Assembly (NCBI GenBank): GCA_963662175.1
Contig: OY759214.1
Span: 97,612,115-97,676,114, forward strand
Length of the DNA stretch: 64,000 nucleotides
Origin: Aradus depressus
Taxonomy: Eukaryota > Arthropoda > Insecta > Hemiptera > Aradidae
Reading direction: 5' to 3'
The translations under genes and the position numbers were made by a program. Below, in pieces: positions 1 through 64,000 of this stretch; the stretch's first letter is position 1, and each line of letters opens with the position of its first letter. Below the pieces are notes generated by a model. That model had not been told where the DNA came from, did no database searches, and saw only the letters and a program-made list of their open reading frames with translations.

Positions 1-417
1 ACACGAAAGTTCATATGTAAATTCAAAGCTTTATAAAAGATGAAACCTATCAATTTTCAGTGAAATCAGCTGAAGGGAAGAGAAGTGTTCAAAAATTCCA
101 ATAACTGTCTGTGTAATGTAGTATCGACATGAAATTTTATATTAAAATCCCAAAAAGATAGCAACAATTAATTTTTCATGGAATCAGCCGAGGGGAAGGA
201 TATCAGAGAAAGAGGCTCGACGCTAATCCCCTAATAATTGTGTCTGTGTTTGTGTGTGGGTCTGTGAACACAACTCATGATAGAATGATTGAATCAAAAC
301 GATATTTCATACATGTATCCAAAACCTTATGGACGACACCAATGGGTTTTCAGCAAAGTCTGCAAAAGGTCTCTAAACTCTAATAACAGCCATTCTAGTA
401 AATGGATAGGATAGGAT
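1..417 (+). mobile_element. IR-1 interspersed repeat, remnant
   Basis: This stretch holds diverged copies of the IR-1 monomer. Diagnostic phrases are a 'cgacatgaaatttta' core, 'attttcag' followed by a 'gccgaaggg' block, and 'ctaataactg'. The same phrases recur over twenty times in the window on both strands. The left end is cut by the window edge. It is non-coding; no frame is conserved between copies. Confidence 0.7.
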
Positions 418-984
418 TTGGAGTTTAAGGACGCAAAACAGGAAAGGTCATCAGCGTCCAATATATTTGGCGTATCAAACTTCATGATTGGAAGAAAGAA
501 AAAAAAGAGGACATCTGAGGCATGTGTACATACAAAGGTCCTTTGTGTGGCAAATCTGTATCTGCACAATTTCAAGGCTCCAATTCGATATTTGTTCATT
601 ATTATTTTTTTCACATGGATACATCCTTACTAGTCAGTGGAAATAGATAAAATAATATTGAAAAAATAAAAATAAAACGAACTGCAACAATAACAATAAA
701 TATAAGAATAAACAAACAGCAATAACAGTAAAAATATAAACACACGGGAATACATAAGCATATTTACAAAAACATGCATTCAACAGAATATACATATATA
801 CTCATACACACATACCTCATATAGATATGAATAATAAGCAAAAAATAAATAAATATAGATAATAAATGTATATATAGGTAACCTAGTCTTCTTTTTTTTT
901 TTTTTTACTTGTATTTTTTTTTATTTATTTTTTTTACTATTATTATTTATCCTTCTTCCTATTTTTTCAATTATTTTTTTATCT
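418..984. other. no recognised feature; AT-rich
   Basis: Two overlapping opposite-strand open frames of 71 and 95 codons lie at 418-633 and 327-614, with no recognisable domain. From about 640 the sequence is simple A/T-rich with homopolymer runs. Confidence 0.5.
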
Positions 985-1390
985 AGTAAATGTATCGACA
1001 TCAATTTTTTTTATTTAAATTCAAAACCCTATAAGCGCAGTACCTATTAATTTTCTGTTGAATCGGCCGAAGTGAAATGGGGCATCAGATGGGACCAACA
1101 CAAAAACCCAAAAAACTATGTATATAATGTATGTTATTGGCATAGCATTTAGTGAAGATTCAGAAGTCTCCATGTCAAGTATTGATTTTTATTAATTATA
1201 TACGCTTAATTAAATAGGGAAAGCGAAAATGTAAATTATTAATTGTCGCTGGGGAAGTACATTGTCAGCGATATACTGACAACATTTTCGAAATGTCGGA
1301 AATGAGGTCGTAAATATTCCGTTGTAAACTCATCATCTAATAACTAACAGATTACATAACCTCCCCTATACATCACTGAAGAAGTAAAAT
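985..1390 (+). mobile_element. IR-1 repeat with its right end, plus an inverted IR-1 end
   Basis: An IR-1 monomer leads into the family's right terminal block ('ctggggaagtacattg' near 1248). A short minus-strand IR-1 left end follows at about 1348-1388 ('gattacataacctcccc'). Confidence 0.65.
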
Positions 1391-2111
1391 ATTTTAGAAT
1401 GAGAGAGTATTTGTTGTATAAATCAAGGATGAATGGCTTATCATCTCGGCTTATAACACTCCAGATACGATCAGTCGAAAAATAATATTTATATCTATAG
1501 GCGCTATCAATAATTAAATCTATTACAAATGATTGTAGTGTATTTGGTATGAATGCTAAACGCTATCTTAAAAACAGAAAGAAAAAAATCATTCTCAGAA
1601 TTACTTGTCCGGTTGAAGGAGATGACCAGAAATCGCATAATTTATACACGCCTTCGAATAAATTGTTAGATGTTATCACTGGACATAGTTGTAATATCTT
1701 TAAAAAAAAAAGATTTATTATTTATGTGTTGGGAAAACGTCTGATTGAATTGAAATGTGATTTGTAAAGTATTTTAGGATGAATGTGAGTATCTGGAACT
1801 CTCAGCAAAATTGATCGGATCTTCTAAACGTGAAGTCCAACTAACATCAATGGCGTAAACAAAGTGTGGCTCCGCGACGTTGAAGGTTGCAGCTGCTATG
1901 AGGAACTGTGGCGTCACGACGTATAGGAAGTAAGGCGTCAGGGCAGAAATGTGAATTATCGTGAGAACTAAGTGCGGACTGAAATACAATATGCTACCTA
2001 TAATATACATATTATGTACACTAGTTATTTTGAAAATTAATAGAATATCGATGTCCGTACTATAATAATGAATAATATCGATGCTTTGTGTCAAAAAATA
2101 TTAGGTCATGT
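1391..2111. other. no recognised feature
   Basis: AT-rich DNA with open frames of 72 codons (1549-1767, plus) and 106 codons (1774-2094, minus). I recognise no domain in either frame. Confidence 0.4.
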
Positions 2112-2400
2112 GAGGGCGCCTGTAGCTCATAGGTAGCGTGGCTACTGGGCTCAAAATCGCGAGTTCGAAACCAATTTGTTTAATTTTCTTATCTGGGAAA
2201 AAACTTTGAGCACGCCGTCCTTTGGATGAAACGTTAATCGATGGTTCTGAGCCTGTACGATGTCAGGTACTCCTCAAAGACCTAGATGGATAAACCTGGA
2301 TAGCCAACATTTAGGACTCCCACTTTAGAGTCGGGCTCATTTCCACCGAAACATATGACCTTCTAGTTAAAGGCATGAGACACAATAACTAACCAACTCA
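2112..2400 (+). mobile_element. SINE-A (tRNA-derived), diverged full-length copy
   Basis: The 5' head looks like a tRNA: an A-box-like 'gtagctca' block and a B box ('gagttcgaaacc'). A central block with 'acgccgtcctttggatg' and 'gatgtcaggtactc' follows, then a tail ending in repeated AACTAACC-like units. The head is transcribed by RNA polymerase III in known SINEs. This copy is older than those at 12.6 or 16.8 kb. Confidence 0.8.
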
Positions 2401-3184
2401 TGTCATGAACGGTAATTGGTAAGCAGCAAGCAAAGTACCAATATATTGATTGTGTTTATATTTTAAAAATATATTATCAATTAACTATTTAAATGTGAAT
2501 ATTTTGGGGAGTAAATAGAATATAAAAATACAAATATTTTTTTATTTATTTCATGAATATAATGTTTCGTTTATAAAAATGCAAATACAATAAAAGAACA
2601 AAGTCAAGACTAAAAATTAATTGAGAAATACCTTCTGTAAATAGACAAAGTAGACATTCTATCGATGTCCAACTGGAATATCGTGTCTCTAAGATGGAGT
2701 AAGTGAAGACCGAGAGGTGTGAGCTACGTTTAGATGGCAGTGAGGAGGATGCTATGAGATCATAATGGTTTTAAGTTGTTTTATATAGATTTTTTTTTAT
2801 CGAAAATGAGATATGTATGTAAATATGTTACTGCGTAAATAGTTTGTTTTATTTTTTTAAACTCTTTACATGTATATACTCAGCTAAATAGAATCTCATT
2901 CCAGGAAGTGTTTAAGAGAGTTTAAACTTTAAAGTAACATTATGTTCCGGTCTGTTTGCAAGCTAAGTATATTTTTTTTTTACTTTTTTTAAGTTATTTT
3001 TTAAGTTGTTTAGACTAATTTTATTGGAAAAGATATTGAAATAATGTTCAATGGTAGAGAAGCTATGGAGATGAAACTCTCTGGCAGACTTAAGGCTCTC
3101 TTGATTGAAAAATATGGTAGTAGTGACGTAGTCTAGTTTAAATCCGATTAAATAAATATATCGTCTGTTAAAACGTATATATAT
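2401..3184. other. no recognised feature
   Basis: AT-rich DNA between SINE-A and the LTR element. I see no coding signal or known repeat. Confidence 0.4.
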
Positions 3185-3188
3185 ACAT

Positions 3189-4519
3189 TGTAGCATGTCT
3201 ACCCTATAGATAATGCTCAGAACTGGCGATGTCTACGAGAGGATCGCGATCGCTAGGAGCAAAGTATGGGTTGTGTGGTGTTGAATAAACGAGAATTGCA
3301 TTTGGAAGAGAATGCTCGGAACCAATGATGCCTGCGAGAGAATCGCGATCGCTGGGAGCGAAAATAAAGAATAATAGAGACACAATGGAAAGGAAGCCAA
3401 GATAATTGTCTACATCCGGTGTATAAGGAATAAGCAGTAAAGGTTTTTTTTCTTACTCCAGGTTTTCACACAACTAGAGGCAGATGTTAATTGGTAATAT
3501 GCGATTGGCTGGAAATAAAATGGGCGGAGTCCGACGACGAATCAAGTCTCGAGAACTGTCCCCTACCACGGTCGGATATCGGAAGCCACTCCCCGTTTTA
3601 CTCATTCTTCGTTCATGTCTTGGGTGATCACCACGTATCTTTTCTATAAGTAATATCAGTTAGAATATGTGAAATTAACATTCTTCGTTCATGTCTTGGC
3701 TGGTCACCACGTTCTTTTTATATTGTACAGTTGAGTTTAAATATGTCAATTGAGTTTTCTTCGTTCATGTCTTGGCTGGTCACCACGTTCTTTTTATATT
3801 GTACAGTTGAGTTTAAATATGTCAATTGAGTTTTCTTCGTTCATGTCTTGGGTGATCACCACGTATCTTTTCTATAAGTAATATCAGTTTGAATATGTGA
3901 AATTAACATTCTTCGTTCATGTCTTGGGTGATCACCACGTATCTTTTCTATAAGTAATATCAGTTTGAATATGTGAATTAGTCGTAGAGACACACTTTGA
4001 TCTTGGACGGTGCAAAGTCAGTGGGGGTGTAACTTCTGGTGTGCCCTCGAAACTACGCAGATCTTCAGGGACTATGTGAATAGACGATTTCTACGGGAAG
4101 TCCAGAAAGGGTGATCACGCCGTCATTCGCCATGGATATCGTATCGAGGTACCTCGTAATTAAGTTATAATTCAGTCCTTCAGACACACGGCCAAATTAT
4201 ATATATTCAATTGTTGTTTTGTAAATATGTTCTCATTAAAATAAATATGTTAAAGTTATAGGTTTGATTCATTTCATTTCCCCCCCCACTCATGCTTCTT
4301 CTGGTTGACAACAGTAATTAATTATTGTTAATTACTGATGTCAACTAACCGTTAGGATCTTGTAACCGTTCTTCCCGTGGGAGTGCTTTCAGCTATTCAG
4401 GCATTGTTTAATTAAAGTCGCGATTTAAATAATTTTCAATTTAATAATTTTTCGATCTCAATTTTATTTATTTTATTAATTACGTGATTTGCACTCACAC
4501 AGGGAGAGAAATGGTTATA
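3189..4519 (+). repeat. 5' LTR
   Basis: It begins TGTAGC and ends GTTATA. Only two differences from the 3' LTR were seen by eye: G at 3574 against A at 8041, and A at 4507 against G at 8974. A polyadenylation-like AATAAA is at 4240-4245, and a TATATATA stretch lies near 4199. Two related blocks near 3210-3260 and 3313-3360 each contain the palindrome TCGCGATCGC. Confidence 0.93.
3605..3984 (+). repeat. 76-bp tandem array inside the 5' LTR (five units)
   Basis: Units start at 3605, 3681, 3757, 3833 and 3909, exactly 76 bp apart. Each begins TTCTTCGTTCATGTCTTGG. Two variants alternate as A-B-B-A-A: A has 'gtgatcaccacgtatc' and B has 'ctggtcaccacgttc'. The same array is at 8072-8451 in the 3' LTR. 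It lies upstream of the TATA-like and AATAAA signals, where U3 enhancers usually sit, so a regulatory role is possible but not shown. Confidence 0.92.
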
Positions 4520-4521
4520 AT

Positions 4522-4539
4522 TGGCGCCCGAACAGGGAC
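4522..4539 (+). other. primer-binding site for tRNA-Lys
   Basis: TGGCGCCCGAACAGGGAC is an 18-base match to the classical site complementary to the 3' end of tRNA-Lys3. It lies two bases after the 5' LTR. It primes minus-strand DNA synthesis in elements of this type. Confidence 0.93.
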
Positions 4540-4962
4540 TTGATTTGTTTATTAATTATGCCAATTAGTATAATTAATGAACCCCACTAATCGGTCCCTT
4601 ATTAATTAATTAATTTTTTTTAATTAAAAAAAAAAAAATTTTTTTTTTTTTGCTTTTTAACGTAGATTCCAGCCTATTAGGCCACAATGTTATATTTTCA
4701 CTTAAAGTCGGTATTTAGAATCAAAACTGAAGAAGGATGGGTGAGGGTAGGGACAATGAATGACATCATTTATTGAAATAATTTTATTTTTTTTGTTTTT
4801 GATTTTTTTTTTTCTCTTATGTAGATTTAGTAGGCATTTATTTTACATATTATAACTATTGTTGTATTGTGATGCCATCTGACAGGTCACCATAGAAATT
4901 AGGTTAGCACCAGACCTCCCGTATAATTCATTTAATTGTTTTGATATATATTTCTTATCAGA

Positions 4963-5877
4963 ATGGAAGGGAAAGAGAAGTCGGACTTAGAGCCGATACA
5001 GACACGGTCTAGGAAAACTATCCGTACGCCCCCGGAGTCCCCGGTAGAAAATCCTAAATTTGACCTAGAGGCGATGTTTAAGGCCATGCAGGAACAGATA
5101 GGACAGCAGGGAAAGGCCATGCAGGAACAGATTTCGGGACTAGGACAACAGGGAAAGGCCATGCAGGAACAGATTTCGGGACTAGGACAACAGGGAAAGG
5201 CCATGCAGGAACAGATAGGACAGCAGACTTCGGAGATAAAGGAACAAATTTCGGCAATGGCAAATAATATCGAATCCATTAAACGTAATATGGGTACCGT
5301 ACAATCTGAATCTAGGCAGGACAATTCAGAAGAGAGATATGATAAGCCTACTTCTAAAGTTAGGGACATGGTAGATGTCTGTTATCATGAAATTACAGGT
5401 GGGATCGTGTCAGAAACACAGCATCTAGATAAGGAGGTCGAAGAAATAAATTCGAACCAAAATATTATTAGTACCGATTGTGAGAAGAGATTCGCCGATA
5501 TCTCGAAGAGAATAGATACTGTTTCGGGTCAAACTCAGATCTCAACCCCAAAACAAGATGACCGAATGACATTTACCGTACCCGAAGGACATAGGAATTG
5601 GCCTACGAACCAGACTTTTGCTCGCGAACAGCCTAGCAATGTCACCTTCCAAGATGTCTACGTGAAAAATTACGAACGTGGTGAGGTGGCGTTACGTAAT
5701 AGCGTTTTGGATTTGCCCAACCATTTTGTATTTAAATTCTTACTATTCTGGGAAGGACCTTACCAGATTTTAGACAAGGAAAGTCCTCAAATTTTTATTT
5801 TAGGACATCTCGGCAGCGACGAAGCGGAAGGAGGAATCTTTTATATGACATCACAGAAGCCGTGTATTAGCGGATAA
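4963..5877 (+). CDS. Gag-like protein fused to an integrase C-terminal GPY/F domain
   Basis: The 304-codon frame is intact. Residues 1-35 are charged and Pro-rich. Residues about 40-105 are a heptad-like coiled coil made of repeats of KAMQEQI(SGL)GQQ, ending in an IKEQISAM segment. Residues 106-210 are hydrophilic. From about residue 236 the protein changes to 'ERGEVALRN', then 'FKFLLFWEGPYQI' and 'GGIFYMTSQKP'. That is the layout of the GPY/F module ending Ty3/gypsy integrases, where a GIF-type motif and a KP pair close the protein. No zinc knuckle, protease, RT or DDE region is present. The fusion is best explained by an internal deletion that happened to stay in frame. The start is the first ATG after the leader. 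The coiled coil could still assemble with a helper's Gag; that is inference. Confidence 0.75.
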   Translation: MEGKEKSDLEPIQTRSRKTIRTPPESPVENPKFDLEAMFKAMQEQIGQQGKAMQEQISGLGQQGKAMQEQISGLGQQGKAMQEQIGQQTSEIKEQISAMANNIESIKRNMGTVQSESRQDNSEERYDKPTSKVRDMVDVCYHEITGGIVSETQHLDKEVEEINSNQNIISTDCEKRFADISKRIDTVSGQTQISTPKQDDRMTFTVPEGHRNWPTNQTFAREQPSNVTFQDVYVKNYERGEVALRNSVLDLPNHFVFKFLLFWEGPYQILDKESPQIFILGHLGSDEAEGGIFYMTSQKPCISG

Positions 5878-7638
5878 ATTTACAAGCAGGCTAGAGAAGC
5901 GCTAGGGCTCTCTTTGAGATTAACGATCTTACTTCAGCCGAGTTAGGGGGGCGATTATTGCAGACGAGATCGCGGCCCTAGAGTCAGGGAAGAGATTTGT
6001 GACGTCTCTATGGGTGTCCATCCCCAGCTATCCCAGGAACAGTTAGACAAAGTCACACACACATAAAACAGACACTATTTTTTATTATTTGGGTATTATT
6101 TATTATTTTACACTAACGGCCAACACCTCATTATACAATAACACACAAAGAATCGCACATACACATTTATTGGAGACACGGGATTTATTATTTAGTTATT
6201 TTTTTTTGTAAATAAAATAAGGCAGACGGGGACATTCTGGCACTCCCCTGGGGCTTAACATCGAGCATACCCCCCTTAGTCGAGCTCAAAGATTCCAAAG
6301 TGAATCGCCAGGTTGTAGATAAAATTTAGATAATAAGTTAGGATAATTTTTGTTTATATTTAGTGATAGGATATTTTTTTAAATAGTGTTAGTAATTTTT
6401 TTATATATTAGTACTGTTAGGATAATTAAGGTAGGATAGGTTTGTGGGTTCATTTTAATTTAATATAATTGTAGGACGGGGCAGACGAGATATGGACTGG
6501 CCATCCAGAGGGTTTTACCTGCTTATATAGGTTGATTGGGAGAGTGGATCCGACGAGGCTGACAGCGGGGTGGTGGCACACATTGTTGAATGGTCTTACA
6601 TGATAAATGTATTCCAAGTATGTTCGTATTATTGTTTGTGATGTTCCATAAATGTATCTCTTCAATTTTTTTTTGTTTTGTATTTTGAGTAATATTTGTA
6701 TTAGTATCCGACCGTGTGTATCTATTGAAAATGTCACATTGACCCATATTTTATCTAGTGACCAAGATGGGCTATGTTAACCCAATGAAAGCCTTGTAAA
6801 TCTATTTGTAACATATATCCAGGTATGGACCTTACTTATTATGATAGAGTGTCGACCACGGTAGGTCAAATGTCAATTTTTTTTTATTTTAGTTAAGAAA
6901 TCCTAAGGCAAGGAGCCGAAGCATACATGACTGGAAGGGGAGATATATTATAAACTGGAGGGGATACCCAGAATTGAAATTGAATTATCGTACACACGGA
7001 GAAGGGGCCACTCCATTGCTGCTTGTAGAATCCATTTAAAGGGGCGGGAGTTGTTTAATTATTTTTTTTACGCCATGAACTGACTGTTTGAACTGAAGAA
7101 GGGGTTTCGCTACTTGATTAATGCGGATGCCGGAATTTGCATATGTTTATGAAACTGAGATGGGATTTGAGTGGGCTTATTTTTCTATTATATATTTCGT
7201 CGTCGTTCCGGCAGAAGGTAAATACCTGTCGAAGGCCTAAGGAGGCATATGGTTAGGGTCTGGTCAACCCAAATTTTTGTTGAAGCGGATTAGGTATATG
7301 AGAATTCAGTTGAAACATTGTCGAGGCGTGGGGCCTTTTTGGATGTTTTAACTAGTCAGTGAATGTATGCTAGAAATAGAATCATCGTTATTTGCCAATG
7401 GAGAGGGTTAACTCCAAGAAGTACAGCGTAAAGTAAAATCATGCTTTGGTCACGCATGCATAGGCAAGCCATGCCGATTCGAAAGGAAATTTAAAATCAT
7501 GTTTTGGTCACGCATGATAATGAGGTCGATACCTGAGTATTTGGTTAAGTGTATATGCTCAGTGAACGAGCAAGTGTTAAGTGAAACTAATAAAATATGT
7601 GACTTCCAATGGTCATTTAGCCGACATATTTTATTTTA
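5878..7638 (+). other. non-coding 3' part of the LTR element
   Basis: About 1.76 kb follows the Gag-integrase stop without a long sense frame. It holds a partly duplicated block, with 'tttggtcacgcatg' at about 7444 and 7504. No envelope-like frame is recognisable. Confidence 0.6.
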
Positions 7639-7655
7639 ACGGGAACGGGGGATAT
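7639..7655 (+). other. polypurine tract
   Basis: The purine run ACGGGAACGGGGGA lies immediately upstream of the 3' LTR, where plus-strand DNA synthesis is primed in LTR elements. Confidence 0.8.
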
Positions 7656-8986
7656 TGTAGCATGTCTACCCTATAGATAATGCTCAGAACTGGCGATGTC
7701 TACGAGAGGATCGCGATCGCTAGGAGCAAAGTATGGGTTGTGTGGTGTTGAATAAACGAGAATTGCATTTGGAAGAGAATGCTCGGAACCAATGATGCCT
7801 GCGAGAGAATCGCGATCGCTGGGAGCGAAAATAAAGAATAATAGAGACACAATGGAAAGGAAGCCAAGATAATTGTCTACATCCGGTGTATAAGGAATAA
7901 GCAGTAAAGGTTTTTTTTCTTACTCCAGGTTTTCACACAACTAGAGGCAGATGTTAATTGGTAATATGCGATTGGCTGGAAATAAAATGGGCGGAGTCCG
8001 ACGACGAATCAAGTCTCGAGAACTGTCCCCTACCACGGTCAGATATCGGAAGCCACTCCCCGTTTTACTCATTCTTCGTTCATGTCTTGGGTGATCACCA
8101 CGTATCTTTTCTATAAGTAATATCAGTTAGAATATGTGAAATTAACATTCTTCGTTCATGTCTTGGCTGGTCACCACGTTCTTTTTATATTGTACAGTTG
8201 AGTTTAAATATGTCAATTGAGTTTTCTTCGTTCATGTCTTGGCTGGTCACCACGTTCTTTTTATATTGTACAGTTGAGTTTAAATATGTCAATTGAGTTT
8301 TCTTCGTTCATGTCTTGGGTGATCACCACGTATCTTTTCTATAAGTAATATCAGTTTGAATATGTGAAATTAACATTCTTCGTTCATGTCTTGGGTGATC
8401 ACCACGTATCTTTTCTATAAGTAATATCAGTTTGAATATGTGAATTAGTCGTAGAGACACACTTTGATCTTGGACGGTGCAAAGTCAGTGGGGGTGTAAC
8501 TTCTGGTGTGCCCTCGAAACTACGCAGATCTTCAGGGACTATGTGAATAGACGATTTCTACGGGAAGTCCAGAAAGGGTGATCACGCCGTCATTCGCCAT
8601 GGATATCGTATCGAGGTACCTCGTAATTAAGTTATAATTCAGTCCTTCAGACACACGGCCAAATTATATATATTCAATTGTTGTTTTGTAAATATGTTCT
8701 CATTAAAATAAATATGTTAAAGTTATAGGTTTGATTCATTTCATTTCCCCCCCCACTCATGCTTCTTCTGGTTGACAACAGTAATTAATTATTGTTAATT
8801 ACTGATGTCAACTAACCGTTAGGATCTTGTAACCGTTCTTCCCGTGGGAGTGCTTTCAGCTATTCAGGCATTGTTTAATTAAAGTCGCGATTTAAATAAT
8901 TTTCAATTTAATAATTTTTCGATCTCAATTTTATTTATTTTATTAATTACGTGATTTGCACTCACACAGGGAGGGAAATGGTTATA
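7656..8986 (+). repeat. 3' LTR
   Basis: Same length as the 5' LTR, with the same five-unit 76-bp array at 8072-8451. It ends GTTATA followed by the ACAT target duplication. Confidence 0.93.
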
Positions 8987-9036
8987 ACATATATATAAAC
9001 AAAATTGTCGAGACAGTAAATGTAACAAAAAAAATA

Positions 9037-9275
9037 TGGCGCTGATAGTTCAGAGAGGTAGCTTGCTTGCCTACTGAGCTCAAGATCGCGGGTTCGAAAT
9101 ACGGCCGAGGCCCTTAGATTTTTGTCTGGGTGATGAAGGATCTTTGAGCATGCTGTCCTTCGGATGGTACGTTTAGCGACGGTCCCGAGCCTTTACGATG
9201 TTAGATAAGAGCGCTCTGGTAGTAGGCCTTTTGAAAAAAGTCCGAGAATGAGTCACAATAAACTCAAGAACTGAA
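9037..9275 (+). mobile_element. SINE-A, internally shortened copy
   Basis: The head has a B box ('gggttcgaaat'), then 'ctgtccttcggatgg' and 'agagcgctctggtagtaggc'. The copy lacks much of the segment between the central block and the tail. The tail is 'gagtcacaataaactcaag'. Confidence 0.8.
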
Positions 9276-10052
9276 ATTTCACTAATATATTTAATTATAT
9301 TTGTATATTATAGATATAAAGCCTACGAAGGGTCGGTATGAAGGGCTTTGATATAAAATAAAAAGGAGGATTTGCTGATATTAAAGGCTCAAGTGTGTGA
9401 TGTGGCTCGAGATTTTCTCCAGGTCAAGTCGATGTAAGTAGACTCACCGGACAACTATCTAGAGATCCAGTAATGAAAGTGTAAAGAAACTGAAAGGGTA
9501 TTCCCGGCCTAGACCTAGAACCGGTGTATAAAGACAAGTACCGGTTTGAGATGTCTAACTGCATGTCTTGTGAAGTGCATTCTGTCTAGTAGGACAAGGT
9601 CAACCACTTTCCTCCCGCTCTTCCTCTGTCTAGTATATATACTATCCCCTGACTAGAGTTGGGTGTCGCCCGGTGTCACTGGCTTGCTTCAGCTGAGCAA
9701 AGCTGCAAATAACAACCCACCTTGAAGGTGCAATTTCATTGCATTTTGGGGAAATTTTCATAGCTTGCAGCTCCATCAGTAATTCTATCGTTGCGTTAGA
9801 CTTAAGAGCTTAAGCATCTCATTAGAATCAATACTTTCCTGGAAGCGCTAGGCTTCCTCCCGTTCTTGTCGTCTTGTCTTACCTAGATACCAAGTCCTTT
9901 AGAAAGGATCTAGTCACCCAGTTCCTCGGCAAATCTAAGAACTAAGAATACTCCCATGCTCTAATATTCTGAAATATTCAGTAGGGAAATAAGCCAGTCA
10001 TGGGCTAGGGGGAGGTAGCAACTTCCCTGTACGGTTATCCGTGTCTGGTTAT
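9276..10052. other. no recognised feature
   Basis: Mixed-composition DNA, more GC-rich than its surroundings, without a long frame or a match to the repeats defined here. Confidence 0.4.
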
Positions 10053-10136
10053 GTTTCCCCATCTTAATATGAAGATGGCTGATGTAGTGAGAAGTGATTA
10101 TTTCGCAGGATGTCAAATATAAGGTCTGACCTCTCA

Positions 10137-10215
<79 letters not shown>

Positions 10216-10746
10216 CCGACTTAGGTCTCCCTCATCATCAGGCAGTCTACAAAAGAACCATCCTTAATATAGTATGTAATATAAATAGCAAATAAATAAT
10301 TAAAAACACAATTTTTGATAAAACATACCTGATAACAATTTTTTTATAAAACTAAACAATAAAAAAAAATAAATAACAATCTACAACAACAAACATTAAC
10401 AATTTAAAATATCATGGATGGGGACAGACGAGTTATTCCTGTCCACCATCTGAGTCACAACTGGGAGAACGGTGTACGTGAGACTGGACAAACCTCCCAT
10501 CCCCTCTCTAGAGTTGAGGAGGGGGGACTCTCTCTTCCTCCTTTCCAATTTGATTTCGATACTTTCCAACGTATCCATCTTTCTACTTTTTTTGGACATA
10601 ATGCAGTAACGAGACTGAACCGGCCTCATGTCCTGTGTTCTGGAGGTGTTGGAAAAATTCAGAGTCGCCCCTCCTCAAATGTTCCCTCAAATCTGTGAGA
10701 GGTCAGACTACCTTATATTTGACATCCTGCGAAAGTTTCCCCATCT
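10053..10746 (-). mobile_element. FBH-2 foldback element with internal cargo and 12-bp target duplication
   Basis: A perfect 12-bp duplication GTTTCCCCATCT lies at 10053-10064 and 10735-10746. Inside is a tail ('gaagatggctgatgtagtg'), then one arm (about 10101-10141) whose reverse complement ends the element (10691-10734). A 73-base T run interrupts the left arm. The ribozyme region at 10214-10246 is decayed: the GAAA block is lost, but the reverse complement still has CCTGATGATGAGG. About 450 bp of extra sequence sits between the arms; its minus strand has a 77-codon frame (10396-10629) that I do not recognise. Compare the compact copy at 50.4 kb. Confidence 0.82.
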
Positions 10747-11219
10747 CATCCTTAAACACCCCCCACCATCTCAGGCGTGACTAGAGGTGGATGAGGTTTA
10801 CCCTACTATCTTCCTCTAAGATCTTACAAAAGTATGGAATCTCTTGCGAGCATATCCCAGGCGTCCACCCAGGAAGTCAGCTGTCGCCTCGTCTGCTTCT
10901 ACACACCTTTCTTAGGTTTACTTTCCTGTAACAGAAAAACATAATATGTAGGTGTCTGTTGAACGGACCTCCTGTTAGTTGCCGAAGCTCGCTCCTGTTG
11001 AGGTTCAAGATCCCATCCTCCAACACCTTGGAATCCTTACCCAGCAACATATTTGACTGTCCCATTGATTACTGCTCTTCGTGTCTTCTCCAAAAGGTCT
11101 TTAGTTATGGGTTCGCTATGCCTCCCTGGACATACGATCACGGTCTCTGGCCTCATGAATCCAGGTATTTACGCACTCCAGTATTTAGCTTCATCGGCAG
11201 CAAGTGCTTACGTAAATAG
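10747..11219 (-). pseudogene. LINE ORF2 C-terminal remnant (RNase H-type clade)
   Basis: The minus strand reads 'LNLNRSELRQLTG' and then a run toward a Cys-rich 'CRS' block, interrupted by stops and frameshifts. This pattern (a seLRLLTG-like motif followed by a CGEE-ET-HFL zinc-type motif) is typical of the C-terminal region of insect non-LTR elements with an RNase H domain, such as R1- or I-like clades. A related remnant lies at 40446-40997. It is broken and cannot encode an active enzyme. Confidence 0.55.
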
Positions 11220-11923
11220 ACAATCATAGAATATTCCAAAACATAATCGATCAACTGAATTTCGATTCCCTTAAGATCCCATAGCAATTTGAAGAACAAG
11301 ATAAACGAGCTGAAAAATTGGAATCTACTAGAAGGAACTTTATAACCAGCGCCTCATTACTTTTTTTTCCCCCATCTTCAGCTTATTAAAGAATCCTCTT
11401 GAAATTTTAACCGAAATAATTTCGATACTACAGTAAATGATTTTGCCCATTTAATAAAAAATGAAATCTGACCAATTATTTCTAATTACAAACAAAAAAC
11501 AATGACAGAAAGCTCATTTGTCCGAAGAAAGTGAAGCATGTTGAAATATTTTAAACTGAAGAACACAAGAAGAAATTCATCAAGTCGGAATTGGTTCCTT
11601 TTTAAATTTTTTCATTTCCAAAGTACCAATTTCAAAAGTTAATCTGTTAATCGTGAGATATTTCTTTATTAGTTTTCTCATACTCATCTTCACAGAACCA
11701 CTTTTATAACTATGATAACTGTTGACTGTTATAATAACATCGGAATAAGGGCCCAGGACAAATGAGCAGGAAGAATCGTGATTCTAGAAGCGTTTAAATG
11801 TTTAACCGAGACTCCTCGACAAAGGATCCTAAATATAAAATGCCACAATTCAGTCTGTCTTAATTCTATTTCAAATATCCAATATGTTCACAATGATTAA
11901 TAGAGTCGACAGTATCTTTTCAA
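11220..11923. other. no recognised feature; AT-rich
   Basis: AT-rich DNA without a long open frame and without matches to the repeats defined here. Confidence 0.4.
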
Positions 11924-11972
11924 TGTAGAAGGAATTTGAAGTTATGTCGTGTAAATAAAAAATTCAAAATTT

Positions 11973-12009
11973 GGCCAACGTTTCGGAATCTATTTCCTTC
12001 TTCAGGGCC
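11973..12009 (-). ncRNA. type I hammerhead ribozyme (FBH-4)
   Basis: On the minus strand the order is GGCC, CTGAAGA, one extra A, helix II (GGAA / TTCC), GAAA, helix III palindrome ACGT, U17, then GGCC. The outer GGCC strands pair as helix I. All conserved core residues of the CUGANGA...GAAA...UH consensus are present. Predicted cleavage is after the T preceding the final GGCC. Confidence 0.75.
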
Positions 12010-12648
12010 TACAGAATACAAACAACACATCCACTCAAATCATTATAAGGTAATTTTTATTTATTATCTATTTAGATATACAGGGTGTCCCAGCATGGAG
12101 GTAAAAAACTTTGAGGTCTTAAAGGAAATTTAATTTTGAACAAAACATTTCCTATAAACATAGGTCCGATTCGGAACCGTTTCAGAAATATTCAACATCT
12201 TCCAATTTTTGTACTTAGTACTATTTTTTAGCATAAAATATCTTATTCCTCCTTAAGTATAAGAGCTAACACAAATTTAATTATACCATCATAAAGAGCG
12301 GAAAATTACCTTTAAAATAAGTTCACTTTATTATTACAATTACAAGAATTTGACAGTTTATAGGCAGCATAAACCGAAGGACTGTGTAATTCGGAAATTC
12401 TTTGGCAAACTGTAGCTCACGTTTTTTCAAAAAAATGATTTTATTGTATATCTTAACTTTTATTTAGAAAACTTGTGCATTTAATAAGCTTTCGAACGAT
12501 AAAACACTATATTACATGACAAGGGTGTGAAAACCATAATATTGATACTTGTGTATCAATATGATGGTTTTAATGAAAAAAGAAGGTAAAAGTAAATGAC
12601 ATGTCTCATAATCCATACAGTGTTTACAATGAATTGAGGATTACTATA

Positions 12649-12996
12649 GGTTAGGTTAGGTTTTATGACTCATGCCCGGGCTTTAACAACGAGGTCATAT
12701 CGCCTACTACCAGAGCGCTCTTTCGTCACTCTGGTGGACATGAGCCCGACTTTACTGTGGGAGTCCTAAATTTTGCCTACCCTAAATTTTTATTCATCTA
12801 GGGTAGGGGTCTTTAACGAGTACCTGACATCGTACAGGCTCGGGACCATCGCTTAACGTCCCATCCGAAGGACGGCGTGCTTATGTTTATTTCACCTCCC
12901 AGATAAAATAAACTAAGGGCCTCGGTCGGGTTACGAACCCTCGACTTTGAGCTCAGAAGTCAAGCACGCATACCACTGAGCTACCGGCGCCCTCTG
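12649..12996 (-). mobile_element. SINE-A full-length, telomere-like tail, 11-bp target duplication
   Basis: The complete element has its head at 12996 and its tail at 12649. The head carries a B box, here 'gggttacgaacc' on the plus strand. The tail on the element's sense strand is AAAACCTAACCTAACC. The 11-bp duplication GGATTACTATA lies at 12638-12648 and 12997-13007. Confidence 0.9.
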
Positions 12997-13197
12997 GGAT
13001 TACTATATATATAGGTTATTTTATTACTACTTTCAAAATTTGTATTTATTTTTATTATTTATTTATCTATTATTATTATTATTTTTCTCTCCTTCTATTT
13101 ATGTAAAAAAATTGTTTCCATCTCTCTTTAACATTATTATTAAGTATCTGGTTATATCATTGTCCATAATGACTAATTCGTTTGTTTGTATTCTGTA

Positions 13198-13238
13198 GGC
13201 CATGAAGAAGAAAATAAATAGTTTCCGAAACGTTGTCC
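13198..13238 (+). ncRNA. decayed hammerhead (FBH-4 right arm)
   Basis: GGCC is followed by ATGAAGA (CTGAAGA in the sister arm), a weak helix II, then CCGAAACGTT and GTCC. The C3 and helix I changes should abolish activity. Confidence 0.55.
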
Positions 13239-13518
13239 AAATTTCGAATTTTCATTTACATGATAGAACCTCGAATTCCTTCTACATCCAAAATGTGTTT
13301 CACCAGAAAAGTGAAGAGGAGGAAAAATAGAAGAGAGAGAGCAAAAAAGAAAAATCTAGGAAGATAGGTAACAGAGGTAGCGAGTTGTGAGGAATGGTCA
13401 AAAATAATTGTTGCACAGGAAGAAAGTGGCATCGACTTGCTACGGCAGAGAAATGCAAAAAAACTATTTTTTTTTAATGAACTGTTGAACTGATTCACAA
13501 AGAATTTGTGTGTTACTA

Positions 13519-14624
13519 CAGTCGACTCTCGATATAACGAAAAACTCGATATTACAAAATGAAGCCCTGGTCCCTTGACAAAAACTCGAAATAGAGAAAA
13601 AAAAACAATGGATATCTGTACACTCAGTAATACACATAGATTTTTAAGGTTAGGTTAGGTTAGGTTTTATGACTCATGCCCGGGCTTTAACTACGAGGTC
13701 ATATCGCCTACTACCAGAGCGTACTTCCGTCACTCTGGTGGACATGAGCCCGACTCTACTGTGGGAGTCCTAAATTTTGCCTACCCTAAATTTTTATTCA
13801 TCTAGGGTAGGGGTCTTTAACGAGTACCTGACACCGTACAGGCTCGGGACCATCGCTTAACGTCCCATCCGAAGGACGGCGTGCTTAAGTATATTTTACC
13901 TCCCAGATAAAATAAACTAAGGGCCTCGGTCGGGCTACGAACCCACGACCTTGAGCTCAGAAGTCAAGCACGATTACCACTGAGCTACCGGCGCCCTCAA
14001 GTGTAAAGTTTACGTTTGCTGAGCTCTTTATCATACAAGAAATTTGCTGGACGATAATGGACATGATCCAGCCCTCCGATGTTCCATCCAAAGAACTAGA
14101 TCTCTTTTAAGTTAAACTTTTTTTCTCTCTTACTTTAATTAATAAAGACTCAGATTAGATGAATAATTATTATTTACATTATTTTATTGAAGTATTGTGT
14201 GCAAGAAAACAAGTTTATTCATAATTTTCTAAATTTTCTACAAAAAAAAAATATTTTACACAAAATGAGCCAACCCCCTGGATTTTTAAGGAATGTTGGT
14301 TTAAAACACGCGGTATTACGAAGCCCCCCAAAAAAGGTAATCCTTTGTTTATAAATGAAAGTTTCCTTTTGTTTACATCATTCCCTTTACATATTTTCTT
14401 TCAAATTTATTTTGTTTCCCGTCAGTATCATGATGGTATCCAAACATTCACGTAAAAATTGGTCTGTGTCCGAAAAAAAATAAATAAAATGTATAGTAGA
14501 AGTCATATGGTTTTCTTTACATTTTTAACTCCTCACGATATTACGAAATCCTATTATAGCAAAAACTCGATAATAACAATCTTTCATAATGTCCCTTGAG
14601 TTTCGTTATATTGAGAGTCGACTG
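13519..14624. mobile_element. pogo/Tigger-like element, TA target
   Basis: The ends are inverted repeats starting CAGTCGACTCTCGATATAACG on the left and its near-complement on the right. TA dinucleotides flank them at 13517-13518 and 14625-14626. The internal flanks also read 'cgatattacaaaatg' and 'cgatattacgaaatc'. This is the classic end type of pogo-group Tc1/mariner elements. At about 1.1 kb including a nested SINE-A, no transposase is evident, so it is a non-autonomous derivative. Confidence 0.85.
13650..13998 (-). mobile_element. SINE-A full-length with (CCTAA)n tail, nested in the pogo-like element
   Basis: The full SINE-A runs from head at 13998 to tail at 13650. The tail has three CCTAA units on its sense strand. 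It lies inside the pogo-like element, so it is younger than that insertion. Confidence 0.88.
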
Positions 14625-14626
14625 TA

Positions 14627-16259
14627 GTAGACGTTGATATTTAAATGTGTCTACATGTTTATGTATAAAAAAATATATCATTTTCCTGAGTACTTTTTTT
14701 TCCAATTTTGCGTGCATTAATTACACTTAAAAATTAAATTTTCAACAAAAAAAAAAATAATTCAATGTTGGGAATCTTGCCTCATACTACTTCCCAGAGA
14801 CATCAAAAGAACGGAACGTCTTCGATTGAGTATGTATTTTTTATGTTTAGTTTTATCGAAATGACAAATCAATACAAGATTGTCAGTAAATGCAGGTACT
14901 GGGGTATGCAAAGGATCCCTAATTGACTGTTCGACCCGAGGGACTAATGCACTTTTTGTTGGGACCGGCTGACTGTTGATGAAGCCGTGACAAACCCCAA
15001 CTGCATTCCCTTATAACGAGCTTTAAGACATTGCTTTTTTTTACTCTCAATTCTATTGATCATTTACTCTCCAATTTCCTCTTCAATGAACATATCAGCT
15101 CTGTCCCTTTTTTTTGAGTTGCCATCAAGCTTGCTCAGGCTCAGTGGACATGAGACGTCAAAAAACGTCTTTTTGAAACACTTTTTTTAGACGTTTGCTT
15201 GCCTAACGAAAAAATGTTAGTCCTGTCGAAAAAAACTCTTACTAGACTTGTTTCCTATTAAATTCCCAAGTCTACGCGTCCTTAGATTTGAGATAGAACT
15301 AATATGAACAAGGTTATAACTGCCTCAAAGAATGGCTAACTAATTAACATAGGAATAATGTTAAATTGTATGTAACGTGTGGCATCAAATTTTAAAATGT
15401 TTATATCATTGGTAGTTTTTTTATTAAAAGGGATTAGAAATGAAGGAAAATAAAGGACTTTCATATACCAACCACATTGTCACATATCACTTCCCCTCCC
15501 TCCTCCACTCATTCAAATTTTGAAAGGGCGGACTTTCTTAATGGACATGAGAAACTCAATATTAGAATTACGCTCTACAATGAGCCAAAGAAAACCGCTG
15601 ATGCCAAAACATTACTTTCTTATACCCAGTTTAAAAATAAATTGATATGGGAAAGGGTCTGTAAAATCGTGGTTGGTATAACAAAGTCCTGTTGTAGTTT
15701 AAAGTATGAACATTTGCCAAGTTGCCTCCTGCGTTATTAAGTGGCATTCCTAATGAGACAGGTGGTGTGGTGGGAAAGGACGGGTTTTGTCGATCCAAAT
15801 GCATACATCTAGTTGTTTTGCAGAGACTGGCACGTGCCTCTGTTCTCCAGGTGATCTCTTGTGGTCCAGAAACCTGACGGACATCGCTAACTGTATGATA
15901 AAGAGACATAGGCAGGTGGTGGAGTCCCGCATCTTGTTACATCTGCCTCTTAAGACACTGGGGGGGCACCTGGCCGCCACGACCCACAAACTAGCCAACC
16001 ACCCCCGTCTTTACTAGAACCACTATCTTGGAGGACATTTGTCTAAATGTGGGATGAACAGACACAAAAAGTATACACATCACCCCTAGGGACACATTGC
16101 ATATCCACTTAGATTTACATTCTAATCTTCATATCTTGTAGGATCTTCTAGGAACAGGCTCGATCTTCTTATACCTATCCACCCCCCCGCCCCCACCCCT
16201 ATGCGGGATTATAGCTACGGCCCGCCGAGCGGCCCACGGAAGGGCTCATTTTTTGATTT
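14627..16259. other. no recognised gene; one GC-richer block
   Basis: The first part is AT-rich. From about 15730 to 16015 the composition is more GC-rich and open on both strands: 76 codons plus (15787-16017), 82 and 92 codons minus. None resembles a known domain. A pyrimidine-rich, C-rich patch follows near 16180-16250. Confidence 0.35.
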
Positions 16260-17160
16260 TGCTCACAGTTTTACTTCCCCAACTTAGATAGAAATTTGAA
16301 GTTGACTATTCACCAGAATTCAATGTGTTCCGACACCCTGAATTCAAATATGAAAAAAAAATTAATTTTTTTTTTTGTGAACACAATATCACCCGATTGA
16401 ATGAATGTATAGACAAGAAATTTTATATGTGTATCCATATCTTATTAAAGATGACCTATATTGATTTTCAGCCAAATTGGCCAAAGGGCAGAGTGGGAGT
16501 AGGGGAGAGGATTATCATACAAACTCTAATAACTGCCGCTCTAATGAATGTATCAACACAAATTTTCATATGTAAATTCAAAACAACAATAGCTGCCTAT
16601 ATACCAACATGAAATTTTATATTTTGATTTCAAAACCCCATGAGGACGTTGCCTGTTATATTTATAGCGAAATCGGCCGAAGGGAAAAAGGGGTTTAGGT
16701 AGGGGGCTCTTTGAGTTGTTAGTGACTCTCGATGTAGGTAGTTAATTTATTGACACAAGGGGGCCGGTAGCTCAGTGATATGCGTGCTTGTCTTCTGAGC
16801 TCAAGATCGTGGGTTCGAAACCCGGCCGAGGCCCTTAGTTTATTTTATCTGGGAGTTAAAATAAACTTAAGCACGCCATCCTTCGGATGGGACGTTAAGC
16901 GATGGTCCCGAGCCTGTACGATGTCAGGTACTCGTTAAAGACCCCTGCCCTAAGTGAATAAAAATTTAGGGTAGGCAAAATTTAGGACTCCCACAGTAGA
17001 GTCGGGCTCATGTCCACCAGAGAGACGAAAGAGCGCTCTGGTAGTAGGCGATATGACCTCGTAGTTAAAGCCCGGGCATGAGTCATAAAACCTAAACCTA
17101 ATGACACAAAGTTGATTGTGACTATTCAGAAGCCTTTATGTAAGTCAACTATTGACTTTA
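16260..17160 (+). mobile_element. IR-1 copy interrupted by SINE-A
   Basis: IR-1 monomers run from about 16330 to 16758 and resume at 17102 ('cagaagcctttatgtaagtc'). The break is exactly the SINE-A insertion, so the two halves are one older copy. Confidence 0.8.
16759..17101 (+). mobile_element. SINE-A full-length, 8-bp target duplication
   Basis: The head 'ggtagctcagtgatatgcg' and B box 'gggttcgaaaccc' are nearly consensus. The central block has 'cttcggatgggacgttaag', and the tail is 'cataaaacctaaaccta'. The duplication TGACACAA is at 16751-16758 and 17102-17109. The central 'cggatgggacgttaa...ggtccc' block resembles conserved central domains shared by SINEs across animals; which named superfamily is uncertain. 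Confidence 0.9.
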
Positions 17161-17470
17161 ACCCACACGAACAACTGGTATTGGACATTATTTTGCTTTG
17201 TGGTACATTGTAGGGGATTCCCCTGTGTGGCCACACCACCCGTCCGCCGTATAGAGGGGGAAATAGGTCTGATTTTAATTATATTTATTAACTACATTTA
17301 TGCTGTTACGACCGGTTATAGGACCCCGCCACTGACCGGAGCGATCGGTTGAGTCCTCCAACCTTATCGGCGTTTCCCGTGAGAGCTCGGGATCAGGCCA
17401 TCTATGTTTTTCATGTCTGCGTTGCGCCAAGGATGGACGCAGGTGGACCGTGTTACAGCACCCAGCGGAG
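17161..17470. other. no recognised feature
   Basis: Moderately GC-rich sequence between two IR-1 segments; possibly another insertion. There is no known motif. Confidence 0.35.
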
Positions 17471-17605
17471 CTAGATTATAATTAGAGATGAATTCAAAAA
17501 CCCTAATAACTGTCGATGTAATGAATTTGTCGACAAAAAATTTAGTATGAGGATTGAAGAGCCCCTACGTAAGTCAGCTATTAAATTTTAGAACAAATAG
17601 TCAAC

Positions 17606-17819
17606 TAATAGAAATAAAAGACATTGTCTTCCCACTGTTTTATTACTATTAACTGGCGAGTTGTCTTCTAACCGCTGTGCTGTGTGGGTGGGATGAACCA
17701 CTGATGATGACGCTGTTGCGTCGAAAACCAGTTCTGGTCTAAAATAAAACAGTGGGAAGACAACGTCTTTTATTTCTATTATAAATCTCGTCCCACATCA
17801 TCTTACTATCACATATGAA
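17606..17819 (+). mobile_element. FBH-1 foldback element, one arm shortened
   Basis: It starts TAATAGAAATAAAAGAC and ends in the family tail 'cttactatcacatatgaa'. The left arm keeps about 40 bp and the right arm is complete. The flanks ATAGTCAAC (17597-17605) and ATATTCAAC (17820-17828) form a 9-bp duplication with one mismatch. They reconstruct an uninterrupted IR-1 sequence. Confidence 0.82.
17697..17738 (+). ncRNA. hammerhead ribozyme (FBH-1)
   Basis: ACCA, CTGATGA, extra T, helix II GACGC-TGTT-GCGTC, GAAA, helix III AACCAGTT (one change from palindrome), C17, TGGT. Helix I is ACCA/TGGT. All core residues are intact. Confidence 0.75.
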
Positions 17820-17886
17820 ATATTCAACTGGTTTTGGAGGGGGAGCGAAACTTTAATTGAATAAATCTTTATGGAAGAGTAAATTG

Positions 17887-18008
17887 CCGGTGATTTACGC
17901 ATTTAGCACCGGATTTAGTACCGGTAATCTACGCATTTAGCACCAGATTTAGTACCGGTAATCTACCCATTTAGCACCGGATTTATTACCGGTAATCTAC
18001 GCATTTAG
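17887..18008 (+). repeat. 34-bp tandem repeat, about 3.6 units
   Basis: Units begin CCGGTGATTTACGC or CCGGTAATCTACGC and contain 'atttagcaccggattt'. The array starts exactly at the IR-1 right-end motif 'attgccggtgatt'. It looks like local expansion of the IR-1 terminus. Confidence 0.85.
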
Positions 18009-18365
18009 AATTTAGAATATAGTCGACAGAATTGAACACCAGTTTCTTACCGTGTGCCATCAGGTTCATTCGTCGAGACACTTGTTCGCCCCGGATATCC
18101 TAGCGATGTTGTCTGAAAGGGCAGCTAATGGAAAGGACCCTTATTGGAACATGAAATGTGGGAACCTAGGGAGGAGTGCGGAAGACACAGGTGTGCTTTG
18201 CTATTGAAGAAGACTAGCCCAAGGACTCTCAAGACAAGACTTATCACTCACGAAGAGGGCTCAGGTGAGTCTCCAGTCACTATGGGAAAACCATAAGTGT
18301 TATTTCCCAGTAACTGTTCCATTGTGTTATCCCTGACCATGTCTACCAGCAACAAATTGATATTT
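18009..18365. other. no recognised feature
   Basis: Mixed-composition DNA after the 34-bp array, without an open frame of note. Confidence 0.35.
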
Positions 18366-19193
18366 ATTGTTTACTAGCAGGCTGACTGGCGTTGCCCGAG
18401 AGGAACTTTGCAACGTTACTTTATGTGCGATGCTTGCACAAAGTTTATATATAAGGAATGCCTATACCTTGCACAAAACTACCCTCATATTATATATGTT
18501 CTACAAAATTTTGAGATAACACAATCGACCCAAACATTTTTTTTGTTCTCAAATATGTATTTAAATATTCATTTTAAGTTTTTTTTTTTTTAAGTTTCAA
18601 AATATATACCTACTGCTTCTTCAAGATTTTAATTCCATCGTAAATTAATTCTGACGAATCTTCTTTCAGAATTTTATTATTTAACGATGGTTTTATCCTC
18701 GATTTCGAATAATTTTATTCTCGTAAAGTTCTCTAAAATTGACGAAATCTGCGAAATAATCAAAAGATAAAAATTGGTATTGGTGGGTATCGGTCTTCTC
18801 TCGCAAAAAGGGCTGATTTGATTTTATGTCCTCTTGGGCCTAGGATCAGACATAAGTTATTATGAGACATTCGAAATTTTGAATGAACTTATCAACTAGG
18901 TGTGCAATACATTCTGCTGTTTGCAAAAACTGAGCTCAGTCAGGCATATCTGTATAAAAAACTCAGTTATTGTTTTAATAATTATCAGTAACTTCTCACC
19001 TTGTATGTTCTTTATGAATATATAAATACTTTAAATGGATTTCAATTGAATTCAATGGATTCTTTCTGGCCTTTTTGTAGACAACAACAGCTGTGAATAT
19101 TTTTATCGAAAAAAAAGTCGACGTTTGTACGTTAGAACACTGAAAAAAACTAATAGAAATAAAAGACGTTGTCTTCCCACTGTTTTATTTTAT

Positions 19194-19235
19194 ACCAGAA
19201 CCGGTTTTCAACGCAACAGCGTCATCATCAGTGGT
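19194..19235 (-). ncRNA. hammerhead ribozyme, left arm of FBH-1
   Basis: Reverse complement of the right-arm ribozyme: helix I ACCA/TGGT, core CTGATGA and GAAA, helix III palindrome AACCGGTT. Confidence 0.75.
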
Positions 19236-19309
19236 TCATCCCACCCACACAGCACAGCGGTTGGAAGATAACTGGCCAGTTATGCCGCTGTGCTGTGTGG
19301 GTGGGATGA

Positions 19310-19351
19310 ACCACTGATGATGACGCTGTTGCGTTGAAAACCGGTTCTGGT
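19310..19351 (+). ncRNA. hammerhead ribozyme, right arm of FBH-1
   Basis: ACCA, CTGATGA, extra T, helix II GACGC-TGTT-GCGTT (a G-U closing pair), GAAA, helix III palindrome, C17, TGGT. Predicted cleavage is after C19347. The four-base-pair palindromic helix III has no loop, so it may cleave best as a dimer. That is known for other small animal hammerheads. Confidence 0.78.
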
Positions 19352-19720
19352 ATAAAATAAAACAGTGGGAAGACAACGTCTTTTATTTCTATTAGAAATC
19401 TCGTCCCACAACATCTTACTATCACATATGAATTGAAAAAAACGGCTCAAAAAAAAGTGGTGTCCGATGGTTAACCGAAAAGGGCTTCGCCCGGATTTTT
19501 ACATTTGAAATCGAAAAATTCTATTTTGCGCGAGAATTTTGTCTTTCAATGGATTTCAATGGGGATTTCGTTTTTCTGTGATTATTCCTCCGTGGTATGT
19601 TCGATTTCAGATTTTTTTAAATAGTAAACCATCGTCACCGTGTCCACTACCATCGTGACAAATTTCAATGTGATCGGTAAAGGGGTTTAGGAGGAGTACG
19701 AGTACAACGAAATACATGAG

Positions 19721-20125
19721 TCGCCTAAGAAAGAGCTTCGTAAACTCAGCTCAATTAACTTTTCATTCCCCCTCCTAAACCAGTTGACCATTTGCACTAC
19801 AATTCAAAAGTTGACTTACATAGGAATTCCTAATTCCTCATACTAAATTTTTTATTGATGTGTCGTTCTTATGGGATTTTGAATTCACATACAAAATTTC
19901 GTGTCGATACGTTCATTATAATTAAAGTTTTTGAGTTAATCCTCTCCCCTAATCCCCCTTTTCTTTGGCTGATTTGATCCACTCAATGACAACACATTTG
20001 AAATTTTCTTGTGCCATACAGGCCAATCTGAAATAGCCTTCAAGTTTCGTGAATCAGCAAATAACTGCCGATGTAATGCCGATGAATCTATCGACCCAAA
20101 GTTGTTTTTACTTCCACTTTTTAAG
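19721..20125 (-). mobile_element. IR-1 copy
   Basis: IR-1 monomers in minus orientation, with 'cctcatactaaatttt', 'gatacgttcatta' and 'ctctcccctaatccccc'. Confidence 0.75.
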
Positions 20126-20800
20126 CGCCATAAACAAGAATTATAATAATAATAATAATAATAATGAATTTATTTCCGTTAGACCAATACATGGTAATAG
20201 GATATGTCCAAAGAATTTATACATAAAGATATAGATTTATAACTACTTGAGTCTAACACACCTATGATTAGTAGTAATAACAAAACTATTAAAAAAAGTA
20301 AAATGGAATTAATAAAAACTGAACAAATAAATACTTAAAAATATATGAGTATATAAACAAATTAATACAAGATACGTTTATAATAAGTAGAGACACTTTT
20401 TAAATTTAATAAAAATTAACATAACTATTTTTCAAAAAAGCTCTTCGGAAGTGTCTTTATCCCAACCATGTTTCGGGACGTTCTTACGTCCCATCATCAG
20501 GTCCCAATGTGCGAGATATAGAAAAAAACAAAAAAACAAAACAATGTAACTATAACAATATATGAAGAAAAAAAAATAATATATATATATATATATATAG
20601 ATTAATCAACTATAAATGAATATATAAAAAAGTCTAAATAAATAAAAAATTATAAATTAATAAATAAAACAATAACGTACATTCAACTGACCTTTAAGGT
20701 GTGGAGGAACACTGCCCAAAAAATAAAAATGAAAGCTTTGTATCAAATAATGTTTTTGGATATAAAACACGAATCTTTATTGTGATTGTATGATTCTTTT
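20126..20800 (-). mobile_element. LINE-like or Penelope-like repeat with (ATT)n 3' end and a hammerhead
   Basis: On the minus strand the 3' end reads 'aacggaaataaatt' followed by ATT repeats (about 20140-20166). The body recurs at 25741-25995, 39971-40445 and 55240-55915. A hammerhead-like motif is embedded at 20464-20502. A microsatellite-type end suggests an element that ends in short repeats, as L2/CR1-like LINEs do. The ribozyme suggests a Penelope link. No coding region is preserved, so the class stays open. Confidence 0.5.
20464..20502 (-). ncRNA. hammerhead-like motif, helix I imperfect
   Basis: Minus strand: CCTGATGA, extra T, helix II GGGACG-TAAGAA-CGTCCC (six pairs), GAAA, then 'catggtt'. 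The core and helix II are very clear. Helix III is short and helix I pairs poorly, so this copy is probably inactive. Confidence 0.6.
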
Positions 20801-22092
20801 TGAACAGCTGTCAATGTAACGAATGTATCAAACACAGGATTCAGAAACCCCGATATGACAACGGACAATTGTTTTGGACGGAGAGCATAAACAACATTAA
20901 TTAATTCGTTCTGGAGAAGTACATTGCCGGTGATTCACCGACGACTTTTTCAAATTTGGTTGCCGTCTTCAGAATTCTGCTTCGTGGCACTCAACAAAAT
21001 TACTCGATATTTCCATATCTAACTCATGTACATCTATAAAAATTACTGTCATCGAATTTTTGAATAATATAAAAGACAAGAACAAAAAAAAAAGAAAAAA
21101 AGAAAATGATCTAAAAACGGTTCCCCATATGCTGGACTTAGCCAGCTGGCGACCAAGATCCAGGAGCTGAGTTCTTCTTCCATAACGTGATTCTCCCCTG
21201 TTTCAACTATTATAACATTATCTTCAAGGTATAATATATTTTATTATCAATATAAAAAAAGTCGTCGGTGAATCACCGGCTATGAACTCCCCCAGCGCGA
21301 ATTAATCAATTACGTTTTCGCTCGTTTTCCAAAGCCAATCGACCGTTTGGGCTAAAACTGAATATTTGACTTATATAGTGAATTTCCGAATTCTCATAAT
21401 AAAATTTGTATCGATACTTTCAACATCGCCATGTTTTGGGGTTGAAGCCCCTCCTCATGTTATTAGAGTATTTAAGACGAGCCACTCTTCTCTAGTCCTC
21501 CCATCCCTTTGACTGATTTCACGGAAAATTGAAAGGGCCATCCGAAAATTTCATGCCGTTACATTCACTACATGGGAAGTTATTGGGATTTTTGAGTTTA
21601 GCCCCCTCTTATCCCCTCCTGCTCTTCTTTCTGCTGAAAATTAAGAGGGTTTTGAATTTACATATGAAGTTTCGTGTCAATGTACTCATTACAACGGTAG
21701 TTATTAGAGTTTTTGTGTTAAACCTCCCCCTAATTCCCTCTTCTATTTAACAAATATGTCTGGAAATCAATAGGTGTCGTCATAAGAGGGTTTTGAATTT
21801 ATATATGAAATTTTGTAAATAATAAATTCATTGCAACGGTAGTTAATAGACTTTTTGTGTTAAGCCTCTCTCTAACCCCCTCTTCTTTGGGCAATATGGC
21901 TGAAAATCATTGGGTGTCATCCTTAGAAGGTTCTGAATATGCATATAAAATTTCGTGTCGATACATTCATTTTGTTCGGAGTTGTGTTCATAGGCACGTA
22001 CACAACATACAGACAGGCAGACTTTTCTTTTAACGGAAAACATGAAATTCTGTTGAAAACTCCGCATCGAATTATTGACCGATTACATAACT
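20801..22092. mobile_element. IR-1 cluster: one plus-strand right end facing minus-strand copies
   Basis: A plus IR-1 segment ends at about 20953 ('gtgattcaccgacgac'). A minus copy begins at 21258 with the same end inverted ('gtcgtcggtgaatcacc') and runs through 21480. A further minus copy runs to the left-end motif 'cgattacataactt' at 22092. Between the facing ends lie about 300 bp of unrecognised sequence. Confidence 0.72.
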
Positions 22093-22250
22093 TAAAGTTA
22101 AAGTCGTAATAAAGAGTTTATATGCATTTTATTTTGTTACTTTTTATTCGTTTATTGTACTTAAATTTATTTAACTCTTTATTGTCATTATATTTTATGG
22201 ACTGTAGCCAACAGAACCTGTTTCTTTGTTGCTTAGTGATGATTTTTTTG

Positions 22251-22392
22251 TAGACTGCCTGATGATGAGGGCAACCTCGAAAGCCGGCTAGCAAATATCA
22301 ATAAAATCTGTGAGAGATCAGACTATATTTTATTTTACAACCTGTGAAATAATCACTTCTAACTACATCAGCCATCTTCAGATTTTCCCATA
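22251..22392 (+). mobile_element. FBH-2 copy, left arm missing
   Basis: It retains the ribozyme, the right arm ('ctgtgagagatcagac'...'caacctgtgaaat') and the family tail 'catcagccatcttca'. The opposite arm is absent. A SINE-A 3' fragment follows directly. Confidence 0.75.
22256..22293 (+). ncRNA. hammerhead ribozyme (FBH-2)
   Basis: TGC, CTGATGA, extra T, helix II GAGG-GCAA-CCTC, GAAA, helix III palindrome AGCCGGCT, A17, GCA. Helix I is TGC/GCA. A at position 17 fits the H consensus. Confidence 0.75.
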
Positions 22393-22496
22393 TTAGATTC
22401 CGGCTCATGTCCAGCAGAGCGAGAAAAGAGCGCTCTGGTAGTAGGCAATATGTCCTCGAAGTTAAAAGCCCGGGCATGAGTCACAATAACTAACTC
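22391..22496 (+). mobile_element. SINE-A 3' fragment
   Basis: Contains 'gagcgctctggtagtaggc' and 'aagcccgggcatgagtc', followed by an AACTAAC tail. The head is missing. Confidence 0.8.
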
Positions 22497-23110
22497 AACG
22501 ACTGTTTTTTTATTTTTTCGAATACTAATGTTATGACGATTTCATAAATATTATGGAATATTTGTCTGCACTTAAAGTGGGTAGAAATATGTTTAGCGGT
22601 CATCTAAGTTATATATTTGATGACCATTGAACATTTTTTTCATCTAAATGGGAGGGAGTCCTCAGTTTGCCTACGAATTGTACTCACGCCTTGCCATTGA
22701 CTCAATAGAAGGTCTAAAAGAGTTTTGGCCGTGAGATAGAGCACCAGTTGGCCGAACTAGCAACATGCAAGCTAGCCTAATTTTTCCTGTTTCCGTCGGC
22801 CAAATGTCGAAAGCTCATTCTACATCCAATTTGTGCTCAAAACCGTGACTCCTTTCCCAAAAGAACCATCTGATGCCCTTAATTAGTTATTTTGCCTGAT
22901 TATAACTTAGGGCAAAGGGCATATACATCTTTTATCATTCACTGGAACAAAGGATTTTTTTGTTTTTTTTTCCTACAGGAAGAACATTCAGCGTTGTTGT
23001 GGTTTCTGTTCAGAAGCAGAAGAATAACGGACAAGTCCCTTCAGCTCGTGCAGTTCGCGGTTATACATAATCATCGCCTTGTAATTATTTCTTATTTAAT
23101 TTATAATTAA
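22497..23110. other. no recognised feature
   Basis: Intergenic AT-rich sequence with a 72-codon frame (22892-23110) that I do not recognise. Confidence 0.4.
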
Positions 23111-23665
23111 TTTATGCCAATCTGCGTTTTTACTTCTTCAGCAATACGGAGTATAGGGGAAGTTATGTAATCTGTCAAAAATTCGAATTCGTTTTCAACG
23201 GAATTTACTCCAGATTTCAAAAATGAAAAAAAAAAAACTTTTGTGTGTGTGAACACAATAACTCCCGATAGAATGAATGTATTGACACAAAATGTCATAT
23301 GTAAATCCAAAACTCTCTAGCGACAAATCACCTTTTGATTTTCATCCAAATCGACCAAAGGGAAGGGATGAGACTTAATTCAAAAACTGTAATAACTACT
23401 GTTCTAATGAATGTATCAACACAAAATTTCATATGTGAATTGAAAAGCCTGTAAGAACCACAGTTATTATATTTCAGCGGAATAGGTCGAAGGGATGGAG
23501 GGAATCAGAGAGGGCTTAAAAACCGTAACAACACAAAATTTAATACGAGGATTTATTTATGTAAGTCAACTATTGGATATTAGCCTGGTGGAATACTGAT
23601 TTTGGAGGTGGAGCGAACATTTAATTAATTAATTCGTCCTGGGGAAGTATATTGCTGGTGATTCC
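23111..23665 (+). mobile_element. IR-1, near full-length copy
   Basis: It starts at the left hairpin end ('tacttcttcagcaatacgg', 'agtataggggaagttatg') and runs through about three monomers. It ends at 'ggggaagtatattgctggtg'. Confidence 0.8.
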
Positions 23666-23689
23666 GACACTTTTTTTTATGTGTTATAT

Positions 23690-23815
23690 TTCCCCTGTTT
23701 TATTTGCCATTAGTTTTCAAGGCAACAGCCCACGCATACAGTGTAGCGACTAAAGGAATACTGATAGGAGTTCTGCTCGCAAATAAAACAATGGGAAGAC
23801 AACGACTTTTTTTTT
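23690..23815. mobile_element. FBH-1, old degenerate copy
   Basis: Arm ends are visible ('ctgttttatttgcc' and 'aaataaaacaatgggaag'). The ribozyme core is lost. Confidence 0.5.
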
Positions 23816-23819
23816 GTTT

Positions 23820-24000
23820 TAGGGAGGGGATGAGGTTCCGGATGTATAAATGAAATTTCGTGTCGATACATTCATTACAGTTTCTCTGTTCATAGATACA
23901 TACATAGACAGACTTTTTTGGTTGTTTTGGAATCAGGGGATTGGAAAACCTTAAATTTCGGTGAAAACTCAACATAGAATTTCTGACTGTGTGATGTAGG
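23820..24000 (-). mobile_element. IR-1 left-end fragment
   Basis: Matches the IR-1 left end in reverse: 'catacatagacagac', 'ttggaaaacctt', 'gaaaactcaacat'. Confidence 0.7.
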
Positions 24001-24554
24001 AATAAAAAAATACACACATTCAAATTATCAATATTATATTTATTTATATAAAAAAAAACAAAGAAGCAACTAAATTGGTGAATAATAATATGAATGCATT
24101 TTGTTTTAAAACAATCCATGAATAAAAAACAAAACACGACCATCAGCTGTTTTTAATTCGTATAGAGGAGTCGAGGTCTGGGTTGAGGTTAGACGGTCTG
24201 AGTTGAGATGGAGTGAGAGTTTAGGCTTAAGGTGTAAAAAACTAAATTGTAGTGAATTGATTGTGATTAATTGGAATTTTAATTGACATAGATGCACAAA
24301 GAAGATACATTAATATATTTATATGTTTTATGTGCCCTAAAATAACTTAAATTTGAAGAATGGCCACCAGTATTTAGAAAGAAAAGAGACTAAAACATAA
24401 ATATAAATATTAGCTTGCAACATTTCTTTTTGTAGATAATTTGATTTTTTTTTTAACACTTAGTTATTAATTTTATTATGTAAATTTGAAGTTCGAGTAA
24501 ATAAACCCAACTATTTGTTCTTGTAAATTCTATGCTATTCATTTTCCCTGTTGG
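24001..24554. other. no recognised feature; AT-rich
   Basis: AT-rich sequence with a 147-codon minus frame (23700-24143) that runs into IR-1 and is not credible as a gene. Confidence 0.4.
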
Positions 24555-24836
24555 CCCAAAGGGGAAATCCAAATGAAAAGTTTATTAATTGAATTTTTTT
24601 TTAATTTACGTGCACTTTCTTAAAAATTGTCTTGAACTGTTGATACTTTTTTAGGGACCTTTTCGGAAATTACTGTAGAAATCAAAATTTAGTAAAAATA
24701 CCAGTTATAAAATTTCTACAGGAAATGTGGTAATTTTTATTATTTAACTTTTATTTAATTATTATTAATTTTATTAATTTAATTATTATTAGGAAAATTG
24801 TTTTTATTTAACAAAATTTTTTTATTTACCACAGAC
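24555..24836. repeat. R280 interspersed repeat, copy 1
   Basis: About 280 bp shared with 33790-34073: 'aaatccaaatgaaaa', 'cactttcttaaaaattgtc', 'tactgtagaaatcaaaatt', 'aggaaatgtggtaattt'. It ends with 'tttaccaca'. It is non-coding and the class is unknown. Confidence 0.75.
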
Positions 24837-25038
24837 CGATTAAATCACTTCCCCTATACTTCATATTTGTACACTCGGTATTAGTCCCCTTTGGAAAATG
24901 CGTCTGTTCCTATGTTGTGTCTAGTCCGCTGTGTCCTGGCCTACTTAATACGAGTACATCTCCCACGGGCTGTTTGTTTTGGTGCTGACCGAAGGCCAGG
25001 TGCTGCTCCCTGCGCAAGTGACTTCTCCACCTGTCAGT

Positions 25039-25345
25039 GATATACCGACCGTTACGCCAGGCTATCGATCCAGTGATCCAATATTAGCGGGAAACACTCC
25101 GAATCTCATCCTGAACGTCCTCCATAGATGCATAACGCCTATCCTATCATTTCAATACTTAATGGTTTTCCCACATTTATATCCTGTCTTCCTATTCTCC
25201 AATGTTATGACACCTCGTGATTGTCTGGGATATACCGACCGTTACGGCGGGCTATCGATCCAGTGATACAATATTGGCGGGAACCACTCCGAATTTCATC
25301 CCGAACTCCCTCCATACATTCGTAACGCCAATCCTATCATTTCAA
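25039..25345 (+). repeat. 190-bp direct duplication
   Basis: 'tataccgaccgttacg' occurs at 25041 and 25231. Matching runs continue through 'ctatcgatccagtgat', 'cactccgaat' and 'cctatcatttcaatactt'. Two diverged units are visible and the second is incomplete. Confidence 0.8.
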
Positions 25346-25740
25346 TACTTGATGATATCCTTGTTATAATTACTTGATTTGGATGGACAATTACGGGAAC
25401 ATATTCCCGATATCCCACCTTGACTACGTCCTGTATCATTATTTGTTCCCTCATTTTTGACATAGATAAGGCTATAAATAACAAAAATTAAAAAAAAAAA
25501 CTTGTTTTTGTTATTTTTAAAAGTGTGTAATATGATATGTGGACTTGCATCAATTCACCAGCCCACTTAATTGCACAAATTGATAGCCCGATATTATCGG
25601 ACATGTGAAGTTAAGGTCAGAAAACCTGTATCTATCAGTTAATTTGAAATATGCCTAAGCAAAAATCTTTTCTTTATTTATCCTTTATTGTTGGTCTTTA
25701 TTTCTTTATTTTCTTTATTTATCCATCAGATATTTGGTTA
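25346..25740. other. no recognised feature
   Basis: AT-rich DNA without recognisable features. Confidence 0.35.
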
Positions 25741-25995
25741 GAGTAATAATAATTATATTTATTTACGTTAAATCGTAACATGGTAATTGGATAGGTCATA
25801 GAATTATATACAGCAAGATACACTTGTGATTATAACAATAATAATAAATGAAACAAAATAAATACTTGAAAATAAATTAATACAAAAATGTTAAATACAA
25901 TATTAATAAATATAGATGATACAGTTGTAGATAAAATTTAATTTATGATGAACATTTCTTATAATTCTTATTCTAAAAGTGTCTTTATCACGACG
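25741..25995 (-). mobile_element. fragment of the (ATT)n-ended repeat
   Basis: Same 3' end as at 20140: 'aataataattatatttattt' then 'cgtaacatggtaattgg'. It is diverged. Confidence 0.65.
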
Positions 25996-26072
25996 ATATT
26001 TCATACGGACGACACAAAAAAGTTACTAAGAAACATGTATAATAACTAATTTTTCGAAAGGACTAAAACTGG

Positions 26073-26412
26073 TAGAGTTAGTTATTATGACTCATGTCCG
26101 GGGGCTTTAACAACGAGGTCATATCGCCTACTACCAGAGAGCTCATTCGTCATTCTGGTGGACATGAGCCCGACTATACTGGAAGTCCTAAATTTTGTTT
26201 ATCCTAAATTTTTATTCACTTAGGGTAGGGGTCTTTAACGAGTACCTGATATCGTACAGGCTAGGGATCATTGCTTAACGTCCCATTCGAAGGTCGGCAA
26301 GCTTAAGTTTATTTTACCCCCCTGATAAAATAAACTAAAGGCCTCAGCCGGGTTTCGAACCCACGATCTTTTCAGTAAGCAAGCACGCATACCCTGAGCT
26401 ATCGGTGGCCTT
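26073..26412 (-). mobile_element. SINE-A, diverged
   Basis: Full span from tail ('gagttagttattatgactc') to a damaged head ('gggtttcgaacccacgatc', then 'gagctatcggtggcc'). Confidence 0.82.
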
Positions 26413-26931
26413 CCAATAAAAATTGCTTAATAATATTCCTTACAGAAATGTAGTTTACTTTCTTTGGGGCTGTATATAAATGAAACAAAATGAATTCATG
26501 AAAATATACCCTTAAGTTCGAAAAGAAAGATGCGTGGTCTCCTTTGTGAACGGGCCCATAACAACTGAACGGGTAACTACGAAAACATTCAACATCGAAA
26601 ATGTCTAGAGAAAGTCTACTTCCGCTATCCGAAAATTAGCTAGTCTTGAATGACAAATAATCCAGGATGTCGATAACATCTCATTTCCGCCATATGGGAG
26701 GAAGGTTCTGTTCTCTTTCTGCACATTTTTGAGTCGGTTACACTATTATTATTTCTCATACTATACTACTGGATCCATAAATGCGATATAATATATTGTT
26801 ATGAACTGAATTATTTAGGTTTTAGTTGGTAATTTCACTGTTGACTTAGAATGAGGGGTAAGTTCTATTTCGTAACCTGTTATATTATTCTATAGTACTT
26901 ACCTTTATTGGTAGATTTATTGGGTTTAGAG
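26413..26931. other. no recognised feature
   Basis: AT-rich DNA. 'aaagatgcgtggtctcc' near 26528 and the region after it match nothing known to me. Confidence 0.35.
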
Positions 26932-27050
26932 TCATATGATAATATGAAAACTGACATTATTGCAGAGATATTGTGAAGTAATTCAAATGAACTTGAAAGA
27001 AATAAAACATGTTTATTTATGATATTGTCTAATTTCATCAACTATATTTA

Positions 27051-27090
27051 CATGGGAGTACTTTCGGTATTTCTACCATCCTCAGCCAAA
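27051..27090 (-). ncRNA. hammerhead ribozyme, FBH-3 left arm
   Basis: Reverse complement of the right-arm ribozyme with the same core (CTGAGGA, GGTA-GAAA-TACC, GAAA, AGTACT, C17). Confidence 0.7.
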
Positions 27091-27253
27091 AGTATAAGAG
27101 TGGGGACCGCCTTGTCATAAAATATCTCACAGCTTGACAATTTAGCTTAGTTAGGAATGTCTGACGTCATGGGGAACACCAGGGGGAGGAGGGTAAGGGG
27201 TTCCTCGAGAGGCTGACATTCTGTAATATTAACTTAGTCTTATCTCTTATGCT

Positions 27254-27293
27254 TTTGGCTGAGGATGGTAGAAATACCGAAAGTACTCCCATG
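27254..27293 (+). ncRNA. hammerhead ribozyme, FBH-3 right arm
   Basis: TTGG, CTGAGGA (N7 is G), extra T, helix II GGTA-GAAA-TACC, GAAA, helix III palindrome AGTACT, C17, CCA. Helix I is short (TGG/CCA). Predicted cleavage is after C27288. Confidence 0.72.
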
Positions 27294-27366
27294 TAACTAT
27301 AGTTGGTGAAATTAGACAATATCATAAATAAACAAGTTTTATTTCTTTCAAGTTCATATGATAATA

Positions 27367-27498
27367 GTTAGTTATTATAACTCATGCCCGGGCTTTAACT
27401 ACAAGGTTATATCGCCTACTATGAGAGAGGTCTTTCATCACTCTGGAGTATATGAGCCGGACTACTACTATGAGAGTCTTAAATTTTGCCTACCCCAA
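27367..27498 (-). mobile_element. SINE-A 3' fragment
   Basis: It has the tail, 'ctcatgcccgggctttaac' and 'atatcgcctacta'. It stops in the 'ttttgcctacccc' region and starts immediately after the FBH-3 target duplication. Confidence 0.75.
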
Positions 27499-27499
27499 A

Positions 27500-27995
27500 A
27501 TCCTATATAAAAATCTAAAAATAAAAACAGATTACAAAATGATATTTTAGAACATTTTAGGTAATTAACCTCGCAAAACCGGGCAACCTTCTTGTGCAAT
27601 GGTACTAAAGCCCAGAAGTAAAATGGTCTTAATTTTCGTCTGATTTCAGCCAAAATTGTTGGCTTTATGTACGGTGCATATTAGCCATGTGACTCTGTTA
27701 TCGAGTTATTTACAACATCCATGGCCCCGGGAGGGAGTTCTAACTTGGAAATAATACTCACTCCCGGACGGGATTCGAACCCGCAAACCATGTTTAAACC
27801 ATGCGACGAAAACCCTACGCTCTAGCCCGCACGGCCACCATGATCCCTTAAATTCATTGTTACAATCGTTTTTTTGTTAAAACGCTCCCAAAGTTCCAAT
27901 CACATAAATCACGATCAGACATACATTATTACGAAAATATTTAAAACATATTCAGCGGATTTTCATGAAATTTCCTTGAAAACTCTGCTTTTCCT
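27500..27995 (+). mobile_element. IR-2 repeat interrupted by SINE-B
   Basis: Left part: 'gatattttagaacatttt', 'aagtaaaatggtc', 'gatttcagcc'. Right part after the SINE: 'aaaacgctcccaaagttcc', 'gaaaactctgc'. Both parts match the continuous copy at 49641-50330. Confidence 0.65.
27659..27847 (-). mobile_element. SINE-B (class II tRNA-derived)
   Basis: On the minus strand the head reads 'ggtggccgtgcgggctagag', then the B box 'cgggttcgaatcccg'. The long variable-arm region resembles Leu/Ser tRNAs. A body with 'gagggagttct' complement and 'gtcgtaaataac'-like end follows. The 3' end is 'gcaccgtacataaag'. Confidence 0.82.
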
Positions 27996-28511
27996 TTAGG
28001 TACCTACTTGGCAGTTGGCAAGCAACTCGTTATTCAGTTAATAAATTACAGAACAAAAGAAACACTCAAACATTTAAAAATAAATTAAAATCAGATTCTA
28101 GACTCACAAAATTTAATTTGAGACTGGGACTCAGTTATGTCACCAGAAGTTTTGAAAACCAATAAAAAAAACAAGACAATAAACAGAAGAATCAAATCAA
28201 TATACATAAATAAAAAATAGTTTAGTTTGGAGATAAAGACAAGTTAGTTCCTTTAATGTCATCAAAAATCAAGGATTAGTGAAGATATTCAAAAGGCCAC
28301 ACAAGAAGTTGAAAAATAACAAAACAAATTTGTGATATATATATATATATACATGTACCTATATGTAAATATATGATTGTATGTGTTAACAATTAAAGTA
28401 GAAGAGGTCAACATTATCATACAAATACTACTACTTGACTGAGATATGTTAACATAACTTATAGAAAAATAGTGAAGTTTAGATAATGTATTATTTACAA
28501 ATAATAGAATA
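27996..28511. other. no recognised feature; AT-rich with (TA)n
   Basis: AT-rich DNA with a short TA microsatellite near 28337-28352. Confidence 0.4.
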
Positions 28512-28852
28512 GGTTAGGTTAGGTTTCATGACTTATGCCCGGGCTTTAACTACGAGGTCTTATCGCCTACTACCAGAGCGCTCTTTCGTCACTCTGGTGA
28601 ACATGAGCCATACTCTACTATGGGAGTCCTAAATTTTGCCTGCCCTAAATTTTTATTCACCTAGGGTAGGGGTCTTTAACGAGTTCCTGACATCGTATAG
28701 GCTCGGAACCATCGCTTAACGTCCCATCCGAAGGACGGCGTGCTTAAGTTTATTTTACCTCCCAGATAAAATAAACTAAGGGCCTCGGTCGGGTTTCGAA
28801 CCCACGTTGAGTTCAGAAGACAAGCACGCATACCACTTGAGCTACCGGCGCT
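28512..28852 (-). mobile_element. SINE-A with (CCTAA)n tail
   Basis: The tail on the plus strand is 'ataggttaggttagg'. The central block is intact; the head at about 28800-28852 has small deletions around the anticodon-arm region. Confidence 0.87.
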
Positions 28853-28859
28853 AATTATA

Positions 28860-29405
28860 TTTTGTACTTCGGTAAGTCACCAGTAATGTAATTCATCAGA
28901 ATGAACTAATTTATTAACTTTTCGCTCTCTGTATTAATGCAATCAAGCGTTTGGGTTAAAAAAAAACAACAGAGAGATTCTTTATCCTCATACTAAAGTT
29001 TGTGTCAATACATCGGCAGTTATTGGGTGTTTGTGTTGAGCCCCCGCTCAGATGTTTTGAATTTACATATGAAATGATGTGCCAATACATTACAACGGCA
29101 CATTTTTTGCGTTAAGCCACTTCCCTAATCTCCGTCTTCCCTTGGTCCGATTTGGCTGAAATTCGTCGTCAAGTGTCATCGTTAGAAAGTTCTAGATACA
29201 CATATAAAATTTCGTGTTTATATATTTATTCAATTGAGAAATATCATGAACACAGACATACACACACAAACGCATATACATACAGACAAGAACATTTTTT
29301 TAAATTTTTTTAATTCAGCAAGTTGGAAAACATTCTGTTGAAAACTCCGCATCGAATTTTCGACGCGATTACAAAACATCCCCTATACATCGTATAGCTG
29401 AGGGA
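28860..29405 (-). mobile_element. IR-1, near full-length copy
   Basis: It begins with the inverted right end ('cagtaatgtaattcatcag') and ends at the left hairpin ('cccctatacatcgtatagct'). Between them are two to three monomers and a CA/CATA-rich patch. Confidence 0.8.
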
Positions 29406-29425
29406 GTAAAAGAATAATATTTGAT

Positions 29426-29960
29426 TTGGCCATTACGGGACATTCTTATACCATCACCCTCTCTTCCCCCACCCTCCTCTCAAATTTATTTAATACTGGC
29501 AGAACTAGGTATATGAAAGTAAAGTGTTGGCGCTCTGCTTTTTTCTACCCAGTACAAAATGAATTTGAGAGAAGATTCCTAGAGACAGAAGAAGAGGAAA
29601 AGGAAGACGAGGACTGCGGTGGAGGGACAAGATAGTGGAGAGAATGGATGATGTATGCACAGTGGCCAGCAACAGAGAAAGATGGAACAAATGTGTAACA
29701 GTATTATTTAAGAAATAACTATCATTTTTACTTTTTTTATTTATCTTGTTTTAATTTAGGAACAATCGTTGAAATTCAATATCAACTAACTGTCATTTTC
29801 CTTTTTTTCCATTCTTTTTTCTTTCATTTTGAAATTTATTTTATGATTTCTTTTCTGATTTCCTATCGGATTGCTTTTCTGATTTCTACTGTTGAAAGAA
29901 CAGTAGACTCAAAACCTGGCTATTGTTCTAAAAGACTGTCAATAAAGCTATTTTTTTTTA
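29426..29960 (+). pseudogene. RTE-like LINE 3' end
   Basis: From 29572 it matches the better-preserved copy at 59101-59635 ('cctagagacagaagaagagg', 'cagtggccag', 'caatcgttgaaa'). It ends with 'ctgtcaataaagctatttt' and an A/T tail. It is an old 5'-truncated copy; the 5' border near 29430-29570 is uncertain. Confidence 0.65.
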
Positions 29961-30009
29961 TTTATTTTTTTTTTTTTCATTTTAATTTGAGAGAAGAGAG
30001 GGGAGAGAG

Positions 30010-30250
30010 AGAGTTGTGTTAATAGTTAATAGTCGTCCTTACGGAATTCCGGATACAGATAGAAAATTTCGTGTCGAAACATTCATTCTGTCGAGAGTTA
30101 TCGTGTTTACAGAAACATACAGAAATCCTTTTTCTTCATTTTTGAAAAAAAAAAAAAAAACAGGCGGAAAACATGTACCTAATTCCGTAGAAAACTCAAC
30201 ATCAAATTTCCAACCGATTACTTACCCTATACTTCATATAGCTAAGGAAG
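30010..30250 (-). mobile_element. IR-1 left-end fragment
   Basis: Matches the IR-1 left end in reverse: 'cgaaacattcattctgtcg', 'aaactcaacatcaaat', 'cttaccctatacttcatat'. Confidence 0.72.
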
Positions 30251-30779
30251 AAAAAATTCAAAAATCTTATATACCTATATACATATGTTTTTATAATAAA
30301 AAAGGATGCAGGTGGGAAGGCAGGTAGTGGAAGGTACCATGCTTCAAGTGTCACACGAATTAAATTTATTCAAACTCGGTTTGTATGTTTAATTAGTGCA
30401 TAATTACATTGAGCATATGCTGCCACGAGCCGGGGCTACGCCAATGGCGCGGAATGATAAGACCCGACATTTGGTCGACGCACTTGGACCGCCACTCAGG
30501 AAATGATTACTGATGAATTTTATTATTTATTTTTTTTTTCTTCGTTCTAAAAGTTCATCCAGTTGGAACAAACAAGTCAATACATATTCAAAAGCGAAAT
30601 TTTAATTATATTACAAAAATATTACATTTTGCATAAACTGTAACTGCATCTGCAAATGGATATCTACATTAATAAACATGAAATGGGCTTTGTCTGTTTG
30701 TTTGTTCCTACATCACTCCAAAACGGCTGGACGGATTTTCATGAAACTTCACATGTAGCATCCTTTTGAGACCGGTTAG
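30251..30779. other. mostly unrecognised; end of an arthropod-type repeat
   Basis: From about 30660 the text 'tctgtttgtttgttcctac' and 'acggattttcatgaaactt' resembles a widespread unclassified arthropod repeat. The FBH-1 copy is inserted in it. Confidence 0.35.
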
Positions 30780-30830
30780 TAAATAGACTAATAGAAATAA
30801 AAGACGTTGTCTTCCCACTGTTTTATTTAT

Positions 30831-30872
30831 ACCAGAACCGGTTTTCGACGCAACAGCGTCATCATCAGTGGT
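30831..30872 (-). ncRNA. hammerhead ribozyme, FBH-1 left arm
   Basis: Perfect complement of the right-arm ribozyme; all core residues are present on the minus strand. Confidence 0.78.
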
Positions 30873-30932
30873 TCATCCCACCACACAGCACAGCGGTTGG
30901 AAGATAACTGGCTGTGCTGTGTGGTGGGATGA

Positions 30933-30974
30933 ACCACTGATGATGACGCTGTTGCGTCGAAAACCGGTTCTGGT
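30933..30974 (+). ncRNA. hammerhead ribozyme, FBH-1 right arm
   Basis: ACCA, CTGATGA, extra T, helix II GACGC-TGTT-GCGTC (five Watson-Crick pairs), GAAA, helix III palindrome AACCGGTT, C17, TGGT. Predicted cleavage is after C30970. This is the best-preserved ribozyme in the window. A natural hammerhead with an extra base at the same place (after A9) is known in a viroid, so the extra T need not inactivate it. Confidence 0.8.
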
Positions 30975-31076
30975 ATAAATAAAACAGTGGGAAGACAACG
31001 TCTTTTATTTCTATTAGAAATCTAGTCCCACAACATCTTACTATCACATATGAATAAATAGACTCTTCTCGGGTGT

Positions 31077-31665
31077 ATGACGTCACATCCTGGACACCTA
31101 CTGACGTGATAATCAAGTACCTTGGAGTACATTTCGACACTAGACTGACATGGAAGACACACATACTTACATAGAAAACTATCACAACTGTACCCACTAC
31201 TGAACAGACGTAGGTATACTACTCAGACACAAATGCTGCACACTACTCTACACAGCCTTGTTACGACCACTCATCACCTATGCATCACCCATTTGGCAAG
31301 GAGCAAGCAAAACTCATCTAGACAATCTTCGAAGGTTTGAAAACAAGGTCCTTCGTTTGGCAGTGGACGCATCTAGGTTTGTCCGGAGTCAGCAGATCCG
31401 AAGGGAAGTGGACATCTCGGCTTTCATCACCAAACTGACCCTAGACTACGATGAAAACCTCGTCCTGGTGCCTGGAGCCCAGTTCTACAAATTGGGAGAA
31501 CCAACACCAGATAGGAGGCTCAAACCTCGTCTCTATCAACATTTTGTTAATTATCTATAAACTTTTGTAATTTAAATGTTACCTTTTCATTCTGAAAGTT
31601 TTCAATTTTTTGTATAGCACCAACTTGTGCTGAACCAATAAAACTATTTTTATTTTATTTTTTTT
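31077..31665 (+). pseudogene. Jockey-type LINE, 5'-truncated, 11-bp target duplication
   Basis: The text reads 'KYLGVHFDTRLTWKTH', a broken stretch, then an open frame 31258-31560 with 'YASPIWQGASK' and 'LRRFENKVLRLAV'. These are the C-terminal motifs of Jockey-clade reverse transcriptases. A 3' UTR ends 'caataaaactatttt' with an A/T tail. The duplication TTCTCGGGTGT is at 31066-31076 and 31666-31676, exactly 600 bp apart. Catalytic motifs are absent through 5' truncation. Confidence 0.9.
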
Positions 31666-31676
31666 TTCTCGGGTGT

Positions 31677-32579
31677 GTTGCTAACCTATTGGCTCTCTTC
31701 GGGAAGGATCGTAACATCTCATTTTTCATTGTGCCTGTCTTATTTATTTATTTACATATTTACAACGACATAACATTAGCGTAATGTTAAAACATAACAT
31801 AATTACGATAAGTTGAGCGTGGTTGTACTGCTGAGATACGTGACCGAAGAGGAGTCCAGGCTAGTCCTGGAGCAAGTCCCTCTGTCAAGCCCGCTTCCAC
31901 CTAACCATCAAAAAAATCGAAAATGACACCAAGTTCTCAAGTCGACAATCGAGCTCACTCGAAAAGACAATATGTTTAATTAAGTAATGAGAAAGAGAAT
32001 ATCCTTCAGTTGGATGGACTTTCTTATGCAAAGCACAAATTAGGAGGCGCTATGGAAATATTGTTTATTCATATGGGCTCAACAGGCTGGCACTATGATA
32101 AGTTATGACCTAAAGCCCCGTTACTATGATATGGGATAATTGCGGGCCTATTTGGGGGAAGCGCCGCGTGCCCGACACGTGCACAAACAATAGGTGAGCG
32201 TGGGACAATAGAATTGTCAACGGAGGATCGTGGGCTCACACGGTGTGCTCCTAATAGAAGCAACGATTTAGATCAAAAGGGGAATTTCTGTTTAAGTTTC
32301 GTGGGAAAGGCGATTTGTTGCATGTACACGTTACAGCAGAAACGAGAACGTATCATTAGGGATGCGAAGGGAAAGACGGGGTTCGACGGTGCAAAATGCT
32401 GTAAGAAGTATCGCGGAGACTGCTGTGGAGAGTAACTGAAAAAAAACGTAAGGAGGGATACAGTCGTGAAAAGGTCACCAGTAAATCAATGGAAGCGTAC
32501 TTCCCCTGCTCAAATTAATGAGCTAACTTCTCACTCTTCCTCTCAACTCAGGGTACTGATTTGCTTGAAAACCAATAAG
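31677..32579. other. no recognised gene
   Basis: The first bases resume the repeat interrupted at 31066. A moderately GC-rich block, 32100-32435, has a 73-codon frame without known motifs. Confidence 0.35.
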
Positions 32580-32898
32580 CGTCTTACAGAACGTTCCAAC
32601 GACAAATTTTGTGTCGATACATTCATTACTTCAGCAGTTATTAGGGTATTTGTGTTAAGTCCCCTTCCCTCATTCTTCTCTTCCCCTTTGGCCGATATGG
32701 CTGAAAAAATATTAGTTACTGTATGTGCTCTTTCGTCGCTCTGGTGCACATGAACCGACTCTACTATGGAGGAATTATTCATTTAGATTAAGGGGTCTTC
32801 AAGTACTTTTCATTGATCTGGGTTGGGGCGATCGCCTAACGTCCCATCCGAAGGACGGCGTGCTCAAGATTTTTTTCACTACCCAGATAAAGAAATAG
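32580..32898 (-). mobile_element. IR-1 fragment followed by SINE-A fragment
   Basis: IR-1 (minus) is visible at 32605-32715 ('gtcgatacattcattac'). SINE-A (minus) is visible at 32724-32898 ('cgtcccatccgaaggacgg'). Their junction suggests insertion followed by deletion. Confidence 0.7.
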
Positions 32899-33789
32899 GT
32901 TCATTTTGAAATCTAGAGTGTATATACGTTTTGTTGTTATGCTGACCCCATTTTTGCGTATAACTTATTTTTTCATACTTGTACGCCTAAAATGCAAAAA
33001 TAATGTGTTTTTAAAATGCTTAAATGGGACTTAAAAGTATTCGAAGTCAGCATTTGAAGAAATTAAGGAAATAAAAAAGTCCGTTTTAAAATTTAAACGA
33101 GCCTCGTACCCTGTAATTAAAGACGTAGCGAGTTGCTTGGTTACTTTTAATAAATGAGCTTCTTTTTGACTTTTTTTTTTCTTTCTTGCTCTATTTTCTC
33201 TTGTTCATTACGGGGTTCAAGAGAGTTCCACAATTAAGCGTGGGAAGACAAGGATAGTACTAAAAGTGTATAAGGCGAAAAGATGAAACCGGGGTTTGAG
33301 TATACTGCAGTTAACAGTAAATCTGGAAATAAGGGAAGTGCACTGAAACGTACGAAGAACGTAACAAACGACGTCGGTGAATCACTGCATATGTAACATC
33401 CCCTCTACGAATTAGGAACGTATTCTTTAATTATTTTTTGGTAACGTACTTCACCTTGACTGATCTCTAACATTTTGATAAGGGTTGAAAGGAATATAAT
33501 GAAAAGACGATATAGACACTAGAGCTCGATTTATTATGCTTAATGACATAAGAGTTTTTCATAAAAATTATCATTATCTGTGGAAAAAAAAATGTTAATA
33601 TAATTTTCCTAAGGAAATGAGCTAAAAAAGATCGGTACGAGCTTACCACAGTGCCTTTTCCAATGCCGATTGAAAGCATATTCAATGATTATACCTTCGA
33701 CCAATTTAAGAACAGAACAATTTTCATTATATTCCTTCCTTAATAATTAATGGGCGCCATCGTCTGCATAAAGTGACATGTTCGATGCA
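32899..33789. other. no recognised feature; one IR-1 end
   Basis: AT-rich. 'gacgtcggtgaatcactgc' at 33369-33388 is an isolated IR-1 right end in minus orientation. Confidence 0.4.
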
Positions 33790-34073
33790 TCTCTTTAGAA
33801 ATCCAAATGAAAAATTTGTTAATTGATTTTTTAAAAAAAATTACATGCACTTTCTTAAAAATTGTCTTGGACTTTTGATGTTTTTTAGGGCCCTTTTCGA
33901 AAAACTACTGTAGAAATCAAAATTAAATAGAAGACCAGTTATAAAATTTCTATAGGAAATGTGGTAATTTATTATTTATTCTTTTTGTTTTAATCATTAT
34001 TTCATTATTATTAATTATATATTTTTTTAATTATTTTTAGTTTTACATTAACAATTTCTTATTTACCACAACA
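33790..34073. repeat. R280 interspersed repeat, copy 2
   Basis: Same order of blocks as at 24555-24836. It ends 'cttatttaccaca'. Confidence 0.75.
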
Positions 34074-34080
34074 TAGTCTT

Positions 34081-34606
34081 CTATGATAACTTCTCACTTC
34101 TCATGTTCGCATCTCTGCCTTATTCTTCCCAGGTCTACTGCAGGTATTGCACTCAGTTCGCAGCAGTCTTGCCAACCTCAATGTCATTTTGGTTTTATTT
34201 TTGTACCCCTTTTTTTTTTTCTCCCACACAACTTGTCTGTGACAATAATAATTAATAGTAAAAACAGACAACCCATGTCTGTATTTAGTATGTAGAAAGG
34301 TAAAGAGAAGAATGGAAGAAACAGAGGGCTGATAGGGGTGGATGTGGGTCCCAGACGGAGAACATAAGGGTACTTGAACAACTACAGACAAATCTAGCGT
34401 GAGTAAGTCCGAGCAAAAAGTATGTATGTGCTTAGCAAGTACAAGTGGAGTCGTCTTGGCATTGGAGACCAACGGAGCGTGTTCTGCTGCACGGCAGGGA
34501 GCATGCAGTAGCTACAGAATAGCTTTGTATAGTACCACTGCAACATTTCATAATATTGGGTCAGTATTCGAAACTACTTCCTCATAATATGAGACAATTT
34601 CATGCA
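34081..34606. other. no recognised gene
   Basis: Overlapping frames of 123 (minus, 34101-34472) and 70 codons (plus, 34083-34295) have low-complexity T/P-rich translations. I see no domain. Confidence 0.35.
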
Positions 34607-35365
34607 CAGTAAAATCCAGTTATAACGATATTCAAGGGACTAAGAAAAATACATCGTTATATCCGGAACCAAACTGTTAAACCTACATACAAATGTATAG
34701 GCTTGTTAGTGAAAAAAAAAAAGTGTTTTACAATGATCATAACGAGAAAGTTTACATATTTTTATTTACTTTTTAAAATTTACTTACATACGTTTGTAAC
34801 TGTATACTATGTATAAACATGATTACATATGTATTACCTTTCCACAAAAAAATCAGTTATTTTAGTTTGCTTGCTTTTTTTTTAGTATAAATTGTTGCTT
34901 ACATGGTTATGAAGTTCCGAAGTCACGATCCCTACGGAGGCAAAGGAAAGACTGACTAATCTGAAACTAGGAATATACGCACTAGAAGAGAATAAGAGAG
35001 TTCGAAGAAAATTTGAAGGGGGAAATGGTATGTTTGGAAATGGAATGACTCATTGCGCTCGGAAATAGTAAACAAGAACCGTGTTTAAAACCCTTTTCTA
35101 TAATGTTCGTATTTTTCATCCGTTCAAAACTCATACTGTTTTACCCAATTATGTATGTATGTGCATATGTACATACATATAATATCGTTATACCCGGAAT
35201 GAAAAAACAACTTTTTCTTATGTTTTATATCGTTTTATACGGAATATCGTTATACCTAACATCGTTATATCCGGATTTATTTCTTCACTTTTAAATAGCA
35301 AAACAAACTAGATACGGGTTTTACATCGTTATATCCGAAAAATCGTTATATCAGGAATCGTACTG
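34607..35365. mobile_element. pogo-like element
   Basis: The left end CAGTAAAATCCAGTTATAACG and an inverted right end ('cgttatatcaggaatcg' then TACTG) share the 'ataacgat' motif. Internal subterminal copies 'catcgttatatccgg' recur. The flanking dinucleotide is CA on the left and TA on the right, so the target duplication is damaged or my left end is slightly off. No transposase is evident. Confidence 0.7.
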
Positions 35366-36049
35366 TATTCATTGTTGATCTAGAATGACCCTAGGCCAAG
35401 TTTCATTTTGTAACCTTAATATTTTAACTTACTTACTTTTCATTTCATTATTGACATCATTTTCACTGAAGGTGACTGTCGGAAAACTCGAAAGAGTGAA
35501 GAAAAAGCAAATCTTTGTTAAGCCGTTTATTAATATTGGCTCGGCCATGGGACCGCGATTATGACATCGAGAGTGTTGACCTGTAAACAGGATATTTGAC
35601 AATGATAAACACTTCCGCACCTCAAAGGTAATACCGATGAGGAGATGCAGTGGGTCAGATCCTGGAACCTGGGACGCTTAGACCTCACTCTCTCTCTCTC
35701 TGCTGCTGGACGTAAGTCGAATTCCTATTGTTTATGTTTCCATGTGTTAAACTGTTCTTGTCACTTCTTGTTATCTGTCTTGAGTTCTGATATTTAAATA
35801 CATTCTCCAAGTAGTTATATTAACAGCCTAGTTTGCATTATCATTGAAACCCCCAAGGATTAATAATTATAATACCTCTCGTTTTCGCCAAGCAAATCAA
35901 GTAAGATAAAGATAAGATCCCGGTTGGTGAGTGAAGCACCAAACTAAAATCAAAGTGTAGCTACAATCGTATTTCTCGACTAGTGTTGGAGGCCACAATT
36001 GTATTTCTTTATAAGTAGTAAAAACATCATTCGACTTCTTCACAAGTGG
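35366..36049. other. no recognised feature
   Basis: AT-rich DNA with a (CT)n patch near 35688-35700. Confidence 0.35.
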
Positions 36050-36985
36050 TGAAGTACCTTCATTCATTTTCTTCACAGCTATATGAAGTATAAGAAAAGT
36101 TATGTAATCGGTTAGAAATTTGATGTCGAGTCTCATGATTCCTGACCCCCAGATTCCAAAAATTAAAAAAAAAAAAATTATCTGCGTCTGTCTGCGTGCC
36201 TGTGAACATGGTAACTCCTGGTAAAATTAATATGTATATATCGAGTAGGCCACATCTGGCTTTTATGTATTGCACTCGCTATATGATTCATTTCCCCGCT
36301 TTATGAGGTATAAAGGAAGTTATGCAACCGGCCAAGAGTTCGATATGGACTTTTCAGGGGAATTTCGCTTTTTCCGACCTCCGCATTCCAAATATGAAAA
36401 AAATTATGTCTGTATGTCTATGTGTGTGTGTGTATCAGACTGACACTGTCAGTAATCACGATAACTCCCGGTAGAATCAATTAATCCTCACAGAATTTTA
36501 TATGTGAATCCAGAACTCTCTAAAGACAACACCAATTGATTTTCAGCCAAATTGACCAAAAGTAAGGGGCGAATAGTGAACTAATAAAAAAAAAACTCTA
36601 ATAACTGCCGATAGAATGAATATATCGAGACGAAATTTTATATGTGGAACCTAAACACCATCCGGACAACAACTTTGAGTTTTAGCCAAAGGGAAGAGGG
36701 ATAAACTCAAAAACTGCAGTACCTGCCGTTATAATGAATGTATCGACACAAAATTTCATATGTGGATTCAAAACCCTATAAGGACGACACATCAATATTT
36801 AGCGAAATCGGCAGAAGGGAAGGGGGATCAGAGCGGGACTCAATTCAAAACCCCAATAACTGCCTTTGTAATGAATTTATTGACACAAAATCTAGTTTGA
36901 GGATTTAATATCCCCTATGTAAGTCAACTATTGAATATTTGCGCAAAAGGTCGACTGGTTTTGGAGGGCGAGCGAAGTACATTAA
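36050..36985 (+). mobile_element. IR-1, longest copy, clear tandem monomers
   Basis: A short left-end copy (36060-36240) is followed by a long one starting at 36290. Within it the monomer recurs near 36486, 36610, 36738 and 36876. Each has a 'cgacacaaaatttcatatg' core, an 'aggacgacac' block and a 'cgaaatcggcagaaggg' block. It ends at 'ggttttggagg' and 'gcgaagtaca'. Confidence 0.83.
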
Positions 36986-37009
36986 CATGTTTGACACAAT
37001 GATTAACTG

Positions 37010-37105
37010 TTTTTTTTTTTTATTTTTGAAATCAGGAGGTTGGAAAACATGTAAATCCGTTGAAAACTCTGCATCGAATTTTTGACTGATTACATAACTT
37101 AGGTA
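37010..37105 (-). mobile_element. IR-1 left-end fragment
   Basis: Contains 'ggttggaaaacatg', 'gaaaactctgcatcgaat' and 'gattacataactt'. Confidence 0.7.
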
Positions 37106-37410
37106 AATAAAAAAAATCTTTTGGAAGGACCTGAATGTCCTGTCGACCTGGATAGAGTCAGGTTGTTGAAATGTTGAAGGTCACACTTTCGACCTTCCCC
37201 CATCAACTCTCATGACATTTCACTTATAAAAACAAAAAAATTTTTGTTATCCGCAAAAAAACCCGTCCCAGGAGCGAGATTCTAAGCAATTGTAGGATGT
37301 TCAGTCGAAAAGATACTGCTCACTGCAAAGGTGGCTTTGGTAACCTTAATGAAATGTTAATGGTAGCATTGTGATAAAGATTCTGGATTTCTTTATATGA
37401 AAATTCCAAA
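37106..37410. other. no recognised feature
   Basis: AT-rich DNA between IR-1 and IR-2; nothing recognised. Confidence 0.35.
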
Positions 37411-37900
37411 TTGGGAACCAATTCAATTGATGTCATTTTTAATGTTTTATACAAGGAAGTAGGTACCTATTGTAATCGTGCGAAAATTCGAGATCGAGTC
37501 ATAAGTTTTATGTTTGAAGTTACCCTGAATATAATTTTCGCCATGATGTCTATCTGTGCGTGTGCAGATTTCATTGAAGCGTTGTGCGCGTTCTATTGCA
37601 GAAACGATTGTAGCTATGACCTTGAAATTTGGAATGAAGAAGTCGTATGTGCTAACTTGGATCTAAATTAGAGGAAAATTGAGACCACTTTACTTTAGGG
37701 CTTGATACATTTTACAATGGCTTAAGTATATTTTACGTATATTTATGACCTATCAAAAAATTTATGAATAAAAGTTGTAGAAACTTCAACAAGACACGTA
37801 TTACATGTTGGCTCCATACACAAGATACATGCCGAAAACCGTCCTAAAATATCATTTTGAAACACATATTTTTTGATGTTTCCTTAATTTACCTGAAAAC
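37411..37900 (-). mobile_element. IR-2 repeat
   Basis: Its right side ('gccgaaaaccgtcc', 'taaaatatcattttgaa') is the reverse of IR-2 blocks at 27540, 44510 and 49890. An 86-codon frame (37411-37671) lies inside and is not conserved in the other copies. Confidence 0.55.
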
Positions 37901-38164
37901 TGTTAGACCTATCGAAAAATTGGTTCTTAAAAAAATGTACCTTATTAAATTTGCAATTAACCTCTCTTAAATTTGAGATTGAATCAATACGACATAAGTT
38001 ATAATACAATATCACAGATTAAGAAGTGTGTAATTGTGTCTGCGCTGCGCGCGCAACCGTCCCACATACACACTCTTACGCACTATGCCCATCAACAAGA
38101 CTTACACTCTGACGGTCTGACATAGCCCCTACCGAGAGCTTAAGATGTTTACACATCAATAATG
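37901..38164. other. no recognised feature
   Basis: AT-rich DNA containing a short CG-rich patch, 'gcgctgcgcgcgc', near 38042. Confidence 0.35.
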
Positions 38165-38470
38165 TGATAGTTTAAAGGTTTCTCATAGAAATAAAAGGCG
38201 TTGACTTTCCATCAGAACCGACTTTCAACACAACTGCGTCATCATCAATGGTTGATCAATGGTTGAATCGGCCGAAGGGAAGAGGGTACAGGGAGGGGAT
38301 GAAGGGCTAAATTCAAAAACTGCGAATAATGAATTTATCGACAAAAAATTTAGCACGGGGATTTAGAAGCCCTTTTGTAAGTCAACTGTTCAATATTAGT
38401 CCAAACGATCGACTGGTTTTGGAGGCGGAGCGAAAAATTAATTGATTAATTTGTTCTTTAGTGTATTCGT
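38165..38470 (+). mobile_element. FBH-1 fragment joined to an IR-1 right half
   Basis: An FBH-1 left arm ('tagaaataaaaggcgttg' ... 'gcgtcatcatcaatgg') stops abruptly. IR-1 follows at about 38262 ('gaatcggccgaagg') to 38470. Confidence 0.65.
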
Positions 38471-38625
38471 TCTTAGTGTGTTACGATGGATCTTGGGAGA
38501 AATGTAACATTCCTTTGATAATTCGATCTTGGATTTTCCCAATGCAATATTTCCTTGTACTAACCTATAGTAGGTATACCTAGAAATGTCTTAAACCTAA
38601 AAAGTATTTTGAAAGTCTCAGAAAC

Positions 38626-39151
38626 CAGGGGCGTGCCCAGGATTTTATTTCGGGGGGAGATAACATACATATATGTGTGTATACATAGTTAATTGTTTTA
38701 GGGTCATTACAAAATTAATTCAAGTCTTCAAGCTTTTGATTGTGCAATATTGTTTAAAACTGTTTCAGGGTCTAGATGAATGTCTCTGTGCATTGACATC
38801 AGAGCTAATCCATTCAATCTGTTTTGGCTAGTACTGTTTCTGAAATAGCTTTTCATACGTCTAAGGGTTGAGAAAGACCGTTCAGTTGTTGCTCCAATTT
38901 TCAAAAACCTGTGAATTGTTGGGAAAAAGTTCTTGTCACATTGTTTTAGGCTCAAAATAAAATATTTTCGAACTGCTTTCTCTGCCCAAGGTCAAGCTTC
39001 ACCAGGATCCGCACGAACTCTAGTAGGAAAATGTGTTATGCCAATAAAATATTCCATGCAAGTAAAAATAGTTTTATTATTTACAAAAAGGATAATTTTT
39101 TTTTTCATTTTGGGGGATTGATGCCCCACATCCCCCCTAGGTACGCCCTTG
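38626..39151 (-). mobile_element. hAT transposon, internal deletion derivative, 8-bp target duplication
   Basis: The left end CAGGGGCGTGCCCAGG and the inverted right end 'cctaggtacgcccttg' are hAT-type termini. The duplication TCAGAAAC is at 38618-38625 and 39152-39159. At 526 bp it retains only the transposase C-terminus, so it is non-autonomous. Confidence 0.92.
38728..38955 (-). pseudogene. hAT transposase C-terminal dimerisation domain
   Basis: The 75-codon frame has 'NFFPTIHRFLKIGATTERSF', then 'STLRRMKSYFRNS' and 'RLNGLALMSMHRD'. These are diagnostic of the hAT dimerisation region. Compared with usual family members, about six residues are missing just before the ATTERS block. No catalytic DDE or zinc-finger part remains. 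Confidence 0.9.
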
Positions 39152-39159
39152 TCAGAAAC

Positions 39160-39764
39160 ATGTCCCTTTCGACAAGCATCTCCTGTCTCGAGGTTTGGGC
39201 ATATCTGAAAGCACACTGATAGGATAGATAGATCAAATTTGGTAGTTTTTGTGTATACACTGCCCGAGATATCTTCCTATATCCCTTGTAAGTTGCCTTT
39301 TCTGACGCGATCCCAAAAAAAAAAAAAAGTCATCGTAACTTCAGTATCGATGAACCATATCATATTCTTTTTAAACCTCATAAACAGGTTCTTGAGGTGA
39401 TGCGACTTCTGGTTTAACGTCCAAACATATTTACTTTTTTTCATATGCTCTTTCAAAGGTCTCCGTGACGATCTACTCTTTCCGTCTGCACGTGGAGATT
39501 CCGACTAACCACAAATTCGGGAATGTTTTGGGTTGCGATATAACTGAGTGTGTAAGTCAAGTAGCCTTGTGGTTTGGGTCAGTTCACGCCTGCCATCTCG
39601 TGTCGTGGGCTTTCAACTGAAATCTGGTCAACGGAAGCTATGTTCGGGACGTTTGAGGTAACCAACAGGAAGGCAAACCAGACATTTGATACCACTTCTG
39701 GTCCATTTCCCATTCATACGATCTTATAAATGAAAAAAAATCTATCAGAAAAAAAATAAGAAAT
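39160..39764. other. no recognised feature
   Basis: Sequence after the hAT element without known motifs or long frames. Confidence 0.35.
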
Positions 39765-39970
39765 TTCCAAAACCAGTCGACCGTTTGCGCTAATATTCAA
39801 TAGTTGGCTTCCTTCGGGGCTCCTAAATCCTCATACTAAATTTTGTGTCGATAAATTAATTACGTCAGCATTATCCTCCCTTTCCCTCTGCTGATTCCGT
39901 CGTTGATGTGTCGCCCTTATGGGGTTTTGAATTCACATAAGAATTTTAATGTCGATACTTTCATTCTATA
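39765..39970 (-). mobile_element. IR-1 fragment
   Basis: 'accagtcgaccgtttg', 'ctcatactaaattttgtg' and 'ttgatgtgtcgcccttatgg' are IR-1 right-half phrases in minus orientation. Confidence 0.72.
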
Positions 39971-40445
39971 TTTAATGTGCGAAATATAGAATAGAGAAAG
40001 AAAACAAAATAACAATAACAAATATAAAAAATAAATAAAATGAAAATAAAAATATGCGAAGAAAAATAAAATAAATTAACATATAAGTAATAGAAAATAA
40101 TGATTTAGACGTAGATTCGACAGACCTTAAAGGAGAATTTTTGTGGTAGAACTCTGCCAAAAAAATAAAAATGAAAGCTATGTATCAAATTATGTTTTTG
40201 GATATGAAACACGATTTTTCTATTATGGTTATTTTTGAACATCCGTTTCCGTATGGAGGGTTTCCTCTAACATAAACATTTTTAGTTGAAGTTTAAATTT
40301 TCTTATTGTTTTCATTGTCTTCAAGAAGTGGAAAAGGGCACCAAAGAAATTAATTCCTTTACGAGTACTTTTTTCAAAAAGAGAGGAGTAATGTTTAGTT
40401 ATTCGAGAATTTTTCTTCAAACTGGTCTCATAATCATGACTAAAT
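39971..40445. mobile_element. fragment of the (ATT)n-ended repeat (inner part)
   Basis: Shares 'aaaataaaaatgaaagct' and 'tatgtttttggatatgaaac' with 20700-20800, in the same orientation. Confidence 0.6.
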
Positions 40446-40997
40446 AATATGTATGGTGGGCTGGTGTTTTACACCTAGGGGCCTAAGCATCCAATGCTCT
40501 CTGCTGGGCTTCCACCTTGCTTTGTTACCTGTTTGTTTATACTACCAAAACCAAATCCTTCATGAAGAACCCAGTTTCCTAATGAATCTGAGAATGCTCC
40601 CGTGATCCAGTCTTCTAAAATCCTCCTCTGTGGGTTACATCTTTACCAAAAATGTGGAATCTCGTCCAAGCATATACCCAGGAAGTGTGCCATCGTCTCG
40701 TCTTCTTCTCCACATCTGTCCTTCACTCTTTTTGAAGTTCAGGATCCCGTACGTCCAACACCATTGACTCCCCACTCAGGAACATCCTCCACCGTCTACA
40801 TGTGTTTTTTTTCTCTCCATGACTGCTCTATAAGGTCTCTAGTCCAATTTTTAATCCGGGTTCTGTATTCTTCCCGGGATATTCCTAGAACTGGCTCTGG
40901 CCCCATAAAGGGCTTACTTGAACCTTCCTTGGCTAGTCTGCCTCCTCGTTTCCCTGAATCCATGAGTGTCCGGGAACCCAGTTCCTTGGGTGTTTAA
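40446..40997 (-). pseudogene. LINE ORF2 C-terminal remnant (RNase H-type clade)
   Basis: The minus strand shows 'EEYRTRIKNWTRDLIEQSW', then 'CGEEDETMAHFLG' (a CCHH-like end motif), with stops and frameshifts between. The 3' end shares 'cacctaggggcctaagcatc' with 58967-58984. It is related to 10747-11219. The clade is not certain. Confidence 0.6.
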
Positions 40998-41644
40998 TCA
41001 TGATTATTATTGTTAAGAGGGAAAATATTATTTATTCTTTAATATATTTTAATATGTACGATATTGAGATGTTATCCCTGAGACCACATTTCTATATAAC
41101 AAGAATGTTATTGGGACGCGTCCATTGTCTGAAGCCTCCATCTTAAAGAAGACACAGGTATGCTAGGATAAAAGCTTTGAAGAAGTCATTTAAAGTCCTG
41201 GAACCTGTTTGACGTGACGTTCCACGGCGCATCTTCCCAACCATAGGATCACTTCTTTCTGAGGACTTTGTCATTTTTATGCTTGAACTGAGGAAGACGA
41301 AGATCGACTCAGCATTGACACCTGCCCCATTATATGGATACAAAAAATAAAAATAAATGAGAAAAAAAATAAAATAAAAAAAAATTGTGAGGCCAAATTT
41401 TTGAAAGACCGGTCTGTCGGCTACCTTCAGTCGTTGAACGAAAAATTTATTATTCAAATACGGGCTTGTTTTAGTGAGATGAACTCTGATCAATGAACAA
41501 GGGTTCCCATCTTGATAACTTGGGTCCATTCAACTAAATCAGGTTGTCTTCGCTCTTGGGATGCACCCAGAAATGCACTTGGTAGAAGATACCAATTACA
41601 AGATACCCAGTCATTTGGAGATCTAAATAACAATTCCTTCTCCT
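40998..41644. other. no recognised feature
   Basis: AT-rich DNA with a 128-codon minus frame (41143-41529) that runs through A/T simple sequence and is not credible. Confidence 0.4.
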
Positions 41645-42085
41645 AATTTCACTTCCCAATATAGGAGAAGTTATGTAATCTACCAAAAATTCGATGTGTT
41701 TTCACCATAATTTCATGTTATCCGACCCCCTGATACCAAAAATTTTTAAAAATACGTCTGTGAACAAGAATAATCTTGATAGATTGAATGCATCAAACCA
41801 AAATTTTATATATGCATTCTGAACCCCATGAGGACTACACCTATTAATTTTCAGCTTAAATGGCCAAGGGAAAATGGAGGCTTTAGAAGAGAAAGGAGGG
41901 GTGGTTATCGCAAAAACCCTAATAACTGCCGATATAATGAATGTATCTGCACACAATTTAGTATGAGAATTCAAAAGTCAACTATTGATTTTTAGCCCAA
42001 ACTGACTATTAGTTTTGGAGGAAGAGCGAAAATATTGTTGATTAATTTGTGCTGGGGAAGTAGATTGCAAGTGATTCACTTGTCA
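41645..42085 (+). mobile_element. IR-1, full-span short copy
   Basis: It starts 'ataggagaagttatgtaat', passes through two monomers and ends 'ctggggaagtagattgcaag'. Confidence 0.8.
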
Positions 42086-42172
42086 CTATCTTACAACCTG
42101 AAATAATGGCTTCTCACTACAACGATCATTTTCATGTTACCTGTTTAGAACCTTTTTCACGTATACTATGGG

Positions 42173-42680
42173 GGTGGCCCATGGCGGTGGCCGTGCAGAC
42201 TAGAGGGTAGGGCTTTGGTCTCACCATGGTTTGCGGGTTCGAATCCCACCCGGGGTGTGAGTTTTATTTCGTAGATAGAACTCCATCCCGGGGCCATGGT
42301 GGCCGTGCGGACTAGAGCGTAGTTCTTTGGTCTCACCATGGTTTGCGAGTTCGTATCCCGTCCGGGAGTGAGTTTTACTTCATAGATAGAACTCCCTCCC
42401 GGGGCCATGGTGGCCGTGCGGACTAGAGCGTAGTGCTTTGGTCTCACCATGGTTTGCGAGTTCGTATCCCGTCCGAGAGTGAGTTTTACTTCATAGATAG
42501 AACTCCCTCCCGGGGCCATGGTGGCCGTGCGGACTAGAGCGTAGTTCTTTGGTCTCACCATGGTTTGCGGGTTCGAATCTCGTCCGGGAGTGAGTTTTAT
42601 TTCGTAGATAGAACTCCCTGCCGGTGCCATGGTGGCCGTGCGGGTTAGAGCGTAGTGCTTTGGTCTCACCATGGTTTGCA
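42173..42680 (+). repeat. SINE-B head tandem array, five units of 111 bp
   Basis: Unit starts (GCCATGGTGGCCGTGCGG) are at 42293, 42404, 42515 and 42626, each 111 bp apart, after a more diverged first unit at about 42180. Each unit holds the tRNA-like head, B box and body up to 'ctccctcccgggg'. Because 111 is divisible by three, the minus strand stays open for 168 codons (42166-42672). That frame is a by-product of the array, not a gene. Confidence 0.92.
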
Positions 42681-42886
42681 GGTTTTTTTTTTTTTTGCTT
42701 TATGCACGATGCATATTAGCCACTGTGTTATGCCAGTGTGTTATCTAGTTATTTACTACATCCATGGCCCTGGGAGGGAAAACGAAATAAAACTCACTCC
42801 CGGACGGGATTCGAACCCACAAACCGTGGTGAGACCATGCGACCAAAACCCTACGCTGTAGCCCGCACGGCCACCACGGTCCCTGA
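42681..42886 (-). mobile_element. SINE-B, inverted copy abutting the array
   Basis: The T run at about 42680-42691 is this copy's poly(A) tail. 'ggattcgaaccc' is its B box, and the head ends at 42886. It faces the tandem units, so the locus could form a large hairpin. Confidence 0.85.
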
Positions 42887-43445
42887 TTTTACCTTCAGGA
42901 CCTAGTTCTAGTCGTGGAGTACGAGTAGTAGAGGACGAGTCCCATCTTACATGGGAACACTCGGGTGGTCTGTCGACTTCATTACTCGTGATCGTGATAC
43001 TCGTTTAACACTTTGTACAATAACCACTATTCACTCGGTCATTTCTTTTGTGTATGTTCAAATTATCAAAATTCATTTTTGTCAAAACAAAACATCAATT
43101 AGATACCCCCTTATTAAGTATTCAAATCAGCTGGTCTATCATTGTCATCTGTCCAACGTGGGCATTTAATGTCTCCATTATGTTCATCTAATGAATAGCA
43201 GGAATGCAATTGCAACTGTCGTCCCGTTATAGTCCCAAAATATATGTTATGTGGTCATAAGATGATTTTCTTATACCAACTACTTTTGTACAGATCAATC
43301 TTATAGCCTTCACATCCCATCCGAAGGAAGGCGTCATCAAGTTGAGATCTGACCGACTAGATATGAGGTATTTTTCATACGAAACCCTGCAAATGTTTAA
43401 GTTGTGCGCATAACGAAATTACAAACATTTAATGATTTTTGTTGT
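42887..43445. other. no recognised feature
   Basis: There is a small SINE-A-like scrap near 43313-43340 ('catcccatccgaagg'). Confidence 0.4.
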
Positions 43446-43645
43446 TGTTTTTTTGGCCTTATGTTCGATGCATATTAGCCATGTCACTCTGTGTTATCTA
43501 ATTATTTACGACATCCATGGCCACGGGAGGGAGTTCTATCTACGAAATAAAACTCACTCCCAGACGGGATTCGAACCCGCAAACCACAGTGAGACCATGC
43601 AACGAAAGCCCTACGCTCTAGCCCGCACAGCCACCATGGCTCCCA
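43446..43645 (-). mobile_element. SINE-B full-length
   Basis: T run (tail), 'gatgcatattagccatg', 'gggattcgaacccgc' (B box) and head to 'ccatggctccc'. Confidence 0.87.
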
Positions 43646-43927
43646 ACATTTAATGTTAAGTAACTTTAGAATTAAGTGCATTTCTTGAAAATGCATTTCA
43701 CAAATTTCCAATTTGAGCACGTAAACTATAAATTACAGTAGAAATTCAATGTAGTTTGTTGTAGAATGTGCACTAAAAAAATGAATAAATGTCATAAAAA
43801 TATGAAACTGGAGCAAGTTTAGGAATGTCTGAGAGTCCTCTTTGCAAAAAATAGGGAATCTTTGAGGAGAATTTATGCTATAATTAATCCATGAAGTTTC
43901 ATTTCACTTTATATCTTATCGTATCAG

Positions 43928-44262
43928 AGGGCGCCGGTACCTCAGTGGTATGCGTGCTTGTCTTCTGAGCTCAAGATCGTGAGTTCGAAACCCGACCGAG
44001 GCCTTTAGTTTATTTCATCTGAGAATTAAAATAAACTTAAACACGCCGTCCTTCGGATGGGACGTGAAGCGATGGTCCCGAGCCTGTCAGGTACACGTTA
44101 AAGACCGCTGCTCTAGATGAAGAAAAGTTAAGGGTAGGCAAAATTTAGGACCCCAACTGTAAAGTCGGGCTCATGTCCACCAGAGTGACGAAAGAGCGCT
44201 CTGGTAGTAGGCGATATCACCTGGTAGTTAAAGGCCGGCCATGAGACATAATAACTAACTAA
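43928..44262 (+). mobile_element. SINE-A full-length, in a duplicated SINE-A/IR-2 unit
   Basis: Near-consensus head and B box ('gagttcgaaaccc'), ending in 'cataataactaactaaat'. The following 290 bp are the same as those after the SINE-A at 49318. Confidence 0.88.
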
Positions 44263-44560
44263 ATAAAAAGTTACCAATAATAAAAATATACATCCTCATT
44301 TGTTGTTAAGCGATAGAAAATACACATAATACTGAAATGTATTTTACATTTTTGGGGCACTACATCTTTACTCTTATCAGCCTTATCTTAAATTTAAGGA
44401 CATATGGCGCTTAGAAATTTGAGATGAAACATTTTTGATAAGATGCAATTGTTCGATAGGACTAATCCATTTAGCGTAAATGAAGCAAATGTGTAAACAA
44501 ATATGCTTCAAAATGACGTTTTAGAACTGTTTTCGATATGTATCTCGTTAGTTTAGTCTC
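44263..44560 (+). mobile_element. IR-2 segment following SINE-A
   Basis: 'ggggcactacatctttactc' and 'aatttaaggacatatggcg' match 49720-49790 almost base for base, ending together at 'cgatatgtatctcg'. Confidence 0.75.
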
Positions 44561-45015
44561 ATGAAAATTGCTCAAAATTTGGGGTCTAAAAATCAATAAT
44601 TTTTGATTTGAACCAAAATCGGTATTCAATAGTTTTTTGACATGGGAAACTAAATTATTTTTCATGAAAAAAATTAACGTTCCCGACCTTGTGTCTCTTA
44701 GAAAAAAAATGTTTTTTTTCTTATTTTTTAATCATTTCACTGCTCAAATCAACGCAAAAATATTTTTTCTGAAATCTGGGTGAAAAACACAAAAATTACA
44801 TCGAGAAGTACTCATTCAGTAAAACACATACCGAGAAAAAAATAACGAAAAATGGCCAAAATTCAATTTTCATAATCTAGTTGCGACCAAATCAAGGCCC
44901 ATTGGAAACTTATCCCTTCTGCCGATTCCGCTGAAAATTTCCAAGAGTTATTTTTAACAAGATTAGGAAAAAACAAATCCGGATAACTGAAGCACCGGAT
45001 AATCAGAGTTTACTG
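44561..45015. other. AT-rich; ends in a pogo-like terminus
   Basis: At 44979-45015 the text 'ggataatcagagtttactg' is the inverted form of a pogo-type end (CAGTAAACTCTGATTATCC). I could not find its partner end. Confidence 0.45.
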
Positions 45016-45584
45016 TAGTTAAGGAAAAATGTTTAGGTTACGTTAATATTACTATATTATGCTTGATATAATAATTAACATATCTAGTCTATAATATGTT
45101 AGCTGAGACATCAGAGAACAACAAGAGGGAAGAATGTCCTATCTAGTTAAACACCCGCATAGTCTGCTGTTTGTTTGTGTTAGTGTTTACCATCATCGCC
45201 CACCGAACAAAGGCAAAGTGTAGAACTGTTGTGTTGCATTTCATTGCTGCAACTCAACATTCAGTTACATCCAGTCACTTGAAGAACTTGTGCATTCGTA
45301 GATAACACTGTTCGAAAAGGGTAAATTTTCTCATTTGATAACACGTTTTCTGAAGGACCTTCATATGGGAAATTCAAATCTGAAATCATAAATTCGCTAT
45401 CAGGCACATTTTTTTATTTATACGAGAATATTTGTCTAATTTAACTCAAGTTTTTAAGTCTGGGATAAAGATAACAACAGTTGGCATAAATGAATTTTGT
45501 CTTTCATTTGTTTTCATATTCAAGAGTTGACATCCCGTTGCAAATAGATATATGTTAGTTAATAAGCCAGTTATTGTTAAACTA
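45016..45584. other. no recognised feature
   Basis: AT-rich DNA without recognisable features. Confidence 0.35.
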
Positions 45585-46209
45585 CAGTGTAAACTCTATA
45601 TAGCGACACTTAAGGGACTGCGCATTTTATGGCGTTATTGAGAGTTGTCGTTAAATGAAGAGAAGAAAAATCAATACATATTACATTACATTTAATAGTA
45701 TTTTACTATTATAATATGTGTTTACTAATAAAGTATAAAATTTACAAACAACAAACATTAATATTGATACAAATAACAACTTATTGCGTATAGTCTGTTA
45801 TCTTCGTCTGACGTTTTTTGCTGCTCCAGTATTTTTTTCTTATATATTTTGTGATACTGTGAGATCAACTTGCCGTGCAAGGTAATCACAACAGACAAAA
45901 GACCGAATTTCTTGGAATCTTCGGTACGTATGATGCCGACAGTCGAGGTAAATAAGTAGCTAGACAATAAAGCAACAAAAGAACAAACAAAAGAACGCAA
46001 TCAGCTGCAGTTGTTATTAATTTCGGCAACTTAAAAGTGCTGTTTATTGCTTAGCAATGACGTATTGTTGTCGTTATTTAGAGTGGGTGTGATGCTACAT
46101 AGAGTGTATCATTGTACGGGCAACAAGGTCAACCAACCAGGTTCAAGTAATTTTGCTGTTTTAGGGAGTTTGTCGTTAAATCGAGTGGCGTTAAATGGAG
46201 TTTACACTG
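45585..46209. mobile_element. pogo-like element, TA target duplication
   Basis: Ends CAGTGTAAACTCTATATAGC (left) and inverted 'ggcgttaaatggagtttaca' then CTG (right). TA is at 45583-45584 and 46210-46211. At 625 bp it has no recognisable transposase (frames of 80 codons at most). It is non-autonomous. Confidence 0.85.
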
Positions 46210-46293
46210 TATTTAAAATTGAATTTTATAGCGTGTTAAACTAGCAAATGTAGATGGTAGAGACCTTCCATATCATGTGAGTAAATATACATA

Positions 46294-46296
46294 CTA

Positions 46297-46347
<51 letters not shown>
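46294..46347. repeat. (TA)n microsatellite
   Basis: About 26 TA units, partly with a T shift at the ends. Confidence 0.95.
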
Positions 46348-46351
<4 letters not shown>

Positions 46352-46385
46352 GTTTTAACTACAGTATATTATTCTGACAGCTGTA

Positions 46386-46389
<4 letters not shown>

Positions 46390-46449
<60 letters not shown>

Positions 46450-46639
46450 GCTTTATGTACGGTGCGTATTAGCCATGTCAATGTGTTATATATAATTATT
46501 TAAGACATCCATGGCCCCGGGAGGGAGTTCTATCTACGAAATAAAACTCACTCCCGGACGGGATTCGAACCCGCAAACCATGGTGAGACCATGCGACCAA
46601 AGCCCTACGCTCTAGCCCGCACGGCCACCATGGCCCAGT
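46390..46639 (-). mobile_element. SINE-B full-length, long poly(A), 10-bp target duplication
   Basis: A run of about 59 T (46390-46448) is the poly(A) tail. The body and tRNA-like head follow to 'ccatggccca'. The duplication GCTGTAGTAT is at 46380-46389 and 46640-46649. The long tail and intact duplication indicate a young copy. Confidence 0.93.
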
Positions 46640-46649
46640 GCTGTAGTAT

Positions 46650-47019
46650 ATAAAATATCTAAAACTTTCTATATTTCTCTTTTACTGAAATCTCTTCAAC
46701 CATAAACGTAAACTAGAAGTCAGATTCTAACATAGAGAGAGAGTGAAATCTTAAGTTTAACCTGCCATTTTTGTTAGATGAAGTGAGTAATGTTTGTATA
46801 CATTATGTATTGAAACTGCCCAATTCAACTCATAGCAGTAATTTCAAATGTTTATGTATCTCTTCTAGAAAATGCCTAATTGCAGATCCTGCAAAAATAC
46901 TCCTGACAACTACATAATGAATGAATCGAACGAAATCAAATGAAGTAAAGATGTGTATTTTTCTTTTTTTTTTATAGCATCATCGTAGAAACGCATAAAA
47001 ATTCGCTTTATTTTTAAAC
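46650..47019. other. no recognised feature
   Basis: AT-rich DNA after the SINE-B copy, without recognisable features. Confidence 0.35.
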
Positions 47020-47300
47020 TGAGAGTTGTCGATAAATCACCAGCAAAAATTAATCAACGACCTTTTCGCTCTCCCTCAGAAACTAATTCGGACTTTGGAA
47101 TCATCGCTAAATTTTGTGTTGATATATTATATCAACACAAAATTTAGAAATAGAATATTATTCTCTATGGTCTTTCTAGGGTTCTGTCATGGTGACGCAT
47201 GCCCGGGCTTTAACTACGAAATCCAGACTACTATCAGAGCGCTTTTTCTCTACACTGATGGACATGTCCTACATTTTGCCTACTCAGGTTTTCTTTAACC
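47020..47300 (-). mobile_element. IR-1 fragment, then SINE-A 3' fragment
   Basis: IR-1 right-half phrases are at 47025-47150, including a local inverted repeat of 'aaattttgtgttgata'. SINE-A (minus) is visible at 47195-47285 ('gcatgcccgggctttaac'). Confidence 0.65.
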
Positions 47301-47710
47301 GTATCGTCTTTAACGAGTATTATACGGATATTATGACAGCCGCCTCATTTAGTAATTTATTTTCTAAAGTATATAGTAATCGCGAAAATTCGAGTTCGAG
47401 GTTTCAACGTAGCTTCAAAGTCAAAAATTATTATTATATTACTCTATTTTGAAATAAATTGTATTGGTGGGTAAGAGAAACTGTTAAATAAACACAAAAA
47501 AATATTATAAAAAAAGAATGTGGTACTTTGTCGCGTAGAGTACTTTCCTAGTTCCCTCTAACGGATATAACATTTTTTTTTTTGATTCAGTGTTTCAAGA
47601 AAAAACATTTACAGGACTAGGATGTTTTTCGTTCCGATATTCTAGGGTCAACGATCCGGGAACTAAAAAAAAATAGATACAAACGTTAGATGTTACCGTC
47701 ACTATTTAAA
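47301..47710. other. mostly unrecognised
   Basis: 'agtaatcgcgaaaattcgag' near 47382 recalls a start motif of IR-2-like repeats (compare 37476). Otherwise nothing is recognised. Confidence 0.35.
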
Positions 47711-48290
47711 AAAAAAAAATTGTCGACGAATCAAGTAAGTTTTCACTCTTCCGGGTTTTGAATTTAAATATAAAATTTCATGTTGATATGATGGTCGATT
47801 CGGCTGATACTGCTAGGTATTATCCTTATGAAGTTTAAATATCGTGTTTATTATACATTCATTACTTTGGCATCTTTTGGAATTTTTTTGCGATTATTTT
47901 GATTATAATCAATAGTTGACTTACATCGAGGTTTCTGAATCCTCATACTATATTGTGTGCCGATACATTCATTTCATCTGCAGTTATTAGGGTTTTAGAG
48001 TAGAGCCCCTGTCATCCCTGCTGCTCTTCTGCCGATTATGCTGAAAATTAATAATTATCAGCCTTATAGGGTTTTGAATTCACGTATGAAATTTTGTGGA
48101 GATTCATACATTACAACATCAGTTATCAGAGTTTTTGAGTCAAGCAAAACCCAATATGGTGTTCTTTTTAGAGGTTTCTGAACACTTATATAAAATTTCG
48201 TGCTGTGATGAAAATGACACACTGACAGACAGACAGAAATTTGGTTTTCATTATTCGAATCATGATGTCGGAAATCATGAAAATTCCAGT
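47711..48290 (-). mobile_element. IR-1 copy
   Basis: Minus-orientation monomers ('cctcatactatattgtg', 'gatacattcatttc', 'agggttttgaattcacg'), followed by 'cactgacagacagacag'. Confidence 0.75.
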
Positions 48291-48317
48291 GAAAAATGAA
48301 CTTCCCATTTCTGACTG

Positions 48318-48573
48318 TATGCTTACTGATCTCAAGATCGAAGGTTCGAAAGCCCTTAGGTTTTTTTTATCTGGGAAGTGAAAATATCTTGAGCACGCTG
48401 TCCTGTACGATGTCAGGGACTATTGGACCCCTATCTTAGGTAATTAAACCTAAGTAGGAGTAATTTTAAGACTCCTACAGAAGAGTGGGGCTCATGTCCG
48501 CCCGAAAGAGCGCTCTGATAGTGGACGATATGACCTAGTAGTTGAGCCCGGGCATAAATCATAATAAATAATT
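48318..48573 (+). mobile_element. SINE-A, 5'-truncated
   Basis: Partial head ('gatctcaagatcgaaggttcg'), 'cctgtacgatgtcaggg', 'gaaagagcgctctgatag', tail 'cataataaataattgg'. Confidence 0.78.
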
Positions 48574-49317
48574 GGATAGAAAATTGGAACTATTCTTACT
48601 GTATTGATTTTTTGAAGTGAAAACTTCTTTAGCACCGTTGTGATTTGAAACTCGATGAAAGGAGCACACATGTTTTTTTGTTTTTTTACAGCTCCATTTC
48701 CATCGTGCCTCTGGTTGGAGGAAGACGAGGAAGAGAAAATAGCATTGAATGCTTAGGTCCCGCGGTGTACATACAAACCCATCAATCTATAGTGATGTAT
48801 TCAGAGGTAGTGGGAACACAAAAGGCGTAAAAAGCGTCATAGGCGCTGCGGATCATTGCCTAAGTTCATGAAGCCCCCCCGTAATTGTCTGGGAAAGTCG
48901 GAGGGATCACGTAGAAGAAAGTCTGTTTTCACACGAAGTCCGCCTTACCCGATAATCTGATTTGTTCCCTTCAACCGCAACCACGACACATTTTTCACTG
49001 ATAAGCTCCAATGGGTGACGTTTTTTTCAGTTGTGTGTCGTATCACCTGCAGGAAACATGGTTCTACAGGTCAGCCACTTCCTGGTTCACCCTCCCGCCT
49101 AAAACCGACATATATCAGTTCTGATGTATTGGACCAATTTCACTCGAACAAAAAACAAAAACAAATAATACTTCGGGGAGAATAAGATACGCCTTATTGG
49201 CAATCATGAAAAGAATAATAAATTAAGTAATACTGAGAGTGACTTTCTTACACAGAGAGATTTGTAGAGAGAGATCTGTAAAAGCATGGTTCGTATAAGA
49301 ATACTGTTATGACCACA
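48574..49317. other. no recognised gene
   Basis: Includes a 61-codon frame (48645-48830) and a moderately GC-rich segment. No motif is recognised. Confidence 0.35.
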
Positions 49318-49640
49318 TAACGCGTGCTTGCCTTCTGAGCTCAAGATCGTGGGTTCGAATCCCGGCCGAGGCCCTTAGTTTATTTTATCTGGGAGGTAAA
49401 ATAAATTTAAGCACGCCGCCCTTCGGATAAGGCGTTAAGCGATAGTCTCGAGCCTGTACGATGTCAGGTACTCGTTAAAGACCCCTGCCCTATGAGAATA
49501 AAAATTTAGAATAGGTAAAATGTAGTATTCTCATAGTAGAGTCGGGCTCATGTCCAGCAGAGTGACGAAAGAGCGCTTTGGTAATAGGCGATATGACCTC
49601 GTAGTTAAAGCCCGGTCATAAGACATAAAAACTAACTAAA
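49318..49640 (+). mobile_element. SINE-A, head slightly truncated, in a duplicated SINE-A/IR-2 unit
   Basis: It starts inside the A-box region ('aacgcgtgcttgccttctg'), has B box 'gggttcgaatccc' and tail 'cataaaaactaactaaatg'. Confidence 0.87.
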
Positions 49641-50330
49641 TGAAAAGTTACCATTAATAAAAATATACATCCTCATTCGTTGTTAAGCGATGGAAAATAC
49701 ACATAACTACGGAAATGTATTTTACATTTTTGGGGCACTACATCTTTACTCTTATCAGCCTTATCTCAAATTTAAGGACATATGGCGATTGGAAATTTGA
49801 TATGAAACATTTTTGATAAGATGCAATTGTTCAATAGGACTAATCCATTTCGCGTAAATGAAGCAAATGTGTAAAAAATAGGCTTCAAAATGACGTTTTA
49901 GAACTGTTTTCGATATGTATCTCGCAAACGATGCAATTTTTTAAAACAAGTATTGCATATAAAATGTGCATTTTAGTTTTCTCTACAACGTTCATTTGAA
50001 AATAATTTTTATTGGTTGACAAATGTAAGCAGTATCATGTAAAGTGTACTTAGATCCTGAAGTAAAGTGGTCATTTTCGTCCGATTTCATCCGGCCAAAA
50101 ACTAATCAGATCTAAATTAGTACATGTTTTTTCAATCCAAATTTAATGTCTTCACAACAATGGTTTCTGCGTCAAAGCGCTAACAAAGTTCCAATGTCAT
50201 GTACACACGCAGACAGACATCATCGCGAAAATGGTCAATGTATTCAGGGGACCCTGAAACGTGAAAATCTGTTAAAAACTTGATATCGGATTTTAGGAGA
50301 GTAATGATTTTTATTTTTCCAATCTCAATG
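49641..50330 (+). mobile_element. IR-2, longest copy
   Basis: Continuous IR-2. Its first 280 bp match 44263-44560. Its later part ('cgtccgatttcatccggcc', 'gcgctaacaaagttcc') matches the two halves around SINE-B at 27500-27995. It is non-coding. Confidence 0.7.
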
Positions 50331-50416
50331 AATTCGAACAGTGAACTGCAGTTGGAGAAAATTTATGCTTCAGACAATTCAGCCAAAGAGAAGAGGCAAA
50401 AACTGTTAAAACTTCA

Positions 50417-50687
50417 CAGGTTGTCAAATAAAATGTAGTATGACCTCTCACAGATTTTTATTAAAAGTAGCTAGCCGAATTTTTTTTTAACTTTTTACAA
50501 TTTAATATATTTATTTTTGTTGCCTTTATATTATATTAAGGATGGTTTCTTTTGTAGACTGCCTGATGATTAGGGAAACCTCGAAAGCCGGCTAGCAACT
50601 TCTAATAAAAATTTGTGAGAGGTCATACTACATTTTATTTGACAACCTGTGAAATAATCACTTCTCACTACATCAGCCATCTTCATA
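50417..50687 (+). mobile_element. FBH-2 foldback element, compact, 7-11 bp target duplication
   Basis: Left arm (about 50415-50477) and right arm (about 50588-50651) are inverted copies. A one-sided tail follows ('aaataatcacttctcac' to 'catcttcat'). TTAAAACTTCA occurs at 50406-50416 and 50688-50698. Part of that may be the element's own end, so the true duplication is 7-11 bp. Only the right arm keeps a full ribozyme. Confidence 0.85.
50560..50597 (+). ncRNA. hammerhead ribozyme (FBH-2)
   Basis: TGC, CTGATGA, then helix II AGG-GAAA-CCT with a mismatched closing pair, GAAA, helix III palindrome AGCCGGCT, A17, GCA. Helix II is weaker than in the 22.3-kb copy. Confidence 0.68.
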
Positions 50688-50945
50688 TTAAAACTTCAGT
50701 TTTGAGACGAAATTTCATATTAATTTCCATTCAAATGGTATAGGGGGCTCAACTCAAAAAAAACTTAAACTGCCAATATAATGAATGTATCGGCAAAAAA
50801 TTTAGTATGAGGATTCAGAAGCCGCTATGTAAGGTAAATAACGAGTTTTAACTCAAACAGCAGTTTTGACGGGAGAGCGAAAACATAGTTGGTTAATTCG
50901 TACTGGGGAAGTAAATTGCGGGTGATTCACCAAGGAATTTTTTTC

Positions 50946-51334
50946 TAGATTGTCAATAAGGTCATTTTTTTCCCGGACAACGACCAAGCAGCCTTTTCAA
51001 AAACATTTCTCAGCTGAGCTTTACTGTCCATTTTTTTTCCTTCTCGCCAAAAGAACCTAATCCGTCCTTTTCTGGACATTTAAGTCCAGCTTGAAGTTTC
51101 CTGATCCTGTCCTTTACAATTTACATTTCCCAACAAGAAAGATTAGTTCACTTTAAAAAAAAATTTGTTATTTCCCTTTATTACTTTTTTTTTTATACCC
51201 TGTAGTATAAGGAAGTATTGTAATCGTGGCAAAATCCAAAATGGAGTTTTCAACGGAATTTCACGTTTCAAAGTTCAGCTCAAAAAATATTTGTAAGCAA
51301 TGTACTTGAAGTTTGAAATAAAGAGTTTTTTTTT
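50946..51334. other. no recognised feature; IR-2-like start
   Basis: Near 51200-51260, 'accctgtagtataaggaag' and 'ttgtaatcgtggcaaaatcc' mark a short IR-2/IR-1-like end. Confidence 0.4.
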
Positions 51335-51520
51335 TTTTTTTTTCCTTATATTTTATGCATATTAGCCATGTCACTGTGTTATCTAATTATTTACGACATC
51401 CATGGCCCCGGGAGGGAGTTCTATCTATGAAATAAAACTCACTGCTGAGGGCCTCGACTGAGTTTCGAATCCGCGATCATAGTTCAGTCACGCTACCGCT
51501 GAGCTATCGGCTCCCTCAGA
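51335..51520 (-). mobile_element. chimeric SINE: SINE-A head on SINE-B body and tail
   Basis: On the minus strand the head (51447-51519) is SINE-A type ('gagggagccgatagctcag', B box 'ggattcgaaactc'). At about 51443 it switches to the SINE-B body ('cagtgagttttatttcat'), continues to the SINE-B 3' end and finishes in a poly(A) tail (T run 51330-51345). Both parts are collinear and in one orientation. Confidence 0.8.
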
Positions 51521-51950
51521 AAAAGGCATAACACATTTATTTTAAACTTAAAACCGGAAGGTTTAAAAATGTATATATATATATATATGTCTAAAAAAAA
51601 ATGTCTAAAAAAAAAGGTCAGGGTAACTGAAAGGCCGTAGAAATCCAACTGGAAATCCAAAATCCTTCACCATATGCCAGTTACCATATGTTCTCCAGAA
51701 ACACTACACCGTACCGAATGTGGCACTTGCAGGTTACGGTACTGGAACCTTGCCTGGTATCTATAGAGTTCTGTAAGTAGATATAATCGCAGGGGTACAT
51801 GAATTAGAATTAATCAATTTATTCAATCTGATTTTACTTCACCAGGTCTATGAAGTCTTGCGGAAGTTATTTAATTGGTCAGAAATTCGATGTTGATTTT
51901 TTAACGGAATTTCATGTTTTCCGAACCCCAAAGAATGTCCTGTCTAAAAA
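51521..51950 (+). mobile_element. mostly unrecognised; IR-1 left end at the right side
   Basis: 51839-51950 is an IR-1 left end ('cttgcggaagttatttaat', 'acggaatttcatgttttcc'). A short TA microsatellite is at 51572-51588. The rest is not recognised. Confidence 0.5.
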
Positions 51951-52230
51951 TAAAGAAAACGTATGTTTTTTAAAAAATATTGTCTATTTCACAGATAATA
52001 TATAATGTGGGAGTACTTTCGGTATTGCTACCATCTTCAGCCACGACTTAACAAATACTAAATTGAAGTTCAACTAGGTAGTTTTGATGACTGACACACC
52101 CCTAGAGATGCGCGACTCATGACTACACCTACCGGAAGCCTTTAGTACCACGGATTCCATCAAAAACTTTATTTTTATCAAGTGTTTCACAATATCTCTG
52201 CAAAACTGTTAGATATCACTATGTCCTGTC
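51951..52230 (-). mobile_element. FBH-3 derivative, rearranged
   Basis: It retains one hammerhead arm (52007-52060) and the FBH-3 tail ('tttcacaatatctctgcaa' at 52187-52206). The second arm is missing and another inverted repeat begins between them. Confidence 0.6.
52007..52044 (-). ncRNA. hammerhead ribozyme (FBH-3 derivative)
   Basis: Minus strand: GTGG, CTGAAGA, extra T, helix II GGTA-GCAA-TACC, GAAA, helix III palindrome AGTACT, C17, CCAC. Helix I GTGG/CCAC is four full pairs, better than in the 27-kb copy. Confidence 0.75.
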
Positions 52231-52605
52231 TATCTGTTTGTGTGATTGGTACGGAAACCATCTTCCACCATGTATATCGCCAAGTCCCAGCCCCAGAACC
52301 TGTTGGTGAAAAAACATGTGGATTTATCTCGGGTCCTTAACCATTCAAGACCTTAAGGCTTTGCCAAAATGGTACTACGGGAGGTGGATGTTTTCCAAGT
52401 GGCACAGCCAACTGAGGTTGGATTCGTAGTGGCGGTGGTTGCTGGGGCCACCATTGAACGCCAGTTCTGGCTGGATGCAATGTTGGAACTAGTGCGAAAT
52501 AGTAGGTTTCCCGCGCCTTTCCTTTTTGATGGGATCCGTGGTGCTAAAGGCTTCCGGTAGGTGTAGCCATGAGTCGCACATCTCTAGGGGTGTGTCAGTC
52601 GTCAA
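52083..52605. repeat. inverted repeat, arms about 80 bp around 355 bp
   Basis: The left arm 52083-52166 ('gactgacacacccctagag', 'taccggaagcctttag') pairs with 52522-52605 ('ctaaaggcttccggta', 'ctctaggggtgtgtcagtc') at roughly 90% identity. The space between holds the FBH-3 tail and a GC-richer block with a 63-codon frame (52369-52560). No ribozyme core lies in these arms. Confidence 0.8.
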
Positions 52606-53095
52606 ATGCGCTGTCTGTGTATATATGATATGATAACTATTAATAGATTGAATATATCGACACAAAATTTTATAAGTAGCTAACTTAGAAACTCCATTAG
52701 GACGTTCTATAAATTTTCAACAAAATCGGCCGAAAGGAAGACGGCTTTAGGAGAGGGGGCTTAGCTCAAAAAAATAATAACTGTCTATTATTGACCAATC
52801 TCTATCTCTTTTACCTTCGGCAATTTCCCTTCATATCTGTTGATGTCTTCCCTAATGGGTCCGAAATCGATATAAAATTGATTGTCGATACGTCATTACA
52901 TGAGCAATTATTATGGTTTCAATACGGTTGACAGTTGATGGGAGTCGTTTATAGGGGGTTTTGGCTTCACAGACACACAGACAGACAATTTTTTTTTTGA
53001 GTCAGAGGGTCGTAAAACATGGATAAAGACAACATCGAATTTCTCCCTGACTACAAAATTTCTTTTATACATCGTATAGTTGGGGATGTAAATAA
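52606..53095. mobile_element. IR-1 pieces in both orientations
   Basis: A plus part (52640-52780) is followed by a minus part (52800-53090) ending at 'catcgtatagttggggatg'. Confidence 0.7.
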
Positions 53096-53684
53096 AACCT
53101 GAATGTGCCTTTGATTGCTTATTTATTCGACCTTTCATCCCCTTTTCAAAAAAACGCACATAGTTTGAATCTCTTCTAACAGAAATTCCTCATCGTTAAC
53201 TGAAAAAAATAAAAGTAGGGATTAGAAAAAAAGGCTGTTAAATCCAAACCAACAAAAAATGAGAGATTATTTGTCTAGAGTAATTATTGAAGAAAGTTGC
53301 TACAAAAGGAAGATTTTATTTTATTATCAGGTTGCCTATGCTAACAGATTAACAGCTAATAAAGTCAAGTTAATGTTACCACAAGTAACAGTGTAACTAC
53401 CTGTTATCCCAGTAGCTGTTTTTTGTCTATAACAAGAACACACTGATTTATTAGAGCTAGTAAAAAGTGAGTACTACAGTGGTAATTATTTTGGTAGCTG
53501 GGCGGCGGTATTCTGTTACTTCTGTGTATCTTCCATGTTTGTCTTCCATGTGTGGCTTCCATGTCAGTCTAGTGTAAAATTTATGTTGAATCCGTTCGTT
53601 CTTCGAAGAGTGGAAAAAATTGGTGAATGTTTCAGCGTGTTTATTCTGTGATTCCAACTGTTGAACTAGTCAATCACATGAACC
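53096..53684. other. no recognised feature
   Basis: AT-rich DNA, with a 66-codon minus frame (53457-53657) that I do not recognise. Confidence 0.35.
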
Positions 53685-53828
53685 TCAGGATGTTGAGCTC
53701 CCACTGCTGATGACACATCTGGATCCTGGGATGCAAGCAGAATGCCATCAGCATATTTAGCCAACAGTTTGTTGGGGGTAACTGCCATGTCGTGGCAGTA
53801 CAAGTTAAAAAGGATGGGACTCAAAACT
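53685..53828 (-). pseudogene. non-LTR reverse transcriptase fragment, catalytic box mutated
   Basis: The minus strand reads 'GVLSPILFNLYCHDM' and 'KYADGILLASQDPDVS' in one frame. These are the conserved RT block and the catalytic FADD/YADD box, here YADG. The second aspartate is lost through one base change, so it cannot be active. It is a short fragment, related to Jockey/LINE reverse transcriptases, with no other RT motif around it. Confidence 0.85.
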
Positions 53829-54110
53829 CCGGATTTGATGAGTTTGAGTTTATTCTCATCTGGCAGTTTCTTGCTATAATCTTGTGCGAGGAGCTGATGT
53901 TCACTGAAGTTTGTGAGCCGTCATGCCATACTTCGTCGAAAGTAGAATTCAAAAACGGGCTGCTGAATTCTGTTTACCTTCGAAACATCGGGTGAAATTC
54001 ACTCTTTGCAGCTGATGCACAGTCGAGTGCTTAGCGCGAAACTGAATTGATGTCGCAATAGTATTTATGTTTGAATTTGAAAGGGTGTTTGCAGGTTCAA
54101 TTCATCTCTC
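53829..54110. other. no recognised feature
   Basis: A 67-codon frame (53792-53995) shows nothing known. Confidence 0.35.
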
Positions 54111-54465
54111 GGACCGCCAATCGATCGCAATCAAGCGGTGTAAGCTACCCCTCCTTGAAAGTCACTCTCACAGTACATTTTGTCTAGTAGGTTATGCACC
54201 GGAGTGCACCGGGATAGGTTTAATCATCCTATCGATTGGACCGCCAGTCCATCGCAATCGACCGGTGTAAGCCACCCCTCATTGAAAGTCACTCTCACAA
54301 TACCTTTTGTCTAGTAGGTTATGCGCCGGAGTGCACCATCCCAGGTTTAATCAACCTATCGATTGGACGCCAAACCATCGCAATCGACCGGTGCAAGCCA
54401 CCCTTCCTTGAAAATCACTCTCACAGTACCTTTTGTCTAGTAGGTTATGTACCGGAGTGCACCAG
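54111..54465 (+). repeat. 127-bp tandem repeat, about 2.8 units
   Basis: Units start at 54111, 54238 and 54365, each 127 bp apart ('ggaccgccaatcgatcgc' and variants). Shared blocks are 'gaaagtcactctcacag' and 'tttgtctagtaggttatg'. Overlapping frames (54067-54270, 54236-54523) are products of the repeat. Confidence 0.92.
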
Positions 54466-55107
54466 GTTCAATGTCTCCCATTGCATGCGGGACTCGTTAA
54501 AGTCCAGATGGAAAAAAAAATGAGCTAGACACAACTGTAATGAGTACTGAAAGACGTTTTGCAGAGAGTCAACCTTCAATAAAACTTGATTTATTCCCAG
54601 TCAGGACTCTTTGCCTTAGGAGTGAGGCGAGCCTTATCGAATCTAGCTCAGGAAGGACTAAGTAAATAAAGTCTAGTGCTGCCATCTGTGAGGCGGCACG
54701 TGAGCTCTCCTTCGTCACGTACCTGCTCAGATTCGCTTCAACTTTGTACTCTTTAATCAGTCTCGAAGTGAGCATATCTTTCACTCCATACTGTCATTTC
54801 AATTAATATGGAGGGCATTTATGCAGGTCAATCGCCCCTCCCTTTTCCTCCTCTCAAATGCATTTTATGCAACGAAAAAATGGGTTGGCATAAGCAGTTT
54901 TCATTGTTTCATAGTAAAGTTTGAAATGGATTTGAGACAAGAAGGGGGAGAGGAATTATTAAGTGGAAAATCATAATTTTGGATGCATTTTGGCCTTTCG
55001 AAAAAAATGCTATACGTATAAAACGTTCTTTTTAGTATTTTCTGCAACTTTTATTTGTAGATATTTTCAATTAAGCTTAAAAATAATTTTCCAGATGTGT
55101 CATCCCC
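54466..55107. other. unrecognised; possible LTR-like 3' end
   Basis: A 71-codon minus frame (54569-54784) is unknown. On the minus strand 'ctgggaataaatcaagttt' near 54578-54596 resembles a polyadenylation region, but I cannot show an LTR. Confidence 0.3.
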
Positions 55108-55232
55108 GCCTAGGCCTTTAGGATTTTTATCAGGGAGGTGAAAAACCTTGAGCACGCCGTCCTTCGGATGTCATGTTAAGCGATGGTCCCAAGTCCGTGA
55201 TCTCAGATACTCAAAGAAATTTAGGGTAGGCA
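55108..55232 (+). mobile_element. SINE-A central fragment
   Basis: 'gagcacgccgtccttcggatg', reduced here to part of that block, and 'gcgatggtccc' are present; head and tail are absent. Confidence 0.72.
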
Positions 55233-55239
55233 ATGTTCG

Positions 55240-55915
55240 GATAATAATAATAGATTTATTTCCGTTTAACCAATACATGGTATTAGAATACGTCAAAAGA
55301 ATTTATACATTCTAACTATATACTATCTTAGTTTATAAATTAGATTTATAACTACAGTAGAGTCCCGCTAATCCAGACACCAATTATCCGGTAAATCCGG
55401 ACGGGATTAAAAAAAAAAAAATTAAAATTTATTAAACTAAAAATTTAATTTAGCGAGCGGTAAGTACGAAAATAATTCAAAGAGAGGGTTTGATTTGACT
55501 TACTCAGTCGGCTACGATGAAAAAGTGCCACAAATGAAGACGGGCGCTAAATATTTACGCTAAAATTTAAAAAAATATTTTAAAATATTTATCATGTGCA
55601 TTTTACAGCAAATTCCGTTTAATCCGGACTTTCGGTGATCCGGACGAGGTCCGGTCCCGTCTAGCCCGGATTAGCGGGACTCTAATGTACTTGAGTCTGT
55701 ATGATTTTTGTTAACAAAACTATTAAAAAAGTAAAATGAAATTAATAAAAACTGAATAAATAAATACTTGAAAATATATGAGTATAAAAAAAAAATATAT
55801 TACATAGATACATTTATAATGAGTAGACACATTTTTCAATTTAATAAATATTAAGATAACAGTTTTTCAAAAACTCTTCCAAAGAATGTTTCGGGACGTC
55901 ATTACGTTACGATAG
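55240..55915 (-). mobile_element. (ATT)n-ended repeat interrupted by a pogo-like element
   Basis: Left part 'aataataatagatttatttc' and 'ccaatacatggtattag'; right part 'cttgagtctg', 'ttaataaaaactgaa'. It is the same order as at 20140-20500. A decayed hammerhead ('tttcgggacgtcattacg') is near 55891. Confidence 0.7.
55355..55687. mobile_element. pogo-like MITE, TA target duplication
   Basis: Ends CAGTAGAGTCCCGCTAATCC and the inverted 'ggattagcgggactctaatg'. TA is at 55353-55354 and 55688-55689. The 333-bp element is non-coding. The related repeat at 20235-20250 has the uninterrupted target ('tttataactacttgagtc'), which confirms both borders. Confidence 0.93.
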
Positions 55916-56055
55916 TAGGCGATGTGACTTCTTAGTTGAAGTCATAGTCACTAACTTACTAGCTATATGAACAAAAATGTCAAAACTTATTCAGAGGATC
56001 TTTTTGATCGAATTTTTGACCTGTTACATAACTTCCCCTCTACTTCACAGGGGAA
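55916..56055. mobile_element. SINE-A tail scrap and IR-1 end
   Basis: 'gataagtaggcgatgtgac'-like SINE-A text occurs at 55912-55945. An IR-1 left end (minus) follows at 55990-56050 ('cctgttacataacttcccc'). Confidence 0.55.
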
Positions 56056-56630
56056 GAAAAAAGGTATCAATTACCGATTCTCGAATAATTCGCAAGCTTT
56101 CGTTAATTCTTTCATGAAAGATTCAATTTGGTCTTGGGCTGTGTGGGTTCTGTCTGCTCTCTGCTGGAGTTCGGTGAGTTCCCACGGGAGGCAGCCCTTT
56201 GACACCCACACAATGGAAGCCCAACACCCTGGCTAGATCGTGGCTCACACATCCTTCTGGTTCACACGGTAGCTTTCTGTCCAAGAGACCTAGCTAGCTT
56301 CATCCACACACTTGGCTTCTCTTTGTTAGCATAGGCTAGGCAAACCTCTTAAAATGTTTGCCCGTTTCCCATCCAAGGCGAGGATAGGTCCTCTTTAGGA
56401 CTTTCCCACAATGATAAAAGATCTGTCCGGAGATCCGGAAAAAGGGAATGAGAGAATGCTCGAATTGTAAGTTTTACTCAGAAGGTGTTGACAGTACATT
56501 TTCTCGATTCCCATATGGGATGATACATGACAGTACGCCTCTGAAGTGCGAAATTCAGTTCGAATCTTCAGGCTATCAACCGCATATTTCAGTTGTTCAA
56601 AATTTCAAAGTTTTTACTACCCCATCTATA
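56056..56630. other. no recognised gene
   Basis: A moderately GC-rich block (56140-56330) has an 89-codon frame that overlaps IR-1; I see no domain. Confidence 0.35.
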
Positions 56631-56910
56631 CAAAGTCTAGGGGAAGTTATGTAATCAGCTAAAAATTCGATGGGGAGTTTTCAACGGATTTCCATGATTT
56701 CCGACCTCTCGATTCCAAATATAGTATGAATGTATCGACACGAAATTTGATATGTGAATCCAGAACCCTCTAACGACGACACCTACTGTTCTTCAGACAA
56801 ATCGTACAAAGGGAAGAGGGGAGGTTTAACTTAAAGACTCGAATAACTGCCGTAAGAGTGAATGTATCGAGAATTTCAGATCGATTAATTGACATCCCCT
56901 ATACTTCATA
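56631..56910 (+). mobile_element. IR-1 copy
   Basis: It starts 'aagtctaggggaagttatg', then 'gaatgtatcgacacgaaat', and then jumps to a minus left end near 56900 ('catcccctatacttcatat'). Confidence 0.78.
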
Positions 56911-57679
56911 TAGCTCAGAAAGATATTTAATTACGGCACCCATTAATAACACGTAATGCGCCTGACAATGACGGGGAAAGGAACTACCTTCTGACGAATG
57001 CTGATGAAACGACGAATGCTGGTAGTACCTCCTTTTAAAATTTCATGACACTGTCAACTATATCAGAAAATCTGATAGAATAGAAAATCTCCATCTAGAA
57101 ATTTTATGAGTTCAAGAAGTGGCCTGATGATAAGGGAAACCTCGAAATCTGGCAAAATTTCAATTATTATAAAAACTTTATTGGCTTGTTTAAACCAAAA
57201 TAAAGGTCCTAATTAAAAAAATAGTAATATACAAAAGAAAAAACTGGTTGCGTCGACGCCACTACTGTATAAGGTCTCAGAGCGCGCATGTTGATTTATT
57301 GAACCACATGAAATTCTAAACTAAATTCAGTTAAAATTTCGCATGTAAATAACAATTTCATGGGTTTGTGGTAATGGACTCGTAGCGAAATCATTCCAAA
57401 AGTTGTCCGTTCAAAGTGAGGCGAGTCAGATTTTCCGTTAGAGATCGATGTACTCCCTGAACCGAAACCAAGTGTTGTTTGTTGTGGATGTCAAAAATCA
57501 ATATTGTTTTTCATTGAAGACGATAGGGGTGGATTTAATTTGATCAGATAGCAGAGGGGAGGATTTGGCTGATCACACTCTTAACTCTAGCCGTTCACCT
57601 GATTGCATCTCCATTTAAAGTTCTTGGAAAAGTCTAAATACTAATGAAATAACGCGAGGTTTGTTTACAGAAAAATTAC
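56911..57679. other. mostly unrecognised
   Basis: Contains an isolated hammerhead-like motif at 57119-57156; no other feature is recognised. Confidence 0.4.
57119..57156 (+). ncRNA. decayed hammerhead (FBH-2 related)
   Basis: 'GGC', CTGATGA, T, AAGG-GAAA-CCTC, GAAA, then 'tctggca'. The core is present, but helix III has lost its palindrome. No arms are recognised around it. Confidence 0.5.
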
Positions 57680-58170
57680 GCTATACGAAGTATAGGGGAA
57701 GTTATGTATTCGGTCAAATATTCGATGAGGAGTTTTCAACGGAATTTCATGTTTCCCGACCTCAAAAACAATGTCTGTCTGTGTGTATGCGTGTGTGCCT
57801 CTGAGAACATAACTCCCTCTAGAATAAATGTATCGACAGGAAATTTTATTTGTGAATTTAGATCCCTCTAACGAAGATACCTATTGTTTTTCAAATTGAC
57901 TAAAGAGAAGGGGGGATTAGGGGAGAGGCTTAACTCAAAAACTCTAATAACTGCCGATGTAATGAATGTATCGACATGAAATTTCATATTTGGAGTTAAA
58001 ACTCAATGAAGACATAACCTAATTGGCAATGTAATTCAGGGGAGGGGGTTAAATTCAAAAACCTTCAACTGTCATTGAATATTAGGGCAAATGGTCGACT
58101 GGTTTTGGAGTGGGAGTAAAAAGTTAATTCATTCTGGGGAAGTACATTGCCGGGGATTCACCAAAAACTT
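57680..58170 (+). mobile_element. IR-1, complete compact copy
   Basis: About 490 bp, from the left hairpin ('gctatacgaagtatagggg') to the right end ('ggggaagtacattgccgggg'). Roughly two monomers lie between, plus a TG-rich patch (57776-57800). Confidence 0.83.
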
Positions 58171-59100
58171 TTTTTGTCTCTGACTGGAAGGAAAAATACA
58201 CAGAGGATCATAAGGATCAGGGATGATGAAATGGAGCGCTATTGTGAGGAAGCTTTATAGGCAAGAGCGTTATAACGAAGTTTTACTGTATTTATTACGA
58301 GACAAGTATACTTGGAAGTTGAAAGTTCTTGACAGTATATATAAACAAAAAGCTATTTGAATGAATTATTCGGCAGTGAAGAAGACGCAGGAGAACCGAA
58401 AGTTGTAGAGGACAAAGAAAGAATATATTCTTTCATAAATATAGACTGAATGTTTTGAAAGAGGAAGACCGAAGGAAGAAAGTTGAGCCCTGACAGAGGA
58501 CAAGACTGAAAGGGAAGTGAGCCGAGACAATACGAACTTGACAAAGGCTGCCTACCTGGCTCCACCTCACAGAACTCTGGCAAAAATGAATTAGCACCTA
58601 GGGGGGGGATAGCTTACTATAAAGACAACTCAACTGAACATCCTAGTATGATCCTATGTATGATCGGTCAACTGTGGACCGCTCGGCTCATGTTGTCCAT
58701 ATCGTGGAGCCATTGTCCTCGGTAAAGGGTTCGTCAAAAGACGACAAAAACCCAAAACACATTGGGCTATACTTGGCTGGACAATATGGAACAGACGGAG
58801 CAGTGGACCTCCCATGCAAGTCTAAGTCTTCGGCAAAAGAAATCCATGCTCCACAAAGTACTTTTTCCTTCATCTAGGATATAAATACTTGATAGAGAAA
58901 CCCTAGAAGATATTTATGGTCCATCAATATGGTTGGAGCATATATATTGGTAAGGCTGTGTGTACACCTAGGGACCTAAGCATCCAAAGCTCATCCTTTC
59001 CCTTTTCACTCTACTGTGGAAGTTCTAAATATGTATTGCTTCTGTAGCCCCGGCTTCTTCAGGACATCATCCTACTGTCTTTATTTTTATTTTAGTATAT
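58171..59100. other. no recognised gene; possible LINE scraps
   Basis: 'cacctagggacctaagcatc' at 58967-58986 is shared with the LINE remnant at 40475. Frames at 58353-58583 and 58656-58877 show no known domain. Confidence 0.4.
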
Positions 59101-59635
59101 ATTGTGTGAAGCTGGATCGTCGTCTGGATTTACTTGAGGATTTAGGATGATGAGGAGCATACTTGGAATAAAGATAAGATGAGGCTAAGAAGCCTCCAGA
59201 AGGAAGCACACTTGCTGAAGTGGAGATGGGCCGGGCATGTGACAAGGATGGATCCTCGACGATGGGCTAAAGTCTGCACGAAGTGGATTCCTAGAGACAG
59301 AAGAAGAGGAAAAGGAAGACCAGGACTGCCGTGGAGAGAATAGGGGAAGGATGGTGCGCAGTGGCCAGGAACAGAGAAAGATGAAACAAATGTATTATTT
59401 AAGAAATAACCCTCATATTTACTTTTTGTTTTGTTTTATATTGTTTTATTTTTATTTTATTTTAATCAAGAAGTAACAGTTTTACTTAAGAAATAATTTA
59501 ATTTAGGAACAATCGCTAAATTCTTTTCTGATTTTTTCTGTTGAAAGAGCAGTAGACTCAAAACCTCCAAAAGGAGAGGCTTTTGTTCTAAAAAAATGTC
59601 AATAAAGCTATTTTATTTTATTTTTATCTATATAT
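59101..59635 (+). pseudogene. RTE-like LINE 3' end
   Basis: The frame contains 'WRWAGHVTRMDPRRWAK', then 'WIPRDRRRGKGRPGLPW'. This is the hallmark C-terminus (LxWAGHV-R...GRP-RW) of RTE-type reverse transcriptases, and it ends in a stop soon after. The 3' UTR ends 'gtcaataaagctatttta' plus an A/T tail. It is 5'-truncated and shares its UTR with 29572-29960. Confidence 0.85.
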
Positions 59636-60599
59636 TGTGTGTAGAGCTTCTTGCGCAGAGTCAAATGAATTTTTGTATGTGTTTTATTCCCTTATATTTC
59701 TATTTGAACTTTTTAAAACTACAAAGGATCTTATTCCTTTCCTCCATTGTTTTCTTCATTTAAAACGATGATAGGTATTTTATTTTGTTTATTGCACGGT
59801 TTTTATAAATAAAATGTAGTTTTCATCCAGTATATCATCAAAATTTTCCAGTTTCTTCAAGTTCTATGATTGTATAAATAAATAAATTATTACCTACTTT
59901 ACTGTCGTTATACATACAAAAACCGATAAGGGATAAAATCCAGTACATATTATTTGATAATTTACTTTCTGCTTTACCCCACCAAACTTCATCCAGTTTT
60001 CTGGAGGGGGTCTCCTACAAAGGTAAAGCCTCAAAGTCCTAAAAACTATTTACGCCACTGACTGAGACACGTCTAAAAAGGAGCGAGCCCCGGGTACGTA
60101 TTTATTCCTGGGATGTAGATAATCTGTAGGTACCATTAGTCTGACCGTCTCTTCAGACATTTGTTTTTTTGTTTCTACCCTTTACCTGCTTTGAACCTAG
60201 TTTTCAAAGACTCCGGGAACTGGGAAGGGTAGTTTGTGGGAGATGAGCCCATCATATATTTTCCCAGGATCGTCCTCTCCAGATGTGAATAGGAAGGGTC
60301 TTTTAGGGCTGTCACAAGAATCCATGAAATAGGAGAACCCGGTTGCTCCTCATTCAGAACCAAGTTTTACAAACAGTACAGTTTCTTAGATAAAGTTCTG
60401 CTCCATCCTGACAATGGTCCATTCGGTTCTTAGGCGAAACTTGGGGTCCCACAGGAGTCCCGTCGTCTTAGCGGCCCAAGTCCCGTTTGGCAAAAAGACT
60501 AACGTTATATCAAGCCCACTTTAAAGACATTTTCAACTAATAAAATTGAACGAATTAATAACTATTATAAATCAGTACATATGTGTTCAAAATTCGGCA
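59636..60599. other. no recognised gene
   Basis: A 62-codon minus frame (60175-60363) shows nothing known. Confidence 0.35.
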
Positions 60600-60765
60600 G
60601 ATTTAGGGGATAGAAAGACCAGAAGCACGCCGTCTTTCAGATGGTACGATAAGTGATGGTCCCGAGTTTGAACAATGTCAGGTACATACTCTTTAAAGAC
60701 CCCGATGTAACTAAATCTGGGTAGGCAAAACTCCCACAGTAGAATCGAGCTCACGGCTCAAATCA
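60600..60765 (+). mobile_element. SINE-A central fragment
   Basis: 'gcacgccgtctttcagatgg', 'gatggtcccgag', 'gtaggcaaaactcccacag'. Confidence 0.72.
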
Positions 60766-60797
60766 GCTTCAAAAATCTCTAAGGACAACAAATATAG

Positions 60798-60950
60798 GGA
60801 GCCATGGTGCTCGTGTGGGCTAGAGCATAGGGATTTGGTCCTACCTTGGTTTGCTGATTCGAATCCCGTCCAGGAGTGAGTTTTATTTCGTAGATAGAAC
60901 TCCCTCCCTGGGCCATGAATGTCGTAAACAACTAGGTAAACCATTATAAG
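60798..60950 (+). mobile_element. SINE-B, diverged
   Basis: Head 'gagccatggtgctcgtgtgg', B box 'tgattcgaatccc', body 'gagtgagttttatttcg' and 'gtcgtaaacaac'. Confidence 0.82.
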
Positions 60951-60999
60951 AGTCATGGCTAAGTGTTCACAGACACAGAATGACAGCATTTTTTTTTTT

Positions 61000-61110
61000 T
61001 TCATATTTGGAGTCTAGAGGTCGAAAACATGAAATTTCGTTGAAAACTTCGCATCGAATTTTTAACCGATCATAACATCCATTATACTTCGTCTAGCTGG
61101 GGAAGTAAAG
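61000..61110 (-). mobile_element. IR-1 left end
   Basis: 'cgaaaacatgaaatttcgttg', reduced here to its core, then 'cataacatccattatacttcg' as its hairpin end. Confidence 0.72.
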
Positions 61111-61799
61111 AAAAATCAATTGCAATAGTCGAGGCTGGACTGTACTTCCAACAATATACATAACAATACTATTTGAAGTTTTGAGGAACATTTTTGATGA
61201 ATGAAAACCGATGAATGGGTTGACGGGCTTGCTTTATGAATGGATTTTGCTTTTTATCTCTGTCTAACTGGACTGTTTGTAAAAGTGGACTTTGAAAAGA
61301 GGATAGACAAGATTCTCCTATTTCAAGGAGACTAGGTCCTTCTCCAGCCATGCAGAAGGACCGACTGGGTTCGGTCCAGTTGAGATTTGAGGATTAGATC
61401 TGTTGAGAAGGGCCGAACCCGTCATAAATGTGACAAGTACTTCTCCCTATAGAGGTGCCCTTTGTCGTCCTAGGACCCACGTGCCATCCTCCATCTGCAC
61501 AACCCTTTCAAGTCTTCACCCACGCCTTTAGATACTTCATACACTTTTGTCATACCTATTTTCATTACAAAAAAAAAAAATAAATGATAAAAAAGTCGGT
61601 GTTTTACTTCTTCAGAAAGAATTATTCAAATATTTTTCTCCCACCAAAACCGATCGACTGTTTTGGCTGAGAATCACTTGTTAAATTTCCAACTAACAAT
61701 TTTCTCTCAGATTTTGAACAGAGGAACAAAGGAAATATTACAAAGTAATTTTTAAATTGTAACGCATTGAAAAAATTTTGAATATATTTTTAAGACTGA
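61111..61799. other. no recognised feature
   Basis: IR-1-like scrap near 61625-61690 ('accgatcgactgttttggc'). Confidence 0.35.
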
Positions 61800-62465
61800 C
61801 ATGGAACCGTCACACACGTCTCACACGAAACATGCTGAACCATCGACTCGAAATACTCTAAGGACTTCTAAATAGACGATCAAAATTAGACATGACACAA
61901 AAACGGAACTGTTACACTTACTTACTGAGACTATTATGGACATACTGATCACAGATATATAGATATATGATTCAGCATAAACATCCAACATCAAACGAAT
62001 TCAAGCGTTTCAGTCAAAAAACCTCAGACTGATAACACAGTGCCCCACATACATAAACAACAGAACACTTCATAACGATCTTATGATACACATAGTACCC
62101 AACACAATAAAAACTAAGTAGTAAAGTTTTCTAAAAAACTTTATGTAAGTACATAAAGTTTTTTAGAAAACTTTACACACATACAAACCCAGGATTCGTA
62201 TTTTATCTTCACAACACTTACACAATGGTACCCTCTTACCCATCCATCAAAATTGTCTTTCAATTCCTTTTTATATCTTTATTTTTTTTATTTTCTGTTC
62301 TTGTCTTAATAAGTAGGATAAATTTTCGTCCCGAGGACCTACCACTGGATGGCCTTCCTCCCACATGCCATTCACGCCAACATATCAATACGTACCATCC
62401 TAGATGCTGGTTGCACCCTGGCAACAATTGTATCTTTATAAATAAAATACAAAAAAAATATATAT
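61800..62465 (+). pseudogene. Jockey-type LINE 3' end, many stops
   Basis: The conceptual reading shows 'LTWNRHTRLTRNMLNHRL', later 'IQAFQSKTLRLIT' (after repair by eye), then 'NNRTLHNDL'. All are C-terminal Jockey RT phrases, but broken by several stops and one palindromic insertion. The 3' end is 'tctttataaataaaatac' and A/T. Confidence 0.8.
62121..62176. repeat. perfect 56-bp palindrome inside the Jockey remnant
   Basis: Arms of 27 bp (62121-62147 and 62150-62176) are exact reverse complements around AG. Left arm: GTAAAGTTTTCTAAAAAACT followed by TTATGTA. It has no counterpart in the other Jockey copy. Confidence 0.9.
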
Positions 62466-62754
62466 ATATTTTTATTATTGGTTGTTTTTTTATTTAAAAA
62501 AAATAAATAATATAAAAATAAAAGTAAATTATTATTGTCATAAATTATTAATAAATTGTCATATATTATTTTCTTTCACTTTCCGAATCACGATAAAACA
62601 AAGAAAACAGATATCGGCCAAAATATTATTTTAATATATAGCCAGTAGTGAATGAGGGAGAATGATTGAAAGAATGATTGAAAGAAGAGTTAGTATAAGA
62701 AAGTCCTACAACATTTTTACAAAACTCATGTGACATATTAATTTCTATTCATTT
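62466..62754. other. no recognised feature; AT-rich
   Basis: AT-rich DNA after the Jockey remnant; nothing recognised. Confidence 0.35.
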
Positions 62755-62856
62755 TTAAATTTAGGACTCCCAAAGTAAAATCGGGCTCCGGAGAGACGAA
62801 AGTGCGCTGACCTCTTTGTTAAAGCCCGGGCATGAGTCACAATAACTAAACTAATT
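62755..62856 (+). mobile_element. SINE-A 3' fragment
   Basis: 'ttaggactcccaaagtaaaa', 'aaagcccgggcatgagtcac' and tail 'aataactaaac'. Confidence 0.78.
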
Positions 62857-63500
62857 ATTAATTTCTATAATAGAACAAATATTCAAATATATTATTTTTC
62901 CACAATCCAATTAACATTAATATGCTCAGGAACCTGGCAGTTTCCAGAAACCCTCCACTGATGCTGAAGGAACATATGTTCTCATCTTTTCTACGTTGAA
63001 CATGCTGCACACGAAAGTAGCTATGGAATTATTGAAGCACAATGAAATTTTGCAATGTATACTTTTGCTTTCTGCAACATCTGGCCAAACTGCAACCATT
63101 TGTTAACAATATATGTTCTCTGGGAGTACTAAATATGAAAAATGGAAGGAAACAGTATACTTATGTTTTTGTTTTTTTCTACTCTATTTTTGAGAAAAAT
63201 TCTTACTTGTAGCCGCGAGCCTCGACAGATCCTATTACTCTAGGAGGAAAGATAATATTGTCCAGATCATTAAGGAAGAAAATCGTTTTGAGGTAGGTCA
63301 GTGGGCAGATGTTGTCCATTACCTGGCTGGGCAGTGGTCAGACAGGCCAGATGTCATGAACGCGTGCCTTCTCCAGAGCCGTTTTCAGATAGGTATCCCG
63401 TCCTCACATCCAGGGTCATACAAGAAGACCCATATCTCCAGAGTGAAGAGGTCATCCTGAACCAACTAAAAAAGTCACCAACTATATAATAATATAAATA
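62857..63500. other. unrecognised; one open stretch
   Basis: A stop-free plus-strand stretch of about 85 codons (63194-63459) contains 'FEVGQWADVVHYLAGQW'. A second overlapping frame continues to 63489 with 'QEDPYLQSEEVILNQL'. It may be a frameshifted coding remnant of a mobile element. I do not recognise the family. Confidence 0.35.
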
Positions 63501-63850
63501 TAAAATTTCTCTCATCTCTCTTTCTTTCGGCTGATTCTGCTGAAAATTAGTAGGTGTCGTCCTTCATAGGGCTTTGAATTTTCATGAAACTTCATATCAA
63601 TCTATTCATTATACCCGGAGGGACGACAGCTACAGCTTTTCAGCCAAATCGACTGAAGGAAAGGAGGGATTAGCGGGTATACTTAAAACAAAAACTCTAA
63701 TAACTATCGGTGTAATGAATGTAAAAACACAAAATTTTATATGCAAATTTAAGCACCCATAAAAACGACACCTATTAATTTTCGACAGAAAATCAGAAGC
63801 CTCTACGTAAGTCAACTATTGATTTTTAGTTTATTTGGTCAACAAGTTTT
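63501..63850. mobile_element. IR-1 in both orientations
   Basis: A minus part (63520-63620) is followed by a plus part (63630-63850) with 'ctctaataactatcggtg' and 'ctacgtaagtcaactattg'. Confidence 0.75.
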
Positions 63851-64000
63851 TGACAAGTCAACGAAAGCGCTGTGCCGGATTAAGACTACTTGATGCCCTA
63901 AGCAATCCACGCCTGTGGGCCCCCCTATCCACTAGTGAACTAGTATCGGTCTTTAAAAAAATTTTAACGTATTTATTTCGTGTGTACGTTTAATATAGAC
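63851..64000. other. no recognised feature; window end
   Basis: 'ccggattaagactacttgatg' and 'ccctaagcaatc' near 63874-63910 recall hAT-type subterminal text, but nothing can be shown. Confidence 0.3.

Follow-up and report, generated by a model that had tools for sequence, protein, structure and literature searches.

A 267-bp palindromic insertion in the window (the whole 64-kb stretch of DNA analyzed here) is probably the footprint of a single Penelope-like element (PLE) insertion, made by two-sided target-primed reverse transcription. In this insertion, which we call A, two pLTR-like arms containing a minimal hammerhead motif of the PLE type lie head to head; there is a single tail and a target duplication, and the plan recurs in other insertions of the window. 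We infer the mechanism of arm formation from local evidence that we grade as good, and we favor it over both a MITE-like hairpin that moves as a unit and the self-priming that has been hypothesized for PLEs. Published work on PLE integration offers a self-priming hypothesis from 2013 (PMC3846280) and, from 2024, the finding that both target strands are extended and that there are two start sites (PMC11167929). Seven insertions in 64 kb whose outer ends are fixed and inner ends variable, and which have mirrored arms and one tail, bear on these models, and the same pattern of ends, arms, and tails can be counted in any animal genome.

Insertion A has the following features:

30780-30789: left copy of the target duplication, TAAATAGACT, whose last two bases fit the arm too
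30788-30894, minus strand: arm without the tail, with its sense on the minus strand
30831-30872, minus strand: minimal hammerhead of the left arm, first core base (C3) at 30868
30895-30910, no strand assigned: 16-nt loop
30911-31017, plus strand: arm with the tail
30933-30974, plus strand: minimal hammerhead of the right arm, with a 4-bp stem I, C3 at 30937, and a 5-bp stem II
31018-31054, plus strand: tail, on the right side only, 37 nt, 5% G, containing CACAACATC
31055-31064: right copy of the target duplication, TAAATAGACT, perfect over 10 bp

A preliminary description of this DNA had reported a 265-bp hairpin with two perfect 107-bp arms, a 16-bp loop, a one-sided tail of about 38 bp, and a perfect 10-bp target duplication. 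Our analysis bears this anatomy out. The arms are 107 nt each, 100% complementary, and 16 nt apart; the tail measures 37 nt; and none of 150 displaced-boundary controls reached the score of the duplication. The length is 265 bp if the shared CT is assigned to the duplication and 267 bp (30788-31054) otherwise. Alignment with two other insertions, B and C, revealed that the 16-nt loop belongs to the left arm, as its inner end; the right arm is ~18 nt shorter. As a single strand, 30780-31064 folds at -212.3 kcal/mol, compared to a mean of -62.2 for 200 shuffles, while one arm alone (30911-31000) exhibits no unusual folding (22 of 200 shuffles fold as well or better). Exact-pattern searches found no match to the ribozyme or to the tail in viral_contigs and no match to the ribozyme in genome_contigs.

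The window contains six insertions with inverted arms and a seventh, k52, which fall into three sequence families. Insertions A, B, and C form the first family, F2 and k52 the second, and F3a and F3b the third. Apart from A, they are:

19141-19443, plus strand: insertion B with its duplications, TGAAAAAAAC (element 19150-19433); arms 19150-19258 and 19287-19395
17595-17829, plus strand: insertion C (element about 17604-17820); left arm ~41 bp, right arm full
26932-27366, minus strand: insertion F2, second family (element 26946-27361); arms 26983-27100 and 27244-27361
50406-50698, plus strand: insertion F3a, third family (element 50413-50689); left arm 50413-50482, right arm to 50653
10053-10746, minus strand: insertion F3b, third family (element about 10067-10733); arms 10101-10143 and 10689-10734
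51935-52232, minus strand: insertion k52, second family (element 51947-52220); untailed arm, with C3 of the hammerhead at 52040

The apex of insertion B, ATAACTGG/CCAGTTAT, is nearly perfect, and its tail runs from 19396 to about 19433. In insertion C, the tail extends from 17782 to about 17819, the duplication is AAATAGTCAACT/AAATATTCAACT, with one mismatch, and helix III of the hammerhead, which fails the descriptor given below, reads AACCAGTT. The tail lies on the left end in both F2 (duplication TCATATGATAATA) and F3b (tail at about 10067-10103, duplication GTTTCCCCATCT); that of F3a reaches to about 50689 (duplication TTAAAACTTCA). A run of more than 70 T (A on the sense strand) occupies 10141-10213 of F3b, between the hammerhead and the arm end, where relatives have a short AATAAAA-like stretch.

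The arms align as inverted repeats in six of the seven insertions. On its right side, k52 has a short piece of arm together with the tail (about 52167-52220; duplication ATGTCCTGTCTA), and its two sides have only ~11 nt in common before the tail, the second arm being little more than tail. We therefore treat k52 as a presumptive inverted pair. Within its spacer, 84 bp (52083-52166) recur in inverted orientation, with 94% identity, at 52523-52606, ~300 bp outside the insertion. This piece is likely filler, copied from neighboring DNA where the two cDNAs were joined.

All seven insertions are flanked by a target duplication of 10-13 bp, with the single mismatch in C. In random placements (n = 3000; first six loci), the duplication score reaches 9 in 0.9%. 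When 150 displaced-boundary controls were scored per locus, none reached the observed value at six loci and two did so at B, whose duplication is A-rich. Each insertion also has exactly one tail, of 36-45 nt (boundaries placed by eye). If each end chose independently, the chance of a single tail would be at most 1/2 per locus, and thus at most 0.008 for seven loci or at most 0.016 for six; since k52 was identified partly through its tail, six is the safer number. The tails of the three families align and are G-poor (3-12% G). The motif CAC(A/T)A(C/T)ATC occurs in six of the seven, with one mismatch in C; the solo copies F3c and k42 have it as well.

Outer and inner ends behave differently. At three different targets, the outer ends of A, B, and C agree, with CTATTAG on the untailed arm and ACATATGAA on the tailed arm. 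The inner ends vary: besides the short right arm of A, the left arm is 41 nt in C and 70 bp in F3a, and the right arm is 46 bp in F3b and shorter still in k52. Distances were counted from the first core base of the hammerhead. The proximal end is 80-81 nt away in A, B, and C, 90 nt in F3a, 93 nt in k52, and 94-102 nt in F2; for C and F3a, it was mapped on the tailed arm. For the distal end, the values are 117-119 nt in A, B, and C, 126 nt in F3a, and 139 nt in F2.

We propose that a PLE enzyme would cut both target strands with a stagger of 10-13 nt, after which each free 3′ end would prime reverse transcription of the 5′ part of an RNA of the PLE type. One cDNA would start at a proximal site, ~80-100 nt past the first core base of the hammerhead, and the other at a distal site, at ~117-139 nt, such that the tail would be the stretch separating the two start sites. 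Both cDNAs would reach the RNA 5′ end or stop short of it, and joining of the cDNA ends would create the inverted arms. Priming by both of the staggered 3′ ends would directly yield the duplications. Fixed outer ends and variable inner ends are the expectation under this mechanism, because both arms would start outside and be cut short towards the RNA 5′ end. The 84 bp with an inverted copy in k52 are a further point for two cDNAs, as filler at an end joint would look like this. A point against is the apex ATAACTGG/CCAGTTAT, which A, B, and C have in common, exactly or as a close variant. An inherited hairpin would explain this too; either such a hairpin or a template RNA with a fixed 5′ end could account for it.

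Comparisons between insertions bear on when the arms arose. Three differences between A and B, among 109 columns, are mirrored in the two arms and none is unmirrored. Between F3a and F3b (47 columns), four columns are mirrored and seven unmirrored; two of the seven reflect end trimming, and the other five represent two events, a substitution and a 3-nt gap. Since differences between insertions are mostly mirrored and the arms are often unequal, each insertion apparently made its own pair of arms. That the two arms of an insertion match at positions where insertions differ from each other points to one template per insertion or to later homogenization, and steady homogenization is disfavored because the arms of C, F2, and F3a have diverged. 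Judging from these alignments, the arms appear to have been doubled anew at each insertion.

The preliminary description had instead viewed the hairpin as a non-autonomous, MITE-like derivative mobilized by a Penelope-type enzyme. In a family of such hairpins, each mobile as a unit, a transcript of the whole palindrome would be copied by a PLE enzyme from the tail through both arms. The apex common to A, B, and C would fit this, and copying from a single start would keep the tail constant on one side, as seen. However, the mostly mirrored differences (three to none between A and B, and four columns to two unmirrored events between F3a and F3b) would require homogenization at each move, the arms of F3a, F3b, C, and k52 are very unequal, and the transcript would be a hairpin of -212 kcal/mol, a poor template. 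Mobility as a unit is thus not supported, and we regard it as unlikely.

Self-priming (snap-back) on an antisense PLE transcript, which was hypothesized in 2013 for the Penelope elements of Adineta vaga (PMC3846280), would account for the identical arms, their head-to-head order, and the palindromic apices, of which that of B is nearly perfect. In our reading, snap-back would fix the inner joint and leave the outer ends free. We observed the reverse, and snap-back offers no reason for a one-sided tail, making it a quite improbable source of these insertions. The account of A. vaga elements such as Pen2a_Av does describe palindromes at inverted joints, as well as unrelated sequences that became enclosed by solo pLTRs with duplications (PMC3846280). 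Pen2a_Av also has an ORF and direct pLTRs (PMC3846280), whereas insertion A consists of two inverted arms only. Compared with the self-priming model for A. vaga (PMC3846280), our data favor starts at the outer ends, as in two-sided target-primed reverse transcription.

Long terminal inverted repeats and target duplications would also suit a class II fold-back transposon or a MITE moved by a transposase, with the hammerhead incidental. Such elements have matching termini and duplications of fixed length, but here one end has an extra 36-45 nt, the duplications vary from 10 to 13 bp, and the arms are often unequal. In addition, three families have the same plan and a hammerhead-like motif, and the sole transposase match, among 10 fragments scanned, is a hAT piece ~8 kb away; we consider this origin very improbable. 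Scarcely credible are a retrozyme, which the type I hammerhead core in a non-coding repeat would suit but which is at odds with the lack of direct, and hence tandem, repeats in 30600-31260, and an assembly artefact from a palindromic read, since perfect palindromes can arise in sequencing but target duplications and one-sided tails recur at seven loci, several with diverged arms.

The preliminary description had assigned a full type I hammerhead to each arm of insertion A. The core, CTGATGA...GAAA, and stem II are indeed present on both strands. The part that did not stand is helix III, a loopless palindrome, AACCGGTT, located at 30962-30969 in the right arm, with the predicted cut after C30970. 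No Rfam hammerhead family matched in 30600-31260 at E up to 10, or in the whole window at gathering scores. The 16 weak Rfam matches in 30600-31260, all below gathering scores, comprise 14 microRNA models, which score the palindrome, along with a snoRNA and a bacterial antisense RNA. The preliminary description had named a failed covariance search as grounds for refutation, and by that standard, with no Rfam hammerhead model scoring the motif, the ribozyme claim would fall. "Full type I hammerhead" is too strong a label for the predicted ribozyme. As helix III is a loopless palindrome, a dimer should be needed, and we retain the claim in a weaker form only, as a candidate dimer-type minimal PLE hammerhead. 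Lunse, Weinberg and Breaker reportedly described, in 2017, small PLE hammerhead variants that cleave as dimers, so the ribozyme here would be known in kind.

We wrote a descriptor for PLE-type hammerheads after the motifs had been seen. It consists of CTGANGA, no more than one spare base, 4 bp or more of stem II, GAA, a helix III that is palindromic over 4-10 nt and runs from A to T, an H at the cleavage site, and 2 bp or more of stem I. In the window, the descriptor matched nine sites at six loci: both arms of A, B, and F2, together with F3c (22259), k52, and k12. It matched nothing in 60 first-order Markov sequences, each of 64 kb, and the window motifs that fail it are those of C, F3a, and F3b. 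Helix III varies by family yet remains palindromic (AACCGGTT, AGCCGGCT, AGTACT, and ACGT). When six motifs were cofolded, the homodimer was predicted as a double hammerhead for k52 only. For A and B, stem II was kept but ACCGG paired with CUGGU, and no double hammerhead was predicted. F3c formed the intermolecular helix III and not stem II, and F2 and k12 adopted other dimer folds, with the k12 monomer predicted to contain exactly stems I and II. In our proposal, the hammerhead would be a feature of the template RNA. Transcription of the entire hairpin would leave it trapped within the 107-bp duplex. A minimal type I core that lacks a looped helix III is common to the motif of insertion A, the minimal PLE hammerheads described in PMC7761336 and PMC6155905, and, reportedly, the variants that cleave as dimers.

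The preliminary description had further linked the arms and tail to the pLTRs of Penelope-like elements and their one-sided extension. This link is supported by the tail, the minimal hammerhead, the inverted arms, the 10-13-bp duplications, and the PLE anatomy described in published accounts (PMC3846280, PMC8969392, PMC11167929). pLTR-like arms with a minimal type I hammerhead motif were found in A, B, F2, and k52 by descriptor matches, and inverted pLTRs with a tail of ~30-40 bp 3′ of one of them in six inverted pairs and k52. Inverted pLTRs and short 3′ extensions are among the features named as PLE peculiarities (PMC8969392). On its sequence, insertion A is of a known kind, an inverted, pLTR-only, non-coding PLE copy. 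Of 90 open fragments of at least 75 aa in the window, the 10 scanned against Pfam contained no PLE domain, and the sole RT match among them was to RVT_1 (E 0.0085, below cut-off).

The closest comparison for the start sites is PAc, the Poseidon PLE of Anolis carolinensis, whose protein extends both target strands (PMC11167929). The most frequent start of PAc reverse transcription is in an AC-rich stem-loop, 111-118 nt into the ORF, and the PAc tail, described as 30-40 bp, is the stretch between two start sites (PMC11167929). PAc thus resembles the window insertions in having two adjacent reverse transcription start sites separated by the tail, and a minimal hammerhead, which in PAc lies at the ORF start (PMC11167929). 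Cutting and extension of both target strands were reported for PAc in vitro with one protein (PMC11167929). In those in vitro assays, start sites did not appear to differ between the strands, so the one-tail rule is unsupported there (PMC11167929). The PAc ORF begins in stem II (PMC11167929); no open frame supports such a start here. No frame in A, B, or C stays open from the arm to the tail end, so the direct source is not a coding PLE mRNA with the PAc layout and could possibly be a non-coding relative moved in trans. The study calls later integration steps yet to be validated (PMC11167929), and its main text contains "inverted" once, for a 3′ inverted dT block, and neither "palindrom" nor "hairpin." More tentatively, and with slightly less than even confidence, we suggest that endonuclease-bearing PLEs insert by obligatory two-sided target-primed reverse transcription on one type of RNA, in a complex whose build makes one cDNA start distally and the other proximally, and that inverted pLTRs with a single tail are the normal signature of this process.

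In LINE-1 twin priming, an inversion results when the second target strand primes a further cDNA on RNA of the same kind. Two-sided priming by a PLE would differ in that the two cDNAs begin close to one shared internal position, making the arms inverted repeats. A literature search found no publication joining Penelope with the hyphenated form "twin-priming," and the spaced form returned a human review containing both words; priority may lie elsewhere. Non-LTR retrozymes, as described, are similar to insertion A in being non-coding, having a type I hammerhead, and perhaps being mobilized by PLEs (PMC7229834, PMC7761336). They differ in being described as tandem repeats that move via circular RNA (PMC7229834, PMC7761336).

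Outside the insertion counts are one pair, 11917-12025 / 13182-13293, and solo or stub copies at 22259, 38176, 42087, 23770, 57124, and 20500. The pair is the one further case with a hammerhead-bearing arm among 33 nearby inverted repeats (arms of at least 30 bp, less than 1500 bp apart). It represents a fourth family, with arms of 84% identity lying 1.16 kb apart and a hammerhead (helix III ACGT) in one of them. No duplication or tail was found for this pair, which does not fit the one-tail rule. The very short stub at 42087-42139 (~53 bp) consists of an F3 arm end and tail alone; a 10-bp repeat, TTTCATGTTA, found at 41711 and 42130, is an uncertain candidate for its duplication.

The window has a eukaryotic look, with seven open frames of at least 120 aa, no tRNA that we could find, and many dispersed repeats. 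An open frame on the minus strand, at 42169-42699, encodes a tandem peptide repeat and matches PF25077 (DUF7800) above cut-off. A hAT transposase fragment (PF05699, above cut-off) and a weak RT match (PF00078, below cut-off; LINE-like by eye) are located at 38731-38991 and 53669-53920. Segments 3187-4520 and 7654-8987 form a direct duplication of 1334 bp that is 99.85% identical and has internal tandem repeats of ~76 bp. Finally, a repeat of ~345 bp is present in at least seven nearly full copies, at 12646-12990 and also at 13651, 16758, 26073, 28509, 43925, and 49322.
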